Source of the DNA: a bacterium
Lineage (GTDB): Bacteria > Actinomycetota > Acidimicrobiia > Spongiisociales > ZC4RG35
Direction: 5' to 3'
Assembly: GCA_028819345.1 (NCBI GenBank)
Contig: JAPPLW010000099.1
Location: 210,931-274,930, forward strand
DNA: 64,000 nt
The notes beneath the pieces were generated by a model. That model was not told where the DNA came from and made no database searches. It saw only the letters and a list, made by a program, of their open reading frames with translations. The translations under genes were made by a program, and so were the position numbers. Shown piece after piece: positions 1-64,000 of this stretch; the stretch's first letter is position 1; every line of letters begins with the position of its first letter.

Positions 1-1113
1 CAGGCCGACCGCCGCCGACGCCCAAATGAACACCGGGAGAAAACTGGCCCCGACCAGTCCGAACAGGAACCACAGGCCGAGGATCACGGCATGGGCGGAG
101 AGAATCCAGGCACCCTTGACCAACCACGATCCAGGATTGCCTTTCGTCAGGATGTAGTGGAAACGGTCGGGTCGCTTGAGGTCGGCCACCAGCAGCACGC
201 CGGTGAGGGCCAGGAAGATCCCGGAGATGAGGGGAGCGCCCCACCGGGCGAAGGCGCTCTGGGAGTCGGCACCGAAGAGGAGCGCCAACGCCAGGGCCAT
301 GACGATTCCAGCCGAGATCCCCTTGGTGAGAAAGTAACTCGATACCCGCCATCCCCAGGGCATCGGGTGTTCGGTGTTGTAAACGACCCGTGGGGGACCC
401 TCGGGCTTTCCATTGGAGGACGACGAAAGTTTCTTTCTCCCGTTGCTGCTCCCGTTTGCAGGCGGCGTCAGGTCGACGGTCATGAATGAAGGCGACGGTT
501 CACCCCAAATTCCCCCGTCCCCCGGGTCGACGGCGCCCAAGGGATCGATGGCGGCCTTGTCAACTCCCTTGTACCACAAATTGGGCCGGGTGCCCTGCTC
601 GGGGGAACGCTGGAGCAGGCGATCGTCCCCGGCCAGTTGGTCCTGGAAGAACCGGGAAATGGGCGTGGTCGGATCGTTGAGGTCTCCCGAGATAATGGCG
701 CCCTCGGGGCATACCACCACGCAGGCGGGTTCCAATCCCACTTCTACCCGATGCACGCAGTAGTTGCACTTTTGGGCGGTGTTGTCCAAGGGGTCGATGT
801 ACAGCGCGTCGTAGGGACAGGCTTGCATGCAACTCTTGCACCCGATGCAAAGGCTGGTATCGAAGTCGACAATCCCGTCGTCGCGGCGGAACAGGGCGCC
901 GGTCGGGCAGATCGAGACACAGGGAGCATCCGAGCAGTGATTGCAACGCAGCACCGAGAAAGCCCGCTTGGTGTCGGGCCAGGTCCCCGACTCGATGTAC
1001 TTCACCCAGGTGCGGTTCACCCCCAACGGCACATCGTGCTCGGTCTTGCACGCCACCGTGCAGGCGTGACAGCCGATACACGCCGTCTGGTCGATGACGA
1101 AGCCGTACTGCAA
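1..1113 (-). CDS. 4Fe-4S dicluster (DmsB/NrfC-like) domain fused to NrfD-like membrane subunit; partial, runs off window start
   Basis: Not in the ORF track in the correct frame (TTG start at 1113 preceded by GGGGAAGGAG; open at window edge). Translation reads (M)QYGFVIDQTACIGCHACTVACKTEHDVPLG...RCNHCSDAPCVSICPTGAL...CIGCKSCMQACPYDAL...KCNYCVHRVEVGLEPACVVVCPEGAI..., then without a stop into ...VVYNTEHPMPWGWRVSSYFLTKGISAGIVMALALALLFG..., an NrfD-type membrane segment. Confidence 0.85.
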   Translation of the reverse strand, partial: MQYGFVIDQTACIGCHACTVACKTEHDVPLGVNRTWVKYIESGTWPDTKRAFSVLRCNHCSDAPCVSICPTGALFRRDDGIVDFDTSLCIGCKSCMQACPYDALYIDPLDNTAQKCNYCVHRVEVGLEPACVVVCPEGAIISGDLNDPTTPISRFFQDQLAGDDRLLQRSPEQGTRPNLWYKGVDKAAIDPLGAVDPGDGGIWGEPSPSFMTVDLTPPANGSSNGRKKLSSSSNGKPEGPPRVVYNTEHPMPWGWRVSSYFLTKGISAGIVMALALALLFGADSQSAFARWGAPLISGIFLALTGVLLVADLKRPDRFHYILTKGNPGSWLVKGAWILSAHAVILGLWFLFGLVGASFLPVFIWASAAVGL

Positions 1114-1221
1114 GGCGCTCCTTCCCCTGTCTTAGGGCTCGAAGCCCTCACCGGAACCTACGAATACGTTACAACGATACCGGCCCGCCATAGCCGTCAA
1201 CGGTTGGTAGGCTCGACCCCG

Positions 1222-3168
1222 ATGCAGCCGACCGACCTCTCCCTCCTCACCTCGGTGTCCGATCCCCAGATACATCCTGACGGCCACAGAATCGCGTTTG
1301 TGGCGACCACCATCGACCTCGAGGAGGACCGGTACCGGTCTTCGTTGTGGCTCTGGGACGGCGAGGCGCGCCAGATCACCTTCGGAGATGGCGACTCGGC
1401 GCCCCGCTGGTCGCCGGACGGCAAGTCCCTGGCCTTTGTGCGAAAGGGACCTGAACGCACCGACCCCACCCAGTTGGCGATCATGCCGTCGGATGGCGGC
1501 GAGCCGCGGGTCATCACCTCATTCGAACTGGGAGTGCAGGCGCCGCTCTGGTCGCCCGACGGCTCGCACCTGCTGGTGCTGGCGACGGAGTGGTACGGGG
1601 AGTGGGCGGACCTGGACAAGGATGAGCGAGCCAGACGCCCCCGGCGCCTAACCGGGTTCGATGTGCGACTGGACAACCGGGGCTGGCTGCACGATCGCCG
1701 CACCTACGCCTACCTGGTGGGACCCGACGGCGAATCCGAACCCCGGAGATTGGGCGGCGGAGAGGAGAACGAGTCGGGCCTGGCCTGGTCGCCGGACAGC
1801 GCCAGGGTGTCCATGGTCACCAGTCGCGACAACCCGCGGTCCCTCGAACGCGGCGCCGAGGTGGTTGAAGTGGACACCGAGAGCGGCGCCGAGACGCTGC
1901 GAGCGAGGCGGGCGGGCTACTACATGACCGCCTATGACCCTTCCGGCGCCCTTTACGGGATAGGCGCTCCGACCACCGACTACCCCTACGTCTTCTCATT
2001 GTGGCGTCTCGACGACCCGCCGACAGACATCACCGGTCACATGGACCGGAGCATCAGCGGTCTGGCGGTGGCGACCGCTCTGGAAACGCCGATATGGCTG
2101 GATGAGGGTTTTCTCTGCAGCACGACCGACCGGGGACGAGGTCACATAGTCGCGTTCGACAGCGACGGGAACAGGACAACAGTGCTGGGTGGCGACCGGT
2201 ACATTACCGGGCTGTCAAGGTCATCGGAAGGACGTCTGGCCTTCACCGCCACAGATCCCACCTCTCCGGCGGAGTTGTACGAGCGGACCCCAGACGGGAC
2301 AGAACGCATGCTTACCGACTTCAACCGGGAGATCCGCTCGGGCGGCGGGTTGGTGAGTCCCACGTTCTTCCAGGCGGAGAGCGCTCCCGGAGTCGATGTG
2401 GACGCGTGGGTGTACGTCCCCGACGGCGAGGGCCCCTTCCCGGTCCTCCTCAACATCCACGGAGGCCCAGCTTCGGAGTACGGCTTCTACTTCTTCGACG
2501 AGTTCCAGGTCTACGCGTCCGCGGGCTACGCGGTGGTCGCCGCCAATCCCCGCGGCTCGGAGGGTCGGGGCCTCGAGTGGCTACGGGCGGTCATCGGTCC
2601 CGGCTGGGGTGAGGTCGACCTGGAAGACGTGACCGCCGTCATCGACGAGGCCTTGAGACGGGACACCCGCCTCGATCCTTCCCGCCTGGGGATCATGGGG
2701 GGCTCCTATGGGGGGTTCCTCACCGCGTGGACCATCGCCCGCGATGACCGTTACCGGTCGGCGGTGGTGGAACGGGCGCTGATCGACTGGGAGTCCTTTG
2801 CGGGGACCTCCGACATCAACCGGGACTTCTCGGGGTTGTACCTGCACCCGGCGACGGCCTGGGACCATGAGGCGTTGTGGGAAGCCAGTCCCCTCCCCGC
2901 GGCCCGGCGCATCGACACTCCCACCCTCATCATCCACTCCGAGAACGACCTGCGCTGCCCGATCGGCCAAGCCGAGCAGCTCTTCGCGGCCCTGCTGCGA
3001 AAGGGGATCGACGTCGAGATGGTCCGCTTCCCCGACGAGGGCCACGAACTGAGCCGGAGCGGCGCCCCCCGCCACCGCGTGGAGCGTTTCGAGTACATCC
3101 TGGCCTGGCACGACGGCTATCTCAAGCAATCCGAAGAGAGAGATCAGGAAACCCCTGCACCCTCTTAG
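1222..3168 (+). CDS. S9 family (prolyl oligopeptidase-like) peptidase with N-terminal WD40-like/PD40 propeller
   Basis: ATG at 1222 in frame with ORF 637..3168; repeated WSPDG motifs, GGSYGGFLTAW nucleophile elbow, C-terminal DEGHELS. Confidence 0.9.
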   Translation: MQPTDLSLLTSVSDPQIHPDGHRIAFVATTIDLEEDRYRSSLWLWDGEARQITFGDGDSAPRWSPDGKSLAFVRKGPERTDPTQLAIMPSDGGEPRVITSFELGVQAPLWSPDGSHLLVLATEWYGEWADLDKDERARRPRRLTGFDVRLDNRGWLHDRRTYAYLVGPDGESEPRRLGGGEENESGLAWSPDSARVSMVTSRDNPRSLERGAEVVEVDTESGAETLRARRAGYYMTAYDPSGALYGIGAPTTDYPYVFSLWRLDDPPTDITGHMDRSISGLAVATALETPIWLDEGFLCSTTDRGRGHIVAFDSDGNRTTVLGGDRYITGLSRSSEGRLAFTATDPTSPAELYERTPDGTERMLTDFNREIRSGGGLVSPTFFQAESAPGVDVDAWVYVPDGEGPFPVLLNIHGGPASEYGFYFFDEFQVYASAGYAVVAANPRGSEGRGLEWLRAVIGPGWGEVDLEDVTAVIDEALRRDTRLDPSRLGIMGGSYGGFLTAWTIARDDRYRSAVVERALIDWESFAGTSDINRDFSGLYLHPATAWDHEALWEASPLPAARRIDTPTLIIHSENDLRCPIGQAEQLFAALLRKGIDVEMVRFPDEGHELSRSGAPRHRVERFEYILAWHDGYLKQSEERDQETPAPS

Positions 3169-3193
3169 CTAACCCGGGAGAGCCGTTCGGGCC

Positions 3194-3661
3194 TCAGGTG
3201 ATAGCGAGAACCAGAGTCTCGGCCACCAGTGCGGGACGATCGGTTCCCTCTATCTCCACTGTCACCAGTTGTTTGATGAGATACTGACCGGGACGGCGCT
3301 CGGTGACGTCGGACAGGGCCACCCGGGCCCGGATCCGGCTGTCCACGGGGACCGGCGCCAGGAAGCGGACCTTGTCGGTGCCGTAGTTGATCTCCACCTT
3401 GGTGCCCTCCGGACTGAGCTTAATTCCCGAACCGAGATGGGGCAGGAGGGAGAGCGTCAGGAACCCGTGGGCGATGGTCAGCCCGAACGGTGACTCGGCG
3501 GCGGCTCTGGCCGGATCGGTGTGGATGAACTGATGGTCCAAGGTGGCGTCGGCGAATGCGTCGATGCGGTCCTGGGAAACGGTGAACCACTCCGAGACGC
3601 CGATCTCGCTGCCCACCATCCCCATCAACTCCGCCACGGTTACGGCCTTCTCGCTCATCAA
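3194..3661 (-). CDS. MaoC family (R)-specific enoyl-CoA hydratase/dehydratase
   Basis: DATLDHQFIHTDPARAAAESPFGLTIAHGFLTLSLLP hot-dog hydratase motif; overlaps start/stop with the acyl-CoA dehydrogenase. Confidence 0.9.
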   Translation of the reverse strand: MMSEKAVTVAELMGMVGSEIGVSEWFTVSQDRIDAFADATLDHQFIHTDPARAAAESPFGLTIAHGFLTLSLLPHLGSGIKLSPEGTKVEINYGTDKVRFLAPVPVDSRIRARVALSDVTERRPGQYLIKQLVTVEIEGTDRPALVAETLVLAIT

Positions 3662-4866
3662 CGACCTCGGGTCACCGGGCCGGGCGCCTGAAAGGCGGGG
3701 ATCCCGGTGAGGGCGTTGCCCAGGATCAGGGTGTGTATCTCATGGGTTCCCTCATAGGTGTACACCGTCTCCAGATTCGCCACGTGCCTCATCACCGGGT
3801 AGTCAAGCGTGATCCCGTTGGCGCCCAGGATGCTTCTGGCGGTCCGCGCCACCGCCAGGGCGTCGCCCACGTTGTTGTACTTGCCGACCGACACCTGCTC
3901 AGGCGTGAGCTTGCCTTCCTCCCGCAGTCGTCCGATCCGGATGGCCAGCAGGATCCCCCTCTGGACGGCCACCATCATTTCCACCAGCTTCGACTGGGTC
4001 AGCTGGAAGGAGGCGATCGGAGTGCCGAACTGCGACCGCTCGGAGGCATAGCCCAACGCGGCTTCATAGCAGGAGCGGGCCGCCCCCATTGCGCCGAACA
4101 CGATCCCCAGCCGCGCCTCGGTCAGGCAGGAGAGCGGCCCTCTCATGGTTGACACACCCGGCAGCATCATCTCCTCAGGCAGCCGGACCCCGTCCAGGAC
4201 CAGGGCGGAGGTGACCGAGGCCCGCATGCTGGCTTTGCGATCTATGGGGTGGGCCGAGAACCCCGGAGCGTCGGTGGGCACCAGGAACCCACGGACCCCT
4301 TCGGGCGTCTTGGCCCAGATCACCGCCAGGTCGGCGACTCCCCCGTTGGTGATCCAGGCCTTGGAACCGTCTATCACCCAGTCGGACCCCACCCGGCGGG
4401 CGGTGGTACGCATGGAGGAGGGGTCGCTTCCCGCGTCAGCCTCCGTCAAGCCGAAGCATCCGACCACCTCTCCTCTCGCCATGCGGGGGAGCCACTCGGC
4501 CTTCTGCTCGGAGGACCCGTACTTCCAGATGGGGAACATGCACAGCGACCCCTGCACCGAGACAAAACTGCGCAGCCCGGAGTCACCCGCCTCGAGTTCC
4601 AAGGCGGCCACCCCGTATTCCACCGGCCCGAGACCGGCGCAGCCATAACCCTCCAGGTTCATCCCTAACATACCCAGCCGGGCCATCTCGGGAATCAGGT
4701 GGGTCGGGAATTCCCCCGCCTCCCACCACTCCCCGATCTCGGGAAGCACGCTCCTGGTGACGAACTCCCGCACGGTCTTCCCCACCAGGCGCTCAGAATC
4801 GTTGAGCAGCCCGGCCGTATCCAGAAAGTCAAGAGGGTCCGGCACTATCGGATCCGCCTCACCCAC
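3658..4866 (-). CDS. acyl-CoA dehydrogenase (glutaryl-CoA dehydrogenase-like)
   Basis: GCFGLTEADAGSDPSSMRTTA, KAWITNGGVADLAVIWAKT, YEGTHEIHTLILG motifs. Confidence 0.88.
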   Translation of the reverse strand: MGEADPIVPDPLDFLDTAGLLNDSERLVGKTVREFVTRSVLPEIGEWWEAGEFPTHLIPEMARLGMLGMNLEGYGCAGLGPVEYGVAALELEAGDSGLRSFVSVQGSLCMFPIWKYGSSEQKAEWLPRMARGEVVGCFGLTEADAGSDPSSMRTTARRVGSDWVIDGSKAWITNGGVADLAVIWAKTPEGVRGFLVPTDAPGFSAHPIDRKASMRASVTSALVLDGVRLPEEMMLPGVSTMRGPLSCLTEARLGIVFGAMGAARSCYEAALGYASERSQFGTPIASFQLTQSKLVEMMVAVQRGILLAIRIGRLREEGKLTPEQVSVGKYNNVGDALAVARTARSILGANGITLDYPVMRHVANLETVYTYEGTHEIHTLILGNALTGIPAFQAPGPVTRGR

Positions 4867-4919
4867 TCACCTGCAGCAAAGAAGTGCATGTCGACACATC
4901 GTCCCTGGGGGCGCAGCGA

Positions 4920-5012
4920 CTACTTCTTGTTCTTATGGCGATTCGCCTTGCGCCGCTTGCGATACTTGTGCCGCGACATTTTTCTGCGACGCTTCTTGAC
5001 TAGCGAGCCCAT
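4920..5012 (-). CDS. AURKAIP1/COX24-domain mini-protein (bS22-type ribosomal protein), 30 aa
   Basis: Reverse-strand translation MGSLVKKRRRKMSRHKYRKRRKANRHKNKK*; extremely basic, matches the known MGSxxKKRRKRMxxxKHRK actinobacterial pattern. Below the ORF-track size cutoff. Confidence 0.85.
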   Translation of the reverse strand: MGSLVKKRRRKMSRHKYRKRRKANRHKNKK

Positions 5013-5178
5013 AACTGGCTTCCTCTTAGACCGATCGGGACAATTTGCCGGCCCACCCCTGCCGACAAGACACCCTGAACAATAGCGATTCATGGTGGGC
5101 GACAGGAAACCAGCCCAGGTTTTTTTGCCTAAACCTGCTCCCGGAATACCCGGAACCGCTGGTTAAGGCTGTTTTCCG

Positions 5179-6042
5179 TCAGACAATGCCCCGCGAGGCT
5201 ATTGGAGGGCACGCTATCTCCACCTGATCACCCAGGGAGGAAGAGAGGGCCTCAGCCACCTGACCGGCCTCGGACGACTTGGTGAAGACCAGCACGGACG
5301 GGCCGCTCCCCGACCAGGCGGCATAGACAGCCCCTGCACTCAACGCCTCACCGATCAACTCCCCCACCATGGGCCGCAGCCGGTTGCGGCTGGATTCGTG
5401 AAGCTCATCCCCCAAGGCGGATCGAAGGATCCCGGCTTCTCCCGAAGTCAGCCCGGCCACCAGGGCAGCCATCCTCGACAGACTGTTGACCACAGCAGGC
5501 AGTTCAAACCGTTCCGGAACGACGCTTCGGGACTCACTGGTGAAAAGCCGGAAGGCGGGAACCAGCACCAGCAACCCATAGGCATCGCTCATGGTCAGCT
5601 TTAGGACTCGGCTGCCCGGGTCCACCAGCACCAGCCCACCAAAGGCAGTGGCGGCGGCGTTGTCGGGATGGCCTTCGAGGGAGGTCACCAACCTGAAGAT
5701 CCGGTTTGGATCGACCGGCTGACCCACGCTCCGGAAAGCTGCCGCCGCTCCGGCGGCGTAAGCGGCGGCAGAAGAGCCGAGACCGCTGCCGATCGGGACG
5801 TGATTGTCCACCTCCAATCGGAGCGGATGCTCAGGACCCACCGCTGCCCGCGCGCCGGCCAGCACTGCGTCCGCCGACTCCGGTGGCGGACGGTGGCGCC
5901 CGACATGCCTTACCTTCCATTGTTCGCTCCGCCAGGCCCGGACCTTGCATCGGATCTCCAGCGCCAAAGCCAAGCAGTCGAAACCCGGCCCCAGGTTGGC
6001 CGAGGAAGCGGGAGCGGAAGCCTCAGATGCTGTCCCGGTCAT
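5179..6042 (-). CDS. thrB: homoserine kinase (GHMP kinase family)
   Basis: ASAPASSANLGPGFDCLALALE, PIGSGLGSSAAAYAAGAAAA, SGSGPSVLVF motifs; start taken at internal Met of ORF 5179..6153. Confidence 0.85.
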   Translation of the reverse strand: MTGTASEASAPASSANLGPGFDCLALALEIRCKVRAWRSEQWKVRHVGRHRPPPESADAVLAGARAAVGPEHPLRLEVDNHVPIGSGLGSSAAAYAAGAAAAFRSVGQPVDPNRIFRLVTSLEGHPDNAAATAFGGLVLVDPGSRVLKLTMSDAYGLLVLVPAFRLFTSESRSVVPERFELPAVVNSLSRMAALVAGLTSGEAGILRSALGDELHESSRNRLRPMVGELIGEALSAGAVYAAWSGSGPSVLVFTKSSEAGQVAEALSSSLGDQVEIACPPIASRGIV

Positions 6043-6937
6043 ATGGCTCCACGAAGATGTTCCCCGCCACGGGGATCTTCTCTCTGATGGCTTGCTCGGC
6101 CTTGGTGATCGCGTCGGCGATCTCCAGAGTTCCCAGCGACTCGACGAAGTCAACTTCCACGTTCACCAACAGGTCGTCAGGTCCCAAGTGCATGGTGAGC
6201 AGGCGCCCCACCCCGGTCACCTCGTCCATTCCCAGAAGCACAGCCCGGATCAGGGCTCGCTCCTGCCGGCCGGCCGCTTCGCCGATAAGCAACGCCTTGA
6301 TCTCCGCAGCCAGCAGCACCGCCACCACCGCCAGCATGACACCGATCAGAAGCGACGCCGCGCCGTCCCATCGGGAATCCCCGGTCGTCGAGGCCAACGT
6401 GGTCCCCACCAGGGCGAAAATCAGGCCCAGCATGGCCGCCGTGTCCTCCAGGAGGATCACGATCAGGGAGGCGTCCTTGGATTCCCGTATTGCCCGCCAC
6501 ATTGGCTTTGTTCCCCGATGGCGATTGAATTCCCGAAGGGCCACCCCGAAGCTGATCGACTCCAGCACCAGCGCCAGGCTCAACACGATGAAACTGGCTC
6601 GCAGATCGCCCAGCGGCTCGGCATGGGCAATCGCCTCCCAACCGTGCAGGAAGGCCCACACTCCGCCTCCGAAGAACAGCATCACCGCCACCAGGAAGCC
6701 CCAGAAGTACACCTCCTTGCCGCGGCCGAAGGGATGACTCATGTCGGCAGGTTGCCGGGCGGCCCTGGACCCATAAAGCAGCAGACCCTGATTGGAGGAG
6801 TCCGCCACCGAGTGGATGGCCTCGGCCAGCATGGCAGCCGAGCCGGTGATTAGGAAGGCAAAGAACTTCGCCACCGCTATGGTGCTGTTCGCCACCAAGG
6901 CGGCGATTATTGCCAGTCGTGATCCGCCGCTAGCCAC
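6023..6937 (-). CDS. cation diffusion facilitator (CDF) family transporter
   Basis: SVADSSNQGLLLYG, multiple TM segments, C-terminal cytoplasmic domain (VGRLLTMHLGPDDLLVNVEVDF). Confidence 0.87.
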   Translation of the reverse strand: MASGGSRLAIIAALVANSTIAVAKFFAFLITGSAAMLAEAIHSVADSSNQGLLLYGSRAARQPADMSHPFGRGKEVYFWGFLVAVMLFFGGGVWAFLHGWEAIAHAEPLGDLRASFIVLSLALVLESISFGVALREFNRHRGTKPMWRAIRESKDASLIVILLEDTAAMLGLIFALVGTTLASTTGDSRWDGAASLLIGVMLAVVAVLLAAEIKALLIGEAAGRQERALIRAVLLGMDEVTGVGRLLTMHLGPDDLLVNVEVDFVESLGTLEIADAITKAEQAIREKIPVAGNIFVEPYDRDSI

Positions 6938-6997
6938 GGGGGAGAAGTCTATGTCCCCCAGGGAGGAACATGACGGTCGGTGAGTTCCGGATGGGTC

Positions 6998-7777
6998 TCA
7001 CCATTCCAACTCGCGGACTTCGTCCCTCATTACCGTTCCTCCCACGCGACACCTGTCCGGCTCCCACATAAGATCGATCACCGAGGGCCATCCCATCTCC
7101 CGTCCCTGGGAGATCCGGACGCGGCCCGATGGCATGTCCTCGGACCGCAGCACCGCGGCGAGGGCGACCGCCGCGCTGCCGGTGGCCGGGTCTTCAACCA
7201 CGCCCATGCCGGGCGCGAAGAATCGCGCCCTGACCCCACTGGGCGGCGACGTCCAAGCCCACACCAGCGTCATGCCCAGGTCGGGAGGGGGAGGCCGCAG
7301 GTTCCCGACCTGTTCGGGATCGTCCATCTGCCAAACCGAATAGGGAAGAGGCATCTCCACTTCCCAGGCCCGAGCCGGTGCACACCACCCCAGCGTCGGA
7401 GGCGCCTTCTGGGTTCGCACCGGCTGGGAGAAGGGCGGTTCGATCCACACGCGGTCTCTTTCGGAACCGATTCTCACCTCCCCCACCCCGCAGGTGACGC
7501 GGTCCACTCCTCCCGGACCGGCCCTGAGCAGCAACCAGGCCGTCCCCACCAGAGGGTGCCCGGCGAAGGGCAGCTCCGCGACGGGGGTGAAGATCCGGAC
7601 ATGGGGGACCTCTCCGGTCTGCCAATCTATGAAAATCGTCTCGCTGAAGCCCAGATCCGCGGCGATGTCCTGCATTCGCCGGTCGTCGATGTTGACGGTG
7701 TCGGCCACCACCCCCAGATAGTTGCCCCCCTGCTCCCCATCGGTGAACACCCTGAGAACCTGAACCGGGCGCGCCAT
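6998..7777 (-). CDS. PhzF family phenazine biosynthesis-like protein
   Basis: VLRVFTDGEQGGNYLGVV, FTPVAELPFAGHPLVGTAWLL, GVVEDPATGSAAVALAA motifs; internal Met start at 7777. Confidence 0.87.
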   Translation of the reverse strand: MARPVQVLRVFTDGEQGGNYLGVVADTVNIDDRRMQDIAADLGFSETIFIDWQTGEVPHVRIFTPVAELPFAGHPLVGTAWLLLRAGPGGVDRVTCGVGEVRIGSERDRVWIEPPFSQPVRTQKAPPTLGWCAPARAWEVEMPLPYSVWQMDDPEQVGNLRPPPPDLGMTLVWAWTSPPSGVRARFFAPGMGVVEDPATGSAAVALAAVLRSEDMPSGRVRISQGREMGWPSVIDLMWEPDRCRVGGTVMRDEVRELEW

Positions 7778-7839
7778 CTCACCTTGCCCCGGCTGGGCAT
7801 ACCATGATGGTGGATACATCCAATGGTCGGAGAGAGGTC

Positions 7840-8055
7840 ATGGCTGAAATACTCGGTCTGGACACCCTGGTTGCACAAATGATCCTAGCCATCGGGCTGG
7901 CCCTGGTGGCGGGCAACTCCTGGGCCGTCCTCCGTCACTTCCAGGGAAGACCCCCTCCCGGCCAGAGAGGGGCTTTCCGGCCTCGACGGGCTGCCTTTCT
8001 GATCCTGGCCGGAACGCTGATGGTGATCTGGAGCGCCGTCTCACTCCTCTCCTGA
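7840..8055 (+). CDS. hypothetical small membrane protein
   Basis: 71 aa with two hydrophobic segments; purine-rich RBS (GAGAGAGG) upstream of ATG 7840. Confidence 0.6.
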   Translation: MAEILGLDTLVAQMILAIGLALVAGNSWAVLRHFQGRPPPGQRGAFRPRRAAFLILAGTLMVIWSAVSLLS

Positions 8056-8110
8056 CCTTGCCGATCACCACAAGCTCCGAACAGCGAGGCGGGCATCTAA
8101 TCTCGGGCCG

Positions 8111-9142
8111 ATGAGCGAATGGCCCTTCTCTCCTCCGGTCGCCACCATGGAAGCCCGCGTCTCGGAGCGTTGGCCCAGGGGATCGTTCGCATACGAGCCC
8201 AAGTGGGACGGCTTCCGGGTCCTGGCGTGGAGCGGTCCTGATCCCCGTCTCTACTCTCGGAACCAAAAGCCGCTGCTGCGCTACTTCCCCGAGCTCGAGC
8301 CGGCGCTGGACCAACTCCCGGGGGGCACGGTGGTGGACGGAGAAGTGGTGGTGGTGTACGGCGACGCAACCCACTTCGACGCCCTGCAGATGCGCATCCA
8401 CCCGGCCCGGAGCCGTATCACCCGCCTGTCGGAGGAGGTCCCCGCCCAACTGGTCGCCTTCGATCTCCTGGCTGCTGGAGGAGAGGATCTTCGGGGCCAG
8501 CCTTTCAGTGTGCGGCGGCGCCGGTTGGAGGACCTGGCCACACGCCTCCGGCCGCCGTGGAACCTCACCCCGACCACCACCGACCAATCGGTGGCCCGTC
8601 GCTGGTTCGACGAGTATGAAGCGGCCGGGTGCGACGGCGTGGTGGCCAAACGGCTGGAGGAGGAGTACGTGAGCGGCAAGAGGAGGATGATCAAGATCAA
8701 GCACCGGCGCCATGTGGACTGCGTGGTGGGTGGCTACCGGGTCCACAAGGACGGGGACAAGATCGGGTCGCTCCTCCTGGGCCTTTACAACTCCGACGGC
8801 GCCCTGCACTTCATAGGCCACTGCTCGGGTTTCTCCAATGCCGATCGGGTGCAGATCCTCGAGCTCTTCGAGAGTCTCCGTACGCCCGATTCCTTCGATG
8901 AGCAGGCGAGAGCGCCGGGGGCGGTCAGCCGCTGGTCGACCGAGAAGAGTATGCAATGGACACCCGTGCAGCCCGGGGTGGTGGTGGAGGTCAGCTACGA
9001 CCAGTTGCAGAACGACCGGTTTCGCCACGCAACCCGGTTTCATAGATGGCGACCCGACAAACCTGCCCGGGAATGCACCATGGACCAGTTGGAGAGGCCG
9101 GCGGGACCTGGATTCTCCGAAGTGGTGACTGCACGGCCCTAA
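8111..9142 (+). CDS. ligC: ATP-dependent DNA ligase (LigC-type)
   Basis: YEPKWDGFRVLAW (KxDG motif I), VVDGEVVV, GCDGVVAKRLEEEY, KIKHRRHVDCVVGGYR motifs. Confidence 0.88.
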   Translation: MSEWPFSPPVATMEARVSERWPRGSFAYEPKWDGFRVLAWSGPDPRLYSRNQKPLLRYFPELEPALDQLPGGTVVDGEVVVVYGDATHFDALQMRIHPARSRITRLSEEVPAQLVAFDLLAAGGEDLRGQPFSVRRRRLEDLATRLRPPWNLTPTTTDQSVARRWFDEYEAAGCDGVVAKRLEEEYVSGKRRMIKIKHRRHVDCVVGGYRVHKDGDKIGSLLLGLYNSDGALHFIGHCSGFSNADRVQILELFESLRTPDSFDEQARAPGAVSRWSTEKSMQWTPVQPGVVVEVSYDQLQNDRFRHATRFHRWRPDKPARECTMDQLERPAGPGFSEVVTARP

Positions 9143-9199
9143 CAGGTTCCACCTCACCTAGGATTCGTCTCACCCGATCCTCCCAGGGAGCCCTTCGAC

Positions 9200-9343
9200 A
9201 TGGAACTGGCCAGCCAACTGAGCTTCATTTCCGTCGGGATCGGGATCATCATGGTCATTCTGGGCCTGGTGAAATACTTCAAACAACGCGCCGCGCTGAA
9301 GAGAATGCAGACGGAGGGTCCACCAGAAGGCAATGAGCCATAG
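9200..9343 (+). CDS. very small single-TM protein (47 aa)
   Basis: MELASQLSFISVGIGIIMVILGLVKYFKQRAALKRMQTEGPPEGNEP*; stop overlaps the start region of the cytochrome gene at 9333. Confidence 0.6.
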   Translation: MELASQLSFISVGIGIIMVILGLVKYFKQRAALKRMQTEGPPEGNEP

Positions 9344-9794
9344 AGAAAGACTCCCCTCTCGGTCCAGGTTGGTCACGGCTCTGCTTTGTCTTCTGCTGAT
9401 CGGGTGCGGTGAAGGCGAAAGTGAGTCATCTTCTCCGGGAACCGATGCGGAGGGTGTTGCGGTGACGGTGCCCGATCTGTCCGAGACAGCCCTCCGCGGC
9501 GCTGAGACGTTCGAAGCCAACTGCACCGAGTGTCATGGCGCCACCGCCGGAGGAACCTCGGAAGGCCCCCCGTTGGTGCACATCTACTACGAACCCGGCC
9601 ACCATGCAGACTTCAGCTTCCACGTCGCCGTGCAACGGGGATCCCCCCAACATCACTGGGAGTTCGGCGACATGGATCCCGTTCCGGGCCTCTCCGACGA
9701 GGAGGTGAACGAGATCATCTGTTACGTCCGGGAGTTGCAGTACGCCAATGGCATCTTCACCGACGACGCCGGTCTGGCTGCCTGCCAGTCCTGA
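9333..9794 (+). CDS. c-type cytochrome lipoprotein
   Basis: Lipobox-like LLLIGCGEG signal and one CTECH (CXXCH) heme motif; ...GDMDPVPGLSDEEVNEIICYVREL C-terminal Met-ligand region. Confidence 0.87.
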   Translation: MSHRERLPSRSRLVTALLCLLLIGCGEGESESSSPGTDAEGVAVTVPDLSETALRGAETFEANCTECHGATAGGTSEGPPLVHIYYEPGHHADFSFHVAVQRGSPQHHWEFGDMDPVPGLSDEEVNEIICYVRELQYANGIFTDDAGLAACQS

Positions 9795-9859
9795 CTGCCT
9801 GCTAGTTACTTGTCCGTAGAGGACCCGGCATCCCAGGCGCCGCCTACTCTAAGGTTGCG

Positions 9860-10735
9860 ATGCCTTTCTCGATTCTCGCCCAGGAGGACCAGCCTGAAGA
9901 CGTAACGCAGTTGATCGATCACGTCGGGTGGTACGAGTGGATCCTGGCCTTCCTGGTCGTCCTGGCGGCGCTCATCGGCGGTCGCCTGATCCGACGGGCG
10001 TTGAGCCGGGGATTGGCCAAGACCGCCGTTCCCCCGTTTGCCGCCATCGTCTTGGGAAAGGCGGTGGTCTATGTGGCCGTGGTGCTGGGGTTGTACTTCG
10101 CCCTCACCATCCTGCGACTGCAGGTCGGCCCGCTGATCGGCGCTCTGGGCCTGGCCGGCTTGGCTCTGGCATTCGCCTTCCAGGACATCCTGGAGAACTT
10201 CATCGCCGGGTTGCTGATGCTGATGCGACGCCCCATCAAAGTGGGAGACGAGATGGAATCCAGCGGCTACAAGGGAGACGTGAACGACATGACTCTGCGG
10301 GCGGTGGCCATCGACACCTTCGACGGCGACCGGGTCTACATCCCCAACTCCATGGTTTGGAAGAACCCTCTCGTGAACTTCACGGAGACCCCTCTTCGCC
10401 GGACCACCCTGGTGGTGGGGGTGGCCTACCGCACGGACCTGGACCTTGCGCAGCAGGTGTTGCAGGATGCAATCAACAATGTCGATGGTGTGGTGATCCC
10501 ACCCCCGGCAACAGTCGAGTTCGTGGAATTCAACAATTCCTCCATCGACTTCTACGTGCGCTACTGGCACGCCTCGGACCGCCCAACTCTGTGGGCGGTG
10601 AGGGACCGGGCGGGACGAGCCATGAAGAAGGCGCTGGACGCGGCAGGCATCGAGATTCCCTTCCCGCAGCGGACTCTGTGGTTCCCCGAGGGCCTTGGTG
10701 ATCTCTCCGATCAGGCCGATCCCCCGTCTGACTGA
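9860..10735 (+). CDS. mechanosensitive ion channel (MscS family)
   Basis: ALGLAGLALAFAFQDILENFIAGLLMLMRRPIKVGDEME and VYIPNSMVWKNPLVNFTETPLRR motifs. Confidence 0.92.
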   Translation: MPFSILAQEDQPEDVTQLIDHVGWYEWILAFLVVLAALIGGRLIRRALSRGLAKTAVPPFAAIVLGKAVVYVAVVLGLYFALTILRLQVGPLIGALGLAGLALAFAFQDILENFIAGLLMLMRRPIKVGDEMESSGYKGDVNDMTLRAVAIDTFDGDRVYIPNSMVWKNPLVNFTETPLRRTTLVVGVAYRTDLDLAQQVLQDAINNVDGVVIPPPATVEFVEFNNSSIDFYVRYWHASDRPTLWAVRDRAGRAMKKALDAAGIEIPFPQRTLWFPEGLGDLSDQADPPSD

Positions 10736-10750
10736 ACACCTCGCTCGGCG

Positions 10751-12019
10751 GTGGCAAGTGTCCTGCGGGCCTTGCAAGCTGACCGGCCGCTCGTGACCGC
10801 CGAGAAAGGGCCATGGCGGCGGCGGAGAATCGGCGAGAAGGAAGTCATCGCCATGTTGGCAGCTATCAGCGCCATGACGGCGTTGGGGATCGACATGGCG
10901 CTTCCCGCCTTCGCTGACATCCGCCTCGGCCTGGGGCTCGCTGCCGACTCGCCCCGGGTGGCGCTCACGGTGACCCTCTATTTCCTGGGACTTGCCTGCG
11001 CTCAGTTGCTGTACGGCCCGTTCACCGATCGATTCGGCCGCAAGCCGGTGCTCTTCGCTGGCTTCGGCCTCTACGCTCTCGGCGCCCTGGGCTCGGCCCT
11101 GGCTCCGACATTCCCGGTCCTGATCGCCAGCAGATTCCTCTGGGGTGTCGGGGCCGCCGGCCCCCGGGCTCTTACGCTGGCCATCGGCCGCGACCTGTTC
11201 GACGGGGATCAACTGGCCCGCATCATGGCAGTGGTCGCCTCGGTGTTCATGGTGGTGCCGGCCCTTGCTCCGCTGCTTGGTCAGGCAGTGCTGAGCTTGA
11301 GTTCATGGCGTTGGGTCATGGCCGCCCCCGCGGGAGTGACATTGCTGTTGGCTGTGTGGCTCATCCGTCTCCCTGAGACCCTCCCTTCCCACCGGCGCCG
11401 GCCACTCACCCTCGGGCGCACCCGCCAGGCCATCGCCGCCGTCTTCGCCAGCAAGGTGACAACCGCCTCGGCCCTGGCGGTCATGTTCGACTTCGGCTCC
11501 TTCGCCGCATTTCTCGGAAGCATCCAACTCATTTTCGACGACGTCTACCACCGGGGTGACCAGTTCGCCTACTACTTCGCCGGGATGAGCCTGATCATGG
11601 GGGCGGTGATCTTCGCCGGGAGCCGGCAAGTCAAGAAAGTAGGGGCTGACCGGGTGATTATGGCGACCTTGCCGGCCGCGGTGGTCCTGTCGATTGCAAT
11701 GGCCCTGTGGTCCTGGCAAGCCGGAGGGCAACCGTCGTTCTTCATCTGGTTCGCCCTGATCACCGTGATCAATTCCCTCCGGACCCTGGCAAACCCCCTG
11801 ATCCAGGCCCAGGCGATGGAGCCGATGGGCGAACTGGCCGGAACGGCAGCGGCGGTGATAGGCACCATAACCATGGGAGGCGGGGCCATTCTCGCCAGCT
11901 TCGTCGACCGGGCCATCGCCGGCTCGGTCACGCCGCTGGTCATGTCCTACGCCGGCTACGGAATCATCGGCCTCGCCTTCGCCCTCTGGGCTCGCCGACA
12001 CCGATCCACCTCCATCTAG
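10751..12019 (+). CDS. MFS transporter, Bcr/CflA-type multidrug efflux
   Basis: GPFTDRFGRKPVLFAGFGLYALG, SRFLWGVGAAGPRALTLAIGRD; 12-TM pattern. Confidence 0.88.
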   Translation: MASVLRALQADRPLVTAEKGPWRRRRIGEKEVIAMLAAISAMTALGIDMALPAFADIRLGLGLAADSPRVALTVTLYFLGLACAQLLYGPFTDRFGRKPVLFAGFGLYALGALGSALAPTFPVLIASRFLWGVGAAGPRALTLAIGRDLFDGDQLARIMAVVASVFMVVPALAPLLGQAVLSLSSWRWVMAAPAGVTLLLAVWLIRLPETLPSHRRRPLTLGRTRQAIAAVFASKVTTASALAVMFDFGSFAAFLGSIQLIFDDVYHRGDQFAYYFAGMSLIMGAVIFAGSRQVKKVGADRVIMATLPAAVVLSIAMALWSWQAGGQPSFFIWFALITVINSLRTLANPLIQAQAMEPMGELAGTAAAVIGTITMGGGAILASFVDRAIAGSVTPLVMSYAGYGIIGLAFALWARRHRSTSI

Positions 12020-12066
12020 CCAACCCGGTCATTCTCAACGGGGAATATCTGCAGCCTTTTGTAGAG

Positions 12067-12116
12067 TTGATATATATAGACTAAGATTTCCTTATAGCAG
12101 GAAAGGTATATATCAA
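12067..12116 (+). promoter_or_regulatory. nested inverted repeats over clpB 5' UTR/RBS (candidate RNA thermometer or operator)
   Basis: TTGATATATA(12067-12076)...TATATATCAA(12107-12116), enclosing TTTCCT(12087-12092)-TATAGC-AGGAAA(12099-12104); AGGAAAGG is the best SD-like sequence before ATG 12120. Confidence 0.55.
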
Positions 12117-12119
12117 GAG

Positions 12120-14702
12120 ATGTCTGAGATTTTCGACCGACTCACCGCCAAAAGCCGCCAGGCCGTCGCCGATGCGGGCGCGCTCGCACGCCAACTGAGA
12201 AATCCCGAGATCACACCGGCACACCTGCTGGCGGCCCTGCTGAGCCAGACCGACGGATTGATGCTGCCCCTGGTGGATGCAGTAGGAGCACAGCCTGCCA
12301 TGCTCAAAGCCGATACCGAGGGACTCCTGGGCTCGCTACCCAGTTCGTACGGAGGCTCGGATCCGGTCCCCAGTCGGGAACTAACCAAGATCCTGGCGAG
12401 GGCAGACCAGGTCAGAGCCGAGTTCAAGGATGATTACCTGTCCGTGGAACACCTGTTGCTGGCCCTGGTCGAGGCCAAGGGAGCAGAGGGGGACGTTCTG
12501 CGCCGGCACGGGCTGGGGCGCCAAGCCATCCTCGAGGCTCTGACACAACTGCGCGGAGCGCACCGGATCACCAGCCCTGACCCGGACGCCACCTTCGGCG
12601 CGCTGGAGCGCTTCGGGCGGGACCTCACCGCCCTGGCCCACCGGCAGAAGCTGGACCCGGTGATTGGCCGGGACGACGAGATCCGGCGTGTCATCCAAGT
12701 GCTGTCCCGCCGCACCAAGAACAATCCGGTGCTGATCGGCGAACCTGGCGTGGGCAAGACCGCCATCGTGGAAGGACTGGCGCGGCGGATCGCCGACGGG
12801 GACGTGCCCGAGAGCCTCAAGACCAAGCGAATCATGGCCCTGGACATGGGAGCGATGGTGGCAGGCGCCAAGTACCGGGGTGAGTTCGAGGAGCGGCTGA
12901 AGGCTGTATTGACCGAGATCAGCGCATCCAACGGTGAGATCATCACCTTCATCGACGAGATGCACACCATCGTGGGGGCGGGCGCCGCCGAAGGGGCCAT
13001 GGACGCCTCCAACCTGCTCAAGCCGATGCTGGCCCGCGGGGAGCTGCACATGATCGGCGCCACCACCACCGACGAGCACCGCCTCCACATCGAGAAGGAC
13101 GCCGCTCTGGAACGGCGGTTCCAGCCCATCCTGGTGTCCGCTCCCTCGGTGACCGACTCGGTTGCCATCCTGCGAGGCTTGAAAGAGCGCTACGAGGTGC
13201 ACCACGGAGTGCATATCACTGACTCCGCCCTGGTGGCCGCCGCCACTCTCTCGGATCGCTACATAACCGGACGGCACCTTCCCGACAAGGCGATAGACCT
13301 CGTCGACGAAGCGGCCTCGCGCCTCCGCATCGAGATCGACTCGATGCCCGAGGAGATCGACAAGCTGACCCGCGTGGCCACCCGACTCGAGATCGAGCGT
13401 GAGGCGCTCCGGATGGAGTCGGACAGGAACGCCCGGACCCGACTCTCGGAACTGGAACAGCAACTGGCCGACCTCCGGGAGGACCTCGACGGCCTCACCG
13501 CCCGCTGGCAGCAGGAGAAGCAGGCCATAGCCTCCATCCACGGCATCAGGGAACAGATCGAGGAGGCAAGGGCCGAAGCCGAGGTGGCGGAGAGAAGGGG
13601 CGACCTCCACCGGGCGGCAGAACTCCGGTATGGCGTGCTGGCCGGTCTGGAGACCGAACTGGTTGAGAAGGAGGAGCACCTGGAGAAACTGGCAGCCAAC
13701 GGCCGGATGCTGTCGGAAGAGGTGACCGGGGAGAACATCGCCGAGGTTGTCTCCCACTGGACGGGAGTTCCGGTCGCCAGGATGCTGGAAGGCGAGGTGG
13801 CCAAGCTCATCAATCTCGAGAGCCACCTCCATGAGCGGGTGGTCGGACAGCACCAGGCCGTCCAGGCGATCTCCAACGCCGTCCGCCGCAGCCGGTCGGG
13901 CCTCTCCGACCCCAACCGGCCTGTCGGTTCGTTCCTGTTCCTGGGCCCGACCGGGGTCGGCAAGACCGAACTGGCCCGGGCCCTGGCCGACTTTCTCTTC
14001 GACGACGAGCGGGCCATGACTCGGATCGACATGTCCGAGTACTCCGAAAAGCACTCCGTCAGCCGTCTCATCGGGGCGCCTCCTGGTTACGTCGGATACG
14101 ACCAGGGCGGGCAACTCACCGAGGCGGTGCGCAGGCGTCCCTACACGGTGATCCTCTTGGACGAGGTGGAAAAGGCCCATCCCGAGATATTCAACACCCT
14201 GTTGCAGTTGCTGGACGACGGCCGGCTCACCGACGGCCAGGGTCGCACGGTCGACTTCACCAACTCGGTGCTGATCATGACCTCCAACCTGGGATCGGAG
14301 TTGATCGATCCCGGCCTGGGATCCGAGCTGATCGAGAGCCGGGTGATGGGAGCGGTGCGCGGTCACTTCCGGCCCGAGTTCCTGAACCGGGTTGACGAGA
14401 TAGTGGTGTTCGGACGATTGACCCGGCCCGAGTTGGCCCGGATAGTCGACCTGCAGTTGGGCAGGCTCCGGCGGAGACTGGCCGCACGCGGCCTGGGACT
14501 TCAGGTAACCGATGGCGTGAAGGAGATCCTGGCCGAGGAGGGATACGATCCTGCATACGGCGCGCGCCCCTTGAAGCGGGCGATCCAGCGCCGGCTGGCC
14601 GATCCCCTGGCCATCAGGTTGCTGGAAGGCGAGTGGCCGACCGATTCGACGGTGGAAGCCTATGCCGAGGGTGGCGCCGTCGGGTTCCGTCCGGCGGCGT
14701 GA
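12120..14702 (+). CDS. clpB: ATP-dependent chaperone ClpB
   Basis: Two Clp N repeats, [15 protein letters not shown] and [15 protein letters not shown] Walker A motifs, coiled-coil middle domain, [20 protein letters not shown]-terminus. Confidence 0.97.
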
Positions 14703-14767
14703 AACCGAGCCTCCGGGCCGCCCAAACAAAGACATGACCGACCCCCGGGTCAGTACCCTCTAATTGG

Positions 14768-16516
14768 ATGGGCTCCCGGGAACACTGGTCGGATATGTGG
14801 ATAGGCCTGCGCCTAATGGTCGCGGGAGTGAAGCGCTACCCGCGCATGACGGTGATCGCCGTCATGGGAGCTATGACCTGGATGGTGGTCACCATCATCA
14901 GTCCCTACCTGCAGAAGTTGGTGGTTGACGACGCCGTAGAGGGAAACCAGCGGAACCTCCTGTTACCCCTGGTTCTCCTTGTGTTGCTGGTCGGGCTAAT
15001 GCGGGCCAGCAGCATCGCCTGGCGGCGCTGGAACGCCTTCAAGCTCTCTTACAGCTTCGAGGTGCATCTGCGCGGGCGCATCTTCTCCGCCATCCAACGG
15101 CTGGGATTCGACTATCACGACCACGCCTCGGCGGGAGAGTTGATGGCTCGATCCTCCACCGACGTAACCCAGGTGCGGTTGATCTTCATGATGCTCCCCA
15201 TCACCGTGGCCAACCTCATCACCATGGCGATGGTGGGAGTAATGGCGTTCGTGCTCGATCCGGTTCTGGGCATGGTGGCCGCCATCACCCTGCCGGCCAT
15301 GATCGTCTTTGCGGGGTTGTACTCCCGGCAGGCCATCGGCATCTCCTTTCAGGTCCAGCAGGCTCTTGCCGGGATGAGCAGGCTGACCCAGGAGGGGATT
15401 TCGGGGATTGCGGTGACGAAGGCTTTCGGTCGGGAGGCCAGGGAAGCTCGCAAGGCTCAGGGAGTGGCGACGGACATCTTCGACAAGTCCATGAGCCTGG
15501 CCCGCTTCCGGTCGGTGTACCTGCCCTGGCTGGAGTTGCTCCCCACCCTCACCACCCTGGGAGCGCTGTGGCTGGGTGGCCTCAGGGTGGCCAGCGGCGA
15601 GATGACCATCGGCGATCTGGTGGCCTTCACCCAGTATCTGGTGATCCTGTACTTCCCGCTCCGGATGACCGGTTGGTTCTTCGCCGAACTCCCCCGCGCC
15701 TCGGCCGCCGCGGCCCGGATAGTGCAACTGCTCCAGACCCCTCCATCGGTTACCAGCCCCGACGCTCCGCGTCCGTTGGGCCCCGGAGGCGGTGAGATCC
15801 GTTTCGACGGTGTCACCTTCTCCTATAACGGGGTGGAGGTGCTGTCGGACCTTGATTTGTCCATCCCGGCGGGAAGCAGCGTGGCCTTGTTCGGGGCCAC
15901 CGGCTGCGGCAAGACCACCCTGGCTCAACTCATCCCTCGGTTCTACGATCCCCAGGCCGGCAGCATCTCGGTCGACGGAACCGACATCCGCGAGCTTCAT
16001 CTGACCGATCTCCGCCGGGAGGTGGCGGTCGCTTTCGAGGAACCATTCCTCTTCTCGGCCACAATCGCCGAGAACATCGGGTTCGGGACCCCCCACGCCG
16101 AACGCTCCGAGATAGTGGCCGCCGCCCGGATCGCCGACGCCGACGAGTTCATCCGGAAGCTGCCCGAGGGATACGACACGGTGGTGGGCGAGCGGGGGAT
16201 AACCCTGTCCGGTGGCCAGCGCCAGCGCGTGGCCCTTGCCCGGGCCATCGTCGGCAACCCCCGCATCCTGATCCTGGACGACGCCACCTCGGCGGTGGAC
16301 GCCATCACCGAAGCCCACATCCATGCCGAGTTGGTGGAGATGATGAGGGGCCGCACCACCATCGTGATCGCCCACCGCACCTCCACCCTGCTGTTGGCCG
16401 ACCGGATCATCCTTCTGGAGGACGGAAAGGTCCTGGCCTTCGGAGAACACCAGGAACTCTGGGACAACGTGCCCCGCTACCGCCAACTTCTCGCCGAAGC
16501 CAGCCCGGCCCGCTGA
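14768..16516 (+). CDS. ABC exporter, TMD-NBD half transporter (degenerate-site partner)
   Basis: GATGCGKTT Walker A, LSGGQRQ signature, ILILDDATSAVD Walker B (D in place of catalytic E), Q-loop region VAFEEPFLF (E in place of Q). Confidence 0.92.
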   Translation: MGSREHWSDMWIGLRLMVAGVKRYPRMTVIAVMGAMTWMVVTIISPYLQKLVVDDAVEGNQRNLLLPLVLLVLLVGLMRASSIAWRRWNAFKLSYSFEVHLRGRIFSAIQRLGFDYHDHASAGELMARSSTDVTQVRLIFMMLPITVANLITMAMVGVMAFVLDPVLGMVAAITLPAMIVFAGLYSRQAIGISFQVQQALAGMSRLTQEGISGIAVTKAFGREAREARKAQGVATDIFDKSMSLARFRSVYLPWLELLPTLTTLGALWLGGLRVASGEMTIGDLVAFTQYLVILYFPLRMTGWFFAELPRASAAAARIVQLLQTPPSVTSPDAPRPLGPGGGEIRFDGVTFSYNGVEVLSDLDLSIPAGSSVALFGATGCGKTTLAQLIPRFYDPQAGSISVDGTDIRELHLTDLRREVAVAFEEPFLFSATIAENIGFGTPHAERSEIVAAARIADADEFIRKLPEGYDTVVGERGITLSGGQRQRVALARAIVGNPRILILDDATSAVDAITEAHIHAELVEMMRGRTTIVIAHRTSTLLLADRIILLEDGKVLAFGEHQELWDNVPRYRQLLAEASPAR

Positions 16517-18294
16517 TGTACTCCCGCTACGGATCCGCCGACCCGGTCCCCCACCGGATGAACCTCATCCGCCGGGCTGCCAAGTCCGCCCGGTACATGG
16601 CCCTCCCCGCCCTGGGCGCCGCCACCGCGGCCATAGTGTCCTCCATGTCCAGGGTGGCGGGGCCGCTGGTAATCCGAGAAGGGGTTGACAAGGGCATCGT
16701 TCCCCAAGACACCTCGGTGATCACCAACGTGGCTCTGATTTTCGGCGGCATCCTGGTCGCCCAGTACGTATCCACCCGCATCACCCTCTACATGGTGGCC
16801 TGGCTGGGCGAGAGGTTCATGATGGACCTTCGCAACCAGGTGTACTCCCACGTTCTGAGAATGGACATGGCCTTTTTCGGGAGGACCAAGACCGGGGTCT
16901 TGGTGTCCAGGCTCACCGCCGACATCGAGTCTCTCCAGGTCTTCGCCACCGAAGGCGTCATATCGGTGGTGGGAAGCACCTTGATGGTGACGGGGGTCTC
17001 CGTGGCCCTGTTCGTGATAGATCCGTTTCTCGCCATGATCGTGATGCTGCTCATGCCCATCCTGGTGGCTATCTCGATTCACTTCGGCCGCCGGTCGGGA
17101 CAGGCCTACCGGCAGGTACGCAGCCAGGTGGGAAGGGTGCTGGGCGCCCTCCAAGAGAACATTTCCGGAGTGAGGGAAGTCCAGGCCAATGCGCAGGAAC
17201 TTCGCCAGGAAGAGCGTTTCGGGGCGATAGACCAGACCTACTACCAGAAGGGCATGGCCGCCGCCAAGACCGTGGTCCGCTACTTCCCCCAGGTGGACAC
17301 GTTGCGGGTAGTCGGACTGGTCCTGGTCCTGTTAATCGGAGGGAACAGGGTGCTGGACGGGGAGATGAGCCTCGGGTCGATGATCGCCTTCCTGCTCTAC
17401 CTGAACTGGTTCTTCGAGCCCATCGTGCAACTCGCCAACATCTACAACCTCCTGCAGGGAGCGCTGGCCGCTCTCTACAAGCTTTACGGGTTGATGGACG
17501 AAGAGCCCGCGATTCAGGAGGCCCTCGAAACCACCCCTCTCGCCCCGGAGGTGGACGGCAGGATCCGGGTCGACAGGTTGACCTTCGGCTACAGCCCCGA
17601 CGAACCGATCATCACCGACCTGAACCTCTCCATTCCCTCCGGCCAGCGGGTGGCCGTGGTGGGCGCCACCGGATCGGGGAAGAGCACCCTGGTGAGACTG
17701 ATCGCGCGCTTCTACGACCCCCAGAACGGCGGGGTCTCCCTGGACGGGATCGATCTCAGGAAACTCAGCTTTGCCGACCTTCGCCGGGCCGTGGCGCTGG
17801 TGCCCCAAGAGGGATTCCTGTTCGAGGACTCCCTGCGGTTCAACCTGTCCTTCGGCCGGGGCGAGATGAGCGACGAGGAGGTGTGGGAAGCGTGCCGGGC
17901 AATGGGCATCGCCGAGTGGGTGGAGAGCCTGCCCGAGGGTCTGGACACGCCCATGCGGGAGAGGGGCAACCGGCTCTCTTCGGGAGAGCGCCAACTCGTC
18001 GCCCTTGCCCGGGCGCTGGCCGTCGATCCGGCGATAGTCATTCTCGATGAGGCCACGTCCAACCTTGATCCCGGAACGGAAAGCCAGATCGAGGACGCCC
18101 TCGAATCGCTGCTGGCGGGCCGTACCTCGATCGTCGTGGCTCACCGCCTTCGAACCGCCCGGCGGGCAGATCGCGTGCTGGTCATGGAAGGTGGCCGGGT
18201 GGTGGAGGACGGAACCTATGACGACCTGGCCGGCCGAGGCGGACATTTCGCCGAACTGATACACACCTGGGAGTCCTCCGAGCAGCGGGTGTGA
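16516..18294 (+). CDS. ABC exporter, TMD-NBD half transporter (canonical Walker B partner)
   Basis: GATGSGKST Walker A, LSSGERQ signature (divergent), AIVILDEATSNLD Walker B; immediately follows the previous half transporter. Confidence 0.92.
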   Translation: MYSRYGSADPVPHRMNLIRRAAKSARYMALPALGAATAAIVSSMSRVAGPLVIREGVDKGIVPQDTSVITNVALIFGGILVAQYVSTRITLYMVAWLGERFMMDLRNQVYSHVLRMDMAFFGRTKTGVLVSRLTADIESLQVFATEGVISVVGSTLMVTGVSVALFVIDPFLAMIVMLLMPILVAISIHFGRRSGQAYRQVRSQVGRVLGALQENISGVREVQANAQELRQEERFGAIDQTYYQKGMAAAKTVVRYFPQVDTLRVVGLVLVLLIGGNRVLDGEMSLGSMIAFLLYLNWFFEPIVQLANIYNLLQGALAALYKLYGLMDEEPAIQEALETTPLAPEVDGRIRVDRLTFGYSPDEPIITDLNLSIPSGQRVAVVGATGSGKSTLVRLIARFYDPQNGGVSLDGIDLRKLSFADLRRAVALVPQEGFLFEDSLRFNLSFGRGEMSDEEVWEACRAMGIAEWVESLPEGLDTPMRERGNRLSSGERQLVALARALAVDPAIVILDEATSNLDPGTESQIEDALESLLAGRTSIVVAHRLRTARRADRVLVMEGGRVVEDGTYDDLAGRGGHFAELIHTWESSEQRV

Positions 18295-18317
18295 CCAGGT
18301 GCGCCTTGTTCAGTCGA

Positions 18318-19097
18318 TCAGGACCTGGGGAAACGGGGAAACAGGGTCTCGGTGTGGCCATCGACCCCGATCACCTGGCCGCTGACATGGCGTCCTGAGG
18401 GGCCGGCCAGGTAGAGCACCAGGTCAGCGACTTCCTGGGGAGTGACGAAAGTTGCCATCGACGTGCCCTGGACATACATCGCATGGGCAACTTCGAGGCT
18501 GATCCCTTCGACCCGGGAGTGGGCGCCTATCACCCGGTCCACCCGTTGGCCTATGATCGAACCGGGCGCTATGGCGTTCACCCGGATGTTGTTCCGGCCC
18601 AACTCCATCGCCCAGGTCTTGGTCAACCCGACCACCCCGAACTTGGCCGCCACATAGGGTGAGCGGTTCGGCATCCCCATCCGTCCGGCCGTGGAGGTGA
18701 TGTTGATGATCGCTCCACCTCCCTGCGCCTTCATGGCGGGGACCACCCGGCGGGCGCAATAGAACTGTCCTGACAGGGCCGCCTCAACGCACTTGCGCCA
18801 CTCGGCGGGATCGATCTCCTCCACGGGCGCGGTCGGCCCCGCCGGCCCGGCGTTGTTCACCAGGATGTCGACTCCATCCGCGGCGATCGGATCCAGCCAG
18901 GCGGCCACCGCCTCGGCCTCAGCCACATCCACGGTCGCTCCCTGGAGATGGGAAGGAAGCGCCCCCACCGCCACAGGGTCGACATCGCATACGAAGGTGG
19001 TGGCGCCCGCTCCGGCCAATGTCTCGGCCACCACCAGTCCCAATCCGGCAGCTCCCCCCGTCACCACCGCCCGTTGGGAGTCCAGCCGGATGTCCAT
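18318..19097 (-). CDS. SDR family oxidoreductase (tandem paralog 1)
   Basis: VVTGGAAGLGL, LVNNAG, SPYVAAKFGVVGLTK motifs; internal Met start MDIRLDSQRAVVTGG. Confidence 0.88.
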   Translation of the reverse strand: MDIRLDSQRAVVTGGAAGLGLVVAETLAGAGATTFVCDVDPVAVGALPSHLQGATVDVAEAEAVAAWLDPIAADGVDILVNNAGPAGPTAPVEEIDPAEWRKCVEAALSGQFYCARRVVPAMKAQGGGAIINITSTAGRMGMPNRSPYVAAKFGVVGLTKTWAMELGRNNIRVNAIAPGSIIGQRVDRVIGAHSRVEGISLEVAHAMYVQGTSMATFVTPQEVADLVLYLAGPSGRHVSGQVIGVDGHTETLFPRFPRS

Positions 19098-19176
19098 AGG
19101 CCGCCAGGGTATCAGGGGCGTCACGGGAGGATCCCTCTCCCACCCGGGAATCTTCAAACGAAAGCTATCTAGCCAG

Positions 19177-19962
19177 TTACCTACTCCCGCCTAGGGAGCG
19201 GGGGTAGAGGGTCTCGCTATGCCCGTCCACTGCGATCACCTGGCCGCTGATGTGGCGGCCCGAGGGGCCGGCCAGGTAGAGCACCAGGTCGGCCACCTCC
19301 TGGGGATCGATCGACGTTCCCATGGAGTTGGCCTGGGTGGACATCGATTCGGCTTCTTCCACGCTGATGCCTTCAGTCTCGGCGCGCGCCGCGATCTGCC
19401 GTCTCCTTCTCTCGCCCCTGAGGGCGCCGGGTGCGATGGCGTTCACCCGGATGTTGTCACGGCCCAACTCCATCGCCCAAGTTTTGGTCAACCCGACCAC
19501 CCCGAACTTGGCCGCCACATAGGGTGAGCGATTCGGCATCCCCATGAACCCGGTGGTGGAAGTGATGTTGATGATCGCTCCACCTCCCTGGGTCTTCATG
19601 GCGGGAACCACGCGGCGGGCGCAATAGAACTGCCCCGACAGGGACACCTCCATACACCTACGCCACTCCGCGGGATCGATCTCCTCCACGGGAGCGGTGG
19701 GTCCCCCCGCTCCAGCCAGGTTCACCAGTACATCCACCCCTTCCGCCGCAATCGGATCAAGCCAAGCGGCCACCGCCTCGGCATCGGCCACGTCCACGAT
19801 GGCACCACGGAGACTTGCAGGGAGATCCCCGACTGCAACAGCGTCGATGTCACACACGAATGTGGTGGCGCCCGCTCCGGCCAATGCCTTGACCACCACC
19901 AGTCCCAAGCCACCCGCTCCCCCCGTCACCACCGCCCGTTGCGAATCCAAACGGATACCCAT
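19177..19962 (-). CDS. SDR family oxidoreductase (tandem paralog 2)
   Basis: VVTGGAGGLGL, LVNLAG, SPYVAAKFGVVGLTK; long blocks identical to the adjacent SDR. Confidence 0.88.
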   Translation of the reverse strand: MGIRLDSQRAVVTGGAGGLGLVVVKALAGAGATTFVCDIDAVAVGDLPASLRGAIVDVADAEAVAAWLDPIAAEGVDVLVNLAGAGGPTAPVEEIDPAEWRRCMEVSLSGQFYCARRVVPAMKTQGGGAIINITSTTGFMGMPNRSPYVAAKFGVVGLTKTWAMELGRDNIRVNAIAPGALRGERRRRQIAARAETEGISVEEAESMSTQANSMGTSIDPQEVADLVLYLAGPSGRHISGQVIAVDGHSETLYPRSLGGSR

Positions 19963-19974
19963 ACCGACAGCGTA

Positions 19975-20583
19975 TCACCCAGGGTGCTGGTCGTCTCCTG
20001 ATCCGTGCGGCGGCACCTGGGGTGATCCCGGCGGGATGGTGATCCTGCGACGCCTAGCCCGCGCCAGGGCCACCCGCGCCAGCACTGCCATGACGGCGGC
20101 CAGTGCATTGAACACCATGTCGACCGGATCGACGTGGCGGCTGGGCAACAAAAGTTGAATGCACTCGTCCAGCACCCCCACCACCCCGGTGGCCATGACC
20201 GCCAGCACGGAGGGCACCGGGACCCGGCCACCCTGGCCTCTACGTTCTTTGAGCGCCTCGTATATGAAGGAGGCCACCACCCCGTATTCGATGAGGTGGC
20301 TGCGTTCTGCCAGCGCCATGCGAAGCAGGACCATCAAGTAGACCACCGCCACTCCCAGAGCCACGCCGATCTCGGCGCCGGTGGGCTTGGTCCTCAGCCC
20401 TTGGATGACCACGGTGATCCCGACCAGGAGCATCGCCGCGGCGAAGCCCACCGTGGTCAGACCGGTCTCCGCTAGCTGTTCGGCGAGTGCTCCTGCCAGC
20501 CCCAGGGTGGAAAAGATCGCCACCACAATGGCGATCGTCCAATACCACAGGCGACGCTCCCGGGGGGACACGAACAGAGCCAT
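19975..20583 (-). CDS. VanZ-like family membrane protein
   Basis: VVGVLDECIQLLLPSRHVDPVDMVFNALAAVMAV resembles the VanZ core; several TM segments. Confidence 0.6.
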   Translation of the reverse strand: MALFVSPRERRLWYWTIAIVVAIFSTLGLAGALAEQLAETGLTTVGFAAAMLLVGITVVIQGLRTKPTGAEIGVALGVAVVYLMVLLRMALAERSHLIEYGVVASFIYEALKERRGQGGRVPVPSVLAVMATGVVGVLDECIQLLLPSRHVDPVDMVFNALAAVMAVLARVALARARRRRITIPPGSPQVPPHGSGDDQHPG

Positions 20584-20778
20584 CCAAAATGAAGATACCG
20601 GATCGGAAAGACACCGTCGGCCAAGACAATGGGCATCGTGCGCAAACCCGACGTCACGCCTCCTCCCCTGCCGCCATACTTACCAGGCATGGGTAGGGCC
20701 CCATTCGTGCGATACGCCCTTCCCGGGCCGCGTGCAACTCAAGACCCGGATAAAGGGCTCAGCCGGTCGAGGTCCCCA

Positions 20779-21309
20779 ATGGTTTTGGCGCTGGCCGCCC
20801 TCCTGGTTGGATTCCTTCTTCTACCGGCTTGTGGCAGCGGCACTTTGACAGAAGAGGAGCGCGTCGATGCGGAGATCCAGATTTACGCTGCGGTAACCCG
20901 CCAACTGGTGGAGATCGACAATACCTTCGGCCCTAAATACAGATTCACCCGCATCCTGATACTGGATCGCCTTGATCCGCGCGCCGGAGACGCGATGAGC
21001 CAAACCCAGTCGGGCAGGTTGCTCACCGAGGAGCAACGACAAGCCATAGTCATCGCCATCGACCATCTTGGGCCGATCGAGTTTATCGCGAACTGGAGCC
21101 AATTCGTACGGGAGGATGTACTGGAGCCGGTCATACCCGGCAGCGTTATCATCACGCTCGCTCCTGCGGAATTCGACGACGATGGGGCAACGGTCGGAGC
21201 CAACCTCTGGTGCGGTGGTGCCTGCGGACTCTGGCTGACATACCGTGTCCTCGAAGGACCGGACGGCTGGACTGCTGCCGGAAGGGAAGGGACCTGGGCG
21301 ATCTCCTAA
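20779..21309 (+). CDS. hypothetical lipoprotein
   Basis: Start MVLALAALLVGFLLLPACGSG with lipobox (LPAC); no recognised domain downstream. Confidence 0.65.
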   Translation: MVLALAALLVGFLLLPACGSGTLTEEERVDAEIQIYAAVTRQLVEIDNTFGPKYRFTRILILDRLDPRAGDAMSQTQSGRLLTEEQRQAIVIAIDHLGPIEFIANWSQFVREDVLEPVIPGSVIITLAPAEFDDDGATVGANLWCGGACGLWLTYRVLEGPDGWTAAGREGTWAIS

Positions 21310-21399
21310 CGCGGCGTCGACTCCCCACTCGGCTGACCGGTGGCCTACAGGATTTGGCGCGGTGGGCCGCGGCCGGTTGATGAAAGGGTGCTCGTCCCT

Positions 21400-21855
21400 C
21401 TACCTACCCAGGTTCGTGCCCCGGACCTTGGTGGGATGGATGAACACCCCGGCACGGCGTTCGGCCGCCATAACCCTGTCGTACTCCTCCCAATCATCGT
21501 GAGTTCCTCCCGCGGCGGTGAAGATGTCCCTCAGCAGTCGGGGGAGATCGGCTGGATCGAAGCCATCCATGGGATCGTCGGGGCCGACCCGGGTCACCGA
21601 GCCCTCCACGCCGATCCATGACCATCCGGCCCGGAAAGTGATGGTGGCCTGGGGAGTTTGTCGCCAGTGGCGCAGCTTCACCGTGTCACCTCTTACGACA
21701 AACGCCACAACCTCCTCGCCCGTGACAGGGTGTTTCACCACTCCGGCGTTGATCAGGGTGGAGTGCACGGTCCTGTCGGCCCGGGCGAAGGAGACGAACG
21801 CCAAACCCTGGTCGGCGGCGGCAAACTCCCTCACATGCTCGATGGTCCGCCTCAT
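21400..21855 (-). CDS. pyridoxamine 5'-phosphate oxidase/F420-dependent PPOX-class protein
   Basis: LAFVSFARADRTVHSTLINAG...VAFVVRGDTVKLRHWRQTPQATITFRAGWSWIGVEGSVTRVGPDD split-barrel pattern. Confidence 0.78.
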   Translation of the reverse strand: MRRTIEHVREFAAADQGLAFVSFARADRTVHSTLINAGVVKHPVTGEEVVAFVVRGDTVKLRHWRQTPQATITFRAGWSWIGVEGSVTRVGPDDPMDGFDPADLPRLLRDIFTAAGGTHDDWEEYDRVMAAERRAGVFIHPTKVRGTNLGR

Positions 21856-22020
21856 TGGTGCTCCTTTCCGTTGCCATCCTTGGGGAATCATCCGGAGAAT
21901 ACCCCTAGTCCCCGACAGACAGGGTCATGGGCAGCGGTTCGGATTAAGTGGTATCTTCAGTCCCTGGCTGCGCTTCTAGGCAGCACAAGGGCGAGATAAA
22001 TAGTGTTTGTTTTACCAATT

Positions 22021-22074
22021 TCGTGATATAATGCATTGGTTTGTCACACTCCCCGTGGTATAATGATGAACATG
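22021..22074 (+). promoter_or_regulatory. two perfect TATAAT boxes upstream of/abutting the DUF222-HNH start
   Basis: TATAAT at 22027-22032 and 22059-22064; second has TTGGTT 17 nt upstream; ATGs at 22063, 22066 and 22072 are in frame. Confidence 0.5.
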
Positions 22075-23289
22075 GAAAAGACAGCCAGCGACCGTCGGGT
22101 CATCAACGAGATCGGCGCAGTCCTGCCCAGTCTGGCGGTGGGAGACGCAACCCTGGAACAACTACGGGAACGGTTGCAGTCCACCTTCCGGGTGGAGAAC
22201 CAAGCCGCAGCGGTGCGTGCCGAGACACTGGCGGAACTAACCCGCAGAGAGGGTGTCCACATTACCGAGGACAACCTGCGGGAGAGGGGTCTGCGGCCTC
22301 GCCGCAAGGCCCGCTCCGAAGTCGAAACCGCAGTCGAACTTGAAGAGTTGCCCAAGACGTCGGAGGGTTTGCGGGATGGAGAGATCCCTTACGACAACGC
22401 TCGGATCCTGGCTAAGGCCTCCCAGGAGGGGGAGATAGACGAAAGCGAGTTGGTGGACAAGGCCCGTACCCAGTCGCCCGACAAGTTCGCGGGAACGGTC
22501 CGAAAGCACCAACAGGAACGTTCCGAAGATGATGGGATGAGCCGGTTGGAGCATCAACGCTCGAGGAGGTTCGCCAAAATCCGAACCGACAACACAGATG
22601 GAATGACTGTTTTGTACGGGAGGTTCGATCCGATCACGGGGGCTCTCATCGAAACAGCGTTGTCGCAGAAGATGGACGAGTTGTGGAGAGAGGAAGACCC
22701 CCGGGCAAGGTGCTCTCCGGGTCAGCGGATGGCCGACGCCCTAGCACAGTTGGTCACCAGAGAGGACACCGGCGAGGATGGAAAGCCTCCCCGCGGTCCC
22801 AGGCTGTTGTTGATCGCCGACTACGACGCTGTCTCCCGGGAACTCAGAAACGGGCGTCTAGGTGACGGGACCCCAATCCCGGTGCAGAAGATCCGGGACC
22901 TGGCCTGCCAATCCGACATCCTCCCCGCCATTTTCAAGGGGGTATCACAGCCCCTTGATCTAGGACGGTCACGGCGGGCCGCCAGTCCCGCCCAACGGAT
23001 CGCCCTCGTCGCCCGGGACAAAGCCTGTGTGGGGTGCGGCGCCACTGCAAATTGGTGCCAGGCGCATCACATTATTCCCTGGGCCGTGCAGGGCAACACC
23101 GACCTCGACGACATGGTGCTCCTATGCTCCCGCTGCCACCATAAGGTTCACGATGACCGATGGCAAGTACGCAGGAAACCGTCCGGGAAGTACTACCTCA
23201 AACCACCTCTGAGACACGACCAGCCAACATCGGCCAGGCACAACCTGAGCTACCGGAACCGCCGAAGCCCATTCAAACAACGAAAATAG
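22063..23289 (+). CDS. DUF222-type HNH endonuclease domain protein
   Basis: C-terminal CVGCGATANWCQAHHIIPWAVQGNTDLDDMVLLCSRCHHKVHDDRW HNH motif; N-terminal DUF222-like helical region. True start 22063, 22066 or 22072. Confidence 0.88.
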   Translation: MMNMEKTASDRRVINEIGAVLPSLAVGDATLEQLRERLQSTFRVENQAAAVRAETLAELTRREGVHITEDNLRERGLRPRRKARSEVETAVELEELPKTSEGLRDGEIPYDNARILAKASQEGEIDESELVDKARTQSPDKFAGTVRKHQQERSEDDGMSRLEHQRSRRFAKIRTDNTDGMTVLYGRFDPITGALIETALSQKMDELWREEDPRARCSPGQRMADALAQLVTREDTGEDGKPPRGPRLLLIADYDAVSRELRNGRLGDGTPIPVQKIRDLACQSDILPAIFKGVSQPLDLGRSRRAASPAQRIALVARDKACVGCGATANWCQAHHIIPWAVQGNTDLDDMVLLCSRCHHKVHDDRWQVRRKPSGKYYLKPPLRHDQPTSARHNLSYRNRRSPFKQRK

Positions 23290-23310
23290 AGCACCACCAA
23301 GGTATGGACG

Positions 23311-23793
23311 ATGCCAAGCGCTGACAAATTGCCCTCCGCCACCCGGCGATGGCTGGAAGGGTGTGGGGACTTCGGCTTCACACCCAAGATCCGAGTGTTC
23401 CCCGACGGGACGAAAACGGCGATCGATGCCGCCCGGGCGGTGGGGTGCGGGCCTAGCCAGATCGTGAAGTCCCTCGTGTTCGAAGTGGATGGAGAGGCGG
23501 TGCTGGCCTTGGTGCCCGGCGATCGCAGACTGCGCACCGACAGGCTGGCGCAGGCGGCAGGAGGAATCAAGGCGCGCAGGGCCCCACTCGACCGGGTGAG
23601 GGAAGCCACCGGCTTCGCGGCGGGCGGGACGCCGCCCTTCGGGCACGCCCGTCCAATCCGGGTGTTCGCCGACCGGGCGCTCCGGCGCCACGACCCGGTG
23701 TGGGCTGCGGCCGGCACCCCCACGACCGTGTTCCCGATCAGCCTGGCCGACCTGAACCGGGTAGCCGGGCCCAGCTGGTGCGATCTCTCCTAA
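23311..23793 (+). CDS. YbaK/EbsC family (aminoacyl-tRNA deacylase) protein
   Basis: DAARAVGCGPSQIVKSLVFEVDGEAVLALVPGDRRL...GFAAGGTPPFGH. Confidence 0.87.
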   Translation: MPSADKLPSATRRWLEGCGDFGFTPKIRVFPDGTKTAIDAARAVGCGPSQIVKSLVFEVDGEAVLALVPGDRRLRTDRLAQAAGGIKARRAPLDRVREATGFAAGGTPPFGHARPIRVFADRALRRHDPVWAAAGTPTTVFPISLADLNRVAGPSWCDLS

Positions 23794-24242
23794 CTTGGTC
23801 CCGGAGAGGGCTGATAAGCAGGGTCGAGCATCAGCAGGAAGTCACCGCACCGTTCGGCTTCGGAGGCTTCGCCTATCGCTTCGGCCATTCGCCTGAGACC
23901 GTCCAGGCTGGACAGGAAACCGCGGTTGGAGGCATGCGATCCGCGCACGTACCCCGATCCCCTCCAGCCGTTCTGTCTCAACGCGTCCAGGCCGCGGTGA
24001 TACCCGATCCGGTAGTAGGCGTAGGCCTCCAGGTGATCGCTCATCTCCTTGGCCCCCGACTCGCACAATCCTCCCAGGGCGGCCCAAACCTCGGGCAACT
24101 CCGGGTGGGCGGCCGCGGTCGCCGCCACTCTGTCCCGGTCACCGCCGGCAGCCGCCAAGGCAGCCATCACGTCCGGAGGTGGCTCGGGCAACACCGTCTC
24201 GGGCGCTCCTCCGGAAGTGAGCCGGACTTCTGCGATCGTCAA
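23790..24242 (-). CDS. DUF3151 family protein
   Basis: AYAYYRIGYHRGLDALRQNGWRGSGYVRGSHASNRGFLSSLDGLRRMAEAIGE pattern. Confidence 0.75.
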   Translation of the reverse strand: MTIAEVRLTSGGAPETVLPEPPPDVMAALAAAGGDRDRVAATAAAHPELPEVWAALGGLCESGAKEMSDHLEAYAYYRIGYHRGLDALRQNGWRGSGYVRGSHASNRGFLSSLDGLRRMAEAIGEASEAERCGDFLLMLDPAYQPSPGPS

Positions 24243-26884
24243 GCCCGGGGAAGGGGAATGTCCCCATTCCGGATCGCCGCCTGGGCGGCGGCCAGCCGGG
24301 CGCCCGGGATCCGTGGAGGACTCATGGACACATAATCAAGGCCTACCCGGTGACAGAAATCTATGCTGGCCGGGTCTCCTCCGTGCTCACCGCAGAGTCC
24401 CACCGAAAGGTCGGGACGGACTGCTTTCCCCTCGGCTGTGGCCCACTCCACCAACCGTCCCACGCCGCTCTCGTCCAGCGACTGGAAGGGGTTGTGAGAC
24501 AGCACCCCGTCGGCCAGATAGGTGTTGAGAAAGCGCACCTCGGCGTCGTCACGACTCAGCCCGAAGGTGGTCTGAGTGAGATCATTGGTGCCGAAGGAGA
24601 AGAACTCGGAAATGCGGGCCAAGTCCCCGGCCATCAGAGCGGCACGGGGGATCTCCACCATGTTGCCCAGCTTCACCTCCCTGTCCACGCTGTAGGCGGC
24701 CTGTTCTTCAGCGAGCATGTCCCGTACCCGTTCCATCTCGGCCGGATCCGCCACCAGTGGAACCATTATCTCGAGGCGGGGATCTCCCCCCTCCTCCACG
24801 CGACGGCGGATAGCCTGCAACGCCGCCCGTATCTGCACCCGGTAAAGCGAAGGCCTAATGATTCCCAGGCGCACTCCCCGCAGCCCCAGCATCGGGTTGG
24901 TCTCCTCCCAACTCCTCACTACATCGATGGTCCGCTCCACCTCTGCGGTGGGCTCCCCCGCGGCGCGGAGCTGATCGTATTGATCGCGAAGGTCCCACCG
25001 GTCGGGGAGGAACTCGTGAAGGGGAGGATCGAGCAAGCGGACCACCACGGGCTTTCCGTCCATCGCCTCCAGCAAGGCGGTGAAATCCTCGGCCTGCAAC
25101 TGCTGCAGTTCCAGGAGGGCTTTCTCCGGCTCCTCATCCATGATGATCCGGCGCACCACCGGCAGCCGGTCGCCCATGAACATGTGCTCGGTGCGGGCCA
25201 GTCCGATGCCCTCCGCCCCCAACTCCGCGGCGCGGGCCGCGTCCTTACCCGTGTCGGCGTTTGCCCACACCCCCAGTCGCCGCATTTGGTCCGCCCAGCC
25301 CAACAACATCTCCAGCTCGGCGGGCGGGGAGGGCTCCACCAACTCCACCTCGCCGATGAAGACCCGTCCGGTGGTGCCGTCGATGGCGATGGTGTCTCCT
25401 TCCTGCACCCGCAAGCCCCCGGGCGCGGTGAAATAACCCTGCTCGGCGTCGATGGAGATCTCCGCGGCGCCGGTGACCGCCGGCGTCCCCATAGCGCGGG
25501 CCACCACCGCCGCATGGCTGGTCTTCCCTCCGTGGCTGGTCAAGATCCCCTCGGAGGCGAACAGCCCCTCAATGTCGTCGGGCGTGGTCTCCCATCTAAC
25601 CAGGATCACCGGCGTCCCCTCCCCTGCCATCTGCACAGCCCGTCGAACGTCGAACACCGCCTTGCCCATCGCCGCTCCCGGGGAGGCGTCCAGCCCGAAG
25701 AAGGCCGGGGGTGGCGACTTGTCCTCGGCGATCCCGTGCACGAGCAACTGTTCCAGTTGGCCCGGCTCCACCCGCATCAGGGCGGTCTGGCGGTCGATCA
25801 GCCCCTCTTCGACCATCTCCACCGCAGCTCTCACCGCCGCAGCGGCCGATCTCTTCCCCACCCGGGTCTGCAGTATCCAGAGCTTTCCCTTCTCGATGGT
25901 GAACTCGATGTCGCACATGTCGGAGTAGGCGTCCTCCAGCGAGGACCCCACCGCCTCCAACTCGGCGTGGATCTCCGGATGGGTATCGGCCAGGACCGAG
26001 ATGGGGAGGGTCTGGCGGATCCCCGCCACCACATCTTCTCCCTGGGCATTGGGCAGGTAGTCCCCGAACATCTCGTGCTGGCCGGTGGCAGGGTCGCGAG
26101 TGAAGTACACCCCGGTGCCCGAGTCGACGCCCAGGTTGCCGAAGACCATCATCTGGATATTGCAAGCCGTCCCGAGATGGTGCGGAATGTCGTGGAGCCG
26201 ACGGTAGGTGTAGGCCCGCGGGGAGTTCCAGGACTCGAACACCGACACGATCGCCTTCCGCAATTGCTCCATCGGATCCACCGGTACTTCGCTGTCCTGG
26301 GCGGCCAGCAACATCCTGAACTGGCGGACCGCCGCCACCAGATCGGAGGTGGGGAGCCGGGAGTCCTCGGTGACGTTCCTGCGTTCCCTGAGACTGGTCA
26401 TGACATGCTCGAAGTCGTCCCGGTTGGCGCCCAGCACCACTTCCCCGTAGGTCTGGAGCAGGCGCCGGTACGCATCCCAGGCGAAGCGCTGGTCCCCGGA
26501 CCACCGAGCCAACTCCGAGACCACTGCCTGGTTGGCCCCCAGGTTGAGCACCGTGTCCATCATTCCCGGCATCGAGAACCTGGCTCCCGAGCGGGCCGAC
26601 AGGAGGAGCGGGGGGCCGGCCACCCCACCCAGACTGCGGCCCGTCTGGTTCTCGATCTTGGCCAGCGCCGACTTCACCTCGGCCCAGAAACCGGAGGGCA
26701 TTCGCCCTTCCTCCAGGTAATAACGGCAGGCGGCGGTGCTGATGACGAACCCGTGCGGAACCGCCAATCCCATTTCCATCATCCGCGCCAAACCGGACCC
26801 CTTGCCTCCCAACAGGTCGCGATCCGCGGGATCGGCCTCCTCGAAATCAAAAACGTATTTGTCCGCTCTACCAGCCATTTGCAA
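24239..26884 (-). CDS. ppdK: pyruvate, phosphate dikinase
   Basis: LLGGKGSGLARMMEMGLAVPHGFVIST, GGKTSHAAVVARAMGTPAVTG (phospho-His), FGTNDLTQTTFGLSRDD, SVGLCGEHGGDP. Confidence 0.96.
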   Translation of the reverse strand: MQMAGRADKYVFDFEEADPADRDLLGGKGSGLARMMEMGLAVPHGFVISTAACRYYLEEGRMPSGFWAEVKSALAKIENQTGRSLGGVAGPPLLLSARSGARFSMPGMMDTVLNLGANQAVVSELARWSGDQRFAWDAYRRLLQTYGEVVLGANRDDFEHVMTSLRERRNVTEDSRLPTSDLVAAVRQFRMLLAAQDSEVPVDPMEQLRKAIVSVFESWNSPRAYTYRRLHDIPHHLGTACNIQMMVFGNLGVDSGTGVYFTRDPATGQHEMFGDYLPNAQGEDVVAGIRQTLPISVLADTHPEIHAELEAVGSSLEDAYSDMCDIEFTIEKGKLWILQTRVGKRSAAAAVRAAVEMVEEGLIDRQTALMRVEPGQLEQLLVHGIAEDKSPPPAFFGLDASPGAAMGKAVFDVRRAVQMAGEGTPVILVRWETTPDDIEGLFASEGILTSHGGKTSHAAVVARAMGTPAVTGAAEISIDAEQGYFTAPGGLRVQEGDTIAIDGTTGRVFIGEVELVEPSPPAELEMLLGWADQMRRLGVWANADTGKDAARAAELGAEGIGLARTEHMFMGDRLPVVRRIIMDEEPEKALLELQQLQAEDFTALLEAMDGKPVVVRLLDPPLHEFLPDRWDLRDQYDQLRAAGEPTAEVERTIDVVRSWEETNPMLGLRGVRLGIIRPSLYRVQIRAALQAIRRRVEEGGDPRLEIMVPLVADPAEMERVRDMLAEEQAAYSVDREVKLGNMVEIPRAALMAGDLARISEFFSFGTNDLTQTTFGLSRDDAEVRFLNTYLADGVLSHNPFQSLDESGVGRLVEWATAEGKAVRPDLSVGLCGEHGGDPASIDFCHRVGLDYVSMSPPRIPGARLAAAQAAIRNGDIPLPRA

Positions 26885-27057
26885 TCCGTTCCGCTTCGAT
26901 ACTAACTACGGATCACCAAGGCGCCGCAGCGAATAGTGGCGAGATCATAGGTACGGAAGGAGCCTAGAATTGAGAAACGACAGACATCTGAGCAACGGTG
27001 AGGAAGAGGCCCACCAAGGGAACCCCTCGTCTCCCCGAGGCCGGACAAGGAGCGCAC

Positions 27058-27501
27058 ATGGACAACGAGTTATGGAGATGGCTCTGGCTGGGTTTGGCTG
27101 CCCTGTTGGGAATCGGGGAGGTTCTCACCGCCGGGTTCTTCCTGCTGCCGTTCGTGATCGGCGGTGGCGCCGCGGCGGTCCTCTCCTGGCTGGGACTTTC
27201 ACCATTGGCCCAGTGGCTGGTGTTCTTCGGCGTCTCTCTCCTGTCGTGGGCAGTCCTGCACCGCTACATCAAGACCCAGGATTCCGATGGACAGCCGCAG
27301 GTGGGCGCCAACCGTTGGAAGGGGGCCACTGGACTGGTCCTGGAGGAGATCGACCAGGTGAGCGGAGACGGACTGGTCCGTATCTTCGGCGAAGAGTGGC
27401 GGGCCACCGTCGAAGCCGGGCAGGAGAACATCCCCACCGGCGACACCATTGAGGTGATCGGTGTGGAAGGAACCAAGCTGGTCGTGGTTCCCCGGTCTTG
27501 A
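27058..27501 (+). CDS. NfeD family membrane protein
   Basis: TM segments followed by an OB-fold-like C-terminus (GATGLVLEEIDQVSGDGLVRIFGEEWRATVEAGQENIPTGDTIEVIGVEGTKLVV); next to SPFH gene. Confidence 0.88.
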   Translation: MDNELWRWLWLGLAALLGIGEVLTAGFFLLPFVIGGGAAAVLSWLGLSPLAQWLVFFGVSLLSWAVLHRYIKTQDSDGQPQVGANRWKGATGLVLEEIDQVSGDGLVRIFGEEWRATVEAGQENIPTGDTIEVIGVEGTKLVVVPRS

Positions 27502-27532
27502 CAACCATCTGAACTAGGAAGGAAGTGACCTC

Positions 27533-28468
27533 GTGTTGGAGGATCTAGCCGTATTTGGACTGTTCGGGGCGGTGGCCCTGGTACTGATCCTGTTTGCCGC
27601 CGCCGGACTGAAGGTGGTCAGGCCGTACGAGAAGGGACTGATCGAGCTTCTGGGCCGCTACCAGCACACGGTCGACTCGGGGCTCCGGTGGGTGATGCCC
27701 TTCGTGAAGCGGATCATCAAGGTCGACATGCGGGAGCAGGTGGTGGACGTGCCTCCCCAGGAGGTGATCACCAAGGACAACGTGGTGGTGACGGTTGACG
27801 CGGTCATCTACTACGAGGCAACCGACCCGGTCAAGCTGAAGTACAACGTGGGCCGGTTCATCGTGGCGGTCACAAAGCTGGCCCAGACCAACCTGAGAAA
27901 CGTGGTCGGCGACCTGGACCTAGACGCAGCCCTCACCTCCCGCGAGGTGATCAACGCCAAGCTACGCCAGATCCTCGACGACGCCACCGACAAGTGGGGT
28001 ACCCGTGTGGTGCGGGTGGAGATACAACGCATCGAGCCGCCCGCCGACGTGACCCAGGCCATGCACCGCCAGATGAAGGCGGAGCGGGACCGGCGCGCCT
28101 TGGTCACCGAGGCCGAAGGAGACAAGCGGGCGCGCATCCTCAAGGCCGAAGGTGTACGGGAGAGCCAGATCCTGGAAGCCGAGGGTGAGGCCATGGCCAT
28201 CAAAACAGTGGCCGACGCCGACCGCTACAAGCTGCTGACCGTGGCCGAAGGTGAGGCCCAGGCAATCGAGAAGGTGTTCGCTGCCATCCACCAGGGAGAT
28301 CCCACTCCCGACCTGATCGCCATCCGCTACCTGGAGGCGCTGCAGGGAATCGCCGACGGGCAGGCCACCAAGGTGTTCCTCCCCCTCGACACCAGCGGGG
28401 TACTGGGCAGCGTGGCGGCCATCGGAGAGTTGCTCAAGGACACCGGCAGCGACAAGCTGACTTCCTAG
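27533..28468 (+). CDS. SPFH/Band 7 (stomatin-like) protein
   Basis: [31 protein letters not shown]... [30 protein letters not shown]...[19 protein letters not shown]. Confidence 0.92.
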
Positions 28469-28515
28469 GTAGGTACCGAGGGAATTCGGAACGGAACAGA
28501 ACCAAATGAACAACA

Positions 28516-28547
28516 AAAGGGTCGGGACCCGAAAGTCCCGACCCTTT
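28516..28547 (+). terminator. intrinsic (probably bidirectional) terminator
   Basis: 13-bp perfect stem AAAGGGTCGGGAC-CCGAAA-GTCCCGACCCTTT followed by pyrimidine-rich tract, between convergent genes. Confidence 0.88.
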
Positions 28548-28584
28548 CTCTAATTCTCCGCCCGCTTCCGGCAGAGAGGTCTTG

Positions 28585-29445
28585 TTACCTGGCGGCGGCT
28601 ACGGCCTGCTGGAGAGCCCTCCGGGTCATCACCTTGGCCAGGTGGGCCTTGTACTCGACGGTCCCGAACAGGTCGTCCAGCACGGTGACGCCTTCAAGGG
28701 CGCGCTCGGAGGCTTCTGCAATCGCAGCGTCGGAGCCATCGGTCCCGACCAAGGCTTCCACAACTCCTTCAGCAAGGGTGGGCTTGGCGCCAACCCCGGT
28801 GAGCGCAACCCGCGCGGAGCTGACCGCGCCGTTAGAGACGTCCAGCCAGACGGCCGCGCCTGCAACGGCGTAGTCGGTGTGGCCGCCCCGGCGACCCAGT
28901 TTCTCGTATGCCGATCCGCCGCCCTGTTTGGGGATACGGACCTCGGTGAGGATCTCCCCCTGCTCCAAGGCCGTGGTAAGCGTGTCGACGAAGAATTCCG
29001 AAGCCGCTATCTCGCGAACGCCGCCTGCCGAGGCCGCCACCATGGTGGCGCCCAGGGCTAGTGCAGCCGAAGGCTGATCGGCGGCGATGTCGGCATGGGC
29101 GATCGCGCCGCAGGTGGTGCCCTGATTGCGCACCTGAACATCTCCGGTCCAAGAGGCGGCTGTCGCCAGCGCCGCCGCGTGTTCACCGATCAGTGAATCG
29201 GACGCCGTGTCGGCATGGCGCACCATCGCCCCTATGGCGAGGTGGTCACCGCGGTCCTCGATGGAGGAGAGCCCGGGAATCCGGCCGATGTCAACCAGCA
29301 CGTCCGGAGAGAAGAGCCTCAGCTTCATGAGAGGCAGGAGGCTCATGCCTCCGGCCAGCACCTTGGCTCCCTCGGTGGAGGCCAGGACTGACGTTGCCTC
29401 GTCCAGCGACCCCGGGGATACATACTCGAATGACCTGGGATACAT
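28585..29445 (-). CDS. xanthine dehydrogenase/CODH family FAD-binding (medium) subunit
   Basis: [23 protein letters not shown]...VLAGGMSLLPLMKLRLFSPDVLVDIGRI, AHADIAADQPSAALALGA. Confidence 0.9.
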   Translation of the reverse strand: MYPRSFEYVSPGSLDEATSVLASTEGAKVLAGGMSLLPLMKLRLFSPDVLVDIGRIPGLSSIEDRGDHLAIGAMVRHADTASDSLIGEHAAALATAASWTGDVQVRNQGTTCGAIAHADIAADQPSAALALGATMVAASAGGVREIAASEFFVDTLTTALEQGEILTEVRIPKQGGGSAYEKLGRRGGHTDYAVAGAAVWLDVSNGAVSSARVALTGVGAKPTLAEGVVEALVGTDGSDAAIAEASERALEGVTVLDDLFGTVEYKAHLAKVMTRRALQQAVAAAR

Positions 29446-31838
29446 CAGCTCACACTCCCGTTCGTCTTGGCCGCCTGGATCGCCGCCCACACCCGTTTGG
29501 GGCGCAGCGGCATATCCACATGGGTCACCCCGAGGGGCGAGAGCGCATCGACCACGGCATTGACCACGGTCTGCGCCGACCCGATGGTACCCGCCTCTCC
29601 GATCCCTTTCACTCCCAACGGGTTGATGTCGGTGGGAGTCACCGTGCGGTGCAACTCGAAGGAGGGCAAATCGGCTGAGGTAGGCAACGGATACTCCACG
29701 AACGACCACTTGAGGAGGTTTCCGTCCGCCTCGTAGTCGCCGTCCTCGAACATCGCCTGGCCGATACCCTGCGCCAGGCCGCCGTGGATCTGTCCGTCCA
29801 CGATCATCGGATTGATGACGTTGCCGCAGTCGTCCATGGCGATGTAGCGAAGCAACTTGACGTCGCCCGTGTCGCCATCCACTTCCACCAGGGCCAGATG
29901 GGATCCAAACGGCCAGGTGGCGTTGCCGGGACTGAACACGGCGTGGGCCTCCAAGCCTCCTTCCATGCCCTCGGGCAGGCGGTGAGGCTGGTAGGCCAGC
30001 GTGGCGATGTCGGACCACGACACCTGCTGGTCGGGCGAGCCCGCCACATGAGCGCCCCCGTCGGCGAACACGATGTCGTCCGCAGAGGCTTCCAGGAGGT
30101 GGGCGGCCAGATCGGCGGCCTTGGAGCGCACTTTGTTGGCCGCTTCGTAGGTGGCAGATCCGTCCACCGCCGCCGACCGGGACCCGAAGGTACCGATCCC
30201 CAGCGGCGACTCGGCGGTGTCGCCATGGCTCACCCTGATGTTCTCGACCGGGATCCCCAACTGGTTGGAGACGATCTGGGCCCAGGTGGTCTGGTGTCCC
30301 TGTCCGGATGGTCCGGTGCCGATGATCACCGAGGCGGTGCCGTCGGCCTGCACCCGAACCAGGCCCGATCCGTTGAAACCTGACGGAATCTTGTAGGACG
30401 CCCAGGAAAACCCGAGGTCTACCAGGGCGGAAGGGCCGAATCCGCACACTTCCACATAAGTTGCCAGGCCCAGGCCCACCAGCCGTCCCTCGGCCCTCAT
30501 ACGATCCCGTTCGGCCTTGAGGTCCTCATAGCCGGCGGTTTCCAGAAGTGCGTCGAGGTTGGTCTCGTAGTCACCGGTGTCCATGGGAAAACCGATGTGA
30601 GTTGCCGCGCCGGGGAACTTTTCTGCGGGAATGAAATTCTTTCTCCGCACGTCCGCCGGGTCCACGCCGATCTCCCGGGCGAAGGCGTCAATCGCCCGCT
30701 CCAGGTAATAGGCGGCTTCCGGTCGGCCGGCGCCCCGGTAGGCGTCGGTGGTCATGGTGTGGGTGTGAACGCAGGCCACCTTCCAGTGGGTGGGAAACTC
30801 GTATTGTCCCGCCCCCACGAACAGCCCCAGGAAGGGGATGGCCACCGTGAAGTTCTGGCTGTAGGCGCCCATGTCGGCGATACCGTCCAACTCGTAGCCC
30901 AGAATCTGCCCGTCACGGGTCCCGGTGATGGTGGCGGTCGCCACCCATCCCCGGCCATGAATGGTCGAGCCCGCCGCGTCCCGCCGGGTCTCGGTGAACT
31001 TCACCGGACGACCCAACTGCTGGGAGGCGAAGCAGACCAGGATCTCGTCGTTGTAGACATTGAGCTTGCAGCCGAAGCCTCCGCCCACCTCGGGAGCGAT
31101 GCACCGGACATCGGTCAGGGAAAGCCCGAAGGTCTGGGCGATCCCCCCCGCCAGCGCATGCGCGATCTGGGTGGAGGAATGGACCGTGAACCGGCCGTAG
31201 CCGACGTTCCAGTCCGCCACCACCGAGCGAGGCTCCATCGGCATGGGCAGCAGACGCTGGTTCACCGCTTCGATCGAAACGGAGACCGTATCGTCCTGCG
31301 CCTTGGCGTCGGCGATGGTCTGTTGAGTGGCGGCGATGCCTTCCTCGTCTCCCCAGGGCCCGCCTTCCCAGGCCAGGAGGACATTGGATTCCATGTCATC
31401 ATGGACCAGGGCGGCGTCGGAGGCAGCCTCTTTGAGGTCGATCACCGGGTCGAGCGGATCGTATTCCACATCGACCGCGTCAGCGGCGTCACGGGCTCCG
31501 TAGCGTGTGTCGGCCACCACCATGGCAACCGCTTCACCGAGATGGTTGACCTTGTCGCCCGCCAGGAGCGGACGAACCTTGCCCACCGGGACCTGGGCCA
31601 CCAGGTCACCGAGATGAGCGACGTCCCCGGCGGTGTAGACCGCCCGGACCCCGTCCATCGCCTCGGCGTCGGAGGCGTCCACCGACACCACGCGGGCATG
31701 GGCGTAGGGGCTGCGCACGAAAGCGACGTGCAGCATGCCCGGCAGTTGGAGGTCGTCGACATAGAGACCGGTGCCTCTAATCAGGGCCGGATCTTCTCTG
31801 CGCTTGACAACACCGCCCAGAACACTGGTGGTACTCAC
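29445..31838 (-). CDS. xanthine dehydrogenase/CODH family molybdopterin-binding (large) subunit, form II-like
   Basis: [36 protein letters not shown] (form II active-site loop), [11 protein letters not shown]; overlaps both neighbours in an operon. Confidence 0.92.
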
Positions 31839-32338
31839 GCCGACCCCTCCTCCCATTCAGGGGCGGGCGGTTCCTCGCCCCGCATCTTCGCAGCGGCGTA
31901 TTCCACCGCGCGGACGATGTTGTGATACCCGGTGCAGCGGCACAGGTTGCCTTCCAGGCCATGGCGTATCTCGCCCTCGGAGGGGGACCCGTTCTCAGAG
32001 AGGAGTCCCACTGCCGACATGATCATGCCCGGCGTGCAGAATCCGCACTGGAGGCCATGCCGTTCCCAAAAACCTTCTTGGACAGGGTGGAGATCGCCAT
32101 TGGCGGCCAACCCCTCGATGGTGGTTACCTCGGCGCCCTGCGCCTGCACTGCCAGCATGGTGCACGACTTGACAGTCTTCCCGTCGAGGATCACGGTGCA
32201 AGCGCCACAGTATGACGTGTCACAGCCCACATGGGTACCGGTCAGGCCCAGTTCCTCTCTCAGCAGGTGCACCAGCAGCGTGCGCGGTTCAACATCGGTT
32301 ACCGCACGCTGACCATTAACGGTTAGTGATACGTGCAT
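31835..32338 (-). CDS. (2Fe-2S) small subunit of xanthine dehydrogenase/CODH family
   Basis: [31 protein letters not shown] and [16 protein letters not shown]...[13 protein letters not shown]. Confidence 0.95.
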
Positions 32339-32504
32339 AGACCTCCTTTCTTCAGTTGCTTCCCACGGTATCAGGTCTTTGCCCCAAATAGAAAGTCAGA
32401 GTGGGAAGAATTTACAAAACATAAAAAATATTCCCCCTGAGCCGGGGTTGACTTGCCGGCCTGCCCGATGCAGATTGTCCAGATACCCACCACTGAGGCA
32501 AAAC

Positions 32505-32807
32505 ATGAATTCAAACCAACCCGCACACCCGGACCTGGCTCACTTCGAGAGACTCGCTCGGCGGCGATTCGATGAGGTGGCAGAATACGAACAGGAGGCG
32601 GCAATGCTGCAAGTGCAGCGAATGTCCACCCTCCGTGATCGCCTGTTGGACGCCGAGGACGCCGAACTGACCGTCAGGATCTGGGCACAGGGAGGCCACC
32701 TGTGCGAGGGCACACCCTTTGCAGTAGGCCAGGACCACGTGGAACTTGGTGACTCCCGCCAACTGATCATCCCCTTCTCCGCTATCGAGATGGTGGAATT
32801 CACTTGA
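32505..32807 (+). CDS. hypothetical small protein
   Basis: 100 aa from internal Met (MNSNQPAHPDLAHFERL...); overlaps the next ORF by 4 bp (TTGA), implying translational coupling. Confidence 0.6.
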   Translation: MNSNQPAHPDLAHFERLARRRFDEVAEYEQEAAMLQVQRMSTLRDRLLDAEDAELTVRIWAQGGHLCEGTPFAVGQDHVELGDSRQLIIPFSAIEMVEFT

Positions 32808-34033
32808 TCCCCCGGGTGGTCACCACCGCCGGGCCGGTCTGGGAGTCTGACCTGGTGGACAGGGCAAGAGAAACCGGAACGCTCCGGATCGTGAAGCGGG
32901 CGTTCCATCCTGAGCCGGTCCACCGGACGCTTGCAGAGGGAAGGGCGCGGGCGGTGGTGGTGGGTGCGGGGGTCCCCTGGTTGTCCCCAGGCCTGGTGTC
33001 GGCCTGGCGGCGGATGGGAGCAGTGGTCATCGGAGTAGATGACCCCTATCACCCGCCGAGCCGTCGCCAACTGGAGGATTGGGGGTGCCACATCGTGCTG
33101 GAAGAGCCGGATCCGGAATGGGCCGCGGCCTCCCTGGCGGCGGTGCTGCCATCCCCGGCCGCATCGCCGAATCCCCTAGCGCCAACAGTCGTGGCGGTGG
33201 GAGGCGCCCGCGGCGCTCCCGGCAGGACGGAGGTGGCGCTGGGCATAGCGTGGCTGGCTGCCCGACGTGGCTCCTGTCTGCTGATAGAGGCCGACACCTC
33301 TCCCGCTCTGGGGCTGCGGCTGGGACTTCCCCCACCATCCGAACCTCACCAGGTGGTGACCGCGGGACAGATCGACTTGCTGCTCTGGGATCCCGGCGGA
33401 TCAGTCGGCGGAATGTTGAGAAACGGCTGGTCGCGTCTTTGGGATTACCGGACGGCGGTGGTGGATCTCGGCCCCGGGATCTCCGCATTTGGGGACTGGC
33501 CCGGCCAGAGAGTCGTGGTGTGCCGGGCTAGTCCCCCAGGAATAGTGCGGACTGCCTCGCTGCTGGCGAGGCTGGGCGGCGGACCGCCTTCCCACATGGT
33601 GATAAACCGGGTTTCGCCCTCCGATCCCCTCGGTGGGGAGATCTCCCGGCACCTGGCAGGTTTGACGGGAAGCAAGCCTGCCGCCTTGATCCCGGAACTG
33701 GACGACCTGGCGTGGGGGACGCCTCCTCCCCTTTCCCTGCAGGTTGCGCTGGAACCTCTTATGGCCCGGCTCAACCTCGTCGACGGGCCGTCAACGGGAG
33801 GCCCGGTAACTCCCCAGCATCCGCAGGCGGCTGACCGTAACCAGGTCCGGCTTGAACACCGCGGCCAGTCCTTCGGGCCCGGGGGAGTGGATCAGATCGA
33901 CAAAGAACCGGTAGCGCCAAGCCTCATGGGAAGGACGGGACTCGATCCGGGTGAGGTTGGCTCCCCGGGCGGCCAACTCGGTGAGGGCCAACGCCAGCGA
34001 CCCGGGCCGGTGAAGGACCTCAAAGACCACTGA
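32804..34033 (+). CDS. CpaE/MinD/Ssd-like P-loop protein with degenerate Walker A; C-terminus overlaps pheA antisense
   Basis: VVAVGGARGAPGRTEVALGIAWLAARRGSCLLIEADTSPALGLRLGL deviant P-loop; TTG start; ORF continues past pheA 3' end to 34033. Confidence 0.6.
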   Translation: MIPRVVTTAGPVWESDLVDRARETGTLRIVKRAFHPEPVHRTLAEGRARAVVVGAGVPWLSPGLVSAWRRMGAVVIGVDDPYHPPSRRQLEDWGCHIVLEEPDPEWAAASLAAVLPSPAASPNPLAPTVVAVGGARGAPGRTEVALGIAWLAARRGSCLLIEADTSPALGLRLGLPPPSEPHQVVTAGQIDLLLWDPGGSVGGMLRNGWSRLWDYRTAVVDLGPGISAFGDWPGQRVVVCRASPPGIVRTASLLARLGGGPPSHMVINRVSPSDPLGGEISRHLAGLTGSKPAALIPELDDLAWGTPPPLSLQVALEPLMARLNLVDGPSTGGPVTPQHPQAADRNQVRLEHRGQSFGPGGVDQIDKEPVAPSLMGRTGLDPGEVGSPGGQLGEGQRQRPGPVKDLKDH

Positions 34034-34597
34034 CGTCTTATCGGCATCACTGGGCACCAGTGGTTTCCCAGCCGCAAGCACCACGAATCGCGTGGTGTTG
34101 TCCGCCCGGTCCACCAACCTCTCCATGAGGACCTCCAAACCCAGGACGGCGGCGCTGGCATGAGCCAATGCAGCCTGTTGGGGATCTCCCTGGGAGGCGA
34201 CGATCCGCACCGCGCCGGCTGTGTCATGCACGGGAACCACTTCCCAGTCCCGCTCGGCGATGGCCATCTCCGCCTGTGACAACGCCTCGGGGTGGGAGAC
34301 CACCCGACGGATGTCGGTCAGCTTGGCGCCTCTGAGCCCCAGCAGGCTGTGGCTGGCTGTTTTCTTGTGCTCCGCGATGATGTGAACATCCTCGCTCACC
34401 AACCGGTTGAGCACCGGGAGGACACTGCCCGTGGTGGAATTCTCGATGGGGAGCACCAACCGGTCCACCTCTCCCGTCCTCATCGCCGAGAAGGCCCTCG
34501 AAAAGTTGGAATAGCCGCACAAGTCCTCGTCGGCGAACAGTTCGGTGGCCACCTGATGGCTATAGGAGTAGACCTCTCCCTGGTAACCGATCCTCAT
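33791..34597 (-). CDS. pheA: prephenate dehydratase
   Basis: GYQGEVYSYSHQVA, VLPIENSTTGSV, ADNTTRFVVLA, ACT-domain GANLTRIESRPSHEAWRYRFFVDL. Confidence 0.93.
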   Translation of the reverse strand: MRIGYQGEVYSYSHQVATELFADEDLCGYSNFSRAFSAMRTGEVDRLVLPIENSTTGSVLPVLNRLVSEDVHIIAEHKKTASHSLLGLRGAKLTDIRRVVSHPEALSQAEMAIAERDWEVVPVHDTAGAVRIVASQGDPQQAALAHASAAVLGLEVLMERLVDRADNTTRFVVLAAGKPLVPSDADKTSVVFEVLHRPGSLALALTELAARGANLTRIESRPSHEAWRYRFFVDLIHSPGPEGLAAVFKPDLVTVSRLRMLGSYRASR

Positions 34598-34649
34598 CGG
34601 GTGCTCAAACGGGTGGAAAATGCCGGCGCCGGGCGCCGGGCAGCCGCCT

Positions 34650-36815
34650 TCACCTGGCTCCCTCCCTCTCCAGGGCGACCTCGGCCAGCATCTCCGCCAA
34701 GTCCCTCACCACCACCTCCGCCTCCCGGCCCACCTCCTTGACGCCGTCGTCCAACATCACATAGCAATAGGGACAGGAGACGGCAACCTCCGAGGCGCCG
34801 GTGGCCAGCGCCTCCTCGGTGCGTTCGATGTTGATCTTCTTGCCTACATGCTCCTCCATCCAGAACCGGGCGCCGCCCGCTCCACAGCACAGCGCTTTGG
34901 TCCCGTGACGGGGCATCTCGACCATGTCCACATTGCCCGAAGCGGCCACCACCTCCCTGGGCGCCAGGTAGATGTCGTTGTGCCGCCCCAGGTAGCAGGG
35001 ATCGTGATAGGTGACGCGCCGGGGTTCAGAGTCGCCGTTGGCCGATCCGTCGCCGGTGGTGAGCGTTCCCCGCCGCACCAACTCGGCAAGGAGTTGCGAG
35101 TGATGGATCACCTGGTAGTTCCCTCCCAGTTGAGGGTATTCGTTGGCCAGAGTGTTGAAGCAGTGCGGACACTGGGTGATCACCTTCTCGACCCCCAGGG
35201 AGTCGAGCGTCTCGATGTTCTGGAAGGCCAATTGCTGATACACGAATTCGTTTCCGCCCCGCCGAGCCGGATCGCCGTTGCACATCTCCCGGGGGCCGAG
35301 CACCGCGAAATCGATCCCCGCCGCGTGCATGAGGCGGGCCAGCGACAGGGTGACCGCCCGGTTGCGGTCATCGAAAGAGCCGGCGCATCCCACGAACCAC
35401 AGGTACTCGGCGGAATCCACCCCGTCCGCGCCCAGCACCTTCACCGGAAAGTCCAACTGCCTCGTCCACTCGAGGCGCTGCTCCTTCCCCAGCCCCCAGG
35501 GGTTTCCCTGGTTCTCCATCGCCACGAAGGCCTTGGCTAGCTCGGAGGGGAAGTCGGCTTCCATCAAGGTCAGGTAGCGTCGCATGTCGAGAATCTTGTC
35601 GAGGATCTCGATGTTGACCGGACAGATGTCGTCGCAGGCCCGACACGAGGTGCACGACCACACCTCCTCGGAGGTGATGCGCTCGAACAGCGAGTCGGTG
35701 TCGATGGTGATGGTGGAGGGAAGCGCCACAGGAGCGGTCACCACCGGGTCGCCCGAGGCGGCCAGCACCTCGCCCGACTTGACCACGATCTCCCGGGGGT
35801 CGAGCGCCTTGCCGGTGATGTTGGCCGGACACACCGATGTGCACCGGCCGCAGATCGTGCATGCGTCGGTGTCGAACAACTGCTTCCAGCTGAAGTCGCC
35901 CACCGTGGCGGCGCCGATGGTCTCCAGGTCCTCGGCCTCCATGAGGTTGGGCATGGCTTTCATCGCTCCCTTGACCCGCTCCCTGGGCGACAGGAACATG
36001 TTGACCGGGGAGGTGACGGCGTGACGCAGTTTGGTCACGGGAAGCACCACCAGAAACGCCAGGAAGGAGGCGGCGTGGATCCCCCAGACCACCTGGTGGA
36101 AGAGTTCCGGCGACCCAGGCATCAGGAAGGAGAGAGGGTATCCCACGAAAGACCATCTCTCGAAGTCGGGCTGGCCGTCCACCGCGATCCTGGCTGCCTC
36201 GGTTATGACCCCTGTCACACCCACCAGGATCAGAAGGCCCAGCACCAGGGCGTCTTCGGGACGCGTCTTGGAGGCTATGCGGGCCGGGGGCTTGACATAG
36301 CGACGGAACACCGCCCATGCCAGCCCTCCAAGGAACACCAGGGCGAAGAAGTCCAGGACCGCCGAATAACCCAGGTAAACGGGACCATGCAGGAACTTCC
36401 ACGACTCCGGCATGAGGTGGTCGATCTCAAGGGTGATGGTCCCGGCCAAAAGCACCAGGAACCCGTAGTAGATCATGGAGTGCATCAGGCCCGAAGCGGT
36501 GTCGCGCAGCAGGGTCTTCATGCGCAGACCGTCGGCGAGGTGGCGCATACGTTCTTTCCACGCTCCGAGGCGCTTTTCGCCCCCGCCTCGCGACCAGTTG
36601 CGAGCCCGCAGGGAGAAGAGGTAGAAAGTCAGCCAGAGGAAGGCTGCCACCGAGACGTAGAAGGCTGCTTCCAGGCCGACCGGGATGTTCCCGAATACCT
36701 CCCGCCCCACATCTCCCCGCGGTTCGGAGTGCATCACCGATCCGAGCCACCACAGGACCATCACCCCCACCGCCGAGACCACCCCCAAGGCAAACAACAC
36801 CTTCGAGGCATTCAT
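34650..36815 (-). CDS. membrane-anchored heterodisulfide-reductase-like (Fe-S) oxidoreductase, EtfD-like
   Basis: N-terminal nitrate-reductase-gamma-like TM domain; CTICGRCTSVCP and CTSCRACDDICP Fe-S motifs; CCG-type domains (CPHCFNTLANEYP, DPCYLGRHNDIY, CCGAGGARFW, CPYCYVMLDDG). Confidence 0.88.
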   Translation of the reverse strand: MNASKVLFALGVVSAVGVMVLWWLGSVMHSEPRGDVGREVFGNIPVGLEAAFYVSVAAFLWLTFYLFSLRARNWSRGGGEKRLGAWKERMRHLADGLRMKTLLRDTASGLMHSMIYYGFLVLLAGTITLEIDHLMPESWKFLHGPVYLGYSAVLDFFALVFLGGLAWAVFRRYVKPPARIASKTRPEDALVLGLLILVGVTGVITEAARIAVDGQPDFERWSFVGYPLSFLMPGSPELFHQVVWGIHAASFLAFLVVLPVTKLRHAVTSPVNMFLSPRERVKGAMKAMPNLMEAEDLETIGAATVGDFSWKQLFDTDACTICGRCTSVCPANITGKALDPREIVVKSGEVLAASGDPVVTAPVALPSTITIDTDSLFERITSEEVWSCTSCRACDDICPVNIEILDKILDMRRYLTLMEADFPSELAKAFVAMENQGNPWGLGKEQRLEWTRQLDFPVKVLGADGVDSAEYLWFVGCAGSFDDRNRAVTLSLARLMHAAGIDFAVLGPREMCNGDPARRGGNEFVYQQLAFQNIETLDSLGVEKVITQCPHCFNTLANEYPQLGGNYQVIHHSQLLAELVRRGTLTTGDGSANGDSEPRRVTYHDPCYLGRHNDIYLAPREVVAASGNVDMVEMPRHGTKALCCGAGGARFWMEEHVGKKINIERTEEALATGASEVAVSCPYCYVMLDDGVKEVGREAEVVVRDLAEMLAEVALEREGAR

Positions 36816-36927
36816 GCTTTGGTCCTGCTCCTTGGGTTGGGCTTTCAACGGGACCGCTCCGCCGGGAAGGCTCCCGTTTGTGCGTCCGAAGGATACTCGG
36901 CCGCCTCCTCCGTTTGGCGGGCCTCTC

Positions 36928-37374
36928 TCAGGCGCCCAGCAGGTCCCTTTTGAGACGGGCGACATGCCCCTTGGCTCGGACGTTCCGGTACTCTCGCTCC
37001 ATTTCTCCATCCGGACCCACAACGAAGGTGGAGCGAATGAGTCCCACCGTCTCCTTGCCGTAGAGTTTCTTCGCCCCCCAGGCGCCGTATGCCTCAGCCA
37101 CCGCATGGTCCCCGTCGGACAGGAGCGGAAAGGGCAGGTTGTCCTTCTCCCGGAATCTGGCCAGGTCTTCCGGCGGGTCAGGGCTCACTCCGACCACTGC
37201 CACCCCGGCGGCCAGCAGTTCCTCATAGCTGTCCCGAAAGTCACATGCCTCTACGGTGCAGCCCGGAGTCATGGCCTTTGGATAGAAAAACACCACCAAC
37301 CGTCGCCCCGAGAAATCCGACAGGGACACCAGGTTTCGGTCCTGGTCCAACAGGGTGAAATTCGACGCTCCCAT
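36928..37374 (-). CDS. bcp: thioredoxin-dependent peroxiredoxin (Bcp/PrxQ)
   Basis: YPKAMTPGCTVEACDFRDSYEEL with peroxidatic and resolving Cys. Confidence 0.92.
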   Translation of the reverse strand: MGASNFTLLDQDRNLVSLSDFSGRRLVVFFYPKAMTPGCTVEACDFRDSYEELLAAGVAVVGVSPDPPEDLARFREKDNLPFPLLSDGDHAVAEAYGAWGAKKLYGKETVGLIRSTFVVGPDGEMEREYRNVRAKGHVARLKRDLLGA

Positions 37375-37389
37375 GGACTCCTCCGACCT

Positions 37390-38196
37390 CTATCCGCCCA
37401 GTTCCACGGACCGCCGATGCGCGGCTACCACGGCTCGTACCATCAGCTCCGAGAACCCGCCCTCGCCCATTACCACCAAGGCTGCATCGGTGGTGCCTCC
37501 CGGGGAGGCCACCTGCCGGCGCAGATGGGCGGCGCTCTGGCCGGTCCTCACCAGCATTTCCCCCGCGCCCAGGACCGTGTAATTCACCAGGTGGGCGGCT
37601 ACGTCGGATTCCAATCCCAGTTTTACCGCGGCTTCGGTCATCGACTCGGCAAGGGCGAAGACGTAGGCGGGGCCAGTGCCCGAGACCGCCGTTACCGCAT
37701 CCAGGTCGGCTTCTTCCAGTTCCACCACCTCCCCCACAGCCTCCATGACCATCCGCGCCACAGCTATGTGGTGTGGCCCGGCATGGCTGCCCCCGGCCAG
37801 TCCGGTCATCCCTTTGCCCAGGAGAGCCGGCGTGTTGGGCATCACCCTCACCACTGGCGTATCGCCTAGTGCACTCTCGAGGGTCGCTATGCGAACACCG
37901 GCCGCCAGAGTAATTACCACCTGATTCGAAGCGATAGCTCCCGACACTTGCTCCAACAGAACTTCTATGTCCTGGGGTTTCACCGCCACCACCACCGCAT
38001 CAGACCCCTGCACCGCCTGGGCCGGATCGGAGACGCAATCGCATCCGAGTTCGGATCTGACCTGAGCGGCCCGCTCAGGCAACACTTCCGCCAGGGTCAA
38101 ATGCTCAGGTCTCCACCCGTTGCCCAGGAGGCCCTTTGCCAGGGCAGATCCCATCGCTCCAGCGCCCAGTATTGCGATCGTGGGAGGGGCAGACAT
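37390..38196 (-). CDS. proC: pyrroline-5-carboxylate reductase
   Basis: IAILGAGAMGSALAKGLL, VRVMPNTPALLGKGMTGLA, VTAVSGTGPAYVFALAESMTEAAV. Confidence 0.95.
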   Translation of the reverse strand: MSAPPTIAILGAGAMGSALAKGLLGNGWRPEHLTLAEVLPERAAQVRSELGCDCVSDPAQAVQGSDAVVVAVKPQDIEVLLEQVSGAIASNQVVITLAAGVRIATLESALGDTPVVRVMPNTPALLGKGMTGLAGGSHAGPHHIAVARMVMEAVGEVVELEEADLDAVTAVSGTGPAYVFALAESMTEAAVKLGLESDVAAHLVNYTVLGAGEMLVRTGQSAAHLRRQVASPGGTTDAALVVMGEGGFSELMVRAVVAAHRRSVELGG

Positions 38197-38226
38197 GGCT
38201 GTCGAGTCTAAGGTGGTAGTTCTTCC

Positions 38227-38829
38227 CTACGGCCGGGGGCCGAAGACCGGGCCGACCGTGCGCTCCCGCTTGACCTCCCAGATTCCAGGTTGGGCCGCCA
38301 AGTTGGCGAAGCTGTCGAAGAGAGTGAGGGCCGCCTCGCCGGTCGGAGCCGGGGAGATGACCGGGCCGAAGTACCCGTACCGGCCGTCGAACACGATGGC
38401 CGGCACCCCGATGTCGTCTCCCAGCAGACCCAGCACCTCCGACATCGAGTCCTCGATGGCCTCGTCCCAGCGGGGATCATCGGCGGCGGCCGCCCAATCC
38501 GGAGAGCGTCCGATCGCCTGCAGGCTGTCTTCAAAGTCGGGGAACTCCTCATGGTCATGATGGAAACGGGCGCCGAGTTCGGTGTAGAACTCGCCCACGA
38601 ACTCCTCTCCCTCGCGTCCGCGGGCAGCTTCCACTATCCGCAAGGCTCCCCTTCCCCAGTCGGCGACGGTCCAATAGTCCTCGGAACGGTCGAGGCCCTG
38701 GTTCTTGATGTACAGGCTGAAGGTCCGCCAGGTTACCTCGACCGGCCGGTGGGGCTCCACCTCAGTCAGCCAGCGGCTGGTGATCCAGCACCACGGACAA
38801 ACAGGATCAAAGTAGAAATCGATCTTCAT
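38227..38829 (-). CDS. DsbA-like thioredoxin-fold protein
   Basis: MKIDFYFDPVCPWCWITSRWL (CPWC) at N-terminus; ATG at 38829. Confidence 0.85.
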   Translation of the reverse strand: MKIDFYFDPVCPWCWITSRWLTEVEPHRPVEVTWRTFSLYIKNQGLDRSEDYWTVADWGRGALRIVEAARGREGEEFVGEFYTELGARFHHDHEEFPDFEDSLQAIGRSPDWAAAADDPRWDEAIEDSMSEVLGLLGDDIGVPAIVFDGRYGYFGPVISPAPTGEAALTLFDSFANLAAQPGIWEVKRERTVGPVFGPRP

Positions 38830-38849
38830 ACCCGGAGAGATTAGGAGGG

Positions 38850-39182
38850 GTGGGAAGAGAGGTCGTGAAAAAAGGGGGACGCAAATCCGCCGGTGAAGGT
38901 TGACTCCTGTCACAGCCCCGATGCACATTGGCTGGGTCGAACACCTCCCGGTCCGTTCCGACGTCGTCCGGACCGTACAAGTGAGCCCCTTGGCGAGCAG
39001 GAGGTCATATCTCTTCCAAACGCGGTCCCCCGGTCGGGACGGGTGGAACGCGTTCGGACCTGCGGTGGTGGCGGCGGGGGATGGGCCCTGTGGCGATTAG
39101 TGCGGGGCCGTTTTTCGCGACACAGAGAACCGATTCACGGTTTCTGCGTGGAACCGGCGAGGCCTCCTCGCCAACCCCTCTA
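38850..39182 (+). repeat. dispersed non-coding repeat, copy A (candidate structured ncRNA)
   Basis: Aligns in direct orientation to 42580..42917; GGTTGACTCCTGTCACAG, CGAACACCTCCCGGTCCG, TGCGGTGGTGGCGGCGGGGGATGGGCCC and CCGTTTTTCGCGA are shared; indels are not multiples of 3. Confidence 0.85.
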
Positions 39183-39758
39183 ACCCTTCGCCTTGGCCTG
39201 AGCGGCCTTCTTCATCTCCCGCTTCATCGCCCGCAACTCGGCGACATCCTCCCAGCGGGCCACGTCGGCAATGGAGGGACGCTGGGCGGCCTCCTCCTCC
39301 CAACCGGGTGGTTGGACCCCCATGCGCTTGCCCAAAATGCCCACGAACACCCGCGATTTCATCTCCCCGTACCCGGGCAGGCTCTTCAGGCGCTTGTACA
39401 AGTCCCTGCCGTCCTCAGCTTCGTTCCAGAGACGCTCTGCGGCGCCGTCATACTCCTCGACCAGGGTCCGGCACAGAGCCTGGGTGCGCTTGGCCATGGA
39501 CGCCGGGTAGCGATGTATGGCGGGAGGTCCCCGGAATATGGCGGCGAGCTCCTCGGGATCCCAATCGGCGATCTCACCAGCGTCAAGCGGCCCGCCCAGC
39601 CGCTCCTGAAGCAGGTACGGACCGAAGAACGCTCGTTCCATGGGGAACTGCTGATCGAGCAGCATCCCGATCAGAAGCGCCAGACTGTCTTCCGCCAGCA
39701 GCCGGTCGGCGTCGGGATTGTTGGTCCAGGGAAGAGACTCGGGAGGGCTGATAGTCAT
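39180..39758 (-). CDS. HhH-GPD-type base excision DNA repair protein
   Basis: LLIGMLLDQQFPMERAFFGPYLL...LYKRLKSLPGYGEMKSRVFVGILGKRMGVQPPGWEE HhH region. Confidence 0.82.
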   Translation of the reverse strand: MTISPPESLPWTNNPDADRLLAEDSLALLIGMLLDQQFPMERAFFGPYLLQERLGGPLDAGEIADWDPEELAAIFRGPPAIHRYPASMAKRTQALCRTLVEEYDGAAERLWNEAEDGRDLYKRLKSLPGYGEMKSRVFVGILGKRMGVQPPGWEEEAAQRPSIADVARWEDVAELRAMKREMKKAAQAKAKG

Positions 39759-39832
39759 CGGTCTACCTGCATTGTCGGGTTATCTAATATCAGCCACAAT
39801 CGAAGCAAACCGAGCAGAAACGAGGATCGACG

Positions 39833-41191
39833 ATGGCTCAAAGGAAGTTTACTCTCGCCGAGTCCCAGATACCCACCAGTTGGTACAACATCATTCCTGA
39901 TTTGCCGGCGCCGCCACCTCCGGTGCTTCATCCCGGAACGCATCAGCCGGTGGGCCCCGACGATCTGGCTCCTCTCTTTCCCATGGCGCTCATCCTCCAG
40001 GAAGTGTCAGGGGACTCCCGGATCGACATCCCCGGGGAGGTCATCGACGTGTATCGAATGTGGAGGCCCACTCCCCTGTACCGCGCCACCGGCCTGGAAA
40101 AGGCTCTCGACACGCCGGCTCGCATCTATTACAAGTACGAGGGAGGGAGCCCGGCCGGCTCCCACAAGCCCAATACCGCGGTGGCCCAAGCCTTCTACAA
40201 CGCTCAGGAAGGCGTCAAGAAACTGACCACCGAGACCGGCGCCGGGCAGTGGGGTTCCGCCCTCGCCCTGGCCTGCGCCATCTTCGGAATGGACTGTGAG
40301 GTCTGGCAGGTGCGGGCCTCCTTCGACCAGAAGCCCTACCGCAAGTCGATGATGGAGGTATGGGGCGCCAAGGTGCATCCCTCGCCTTCCGATGTGACCA
40401 ATGCCGGACGGACCGTGCTCGAATCCGATCCCGACTCGCCGGGGAGCCTGGGGATCGCCATCTCGGAGGCTGTCGAGGTGGCCGCTACCAATGCGGATGC
40501 CAAATACTCGCTGGGGAGCGTCCTGAATCATGTCCTGTTGCACCAGACCGTCATCGGCGAGGAGGCCCTCGATCAGATGGCCATGGCCGGGGACACCCCC
40601 GATGTGATAGTGGGTTGCACGGGAGGAGGCTCCAACTTCTCGGGATTGATGTTCCCCTTCCTGCGGGAGAAACTGGCCGGGAGGATCGATCCGGTCATCA
40701 GGGCCTCGGAGCCTGCCTCCTGTCCCTCCTTCACCAAGGGCGAGTACCGGTACGACTTCGGGGACACCATCGGGATGACTCCGCTCATCAAGATGCACAC
40801 TCTCGGCCACTCCTTCATACCCGACCCGATCCATGCCGGGGGCTTGCGCTATCACGGCATGTCTCCTCTCCTCTCCCACATCTATGACCTGGGGCTGATA
40901 GAGGCGGAGGCCATCGGACAGAACGAGTGCTTCGCTGCCGGCGTCCAGTTCGCTCGCACCGAGGGCATCGTCCCCGCTCCCGAACCCACCCACGCATTGG
41001 CTTCGGCCATCCGGGTGGCCAACGAGTGCCGGGAGAGCGGCGAGGAGAAGGTGATCCTCACCGCCATGTGCGGTCATGGCGCCTTCGACATGGCCGCCTA
41101 CGACAACTATCTCGCCGGCGGGCTGACCGACTACGAGTACCCGGACGACAAAGTCGCCGAGGCCATGCAGCGGATCCCGGTGGTGGGCTGA
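39833..41191 (+). CDS. trpB2: TrpB-like PLP-dependent enzyme (TrpB2 type)
   Basis: [38 protein letters not shown] (PLP Lys), [28 protein letters not shown]. Confidence 0.92.
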
Positions 41192-41204
41192 GGGAACCCG
41201 ACTC

Positions 41205-41247
41205 GGACAACGCGGTTGTCCCGGCTGGAGCGGCCAGGACAACCGCG
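41205..41247 (+). promoter_or_regulatory. mutually exclusive hairpins downstream of trpB2
   Basis: H1 GGACAA(41205-41210)/TTGTCC(41216-41221); H2 CGCGGTTGTCC(41211-41221)/GGACAACCGCG(41237-41247); they share the TTGTCC arm. Confidence 0.6.
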
Positions 41248-41301
41248 GGTCCCCATCCCGGCCGCCATCGGCCTTCCGTCTGTCCATAGACTGGCGTTGC
41301 C

Positions 41302-42483
41302 ATGGTGAACAGGCGGATCGGCGTCGAGGAGAGGCGAGCGCGTCTGGCGTCCCGCCACCATCTCCACCCCGACCACCGGGCGTCTTCACCGGTGGAAGCC
41401 GCCCGCCACCAGGTGGGACTTCACACCAGCGATCCTGCCACCCCCTTCCTGTCCGCCTGGGCGAGGGTGGACGATCTGGCCATCCCTGACATGGAAGTCT
41501 GCCTGTATGAAGACCCCTCCCTGTTCCGGATTCTGGGCATGCGGCGGACTCTGTTTGCGGTTCCCACCGACTTGATCCCCTTGCTCCATCATGGGTGTGC
41601 GGTCCCCTTGGCGGCGCCCGAGAGGCGTAGATTGGCGGGTTATCTAGAGGCCGAAGGGATCACCGATGACGGACACGGTTGGATCGAACGGGTGGGGGAC
41701 GCCACCGTGGAGGCAATCATGAACCGTGGACAGGCTCTGGCTACCGAACTCCGAGAGGATGTGCCCGAACTCAAGGAGACCCTCACCTTCGGCAAGGGGA
41801 AGAAGTGGGGAGGAAAAGTCGGGGTTTCCACCCGGATGCTCTTCCTTCTGGCTACCGAAGGGCGCATCCTTCGAGGCCGACCCCGGGGAACGTGGCGTAG
41901 CGGTCAGTACCGCTGGACAACCATGGCGAGAGTGCTGCCCGCCGGCATTCCCGAACTCGACCCGGCGGTGGCCCGAAAAAACCTCGTTGAGCGGTGGCTG
42001 CGCGCCTACGGACCGGGGACCGAGGCGGACCTGAGATGGTGGACGGGCTGGACCCTCCGGAATCTGAGACCGGCGCTCGGAGCATTGGACCTGGCCGAGG
42101 TCGAGGTCGATACCGGCCCGGCATGGGTCATGGCGGACGACCTCGACCCGGTTCCCTCCCCCGGTCGGTGGGCGGCGTTCCTTCCCGGCCTCGATTCCAC
42201 CGTCATGGGATGGCGGGAGCGCCACTGGTATCTCGGAGACCGGTGGGAAGGGCTGTTCGACAGAAACGGCAACGCCGGACCCACCGTGTGGTGGTGCGGC
42301 AGGGTGGTGGGGGGATGGGGCCAGAGACCTGACGGGAGGGTGGTCCACCGCCTGACCGAGGACATCGGCGCCGACGGGCAGGCGGCCGTGGCCCATCGCG
42401 CCCGGGACCTGGAGGTCTGGCTTTCCGGAGTCCGGGTGACTCCCCGTTTCCCCACTCCCCACTATCGGGAGTTGTCCCGCTAG
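41302..42483 (+). CDS. winged-helix DNA-binding domain protein (HTH_42/AlkZ-like superfamily)
   Basis: HQVGLHTSDPATPFLSAWARV...ATELREDVPELKETLTFGKGKKWGGKVGVSTRMLFLLATEGRILRGRPRGTWRSGQYRW pattern of the family. Confidence 0.82.
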   Translation: MVNRRIGVEERRARLASRHHLHPDHRASSPVEAARHQVGLHTSDPATPFLSAWARVDDLAIPDMEVCLYEDPSLFRILGMRRTLFAVPTDLIPLLHHGCAVPLAAPERRRLAGYLEAEGITDDGHGWIERVGDATVEAIMNRGQALATELREDVPELKETLTFGKGKKWGGKVGVSTRMLFLLATEGRILRGRPRGTWRSGQYRWTTMARVLPAGIPELDPAVARKNLVERWLRAYGPGTEADLRWWTGWTLRNLRPALGALDLAEVEVDTGPAWVMADDLDPVPSPGRWAAFLPGLDSTVMGWRERHWYLGDRWEGLFDRNGNAGPTVWWCGRVVGGWGQRPDGRVVHRLTEDIGADGQAAVAHRARDLEVWLSGVRVTPRFPTPHYRELSR

Positions 42484-42579
42484 CTAAGGAGCAGGCGGGG
42501 GTTTTCCCCAGTGGAGCTGGGAGCGAGCCGGCAATCGGTGGAGAGCCATCTAGTAGGTGTGGAGTTCGTGACCCTAGGG

Positions 42580-42917
42580 TGGTGGAGGTTGGGAGGAAGT
42601 CGCGAAACAAAGGGCAGAAAGTGGCGGGTGTGGGTTGACTCCTGTCACAGGCCCGGTGCACATTGATGGAGTCGAACACCTCCCGGTCCGTCCCGACGTC
42701 GTTCGGACCGCACCATGAGCGCACCTGGCGCGCAGTGAGGTCATATCTTCCCGAAGGCGTCCCCCGGCCGGGGCCGGCGGACCGCGTTCGGGCCTGCGGT
42801 GGTGGCGGCGGGGGATGGGCCCGATGGGTGAGGAGAGCCGGCCCGTTTTTCGCGAGACAGCAGACGACTTCGCGGTTCCTGCTTGGAACCGGGAAGGGCT
42901 ACCCGGTCATCCCCTCA
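42580..42917 (+). repeat. dispersed non-coding repeat, copy B (candidate structured ncRNA)
   Basis: Direct-orientation homolog of 38850..39182; core GGTTGACTCCTGTCACAG at 42633 onward. Confidence 0.85.
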
Positions 42918-43637
42918 AAAGCGAGCGGCGTCGGCGTGAGCGTAGCCGACCACCTGTTTGTCGGCGCCCACCACACCTTCCAGGTTCGCGACTATCTCCG
43001 CCAGCTGTCCGGGCGGTATGGCACAGGTCAACTCGTCGTCGCCCATTCCGGTCCGGGCCCGCGACAATGCGCATCCCATCGACAGCGCCACCTTGCCCTG
43101 ATCGATGGCGATGGGAAGGATCTGGCACTGGGGCTTTCCACTGAGATGGATGGATGTGGCATCTCCCAATTCCATGGCTTGATAGGGACTCAGCCTCAGC
43201 AATACGACGTCAGGGTCGTGCGAGGTGTCGGCGAGCGGTCCATACACGATCGAGGAGGGCCGGCGCTCCAGGGCCGCCACCCCGGCGAAGGCCTCCATGG
43301 TGACCCAGCCGACTTCCAGCAGCGCTCCCACATCCTCTCGATCGAGGATGTCTCCAGCTTCCACCAAGCCGTGGGTGTACTCGCCCACCGAGCAGTTGCC
43401 GTGATCGCCCGGGGTGGTGAAGAAGGTGTGGGTGTGGGCGTGCATCCAGAAGACGCAGGGAGCGGGAACCGCGCCCGACCTGCCATCCGGAGTCGGCTCT
43501 GACAACGGGCCTCCGAAGGGGGCTATTCCACTGTCAGCAGCGACCGCATCCTCCGAGAAGGTGATGGCGATGGGGGCGTGCTCCAATCCGAGCAGGTCGG
43601 TGAGCCGCAGAGAAAGATCTCTCCAGTCGGTTGTCAT
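42915..43637 (-). CDS. DUF169 family protein
   Basis: LLGLEHAPIAITFSEDAV...CSVGEYTHGL...LRLSPYQAMEL...CALSRARTGMGDDELTCAIPPGQLAEIV pattern. Confidence 0.7.
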   Translation of the reverse strand: MTTDWRDLSLRLTDLLGLEHAPIAITFSEDAVAADSGIAPFGGPLSEPTPDGRSGAVPAPCVFWMHAHTHTFFTTPGDHGNCSVGEYTHGLVEAGDILDREDVGALLEVGWVTMEAFAGVAALERRPSSIVYGPLADTSHDPDVVLLRLSPYQAMELGDATSIHLSGKPQCQILPIAIDQGKVALSMGCALSRARTGMGDDELTCAIPPGQLAEIVANLEGVVGADKQVVGYAHADAARF

Positions 43638-43763
43638 TAGTCACTCCTTATATCGAACAGGGCCCTCATGGCAAGCATACCCATCCCCACCCTGCCGACG
43701 CGCCGTCCTCTGCGGAGTCCCGTCCGCGCGTCCAACACTGCCGCCGGAGTTGGTAATCCGGGG

Positions 43764-44810
43764 TTATCCATCCAAGCCCGGGATGATCCAGATCCGGTCG
43801 GAGGGAAAACACATGTCGACGATCTTACCCACTGGAAGCGACCGCGACGAGGAGACTCGCATCCCCAGAACAACCCCTCGGGCGGACATTGTGATCTGCT
43901 GATGGGTCCCCATGTATCTGGTGTTCTGCACCCGGGCGGCGAAGGAGTTCTCTCCCGCCGCCAATTCCACCGCTTCCTCGCGGATCACCAGGATCCCCGG
44001 CCCGGGGGGAACCGGCTGGGGAAGGACAAACGTCCCCAGCTCGCAATGAAATCGGCCGGCGTCCACCTTTCCGGGGATCTGGTTATGGCCCCCGAAGAAC
44101 CTGGCCACTTCCACGGTGGCCGGAGCCTCGAACAGCCGGGCGGGAGGACCGATCTGGCGAAGCCGGCCTTCCAGCACCAGACCGATCCGGTCGGCCAACA
44201 CCACCGCTTCCTCCTGGTCGTGGGTAACGAAGATGGTCGTGACCCCGAGTTGTTTCTGGATCGATCGGATCAGTTCCCGCATCTCCTCCCGCAGGTTGGC
44301 GTCCAGTTGGCTGAGCGGCTCGTCCAACAGCCACAACGCCGGCTCCACGACCAGTGCCCTCGCCAGGGCGACCCGTTGACTCTGGCCTCCCGAGATCTCG
44401 GTGACGCGGCGATCCTCCATGCCCTCCAGTTGCACCAGTCCCAGCATCTCGGTCACCCTGCCCCGGATGAACCCGGGGTCGAGGCGACGCATCCGGAGCC
44501 CGAAGGCCACGTTTTCTCCCACCGTCAGATGGGGGAACAGGAGAGGTTTTTGGAACACCATACCGATGGACCGCTTCTCCGTGGGAACCTCCACCAGCGA
44601 CCGGCCGTCCATCCGGACATCACCCCCGGCTAGCTCCAACAGCCCGGCAATGGCCTTCAGAATGGTGGTCTTCCCGCAGCCCGAGGGTCCCAGCAGGCAA
44701 ACCAGTTCGCCCGGTTCGATCACCAGGTCCAGCGAGTCCACCGCCGGCCGGGGAGCTTCCGGATAGGACACTGTCAGGTCCACCAACTCCAAGCCGCCCT
44801 CGCCGCTTAC
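43764..44810 (-). CDS. ABC transporter ATP-binding protein (PotA/CysA/ModC-like, with C-terminal TOBE-like region)
   Basis: LLGPSGCGKTTILKAIAGL, EISGGQSQRVALARALVVEPALWLLDEPLSQLDANLR, TIFVTHDQEEAVVLADRIGL; probable GTG start at 44810. Confidence 0.88.
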   Translation of the reverse strand, partial: VSGEGGLELVDLTVSYPEAPRPAVDSLDLVIEPGELVCLLGPSGCGKTTILKAIAGLLELAGGDVRMDGRSLVEVPTEKRSIGMVFQKPLLFPHLTVGENVAFGLRMRRLDPGFIRGRVTEMLGLVQLEGMEDRRVTEISGGQSQRVALARALVVEPALWLLDEPLSQLDANLREEMRELIRSIQKQLGVTTIFVTHDQEEAVVLADRIGLVLEGRLRQIGPPARLFEAPATVEVARFFGGHNQIPGKVDAGRFHCELGTFVLPQPVPPGPGILVIREEAVELAAGENSFAARVQNTRYMGTHQQITMSARGVVLGMRVSSSRSLPVGKIVDMCFPSDRIWIIPGLDG

Positions 44811-44915
44811 GGAGTCCCTTTCGCAGTGGCCCACAAGGAAAGCAGAATACATCTGGGCGCCCAACCACCCGACATGCATATATATTCAACTACCACAACC
44901 GGGGAAGGTTTTGCC

Positions 44916-46124
44916 ATGACCGAAGTGTTTGTCGTCGATGCCTGCCGCACGCCCATGGGGCGAGTCGGGGGACAACTGGCGGGAGTTCGTCCCGATGACC
45001 TGGCCGCACACGTGGTCGCCGCCTTGATGGACCGCAACCCGACCTTGGCAGGGACAGACATCGAAGATGTGGTGTGGGGGGCGGTCAACCAGGCCGGGGA
45101 GGACAATCGAAACGTCGCCCGGATGGCGGCTCTCCTGGGGGGACTGGGGATCGAGACAGCCGGGCAAACCGTCAACCGCCTGTGCGGATCGGGATTGCAA
45201 GCCATCATCACCGCTTCGCAGTCTCTGGCTGCCGGGTGGGGGGACGTGATGATCGCGGGTGGTTCCGAATCGATGAGCCGCGCTCCCTTTGTCATTACCA
45301 AGCCGGAACGGGCCTTTGGGGTGGGCGCCCCGCAGATAGTCGACACGGTGTTGGGTTGGCGGCTGGTCAATCCTCGCATGCAGGCTATGTATTCGCCCAT
45401 CAGCATGGGCGAAACGGCCGAAGAAGTGGCCTCCAAGTACGGAGTCACCCGTTCCGACCAGGACCGGTTCGCCCTGACCAGCCACCGCCGAGCCATCGCC
45501 GCCCAGCAGGCCGGCAGGTTCGATAACGAGATCGTCACCATAGAAGCACCGGTATTGCCCAAGAAGCGGACCTTTGTCGCGATCGCTTCGGACGAGGGGC
45601 CGCGATCCAAAACCTCGATGGAGGCCCTGGCGAGCCTTCCTCCGGTGTTCCGAGAAGGCGGGACCGTGACCGCCGGCAACTCCTCACCCTTGAACGACGG
45701 GGCCGCCGGGGTGATTCTGGCCACCGCCGCCGGGGTGAAGAAAGCCGGTCTGACTCCGATAGCCCGCCTTGTCTCCGCCGGGGTTGCAGGAGTGCATCCG
45801 GACCTGATGGGGATCGGGCCGGTGCCCGCCTCCGAAAAGGCTTTGGCCCGGGCCGGTCTGGGGGTGGGCGACCTCGACCTGGTGGAGTTGAACGAGGCCT
45901 TCGCCGCCCAGGCGGTCGCCTGCCGGAATGAACTGGGCATAGACCCGGAGATCCTTAATGTGAACGGGGGCGCCATCGCCCTCGGCCATCCCCTGGGTTG
46001 TTCGGGAGCCCGCATCCTCACCACTCTGGTGCATGAACTCTGCAGGCGCGAGGGCCGCTACGGGCTGGCCACCATGTGTATCGGCGTCGGTCAGGGGATC
46101 TCCCTGGTCGTGGAAAGAGTCTGA
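44916..46124 (+). CDS. acetyl-CoA acyltransferase (thiolase)
   Basis: VVDACRTPMGRVGGQL, TVNRLCGSGLQAI (nucleophile Cys), GGAIALGHPLGCSGARI, TMCIGVGQGISLVVERV. Confidence 0.95.
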   Translation: MTEVFVVDACRTPMGRVGGQLAGVRPDDLAAHVVAALMDRNPTLAGTDIEDVVWGAVNQAGEDNRNVARMAALLGGLGIETAGQTVNRLCGSGLQAIITASQSLAAGWGDVMIAGGSESMSRAPFVITKPERAFGVGAPQIVDTVLGWRLVNPRMQAMYSPISMGETAEEVASKYGVTRSDQDRFALTSHRRAIAAQQAGRFDNEIVTIEAPVLPKKRTFVAIASDEGPRSKTSMEALASLPPVFREGGTVTAGNSSPLNDGAAGVILATAAGVKKAGLTPIARLVSAGVAGVHPDLMGIGPVPASEKALARAGLGVGDLDLVELNEAFAAQAVACRNELGIDPEILNVNGGAIALGHPLGCSGARILTTLVHELCRREGRYGLATMCIGVGQGISLVVERV

Positions 46125-46185
46125 CAAGAGACCGACGCGGTGACCGGAGTCCAGCGGTCGCCCGCCGTTAGGCTACGGAAGCGTC

Positions 46186-46641
46186 TTGCGCAGCTATCTG
46201 AGAGTTCCATCGGGGTGGACGGAGAGGCTGGCCCGGGCGGGTGTGGAGCCGGGCACCACCTCCGACGGCCTGGTGTTCTGGACCGACCAAACCCTCGGTG
46301 ACGAGTGGGAGGATGTGTCGGACGAGTTGACCGAGGCGTTCGTGCTCACCCGGGAGGCGGCCCGGGCGGGAGCGCCGGTGGTCTACGTGGTCGGGAGCCC
46401 AGACCTCCTCGGAAAACGGGGGGCGGGAAAGGCCATGGTCGCCACCGGTCTCCTGTCGGCTGCCCGCGACCTTGCCCAGGAGACCGCCAAGGCCCGAATC
46501 CCGGCCAATGTCCTTGCCATCGTCGAGGACGCTGAACCGGAGACTGTCGCAAACTGGGTGGCCCGCCTTCTGGACGACCCCGGCACCACCGGGGAGTTGA
46601 TCCGGCTCGGCTCGCTCCATCTGGGGAAGGCCCTTCCGTGA
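46186..46641 (+). CDS. SDR-like pseudo-domain protein (candidate split N-terminal domain of HMwFabG type)
   Basis: TTG start; DGLVFWTDQTLG...AFVLTREAARAGAPVVYVVGSPDL...ANVLAIVEDAEPETVANWVARLLDDPGTTGELIRLG follows SDR secondary-structure order but lacks TGxxxGxG and YxxxK; overlaps next SDR by 4 bp. Confidence 0.55.
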   Translation: MRSYLRVPSGWTERLARAGVEPGTTSDGLVFWTDQTLGDEWEDVSDELTEAFVLTREAARAGAPVVYVVGSPDLLGKRGAGKAMVATGLLSAARDLAQETAKARIPANVLAIVEDAEPETVANWVARLLDDPGTTGELIRLGSLHLGKALP

Positions 46642-47357
46642 CCAGGCCCACGGCGGTGATCACCGGCGCCGGGCGCGGGATAGGTCTGGCCACCGCAGTC
46701 CGGTTCATCGAGGAGGGATTCCACGTCCTGATGGCCGATCTCGATCCGGCCGTGATAGGGACGGCCGCAACCCTGGATGGCGGCCGGCACACCAGGGGAA
46801 TCGGGGCGGACGTCGCCACCCCGCAGGGAAGGCAGGCCATCGTGGATGCGATGCAGGAACGGGGAGGCAAGCTGGCGGCGCTGGTCAACAACGCCGGGAT
46901 CGTCCGGGACGTCCGGCTGGTGAACATGACCGACGAACAGTTCTCGGTGGTAATCGGGGTGAACCTGGGCGGCTCCTACCAACTCACCCGGCAGTTGATC
47001 CCGTTCCTTGGAGACGGATCGGCGGTGGTGAGCATCTCGTCGCGCGCCTACCTGGGAAGCTTCGGGCAGTTCAACTACACCATGTCCAAGGGCGGGCTGA
47101 TCGGGATGACCCGGGCCCTGGCCCGCCAACTGGCGCCGCAGAAAATCCGGGTCAACATCGTGGCGCCCGGATTCACCGAATCCATCCTGAGCCGCGGGAT
47201 GCGTCCCGAGCTGAGAGAGAGACTGGTCAACACCGCCGTCCTGCGAAGGGCCGCCGAGCCGGAGGAGATCGCAGATCTGATCTCGTTCCTCTGCTCGGAC
47301 AGGTCACTCTTTATCACCGGTCAAGTGATGCTCATCGACGGCGGCCGCAGCCTGTGA
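46638..47357 (+). CDS. SDR family oxidoreductase (3-oxoacyl-ACP reductase-like)
   Basis: VITGAGRGIGLATA, LVNNAGIVRDV, FNYTMSKGGLIGMTRALA; GTG start overlapping upstream stop (GTGA). Confidence 0.9.
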   Translation: MTRPTAVITGAGRGIGLATAVRFIEEGFHVLMADLDPAVIGTAATLDGGRHTRGIGADVATPQGRQAIVDAMQERGGKLAALVNNAGIVRDVRLVNMTDEQFSVVIGVNLGGSYQLTRQLIPFLGDGSAVVSISSRAYLGSFGQFNYTMSKGGLIGMTRALARQLAPQKIRVNIVAPGFTESILSRGMRPELRERLVNTAVLRRAAEPEEIADLISFLCSDRSLFITGQVMLIDGGRSL

Positions 47358-47358
47358 A

Positions 47359-48375
47359 TCACCCCCGGTAGGGCACGAAGCCGAGCCGCTTGTCAACAAC
47401 GTTGAGGAGGGGACGGCCGGCTTTCCAACGGCGCAGGTTGTCGAGGAACTGGACCGCCAGCCGCTCTTCGAATCCGCTGCCCGACATGTGGGGCGAGACA
47501 TACACGTTGGGCAGGTCCCACAGAGGGCTGTCGGGCGGCAGGGGCTCGGTGACGAAGACATCCAGAGCCGCTCCTGCTATCTGCCCTTCCCGCAGGGCGA
47601 CAATCATCGCATCCTCGTCCACCGACGCGCCCCGGCCGACGTTGATGAACCGGGCGTTGGGTTTCATCAGTGCGAATTCTTCCGCTCCGACGAGCCCTCG
47701 GGTCGCGGTAGTAAGGGGTAGGGCGCAAATCACGTAATCGGCTTCGGGAAGCAACTCGGCCAAGTCCCCCATCGGGTGGATGGTCCCGAAGTCCGGATCG
47801 CCATCCCGTCGGCTTCGGGCCACCCCTCGCACCTCCATGCCGACCATTCCCAACATGTGGGCGACATCCCGTCCCACGCCTCCCGCACCGAGTATCAGCG
47901 CCTTCTGGCCCTCCAGGACCCCCACTTCCCGGTTGACCCACCTTCGTTCCCGCTGATAATCCATGTTGTCGAAAAACTCTTTCACAAAGGCCAGGATGCA
48001 CATCAACACCCACTCGGCCATGGGGCGGTCGAACACCCCCGCCGCGTTGGTGAGCACCGCGGAGCTCTCCACCAACCCAGGGAACAGGGGCCTGTCCACC
48101 CCAGCCGCGGCGACATGGACCCAATTCACATTTCCGGCAAGCTCCCACGATCCCTCCAGCAGGTCCGACTTGTATGCCCAGACCAAGGCGATCTCGGCGC
48201 CGGGAAGGACGGCGTCGAGGCCCGCCTTGGTGGAAGCCGCACGAAGCGTCGCCTCCGCGCCCACCAACGACGACAACCTCTCGGGCGGCGTGTCCGTGTA
48301 ATTCACCACCGCCACCACCGGACCGGACGCCCCGGCGCCGGTGGGGTTCGTCTCTCCAGTGTGCGGCTGCGACAA
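47359..48375 (-). CDS. D-2-hydroxyacid dehydrogenase
   Basis: LILGAGGVGRDVAHMLGMVGMEVRGVARSRR, FINVGRGASVDEDAMIVALREGQIAGAALDVFVTEPLPPDSPLWDLPNVYVSPHMSG. Confidence 0.93.
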   Translation of the reverse strand: MSQPHTGETNPTGAGASGPVVAVVNYTDTPPERLSSLVGAEATLRAASTKAGLDAVLPGAEIALVWAYKSDLLEGSWELAGNVNWVHVAAAGVDRPLFPGLVESSAVLTNAAGVFDRPMAEWVLMCILAFVKEFFDNMDYQRERRWVNREVGVLEGQKALILGAGGVGRDVAHMLGMVGMEVRGVARSRRDGDPDFGTIHPMGDLAELLPEADYVICALPLTTATRGLVGAEEFALMKPNARFINVGRGASVDEDAMIVALREGQIAGAALDVFVTEPLPPDSPLWDLPNVYVSPHMSGSGFEERLAVQFLDNLRRWKAGRPLLNVVDKRLGFVPYRG

Positions 48376-48404
48376 GGGTTCATCCCCTTCTTTAAAGGCG
48401 AAAG

Positions 48405-49556
48405 CTAGAGGAGTGGAAGGACCTCTTCTCCCAGACGCTGGATCTGTTCGGCGGCCTGGTCGTAGGTTTCGCCCGGGAGGTGAGGGAAGAAGGTCAGGTG
48501 CTCCAGACCGCCCAGCACATCAGCGTAGAAGGAAATGCCTTCGGCAACCTCCTCGGCCGTACCGATGACCCAGGTCTTCTGTTCCACCGATTGCTCCAGG
48601 GTGGGGATCAGGCCGGGTGGAGAGGGCCTTCCGTCTTCACCCATGTACCCTCTGCTCCAGCCGTAGGGACCCAGGAACTTCCAAAACTCGTCGTGCCCGG
48701 GCCGGGCGGCCTCCCACGCCTGCTCGTAAGTGTCCTCCACCCGCACGTTCAGAACCAGCATTCGCTTTCGGCCCGCTTCCAAGGGCTCTCCGTGTTCTTC
48801 CTCGTAGAGCTCTGCAAAGCGGTTCCACCACTGGGTAGTGAAACGGTGGTGCTTCAACCAGAAGACCCCTCCCCAACCCCGCTTCGGCACGTACTCCAGG
48901 GTGGGCGGCGAGGTGATCGCCTGCCAGGTGTCAAATGGATAGAGGGGTCGGGGCACCAGAGTGAGATTCTGCACCGTCCCTCCCCGATCGGGAATGCCCG
49001 GTGGGGGATAGGTGAAGTGGCGCCCGTGGTAGGCAAAGGTCTCGTTCTCGAAGGCCGCCAGGATCACGTCCATGGTCTCATCGAAAATCTCACGGTTGAT
49101 GCGGTCCGCCTCGGCTTTGTCGGGATTGTCGTGGCTTCCGATCACAGAACCGAGTGTCTGGGCCTCCCGCGGCACGGTTCCCCGACCCACCCCCAGCACT
49201 CCCCGACCACCCGACAGGTTGTGCATGGTGGCGAAGTCCTCGGCGAATCGCAACGGGTTCCACTGGGGCACGATGTTGAACAGCGCCCCGATCCTGAGCG
49301 TCTCAGTCCGCTCGGCCAGCACCGCCCCGAACAACACGGCGTTGGGGATGACTTCGTATCCCTCGTACTGGAAGTGGTGCTCGGTCAACCAGAAGATGTC
49401 GAAGCCGCTCTCCTCGGTGACCACTCCCATGTCAAGCATCCGTTCTGCTGCATACCACATCTGCTTCTGGTCGTAGCGGCGGTCAGTGGGACGAGGAGGG
49501 CCCGCTCCCGCGTCGTCCATCTCTACTGCTCCGAACAGGAATATTCCGGTTTCCAT
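48405..49556 (-). CDS. LLM class flavin-dependent oxidoreductase (bacterial luciferase-like)
   Basis: DIFWLTEHHFQYEGYEVIPNAVLFGAVLAERTETLRIGALFNIVPQWNPLRFAEDFATMHNLSGGRGVLGVGRGT. Confidence 0.92.
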   Translation of the reverse strand: METGIFLFGAVEMDDAGAGPPRPTDRRYDQKQMWYAAERMLDMGVVTEESGFDIFWLTEHHFQYEGYEVIPNAVLFGAVLAERTETLRIGALFNIVPQWNPLRFAEDFATMHNLSGGRGVLGVGRGTVPREAQTLGSVIGSHDNPDKAEADRINREIFDETMDVILAAFENETFAYHGRHFTYPPPGIPDRGGTVQNLTLVPRPLYPFDTWQAITSPPTLEYVPKRGWGGVFWLKHHRFTTQWWNRFAELYEEEHGEPLEAGRKRMLVLNVRVEDTYEQAWEAARPGHDEFWKFLGPYGWSRGYMGEDGRPSPPGLIPTLEQSVEQKTWVIGTAEEVAEGISFYADVLGGLEHLTFFPHLPGETYDQAAEQIQRLGEEVLPLL

Positions 49557-49645
49557 GGCCTCTGCCTGGTTGCTTAGCGGCTTGGGCGCCGTCGTGACGG
49601 CTTAGGCCGCATTTTAGCTTTGGGAGGACCTTACGAGATCCCTTG

Positions 49646-50458
49646 TCACCGGCTCGGACCCTCTGGATCCACACCGAATTCGAACGTCGCTATCTCAGCC
49701 AGTTGTTCGCACAGCATCTCAACCGCTCCCTGGAACAGTTCCCTTCCCTCCCGGGCCGTGGCGCCGACCGGGTCGCCGATGTGGCCGTCAGGCCCGAAGT
49801 CGTCGGAAGTCCAGCCAAAAGGCACCGACCCTCCGAAACGCACGTGCCGGTTAGCGGCCAGCCGGTCCGGGACCCGCCGGGTCGCCAGGCCCATGTCCAC
49901 CAGATCAGGACGGAGATGGAGCATTATGGACGTCTCATCGTGGCCACCATGGATTCCCATTCCCAACTCCCCCGCCGGCGCCGAAGTGGATCTCCCGCCG
50001 TGGTCGGGGGGAAGGAAGGGATGGAGCAGGAAGGTCTGGAGCCCGTGGGCGAGCCTCACCTCCCGGCAGGCCACTACCAGCAGAGCGGTGTTGCCGCCGT
50101 GGGAGTTGAGAAAGACCAGGCGCCTCGCGCCGGTGGTCGCGGCCGAGGCGGCGACGTCATTGACCACCGAGAGGAGGGTCTCCGCCCTGAGCCAGAGGGT
50201 CCCGGGCGCCCAGGCATGTTCGTTCGCCTTGGAGACGGCGACAGTCGGCAGGAACCAAAGGTCCAAGGCCTCCCCACAGCGTCTCGCCACGGCTCTTGCC
50301 GCTTCCGAGGCGATCAGGCGGTCGGTCGTCAGGGGAAGATGCGGCCCATGCTGTTCCACCGACCCGATGGGCAGGACCAGTACCGAGGAGGGGCGAACCC
50401 TTTCTCTCACCTGGGGAAGGGTCAGTTCTTCGATTAGACGGAAAGCCGGATTGGACAT
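49646..50458 (-). CDS. creatininase family protein
   Basis: VLPIGSVEQHGPHLPLTTDRLIA, FLNSHGGNTALL, GIHGGHDETSIML motifs. Start 50458 or 50467. Confidence 0.9.
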   Translation of the reverse strand: MSNPAFRLIEELTLPQVRERVRPSSVLVLPIGSVEQHGPHLPLTTDRLIASEAARAVARRCGEALDLWFLPTVAVSKANEHAWAPGTLWLRAETLLSVVNDVAASAATTGARRLVFLNSHGGNTALLVVACREVRLAHGLQTFLLHPFLPPDHGGRSTSAPAGELGMGIHGGHDETSIMLHLRPDLVDMGLATRRVPDRLAANRHVRFGGSVPFGWTSDDFGPDGHIGDPVGATAREGRELFQGAVEMLCEQLAEIATFEFGVDPEGPSR

Positions 50459-50461
50459 TGG

Positions 50462-50490
50462 GGACATGGTAGACCATGTTTACCATGTCC
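50462..50490. promoter_or_regulatory. perfect 10-bp inverted repeat in divergent promoter region (candidate operator)
   Basis: GGACATGGTA-gaccatgtt-TACCATGTCC between divergent creatininase (-) and amidohydrolase (+) genes. Confidence 0.65.
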
Positions 50491-50492
50491 TG

Positions 50493-51800
50493 ATGCTCGT
50501 AGTGCGCGGCGCCGAGCAAATCTGGACCGGATCCCGAAGGCTCGGGGACGTCTCCTTGGTTTGCGATGCGGGCCGGGTGAAGGAAGTGAGCCCCTCCCCG
50601 GCCCTTCCATCCAGGCGTGCAGACGCCGAATACCTGGACGCCTCCGGATGCGTAGTGATTCCCGGATTGGTCAACGCCCACCACCACCTGTTGCAGACGG
50701 CCTTCCGCACCCTTTCGGGCACCCGACACCTGTCCATGGGAGATTGGCTGGCGGCCATGGCCGGCTACTACCGCCGGGCGGGGGTCGACCCGGACCTTGC
50801 CGAGGCGGCGGCGGCGGTGGCCGTGGCCGAAGGGCTGCTGGCGGGTGTAACCACCGTTGCGGACCATCACTTCACCTGGCCGGAGGGCGTGGCGCCGCTG
50901 GAGTTGGTGGAAGCCACGGTGGGAACTGCCCGGAGGCTTGGCGCCAGGCTGGTGTTCGGCTACGGGTCGGCGGGAGACCACCCGGAAGCGGTGGCCTCGG
51001 GTCTGGAGTCGGTGATGGGCCGGTACCCGGCGGCCAGCGCGGACGGGATGCTGCAGATGGCCTGCGGGCCGGCCGGGGTGCACTCAGACGGCCCCGAGAC
51101 CTTCGCGGTCTTCTCGGAGGCTTCCCGCCGATGGGGTCTTCGTCGCCGGACCCAGGCCAACGAGGCCATAGATGTTGAACGCGCCGCGGTGCGGTACGGC
51201 CGCCGCCCGCTGGAACTCATGGAAGAGTGGGGATGGCTCTCCCCGGACGTCACCGTCGCCCACCTCTGCGGGATCACCGCATCCGAGAGAGACCGGCTGA
51301 GCGCAACCGGGGTGACCGCCACACACGCTCCGGGCTTCGACGTGCCGATGGGCCTGGGAGTCTGCGAGGTGGGCCCGTTGATCGACGCCGGGATCACCGT
51401 GGGACTGGGTACCAGCGGAGGGGGATACAACGACGCGGGGAACCTGCTGGCGGACGCCCGCCTCGCCCTGCAGGTCGGAGGACTGACGGAGCGTCCACCC
51501 ACCGCCGTCGAACTCCTGAGTGCCGCTACCGCGGGATCGGCACAGGGACTGGGAAGACCCGAATTGGGGCACCTGGAGCCAGGCGCCGCCGCCGATCTTT
51601 GCTGCTACGACGTAACAGGGCCCGAGGACGCAGGGGTCGGCGACCCTCTGGACGGGTTGTTGTGGGCCAACCCGGGCAGGCGCCCCCGCCACGTGGTTGT
51701 TGCCGGGAGGGTGGTTGTGAGAGACGGGCAGCTTGAGACCGCCGACGCCCGTGACCTGTCCGACCGGTTGCGGCGCTTGATGGCTGCTCGCCTGAGCTAG
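50493..51800 (+). CDS. amidohydrolase family protein (AtzB/8-oxoguanine deaminase-like) with altered metal ligands
   Basis: VVIPGLVNAHHHLLQTAFRTL, VTVAHLCGITASERDRLSATGVTATHAPGFDVPMGLG, GLGTSGGGYNDAGNLL; ORF track start 49620 is far upstream, MLVV at 50493 is plausible. Confidence 0.85.
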   Translation: MLVVRGAEQIWTGSRRLGDVSLVCDAGRVKEVSPSPALPSRRADAEYLDASGCVVIPGLVNAHHHLLQTAFRTLSGTRHLSMGDWLAAMAGYYRRAGVDPDLAEAAAAVAVAEGLLAGVTTVADHHFTWPEGVAPLELVEATVGTARRLGARLVFGYGSAGDHPEAVASGLESVMGRYPAASADGMLQMACGPAGVHSDGPETFAVFSEASRRWGLRRRTQANEAIDVERAAVRYGRRPLELMEEWGWLSPDVTVAHLCGITASERDRLSATGVTATHAPGFDVPMGLGVCEVGPLIDAGITVGLGTSGGGYNDAGNLLADARLALQVGGLTERPPTAVELLSAATAGSAQGLGRPELGHLEPGAAADLCCYDVTGPEDAGVGDPLDGLLWANPGRRPRHVVVAGRVVVRDGQLETADARDLSDRLRRLMAARLS

Positions 51801-51824
51801 GCCCGGGTCTTCGATTCGGGGTTG

Positions 51825-52421
51825 CTACATCCGCTGGCGGCCGGCCAGGGCTCGGCCCAGCGTTATCTCGTCGGCGTAGTCAAGGTCTCCTCCCACCGGC
51901 AGGCCGGAGGCCAGGCGGGTGATGCGCACCTCCCTTGACTTGAACACCCGCGCCAGGTACAGCGCAGTGGCGTCTCCCTCCAGGGTCGGGTTGGTCGCCA
52001 TCACCAACTCGAGGATCCCCTCCGTCTCCATTCGCCTTTCCAGTTCCGGGATGCGAAGTTGCTCCGGTCCTATCCCCCGGAGGGGTGACAGGGCGCCGCC
52101 CAAGACGTGGTATCCCCCTCGAAACTCGTTGGTGCGTTCGATCACGGAGATGTCCTGGGGCCTTTCCACCACACACACCAGCGTGTGGTCCCGCCGGGTG
52201 TCAACGCAGATGGAACACAGGTCTGCCGACGTCAAATTGAAACACCGGGAGCAGTTCCGCACCTGCTCCGTCATCTCCAGGATCGCCTCGCCAAGACGTT
52301 CCGCTGCATCCCTGGGAAGGGACATGAGGTGGAAGGCCAACCGCTGAGCGGTCTTGGCGCCGATCCCCGGCAGCCTGGCAAACTCGTCGATCACCTTCTG
52401 GACGGGCGGCTCGAACTTCAT
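51825..52421 (-). CDS. recR: recombination protein RecR
   Basis: LPGIGAKTAQRLAFHLM, CSRCFNLTSADLCSIC zinc finger, Toprim LVMATNPTLEGDATALYLAR. Confidence 0.97.
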   Translation of the reverse strand: MKFEPPVQKVIDEFARLPGIGAKTAQRLAFHLMSLPRDAAERLGEAILEMTEQVRNCSRCFNLTSADLCSICVDTRRDHTLVCVVERPQDISVIERTNEFRGGYHVLGGALSPLRGIGPEQLRIPELERRMETEGILELVMATNPTLEGDATALYLARVFKSREVRITRLASGLPVGGDLDYADEITLGRALAGRQRM

Positions 52422-52475
52422 ACTCCTGGCAGGGTATTGGGAAAGTGAGACAACCTGCGGGAATCCCGCCGCCCG

Positions 52476-54368
52476 CTAGAAGGGAAGGCTTCCGCCCGGC
52501 GGGTTCTTCACCTCGGTCACGGAGATATCCGCCGCTTCGAAGAAGGCCTTGAGATCAGCCTCCGGTTCGTCGTGGTTGGCCTCTCGCTCGCCTCCGGGGC
52601 GATTCACCTGATCCGACGACGCCGTGTCGGCATCAGCCCTGGGACGGGTCAAGGCCATCTCGTCCTCAGGCGGGTCTGGTTCTGGATGCGGCTCCGGCGG
52701 TTCGGCCACACTCGGCGGAGGGGACGGGGCGGCGCTCGCCTGTTCCAGGTTGGGCGACGTCACCCCCTGCGTAGCCTGGTTGACATACTCCACCCTGATC
52801 ACCTGGCCGGTTCTCCTCTTGATCTCATCACCGATCCGGGTCGCCGAGTCGCTGTCCTCCAACCGAAGGAGGCGGAAGTGGTTTTCGCAGTCGACCACCA
52901 AGCGATCCCCCTCCAATGCCACCAGATTGGTGGGACGCAGGAGAGCGCCGAGCATCCCCCCGAAGGTCCCCACGATCTCCTGCCACATGGCGGCCAGCAT
53001 CTCCAAGGTGAGCGGTCCGCCGTCGTCGACGGGAGGGAGGTCGGGCTGGGACGTGGAGGCGGCGGGTTGGGGAGCGGCGGGGGCTTGGGGACTTCTCCCC
53101 CTGGAGGCAGAAGGCGCAGGCGCGGGGGCGGCGCCGGTTTCCTCTTGAAGTTCGGAGGGCGCAGGGGCGGCAGGCCGGGGGGAGGGCCCGGCGCGGCCTT
53201 GGGGCCGGCTTCCCTCCCCGATCAGGGCTTCCAGCGCCTCTATCCTGGCAAGCAGCGCCGCCGGGTGGATGGAAGTCTCGGGACGAACTATCCAGAGCAA
53301 TGCCAACTCCAGCATGAGCCGCTCTTCTCGTCCCTCCCGTATTTTGATCAAGGCGTCGCCCATTTGATCGATCACACGGTTGACGTCGCCGACCGAGAGG
53401 ATTTTCGCAGCCGCCTTCCAAGCCTCGACAACCTCGGGAGGGTCGTCAGCGGCCGACCCCGGGTCGGAAAGGTGGTGCGCCAGAAAAACGCCCCGGAAAA
53501 AGGCGATTCCCTCGGACACGAAGGAACGGAGATTGACCCCGCGGCCATCCAGGCGGGCCACCAGGGACAGCACCGCCGCAGCGTCCCGATCCGCCACCGC
53601 CCTGGCCAGGACGTTCATCGTGTCCCGGTCAGCCACTCCCAGCGCCCGTTCCACCCCTTCGGGATCGACTCGCCCGTCACCCAGCGCGGCCACCTGCTCC
53701 AACAGGCTGAGAGAGTCGCGAACGCTCCCGTCGGCATGGCGGGCCACAGTCTCCAGGCCGCCCTCGGCTACCTCATACCCCTCGCGGCTGGCGACCGACC
53801 GCAGATGGCGGGTCAGGACCTCCGCCGGAACCGGAAGGAAGTCGAAACGCTGGCTACGGGAACGGATGGTGTCCAACAGCTTGTAGGGCTCGGTGGTGGC
53901 CAGGATGAAGTGGACATCGGGAGGAGGCTCCTCCAGCGTCTTGAGAAGGGCGTTACAAGCCGCCACGGAAAGCATGTGCGCTTCGTCAAGGATGAATACC
54001 CGGTGTGCGGAGGGACCGGCAGCCACCATGGTCACCTGTACCCGGATGTCCCTGATGTTCTCCACCGAGTTGTGGGAGGCGGCATCCAACTCCTGGACAT
54101 CGAGCGAACTGCCGTTAGAGATGGCCTGGCAGGTGGCGCAGTGGTCGCAGGGCTCGCCATCGGGGCGGGGATCCTCGCAGTTGATCGCCTTGGCAAGAAT
54201 GCGAGCGGTCGAGGTCTTGCCCGTACCCCGCGGCCCGGCGAAGAGGTAGGCATGGGCAACCCTTCTCTCCCTGGCCTCGCGGACCAGGGTGTTGGTCACG
54301 TGCTCCTGGCCGATTACCTCCCCGAACACCTGCGGCCGGTACTTGCGATAAAGCGCCCGGTACTCCAT
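52476..54368 (-). CDS. dnaX: DNA polymerase III subunit gamma/tau
   Basis: MEYRALYRKYRPQVFGEVIGQEHV, FAGPRGTGKTSTARILAKAINC, Cys-rich zinc site, FILDEAHMLSVAACNALLKTLEEPP. Confidence 0.97.
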   Translation of the reverse strand: MEYRALYRKYRPQVFGEVIGQEHVTNTLVREARERRVAHAYLFAGPRGTGKTSTARILAKAINCEDPRPDGEPCDHCATCQAISNGSSLDVQELDAASHNSVENIRDIRVQVTMVAAGPSAHRVFILDEAHMLSVAACNALLKTLEEPPPDVHFILATTEPYKLLDTIRSRSQRFDFLPVPAEVLTRHLRSVASREGYEVAEGGLETVARHADGSVRDSLSLLEQVAALGDGRVDPEGVERALGVADRDTMNVLARAVADRDAAAVLSLVARLDGRGVNLRSFVSEGIAFFRGVFLAHHLSDPGSAADDPPEVVEAWKAAAKILSVGDVNRVIDQMGDALIKIREGREERLMLELALLWIVRPETSIHPAALLARIEALEALIGEGSRPQGRAGPSPRPAAPAPSELQEETGAAPAPAPSASRGRSPQAPAAPQPAASTSQPDLPPVDDGGPLTLEMLAAMWQEIVGTFGGMLGALLRPTNLVALEGDRLVVDCENHFRLLRLEDSDSATRIGDEIKRRTGQVIRVEYVNQATQGVTSPNLEQASAAPSPPPSVAEPPEPHPEPDPPEDEMALTRPRADADTASSDQVNRPGGEREANHDEPEADLKAFFEAADISVTEVKNPPGGSLPF

Positions 54369-54461
54369 GTACCGCGAATGGTATATTCGGCGGCGGACAT
54401 TCATGCCTGAGGACCTCAATCAAAAAAGTCTCCGCGAGTGGCCACCATGGGAGGGCGCAAC

Positions 54462-55484
54462 ATGACGATCCGGCCGGGCGAACCCGCACTCCGCATAAGG
54501 GACCGTCGAGACCGAGAGAGAGCCGAAGCCTCTCTTTCTCCCATCGCCACCCGCTCGGCGCACTCCCGGGGAAGATATGAGCCGGAACCGCTCCACGAAC
54601 TGTTGACGCCTTTCCAGGTCGACCGGGATCGGCTCCTCTTCTCCAAGGCGTTCCGGCGGCTGCGCAACAAGACCCAGGTGTTCCCCGACCCTCCGGGGGA
54701 CCATGTGATAACCCGGCTCACCCACACCATCCATGTGGCCCAGATAGGCAGGTCCATGGCGGTGGCCCTGGGCCTCAACGAAAGCCTGACCGAAGCGATC
54801 TGCCTGGGCCACGACATCGGGCATTCCCCTTTCGGCCATGTCGGCGAGGACGCTCTCTCTCCCTACGTGGAGGAAGGGGAATGGCACCACGCCGCCCATG
54901 GAATACGGCTGCTCAACGTACTGGAACCGCTCAACCTCACATGGGAGACTCTCGATGGCATTCGAGCCCACACCTGGCGGATAGAACCTGCGCCTATCAC
55001 GCCCGAGGGAATGCTGTGCCGCTTCGCGGACCGGATCGCCTACCTAACCCATGATCTTGACGACGCATTTCGCCACGGCGCGCTCTTACCACAGGACATT
55101 CCGACCGAGATGTTCGAGATGTTCGGCCCACCCGATGAGTGGGTCACCGCAATGAGCCGCTCGGTCATCGACCATTCAGCCGCCGGCGGGGAGGTGTCCA
55201 TGAACCCCGAAGCGCTAGCGGGGATGACCCGATTCCGGACAATGATGTTCAAAAGGGTGTACGAAAGCCCGGCTCGCCTTCGGGAGCACAGATGGGCGGC
55301 GGGAGTGATCACCCGGCTGGTGGAACATTACATCCAGCACCCCGACAGGGTGCCTGAGGGTTTCGGCCTGGCGGATGACCCACCTCGGGTGCGGGCGGTC
55401 GACTACGTCGCCGGATTCACCGACCGGGCGGCGATCTCCGCCTACAGGAGGTTATTCGGCGAGATACCGGGTCGGCCTACCTAG
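54462..55484 (+). CDS. dgt: deoxyguanosinetriphosphate triphosphohydrolase-like protein
   Basis: FSKAFRRLRNKTQVF, RLTHTIHVAQIGRSMA, LGHDIGHSPFGHVGE HD motif. Confidence 0.92.
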   Translation: MTIRPGEPALRIRDRRDRERAEASLSPIATRSAHSRGRYEPEPLHELLTPFQVDRDRLLFSKAFRRLRNKTQVFPDPPGDHVITRLTHTIHVAQIGRSMAVALGLNESLTEAICLGHDIGHSPFGHVGEDALSPYVEEGEWHHAAHGIRLLNVLEPLNLTWETLDGIRAHTWRIEPAPITPEGMLCRFADRIAYLTHDLDDAFRHGALLPQDIPTEMFEMFGPPDEWVTAMSRSVIDHSAAGGEVSMNPEALAGMTRFRTMMFKRVYESPARLREHRWAAGVITRLVEHYIQHPDRVPEGFGLADDPPRVRAVDYVAGFTDRAAISAYRRLFGEIPGRPT

Positions 55485-56128
55485 CCGTTCCACAACGGTT
55501 CGTCAACCCGCCAGGAGACGGGGCTGTCCCATTGATCGGCGTACGCCACCCTGTGGACGGGGCTTCGCTGAGCCAGCCCCCACGTGCCCCTCGGGTACCC
55601 GCAGGAGACTGCCGCCGCCTGCTTCCATCCTCGCCCCGACGGGACGCCCAGCAGTTCGTCGGTCTCCTCTGCCTTGAACTCACCCAGGATGGTGGTGAGA
55701 CAGGTGCCCACCTCATGCCCGCGGGCCGCCAGCATGGCGCTCCACACCGCCGGATAGATGGATGCGCCCGAGAGGTCTCCCCTTGCATAGAAGAACAGCC
55801 ACAACGGAACCTGGGAAGCGTGGTCAGCCAGCCACTGTGCCGAACTGATAATCCGCAGGGTTCCCTGGTCGTTCTCTCGGCGCGCTTTCTCCAAGGCCTT
55901 GCCGTAGACCCTCTCCAAGAGAATGTCGAAAGCTTCCTGATACAGCATCCCGACGGCGGATCGAAGTTCGGGGTCCGTGACCGCCACGAATCGCCAGTTC
56001 TGCGCGTTACCCCCCGAGGGAGCCCGGACCGCCGCGTCCAGCATTGATTGCACCACCTCGGTGGGAATCGGGTCCGCCAGCACGCGGCGCATGGCCCGCG
56101 TTGTGTATAGAGCATGTGTGAGGTCCAT
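55481..56128 (-). CDS. nitroreductase family protein
   Basis: TRAMRRVLADPIPTEVVQSMLDAAVRAPSGGNAQNWRFVAVTD. Confidence 0.88.
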   Translation of the reverse strand: MDLTHALYTTRAMRRVLADPIPTEVVQSMLDAAVRAPSGGNAQNWRFVAVTDPELRSAVGMLYQEAFDILLERVYGKALEKARRENDQGTLRIISSAQWLADHASQVPLWLFFYARGDLSGASIYPAVWSAMLAARGHEVGTCLTTILGEFKAEETDELLGVPSGRGWKQAAAVSCGYPRGTWGLAQRSPVHRVAYADQWDSPVSWRVDEPLWNG

Positions 56129-56208
56129 GGACCCCAGATTAAACAGACCGGTTGTCCGACCCGCCGCCGTTCAATCCATCCCACCGCGCTGCCTCTAGGC
56201 TTTGTCCG

Positions 56209-57081
56209 ATGAGCCACTTCGCGACCACCAAGAGACATGTGGACGTCCTGGGCAAACGCATGGCCTACACCGAGGCCGGCGAGGGAGATCCGATCGTGTT
56301 CCTGCACGGCAATCCCACTTCTTCCTTTCTGTGGCGAAAGGTCATCCCTCCGGTGGCCGGTCAGGGTCGCTGCCTGGCGCCGGACCTGATCGGGATGGGC
56401 GACTCCGAGAGACTCAACTCCTCGGGGCCGGGCTCCTACCGTTTCGTGGAGCACCGCCGCTACCTCGAAGGATGGCTGGAAGCGGTAGGCGCCACCGACA
56501 ACGTCACCCTGGTGGGGCACGACTGGGGAGGCGCCCTGGCTTTCGATTGGGCCAACCGGAACCGGGGGGCGATCCGGGGCCTGGTCTACATGGAGACCAT
56601 CGTCTGCCCGGTCTCCTGGGACGACTGGCCCGGAGCGGCCCGGCGAATATTCGAAGCGATGCGTTCCCCGGCGGGCGAGGAGATCGTCATCCAGAAGAAC
56701 GTGTTCGTTGAGAGGATCCTCCCCGCCTCGGTCCTCGATCCCCTTACCGAGGAGGTAATGAACGAGTATCGCCGTCCCTACGCAGAAGGCGGCGAGAGTC
56801 GGAGGCCCACTCTCACCTGGCCCCGGGAAATCCCCATCGACGGGCATCCGGCCGACGTTACGGAGGTCGTGGCGAATTACACGGCATGGCTGGCCGAGAG
56901 CGAGGTTCCCAAGCTGTTCATCAACGCCGATCCCGGGACCATCCTGATCGGCAAGCAGCGGGAACTGTGCCGCTCCTGGCCCAACCAGACCGAGAGGACC
57001 GTGCGGGGGACCCACTTCATCCAGGAGGACTCGGGTCACGAAATCGGAGAGATTGTCGCCGAGTGGATGTCACACTGGTAG
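56209..57081 (+). CDS. haloalkane dehalogenase (alpha/beta hydrolase)
   Basis: FLHGNPTSSFLWRKVIPPVAGQGRCLAPDLIGMGDS, GHDWGGALAFDWANRN (Asp nucleophile + Trp), EDSGHEIGEIVAEWM. Confidence 0.88.
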   Translation: MSHFATTKRHVDVLGKRMAYTEAGEGDPIVFLHGNPTSSFLWRKVIPPVAGQGRCLAPDLIGMGDSERLNSSGPGSYRFVEHRRYLEGWLEAVGATDNVTLVGHDWGGALAFDWANRNRGAIRGLVYMETIVCPVSWDDWPGAARRIFEAMRSPAGEEIVIQKNVFVERILPASVLDPLTEEVMNEYRRPYAEGGESRRPTLTWPREIPIDGHPADVTEVVANYTAWLAESEVPKLFINADPGTILIGKQRELCRSWPNQTERTVRGTHFIQEDSGHEIGEIVAEWMSHW

Positions 57082-57201
57082 TCCCATAGTCAATCACCCG
57101 TCCCGGGGAGGAATGCCGGAACCCAACGGGGCGGGGACGGAACACCAGGACAACACGCAGACGGGTAGGCCTGATCTCGAGACGGCCGGACGGGAGATCC
57201 A

Positions 57202-57930
57202 ATGAACAACCACGGCAGCATCCAACACGGTCACACCACCATCACCTATGAGGTAGTACGGAGCGCGCGACGCCGCAAGACCTTTCAGACGCAGGTAAGC
57301 CTTGACAACGTGCGGGTGCTTGCTCCGGCCGTCGCCTCCGATCTCGAAGTCGAGCAGTTGGTTCGCGACCAGGCGCGATGGATCCTGGAACGGCGGAAGA
57401 TTCTCAGTCAAAGACCCGAACCCCGACGGTTTGTAACCGGAGAAACGATGCCCTACCTGGGTCGGGAGTTCGAACTAATAGTCGACACCGATCGTTTCCT
57501 GCGGCCATGGATCCGTTTCGATGAGGACTGCTTCCTGTTCGACGCCCCTCCGCGTATGGACGACAAGAAGCGCCGGGAATTGATCAGGAAAGCCTTCGTC
57601 GATTGGTACTGGCGGCAAGCCGAGGAAGATCTGCCGGCCTGGGTGGACGACTGGTTGCCCTTCGTGGCCGCTCATACCAAACCTCGTGTCCTGGTCCGGG
57701 ACCAGCAGCACCGCTGGGCAAGCTGCGCCTATGACAGGACTTTGCGCTTCAACTGGCGGACAATGATGTTGGAACCCGACCTCATCGACTACCTGGTGGT
57801 GCATGAACTCGCCCACGTTACGGTGAGGAATCACTCAAAGCAGTTCTGGGACCTGGTCGCCCACCACCTTCCCGACGTGAAAGAACGCCGCCGGCGCCTC
57901 AGGGAAGTCGAGCGTCTCCTTCCGCTGTGA
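57202..57930 (+). CDS. M48/YgjP-like (SprT-type) metallopeptidase
   Basis: YLVVHELAHVTVRNHSKQFWDLVAHHLPD (HELxH...H) motif. Confidence 0.88.
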   Translation: MNNHGSIQHGHTTITYEVVRSARRRKTFQTQVSLDNVRVLAPAVASDLEVEQLVRDQARWILERRKILSQRPEPRRFVTGETMPYLGREFELIVDTDRFLRPWIRFDEDCFLFDAPPRMDDKKRRELIRKAFVDWYWRQAEEDLPAWVDDWLPFVAAHTKPRVLVRDQQHRWASCAYDRTLRFNWRTMMLEPDLIDYLVVHELAHVTVRNHSKQFWDLVAHHLPDVKERRRRLREVERLLPL

Positions 57931-58904
57931 CAATCGGGGAATCCCTCACGGGTGTAGGGTTGACCTGGTTGATTGTGGTAGCTATACCTGCCTTGCTGAT
58001 CGGTCTGATCAGCCTGGCCGGGTTCTTCGGCAGGTGGTGGTGGGTGCTCGACCTGGCGGCCAGTTTCCGTCCGCAGTTCGCGGTGGTGTTGCTGGCGGGG
58101 GGAGCCGCACTGTTGGTGAGGAGTTGGCCGCGACTGGGCTGGGTGATATTGACCCTGGGGATCGTCAACCTTGCCTACGTAGCGCCCCTGTTCTGGGGAA
58201 GACAGGACATACCCGCCGCCTCCCCCACCATACGAGTGGTCTCGTTCAACGTGCAGGGTCAGAACGAACAGTATGAGCAGGTGATCGAGTTCCTCGCGGA
58301 GGTGGACGCCGATGTGATCTTCCTGCATGAAGCCAACCGACTGTGGGAGGGGGCCTTCTCCGAGGCTCTGGCGGGCGGGCGGCTTCCCTACCTGCAGCAT
58401 CGTTCCCGGCCCGACCACCTGATCTTCTCGACCCTGACACTCACCAGGGCTTCGCCTTGGGAGGTGGTCAGCCACGGCTGGGCCGAGCAAGAGGCGCGAG
58501 CGATGGAGGTGGCCGTCGGTTTGGGAGGGACGGAAGTGACCATGCTGGGCATCCATCCCCTGGCGCCCACCAACTCACGGCGGGCCGCGCTGCGAGACGC
58601 CCAGTTCGAGTTCGTGGCCGACTGGGTGGGGAAGGCGAGGGGTCCGACCGTGGTGGTCGGCGACTTCAACGCCACCCCTTGGTCCCATGTGTTCAGACCT
58701 CTCACCGGGTCCGGACTGCGAAACTCCCAGCGCGGCTTCGGACTGTCGCCGAGCTTCCCGGTGGACGGCAGTTTCCTCACCAGGGTTCCCATCGACCATC
58801 TTCTCCACTCTTCCCATCTGGCGGTCTCGGCCAGGTGGCTGGGGCCGGACCTCGGTTCGGATCACTTCCCACTTGTGGTTGACCTGGCATTGGTCTCCTC
58901 ATAG
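57927..58904 (+). CDS. membrane-anchored endonuclease/exonuclease/phosphatase family protein
   Basis: VRVVSFNVQGQNEQYEQVIEFLAEVDADVIFLHEA, TVVVGDFNATPWSHVF, GSDHFPLVVDLALV; N-terminal TM segments. Confidence 0.9.
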   Translation: MTIGESLTGVGLTWLIVVAIPALLIGLISLAGFFGRWWWVLDLAASFRPQFAVVLLAGGAALLVRSWPRLGWVILTLGIVNLAYVAPLFWGRQDIPAASPTIRVVSFNVQGQNEQYEQVIEFLAEVDADVIFLHEANRLWEGAFSEALAGGRLPYLQHRSRPDHLIFSTLTLTRASPWEVVSHGWAEQEARAMEVAVGLGGTEVTMLGIHPLAPTNSRRAALRDAQFEFVADWVGKARGPTVVVGDFNATPWSHVFRPLTGSGLRNSQRGFGLSPSFPVDGSFLTRVPIDHLLHSSHLAVSARWLGPDLGSDHFPLVVDLALVSS

Positions 58905-58986
58905 CAGTGTCCACCGTAGATGAGCGCCAGGGACTGATCAGCTCGTATCCTTTCATGGAACCCCTCTCCGACATCACACGGCCGAG

Positions 58987-60435
58987 ATGAAAGATCCTCA
59001 CGCTCACAACCGGCGGCGACTCGCCGAGAAAGTAGGCCCCGAAGGGCTGGCGGTGGTCATGGCCGGGGTCCCGGCGCTGCGCAACCCCGACGTGGACTAT
59101 GCATTCCGCCAGGACTCCGATTTCTTCTACCTCACAGGTTTCAGTGAACCCCATGCCGCAGCAGTGATAGCCCCCGGGCATCCGGAAGGAGAGTTCACGC
59201 TCTTCGTACAGCCCCGGGATCGACAGAGAGAGATATGGGACGGACCCCGGGCGGGAACCGAAGGCGCAAAGGAGTCGTACGGCGCCGATGCCTCCTACCC
59301 GGTGGCGGAATTCGACAACCGCCTCCTGAAGCTGGCGGAAGGGCGGTCGGTGATCTGGCACTCGGTGGCCGGAGAAGCCCGGTCCCGACAAGTCATGAGC
59401 CTGTTGGAAAAGGCCCATGCACTGAGGACCCGACTGGGGATGGAACTCCCGCGACACCTCTCAGACCTGCGGCCTGTTCTCGCCGAACTCCGACTTCTCA
59501 AGTCCCCTCAGGAGATCCAATGGCTTCGGGAGGCTTGTGATCTGACCATGGAGGGGCACCGGGAGGCCATGAGGTTTGCAGGACCGGGACGATGGGAGTA
59601 CCAGGTGCAGGCTGCCATGGAGAACGTATGGCGGATGGGAGGCTCTCCCCGCGACGGGTACCCCTCCATCGTCGCTTCCGGGCCCAATGCCTGCATCCTC
59701 CATTACGTCGACAACGACCGGCGCATGGAGGATGGTGAATTGCTGCTGGTGGACGCCGCCTGCGAGCTGCACCACTTCACGTCCGACATCACCCGCACGT
59801 TCCCGGTCTCCGGCTCCTACACCACGGCGCAGCGCCGGGTCTACCAAGTGGTCCTTGATGCCCAAGAGGCGGCGATCGCAGCCTGCCGTCCGGGAAACCA
59901 CATCCGGTCGCCGCACGAAGCCGCACTGGGAGTCCTGGTGGAAGGCATGGTGGAGATGGGCCTCCTTCCCACCAGCGCCGAAGACTCGATGAGCATGCAC
60001 CTGTACCAGGAGTTCTTCATGCACGGAACTTCTCATTGGCTGGGAATGGACGTCCACGACGTGGGCTTCTACCGCCCGGGCGGCGAACACCGTCCCCTGG
60101 AACCCGGCATGGCGCTCACCGTGGAGCCGGGCCTCTATGTGGATCCCTCCCGCCCCGAAGTCGAGTTTGCGATGCTGGAGTTCGACTCCGACCAGTGGAT
60201 GACCGAGCGGATGCTCGACTCCTCGGCCGCCGGCCGGCAAAAGGAACTTCGCGAGGCAGCCCCCAAGATCACGCATCCCATCCCCCCCGAACTGCTGGGC
60301 ATCGGCGTCAGGATCGAAGACGACGTGGTGATTACCGGGAGCGGCTGCGACGTGCTCACCGCCGGCCTCCCCAAGGACCCCGATGCGGTCGAGGAACTTT
60401 GCCGGGAGTCTCCCCTGCACAGCCGCCGACGATGA
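58987..60435 (+). CDS. pepP: Xaa-Pro aminopeptidase (aminopeptidase P family)
   Basis: RQDSDFFYLTGFSEPHAAAVI, GYPSIVASGPNACILHY, LLVDAACELHHFTSDITRTFPVSG, HGTSHWLGMDVHDVG. Confidence 0.95.
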   Translation: MKDPHAHNRRRLAEKVGPEGLAVVMAGVPALRNPDVDYAFRQDSDFFYLTGFSEPHAAAVIAPGHPEGEFTLFVQPRDRQREIWDGPRAGTEGAKESYGADASYPVAEFDNRLLKLAEGRSVIWHSVAGEARSRQVMSLLEKAHALRTRLGMELPRHLSDLRPVLAELRLLKSPQEIQWLREACDLTMEGHREAMRFAGPGRWEYQVQAAMENVWRMGGSPRDGYPSIVASGPNACILHYVDNDRRMEDGELLLVDAACELHHFTSDITRTFPVSGSYTTAQRRVYQVVLDAQEAAIAACRPGNHIRSPHEAALGVLVEGMVEMGLLPTSAEDSMSMHLYQEFFMHGTSHWLGMDVHDVGFYRPGGEHRPLEPGMALTVEPGLYVDPSRPEVEFAMLEFDSDQWMTERMLDSSAAGRQKELREAAPKITHPIPPELLGIGVRIEDDVVITGSGCDVLTAGLPKDPDAVEELCRESPLHSRRR

Positions 60436-62282
60436 CGGCGGCCGGCACCAGTGCCCTCCGTATAGCCAATTGCTCCGGTTTCTACGGGGACCGCTTGGAC
60501 GCGGCGCGGGAGATGGTGGAGGGAGGACCGATAGACGTCCTCACCGGCGACTACCTGGCCGAGTTGACGATGGCGATCCTCTGGCGTTTGAGACGCCGCG
60601 ATCCGGAAAGCGGGTACGTGCGAACCTTCCTGACTCAAATGGAAGAGGTGCTGGGGACCTGCCTGGACCGCGGCATCAAAGTGGTATCCAACGCAGGCGG
60701 CCTCAATCCGGCGGGGATGGCCGCACGTCTGGAGGAGATGACCGAGCGGCTGGGGCTGGAAGCCCGGATCGCCTGGGTCACCGGCGACGACCTCACCGGG
60801 CGCGTCGGGGAACTGCAGCAGGTCAACGGCCTGCGCCACTTCGACACCGGAAGGCCCCTCCCGTCGGGCACAACCCCCCTGACCGCCCACGCTTATCTGG
60901 GTGGAAGAGGCATCGCCGAGGCCCTTTCCTGGGGAGCCGATGTGGTGGTGACCGGAAGGGTGACGGACGCAGCGGTGGTCATCGGACCGGGAATGTGGGC
61001 CTTCGACTGGTCGCACGAGGACCACGACCAACTGGCGGGAGCCCTGGTGGCAGGGCACATCATCGAGTGCGGAGCGCAGTGCACCGGCGGCAACTACGCA
61101 TTCTTCGAACGGGTGCCCGGATCGGATCGCGTGGGGTTTCCGATCGCCGAACTCTCCCCGGACGGCTCTTCGGTGATCACCAAGCATCCGGGAACCGGCG
61201 GCCTGGTGTCGGTGGGAACGGTAACCGCTCAACTCCTGTATGAAGTGGGTGGGCCCCGCTATCACAATCCCGACGTGACCGCTCGTCTCGACTCGATACG
61301 GCTCTCCCAGGAGGGCCCTGACCGGGTGGCTGTAACCGGCGTGCGGGGGGAACCGCCGCCTCCCACCCTGAAGGTCGCCCTCAATTACCTGGGGGGCTAT
61401 CGCAATTCGGTGACCATGGTGATCACCGGCTTGGACGCCGAACGCAAAGCGGAGTCGGTCACCACAGCCCTGTGGGAGAGCCTGGGTGGGGCAGGGCAGT
61501 TCGAAGAAGCCGCAGTGTCGTTCAACGACACCGGCCACGTCGATCCCGCCACCAATGAGGCGGCCATGTCCCACCTCCGGATCACCGTCAAGGACCCCGA
61601 TCCCGCCAAGGTCGGCAAACGCTTTTCCCGGGCCGCAGTGGAACTGGCCCTTGCCCACTATCCGGGATTCTTCATGACGGCCCCGCCCCGGGACTCCTCT
61701 CCCTACGCTGTTTATTGGCCTACTTCAGTGGAGGCCACCCAGGTCGTCCAGCAGGTCCGCATGGGGGACCGGGAGAAGGAGATCTCCACTCCTCCCCCGA
61801 CGGAGCGGGCCACCGACGACGACCGGGTTGGACACCGGGACAGTGCCCTGTCGCCGGCAGCGGAAGAATCCGGGCTCGCCTCCTGGGAGAACGGCGACAC
61901 GGCAGTGGTTCCCTTGGGGAGAATCGCCGGCGCCCGCTCCGGTGACAAGGGTGGTGACGCCAATGTAGGAGTGTGGGTGGAGAGTGAAGAGGCCTTCGGA
62001 TGGCTCGCAGGGTTTCTGTCCGAGTCGCGGTTTCGGGAGTTGGTGCCTGAAGCGTCCGGCCTGGAGGTGGAGCGTCACGTTCTCTCCAACCTGCGAGCCG
62101 TCAACTTCGTGGTCCGGGGACTGCTCGGAGAAGGCGTGTCCTCCAGCACCCGAACCGATCCACAGGCCAAGAGCCTCGGCGAGTACCTGCGAGCCAAGTG
62201 GGTCCCCATCCCCGTACCGCTCTTGGATGCGAGATCCAAAAAGGGGCCCTCGGTCGCTTCGGTGCAGCCCGACGTCCAGTAA
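60432..62282 (+). CDS. AtuA-family (acyclic terpene utilization/DUF1446) protein with C-terminal AtuA-like domain
   Basis: VEGGPIDVLTGDYLAELTMAIL, VVSNAGGLNPAGMA, GADVVVTGRVTDAAVVIGP, C-terminal GARSGDKGGDANVGVW; ATG at 60432 overlaps pepP stop. Confidence 0.9.
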   Translation: MTAAGTSALRIANCSGFYGDRLDAAREMVEGGPIDVLTGDYLAELTMAILWRLRRRDPESGYVRTFLTQMEEVLGTCLDRGIKVVSNAGGLNPAGMAARLEEMTERLGLEARIAWVTGDDLTGRVGELQQVNGLRHFDTGRPLPSGTTPLTAHAYLGGRGIAEALSWGADVVVTGRVTDAAVVIGPGMWAFDWSHEDHDQLAGALVAGHIIECGAQCTGGNYAFFERVPGSDRVGFPIAELSPDGSSVITKHPGTGGLVSVGTVTAQLLYEVGGPRYHNPDVTARLDSIRLSQEGPDRVAVTGVRGEPPPPTLKVALNYLGGYRNSVTMVITGLDAERKAESVTTALWESLGGAGQFEEAAVSFNDTGHVDPATNEAAMSHLRITVKDPDPAKVGKRFSRAAVELALAHYPGFFMTAPPRDSSPYAVYWPTSVEATQVVQQVRMGDREKEISTPPPTERATDDDRVGHRDSALSPAAEESGLASWENGDTAVVPLGRIAGARSGDKGGDANVGVWVESEEAFGWLAGFLSESRFRELVPEASGLEVERHVLSNLRAVNFVVRGLLGEGVSSSTRTDPQAKSLGEYLRAKWVPIPVPLLDARSKKGPSVASVQPDVQ

Positions 62283-62306
62283 ACCGTCGGCCGGGATCGG
62301 TTGGTG

Positions 62307-63914
62307 CTACCGGTCGTGGGTGGCTGAATCGGTCGGTCCGACGTCTGTTGCTATGAATACGTTGTTTGGGATTTCGTTATTGATAGGGGTGTTGCGGCGG
62401 ATGATGTCTGCCAGGGTTACGGTGCGTAGTTCCTCTAGCAGGGTGGGATGGGCCAGGAGGTAGGGGTCGTTTTCGTACCAGTGGCGGTCGCCGTCTCGGA
62501 GTCGGCGGAATTGGTCGCCGATTATGGCTTGCAGCGTTTCGCCGACACTTGCCCCGGGTACATGATCTTCTGCCACGGCTGCTACCCACAAGTCCAAATC
62601 GGAGACATCGCCATAGACAAAGCGCAGCGCACTTTGGACATCGGCGTCTGAAGAGATGTCAGCGAAGCTTTCTACCGGGTCCAGGCCGTAGGCCTGTCGT
62701 ACGGTGTTGAAATCGGCCAGCCCGTGGTCCCGGCCCCGTTGAATGTTTAGGGAGACCAGGTCGAAACGAGGTCCCATGGGCCCCCGGAGAAGGAAATTGC
62801 GGACCTCGTCGATGACCTTGGAGTCCACTTCCTGGGCCTTTTGGCCGGCCAGTCCCCGCAGCACCATCGAGATGCCGTTGTCTCGGATGAATGCCGGGGT
62901 GAAGAAAGACTCGGCGAGGCTCTGTTGGATTCTCTGGCCCTCGTCGTCTACCAGGAGTAGCTTGGGAGACAATAGAGTGTGACCGACCCGGTAAGCGGCC
63001 GCCGAAAACTCACTGGCGATGGTCGGATCCACAGTGGGGTCGTAGCCGGTGTAAGGACCCAGAGCGTCGGATCCCAATAGCTGGGGCAGGAACTCGTTGT
63101 AGGTTATGGCTTGTATTTCAGCCCCTACGATCTTGCGGGCGATTTGGTAAATGTCCTCCCCGCTCAGTCCGGGATCGGTGTCGGCCAACTCCTCGGCGAG
63201 GCGGTTGTGTTCCCTGACGAACAGCGTATGCATCGAGATCAACCCGATCTGTTCGTTCACCCGCACGTCGCCTGCCACGAAGAGGTCCTGTCGGTGACTG
63301 CCCCCTTCGTTCTCGAGTGCGTGTTGGTTGAACGGCAGCATTTGCCCCCGTGACGATGTCCGTAGTCTCCCGGTCCCGTCGTTGGTTCGCAGGGCATACG
63401 CCCGATGCGCATCCGATCCGTACACTCCGGAACCGTCCACGAAGGCCGTCAACACGTTGACCTGCCTTCTAGGATTCTCCGGACCGGTTCCGGTCCGAGG
63501 GTCCGATTCAGAACGACTGACCGGGATGAAGGCCTGGCCGGTCCCGCCAGGATCGAAGAACCCATCCCACCGGGGAACCGTGACGGGGATCGGCTCTTCG
63601 GGATTGTCCAGACTCAATGTGACATCGTGATCGATGAACTGGCCCCACTGCCAAACCATGTCGCTCGACCCCCGTGAGTTGAGGACCGACCGGCCCTGAC
63701 GCAGCACATGGTTGCTGACCGTGCGTGGATTGGGTCTCGAAAGGGTCAATTCTGACACACCGTCGGCATAGGAGGTGACACCAGTCTTTCTGAGCAGGGT
63801 CGCGCCAGCCATGCCCCACGTGGGGTAGGCCAAGTTGTTGCCCCGACCATCGAATGCCCTCGGTTCGAAATGCCGGGGATACTCCCACAAGCTAAGAACG
63901 ACCGTATCTCCCAT
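62307..63914 (-). CDS. animal-type heme peroxidase family protein
   Basis: WQWGQFIDHDVTLS (distal His), MHTLFVREHNRLAEEL, AAYRVGHTLLSPKLLL (proximal His), NIQRGRDHGLADFNTVRQAYGL. Confidence 0.93.
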   Translation of the reverse strand: MGDTVVLSLWEYPRHFEPRAFDGRGNNLAYPTWGMAGATLLRKTGVTSYADGVSELTLSRPNPRTVSNHVLRQGRSVLNSRGSSDMVWQWGQFIDHDVTLSLDNPEEPIPVTVPRWDGFFDPGGTGQAFIPVSRSESDPRTGTGPENPRRQVNVLTAFVDGSGVYGSDAHRAYALRTNDGTGRLRTSSRGQMLPFNQHALENEGGSHRQDLFVAGDVRVNEQIGLISMHTLFVREHNRLAEELADTDPGLSGEDIYQIARKIVGAEIQAITYNEFLPQLLGSDALGPYTGYDPTVDPTIASEFSAAAYRVGHTLLSPKLLLVDDEGQRIQQSLAESFFTPAFIRDNGISMVLRGLAGQKAQEVDSKVIDEVRNFLLRGPMGPRFDLVSLNIQRGRDHGLADFNTVRQAYGLDPVESFADISSDADVQSALRFVYGDVSDLDLWVAAVAEDHVPGASVGETLQAIIGDQFRRLRDGDRHWYENDPYLLAHPTLLEELRTVTLADIIRRNTPINNEIPNNVFIATDVGPTDSATHDR

Positions 63915-64000
63915 GCGCCAGTTGAGACCAACACCCTGCCAAAAGAAAGGGAATTATAGCTAATAGTTGACGGTTTGTCGCAGGGGGAGGGTACAATGGG

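Follow-up and report, generated by a model that had tools for sequence, protein, structure and literature searches.

The window analysed here, a stretch of 64,000 nt from an Acidimicrobiia contig, contains two similar segments and raises the question of whether they belong to a dispersed repeat, to a family of RNA genes or to both. The original prediction placed two direct copies at positions 38850-39182 and 42580-42917, and these positions and the shared orientation were confirmed by blastn and direct reading. Copy 1 aligned with copy 2 at 80% identity over 322 nt (query 10-331), and the gap-free blocks were 80, 84 and 73% identical. The 89% identity claimed for the start of the core was correct (8 differences by direct reading over the core's first ~78 nt), all the invariant blocks listed were found in both copies, and the 1-nt indels were confirmed, with no reading frame maintained between the copies. 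A protein-coding gene was excluded because the family alignments contain many indels whose length is not a multiple of three.

When the window's own genome (G000, 2.8 Mb) was searched with blastn, seven matches were obtained at E<1e-4, and a long exact pattern matched 11 times, its reversed control never. With a sequence profile derived from 75 diverse family copies there were 45 matches at E<=0.1, 34 at E<=2.4e-8 and 30 at E<=7.3e-11; the top match, with 115.9 bits, was the predicted RNA of copy 2. This is a repeat family far beyond chance, of about 35 copies in this genome. Several of these copies sat at contig ends, as expected because repeats break assembly. A genome-wide family of interspersed elements, the first half of the original interpretation, was thus recovered by blastn, pattern and profile searches alike; the own and related genomes yielded many more copies, conserved in relatives, rather than no further copy.

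All six genomes of the window's genus (g1) carried at least 23 copies each by profile, and nearly all genomes in another family of the same order (f6; genera g23, g43 and g48) also had at least 23. The other genera of the window's own family gave at most one marginal match each in the profile search. Across a sample of the class, 19 of 395 genomes, from 4 genera, carried the family and the rest were without it. When 84,980 species genomes were scanned with a pattern, the matches listed comprised Acidimicrobiia or unlabelled MAG contigs and one Streptosporangiaceae contig (L102), which was taken as a chance match since the profile does not recognise it. Collections of viral, plasmid and phage sequences contained no family member. 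Where the lineage of copies was known, those of g1 and f6 belonged to different sequence subfamilies, and record names alone suggest that many hosts are sponge-associated MAGs. Rfam gave 0 matches in the 64-kb window, so the known RNA family that could have explained the copies did not appear there; 6S RNA likewise had no match in the window. Four other copies searched at permissive thresholds gave chance-level matches only. As a predicted RNA, the family is previously undescribed and has no Rfam relative.

The order of parts was constant among copies: a variable TTGA, TGTCAC, 10 nt, a YANNNT box, AAxCACC, hairpin P2, GGGATCA/GAGGTCA and hairpin P3, followed by GGNGGNGGN-GGGGG, GGGCCC, a variable piece and a final TTTTCGCG. 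Both boxes were recognised in 58 copies, and in at least 53 of these TGTCAC and YANNNT were 10 nt apart. The promoter-like composite matched five times in the whole own genome, all on family copies, compared with 0 matches for the control. An origin from the 3' end of 16S rRNA, with which the family has the words GGAUCA and CACCUCC in common, was rejected as the order is not collinear. The features of the two window copies are given in Table 1.

Table 1. Features of the two family copies, in window coordinates
Feature	Position	Strand	Parts	Basis
Copy 1, whole inserted stretch	38846..39180	+		Filled/empty site comparison: absent in G001 and G002, orthologue in G003, G004 and G005
Copy 1, promoter-like composite (putative function)	38900..38929	+	TTGACT 38900-38905; TGTCAC 38908-38913; 10 nt; CACATT (-10-like) 38924-38929	Own-genome pattern matches confined to family copies
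Copy 1, predicted RNA	38936..39119	+	Putative start ~7 nt past the -10-like box; end at TTTTTCGCG	Alignment, covariation
Copy 1, hairpin P2	38949..38975	+	CGGTCCG 38949-38955 / CGGACCG 38969-38975; loop palindrome GACGTC 38960-38965	
Copy 1, hairpin P3	39016..39057	+	CCAAACGCG 39016-39024 / CGCGTTCGG 39049-39057	Covariation
Copy 1, 3' part	39064..39119	+	G-rich tract 39064-39080; GGGCCC 39083-39088; terminator-like TTTTTCGCG 39111-39119	Invariant columns among 75 aligned sequences
Copy 2, promoter-like composite	42635..42664	+	TTGACT 42635-42640; TGTCAC 42643-42648; CACATT 42659-42664	
Copy 2, predicted RNA	42671..42854	+	Putative start; end at TTTTTCGCG 42846-42854	Alignment, covariation
Copy 2, hairpin P2	42684..42710	+	CGGTCCG 42684-42690 / CGGACCG 42704-42710; palindrome GACGTC 42695-42700	
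Copy 2, hairpin P3	42750..42792	+	CCCGAAGGCG 42750-42759 / CGCGTTCGGG 42783-42792	
Copy 2, G-rich tract and GGGCCC	42798..42822	+	Tract 42798-42814; GGGCCC 42817-42822	Alignment

An unrestricted covariation scan of all columns was rejected because subfamily differences dominated its signal; the helices were therefore tested within subfamilies and then formally. P2 and P3 together contained 93 doubly changed cells compared with 27.9 ± 6.3 in shuffled alignments (0 of 500 shuffles reached 93), and at most 43 were counted when the partner strand was slid by 1-3 columns. The second half of the original interpretation, a paralogous ncRNA, agrees with the RNA-type covariation of the conserved core. 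Both halves are supported, and the original observation is correct but understates the extent of the family. Folding energies were no better than those of dinucleotide shuffles (z of -0.36, -0.61 and -0.02); thermodynamic stability was dropped as evidence, and the structure claim consequently stands on covariation alone, which by itself would fit RNA or single-stranded DNA hairpins equally. In 61 of 75 copies the P2 loop contained a perfect palindrome of 6 nt, compared with 13.3 (maximum 23) in shuffled loops. Its sequence varied by subfamily (GACGTC, GGTACC, GAGCTC, GGCGCC and others) while the palindrome was kept, so self-complementarity itself seems to be selected, which would suit a kissing-loop dimer or DNA dyad. 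The (GGN) tract, in which the G pairs were invariant and the third letters free in all 75 copies, could form a two-tier G-quadruplex. The 3' T-run was conserved, and a hairpin preceding TTTTCGCG was formed in some subfamilies only, so that a terminator hairpin common to the family was rejected; termination at TTTTCGCG is weakly supported. A GGGG/CCCC hairpin flanking TTGA/TGTCAC was rejected by inspection, as its sides do not covary.

Placement was determined relative to genes called with a codon-model gene caller. All but one of 166 distinct copies (165) were intergenic and did not overlap called genes. For 91 of 136 copies the downstream gene was encoded on the other strand, which ruled out a cis-regulatory leader or riboswitch. 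Orientation was balanced in co-directional gaps (37 vs 32), as that of a leader would not be. Convergent gaps were strongly enriched, accounting for 59 of 136 copies and for 70 of 471 gaps without an element (OR 4.4, p=1.4e-11); divergent gaps were depleted (OR 0.16, p=6.5e-9). The copies behave as independent units. The convergent preference and the U-rich 3' end could point to a cis-acting element between convergent genes, such as a bidirectional terminator, an insulator or a 3'UTR stabiliser. However, such an element would not call for its own promoter-like composite and a large conserved interior, a consistent terminator hairpin was absent, and the copies faced both ways equally in co-directional gaps; we regard this account as very improbable. 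No gene family was enriched beside the copies; the largest cluster of neighbours (10 of 497) was metabolic. This bears on a guide-type RNA (omega-RNA/reRNA, with IscB or TnpB) or another protein-partnered RNA, for which a multicopy structured RNA tied to transposons would be expected. With no nuclease or other gene family enriched nearby, no Rfam relative and no variable guide segment recognised, it is hardly credible for this family.

Near-identical copies in the related MAG JAPOQZ (G369, a draft with 8% contamination) exposed the borders of an element outside the RNA. In a search of 15 genomes, G369 had 75 occurrences of the terminus TAGTGTCCYGANTC, most of them close to contig ends, and the others had 0-3 each; the RNA was present at 19 of the 20 sites that were fetched. 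Complete elements were 332-334 bp long with the 5' end of the RNA at the TGTCCCGAGTC side, 388 bp, or 347 bp, the last bounded by terminal inverted repeats (TIRs) with the RNA in the opposite orientation. All intact ends examined lay within C-TA...TA-G, the 332-bp element being bounded as C-TA[GTGTCCCGAGTC...ACAGGACAC]TA-G, and a search with one 332-bp element returned at least 40 copies in G369 at 92-98% identity. The copies in G369 have the make-up of MITEs: 332-347 bp, with the TIR GTGTCC...GGACAC, no transposase inside and at least 40 copies. G369 has a single fragment of a DDE_3 (PF13358, IS630-type) transposase gene, located at a contig edge; it ends in 'ACACAGGACACTAG', which equals the element terminus, and a complete IS was not found. 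TA duplication and a preference for CTAG would fit IS630-type elements. TIR-bounded elements with an IS630-type partner in related genomes were not visible to the original prediction.

Such elements, together with the patchy distribution, would be expected of a purely selfish, non-autonomous DNA element whose core serves mobilisation at the DNA level, as single-stranded hairpins or sites for a transposase or host factor, with any transcript incidental. The convergent-gap bias is also typical of tolerated repeats, as in pneumococcal BOX/RUP (PMC3049150). This explanation predicts conservation of the TIRs. However, among 18 distinct type-I elements, 32 of 202 sites in the promoter and RNA were variable compared with 42 of 130 elsewhere (p=6.7e-4): TIRs and spacers varied more than promoter and RNA, and the promoter was the least variable part of the element in the burst. 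Nor does transposition need a -10-like box at fixed spacing, and the core stood in opposite orientations relative to the TIRs in two element families. We consider a selfish DNA element unlikely, while keeping it as a live rival.

The other live rival is a host sRNA family multiplied by ordinary duplication or recombination, with capture by a MITE a late accident in one lineage. Inverted repeats in the flanks were at control level across the family, and general TIRs around all copies were rejected, as TIRs were limited to subsets. The window copies do not carry the terminal repeats of a MITE, and the G369-type terminus had 0 exact matches in G000 and G003, both of the window's genus. The lack of a common TIR around most copies and of G369-type termini in the window's genus would suit a host gene, as would its capture in two orientations in G369. 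By contrast, TIR-like left ends (<=7 mismatches) were found upstream of 18 of 150 copies compared with 0 of 450 shuffled flanks, and in more than one subfamily; for host housekeeping it would also be odd that all other genera of the window's family lack the element.

Comparison of fixed positions among related genomes touched on both rivals. The pair of copies was syntenic in G003; G004 and G005 likewise had copy 1, and copy 2 was found in G001 and, at a contig edge, in G005. Core identity of syntenic copies was 88, 84 and 90% in the G003 and G005 comparisons, where near flanks were 71-84% and third codon positions 75-82% identical. The G004 comparison (core 97%, core and near flanks both 95-97%, third positions 81%) was uninformative because the copy 1 flanks were as conserved as the core. 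G001 and G002 had a short unrelated spacer at the copy 1 site, and G002 was also without copy 2, showing from filled and empty sites among species that copies come and go. Presence and absence between sibling species is expected of a selfish element, whereas cores that outlast their own flanks are not; fixed syntenic copies are what a host sRNA family would give. RNA units may thus be held at fixed positions under moderate constraint in old lineages, including that of the window. A host family with accidental capture is rather doubtful, though it deserves serious consideration.

We favour, with a probability of roughly 0.6, a new family of structured sRNA genes dispersed as the payload of IS630-type MITEs and retained elsewhere, because the dispersed family, its intergenic placement, the covariation, the syntenic constraint and the burst with its matching transposase end would all be accommodated. 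Each copy would be a self-contained small RNA gene with its own promoter, in which TTGA is followed by TGTCAC and this, at a distance of exactly 10 nt, by a YANNNT -10 box, and the predicted product a structured RNA of ~165-195 nt with P2, P3, a 3' tract rich in G, GGGCCC and an end rich in U. The family would spread as MITE cargo, with an IS630-family transposase that cuts at CTAG acting in trans; spread by IS630-type MITEs is proposed at least for f6. In old lineages, including the window's, the transposon ends may have decayed or may never have been of the G369 type. The likeliest role would be that of a trans-acting sRNA, possibly dimeric via the self-complementary P2 loop. From the sequences we infer transcription, its start and stop, dimerisation through the loop and action in trans. 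A more speculative and quite unlikely extension is that of a mobile RNA gene in which selection during bursts acts to keep the RNA product, because it aids the MITE or pays rent to the host; it might help its carrier, e.g., with the IS630 transposase, or the mRNA encoding it, as a target.

Among known systems, RUP and BOX of Streptococcus pneumoniae are short, dispersed, structured repeats enriched in convergent gaps; the RUP termini resemble those of IS630-Spn1, by which RUP is mobilised in trans, and RUP/BOX structures are co-transcribed with neighbouring genes, with the TIRs pairing together in the fold (PMC3049150). The family described here is likewise dispersed, structured and convergent-biased, with IS-matching termini in G369. 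Unlike RUP/BOX, it has a separate promoter-RNA unit deep inside the TIRs, which is less variable and persists without them. QMITE1 and QMITE2 of Coxiella burnetii, as cited in PMC10969869, are MITEs from which observed sRNAs originate; the likeness is a small RNA from MITEs, observed in Coxiella and predicted from sequence here. Unlike QMITE as described in that citation, the present family has a conserved covarying unit in two element types and opposite orientations, plus copies without MITE ends. Correia elements of Neisseria are non-autonomous and carry promoters that drive neighbouring genes, upstream of which they lie (PMC10969869). Our family resembles them as a non-autonomous element with a putative promoter; unlike them, its copies stay clear of the region upstream of genes, and each brings a structured RNA of its own. 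RUP/BOX is nearest in behaviour and QMITE in content, and by sequence the family belongs to neither.

MITE-encoded sRNAs have so far been isolated cases. Here, a conserved, covarying unit of putative promoter and RNA is present in tens of copies per genome and in two element types, and is less variable than its transposon shell within a recent burst. The alignment could serve directly to define a new RNA family from an uncultivated group, and whether the RNA is cargo, driver or tenant is now directly testable. If a mobile RNA gene were the true account, bacteria would harbour a parasite or commensal in the form of an RNA gene, one that swaps transposon vehicles (two element families with opposite orientations are seen) and passes from one distant lineage of the class to another. 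On the favoured reading, the family would be a case of paralogous sRNA expansion through transposition.

In the alignment of 75 copies of the multicopy structured RNA family, a tract of (GGN)3GG and GGGGG was invariant in every copy (75/75); such a tract could fold into a G-quadruplex of two tiers. Almost invariant in the same copies was GGGCCC, which is self-complementary. Boxes of the TTTCGCG type were an additional feature of copies from genus g1, found in the window and in the flanks of other g1 copies. The first box, CGCGAAAA, lay approximately 30 nt upstream of TTGA, the first box of the promoter-like composite preceding the predicted RNA, and the second, TTTTCGCG, followed closely downstream of the first. 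These boxes are possible protein-binding sites.

Coordinates of features in the window
Feature	Position
Intergenic DNA and copy 1 compared with G004	38830-39180
Interspersed repeat (~68 bp) upstream of copy 2	42497-42565
TTTCGCG-type box	42601-42607

Identity to contig C7 of the related genome G004 was 95-97% across intergenic DNA and copy 1, whereas the flanking genes were only 81% identical at third codon positions, suggesting local exchange. The ~68 bp repeat, distinct from the RNA family, was absent from the corresponding site in G003; other copies occurred in G001, G003, G004 and G005. In G369/JAPOQZ, a second MITE of ~105 bp (CTAGGAGGGTGCTGAGCAATC...GATTGTTCAGCACCCTCCTAG) immediately adjoined the RNA-carrying MITE (L182, L118, L087 and further loci), and both were inserted at CTAG.

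When recognized copies were excluded, CCGGTCCG/CCGGACCG and CGCGAAAA still ranked among the most frequent intergenic 8-mers across all fetched loci, so there are probably additional degenerate copies beyond those that the 75-copy profile detects.
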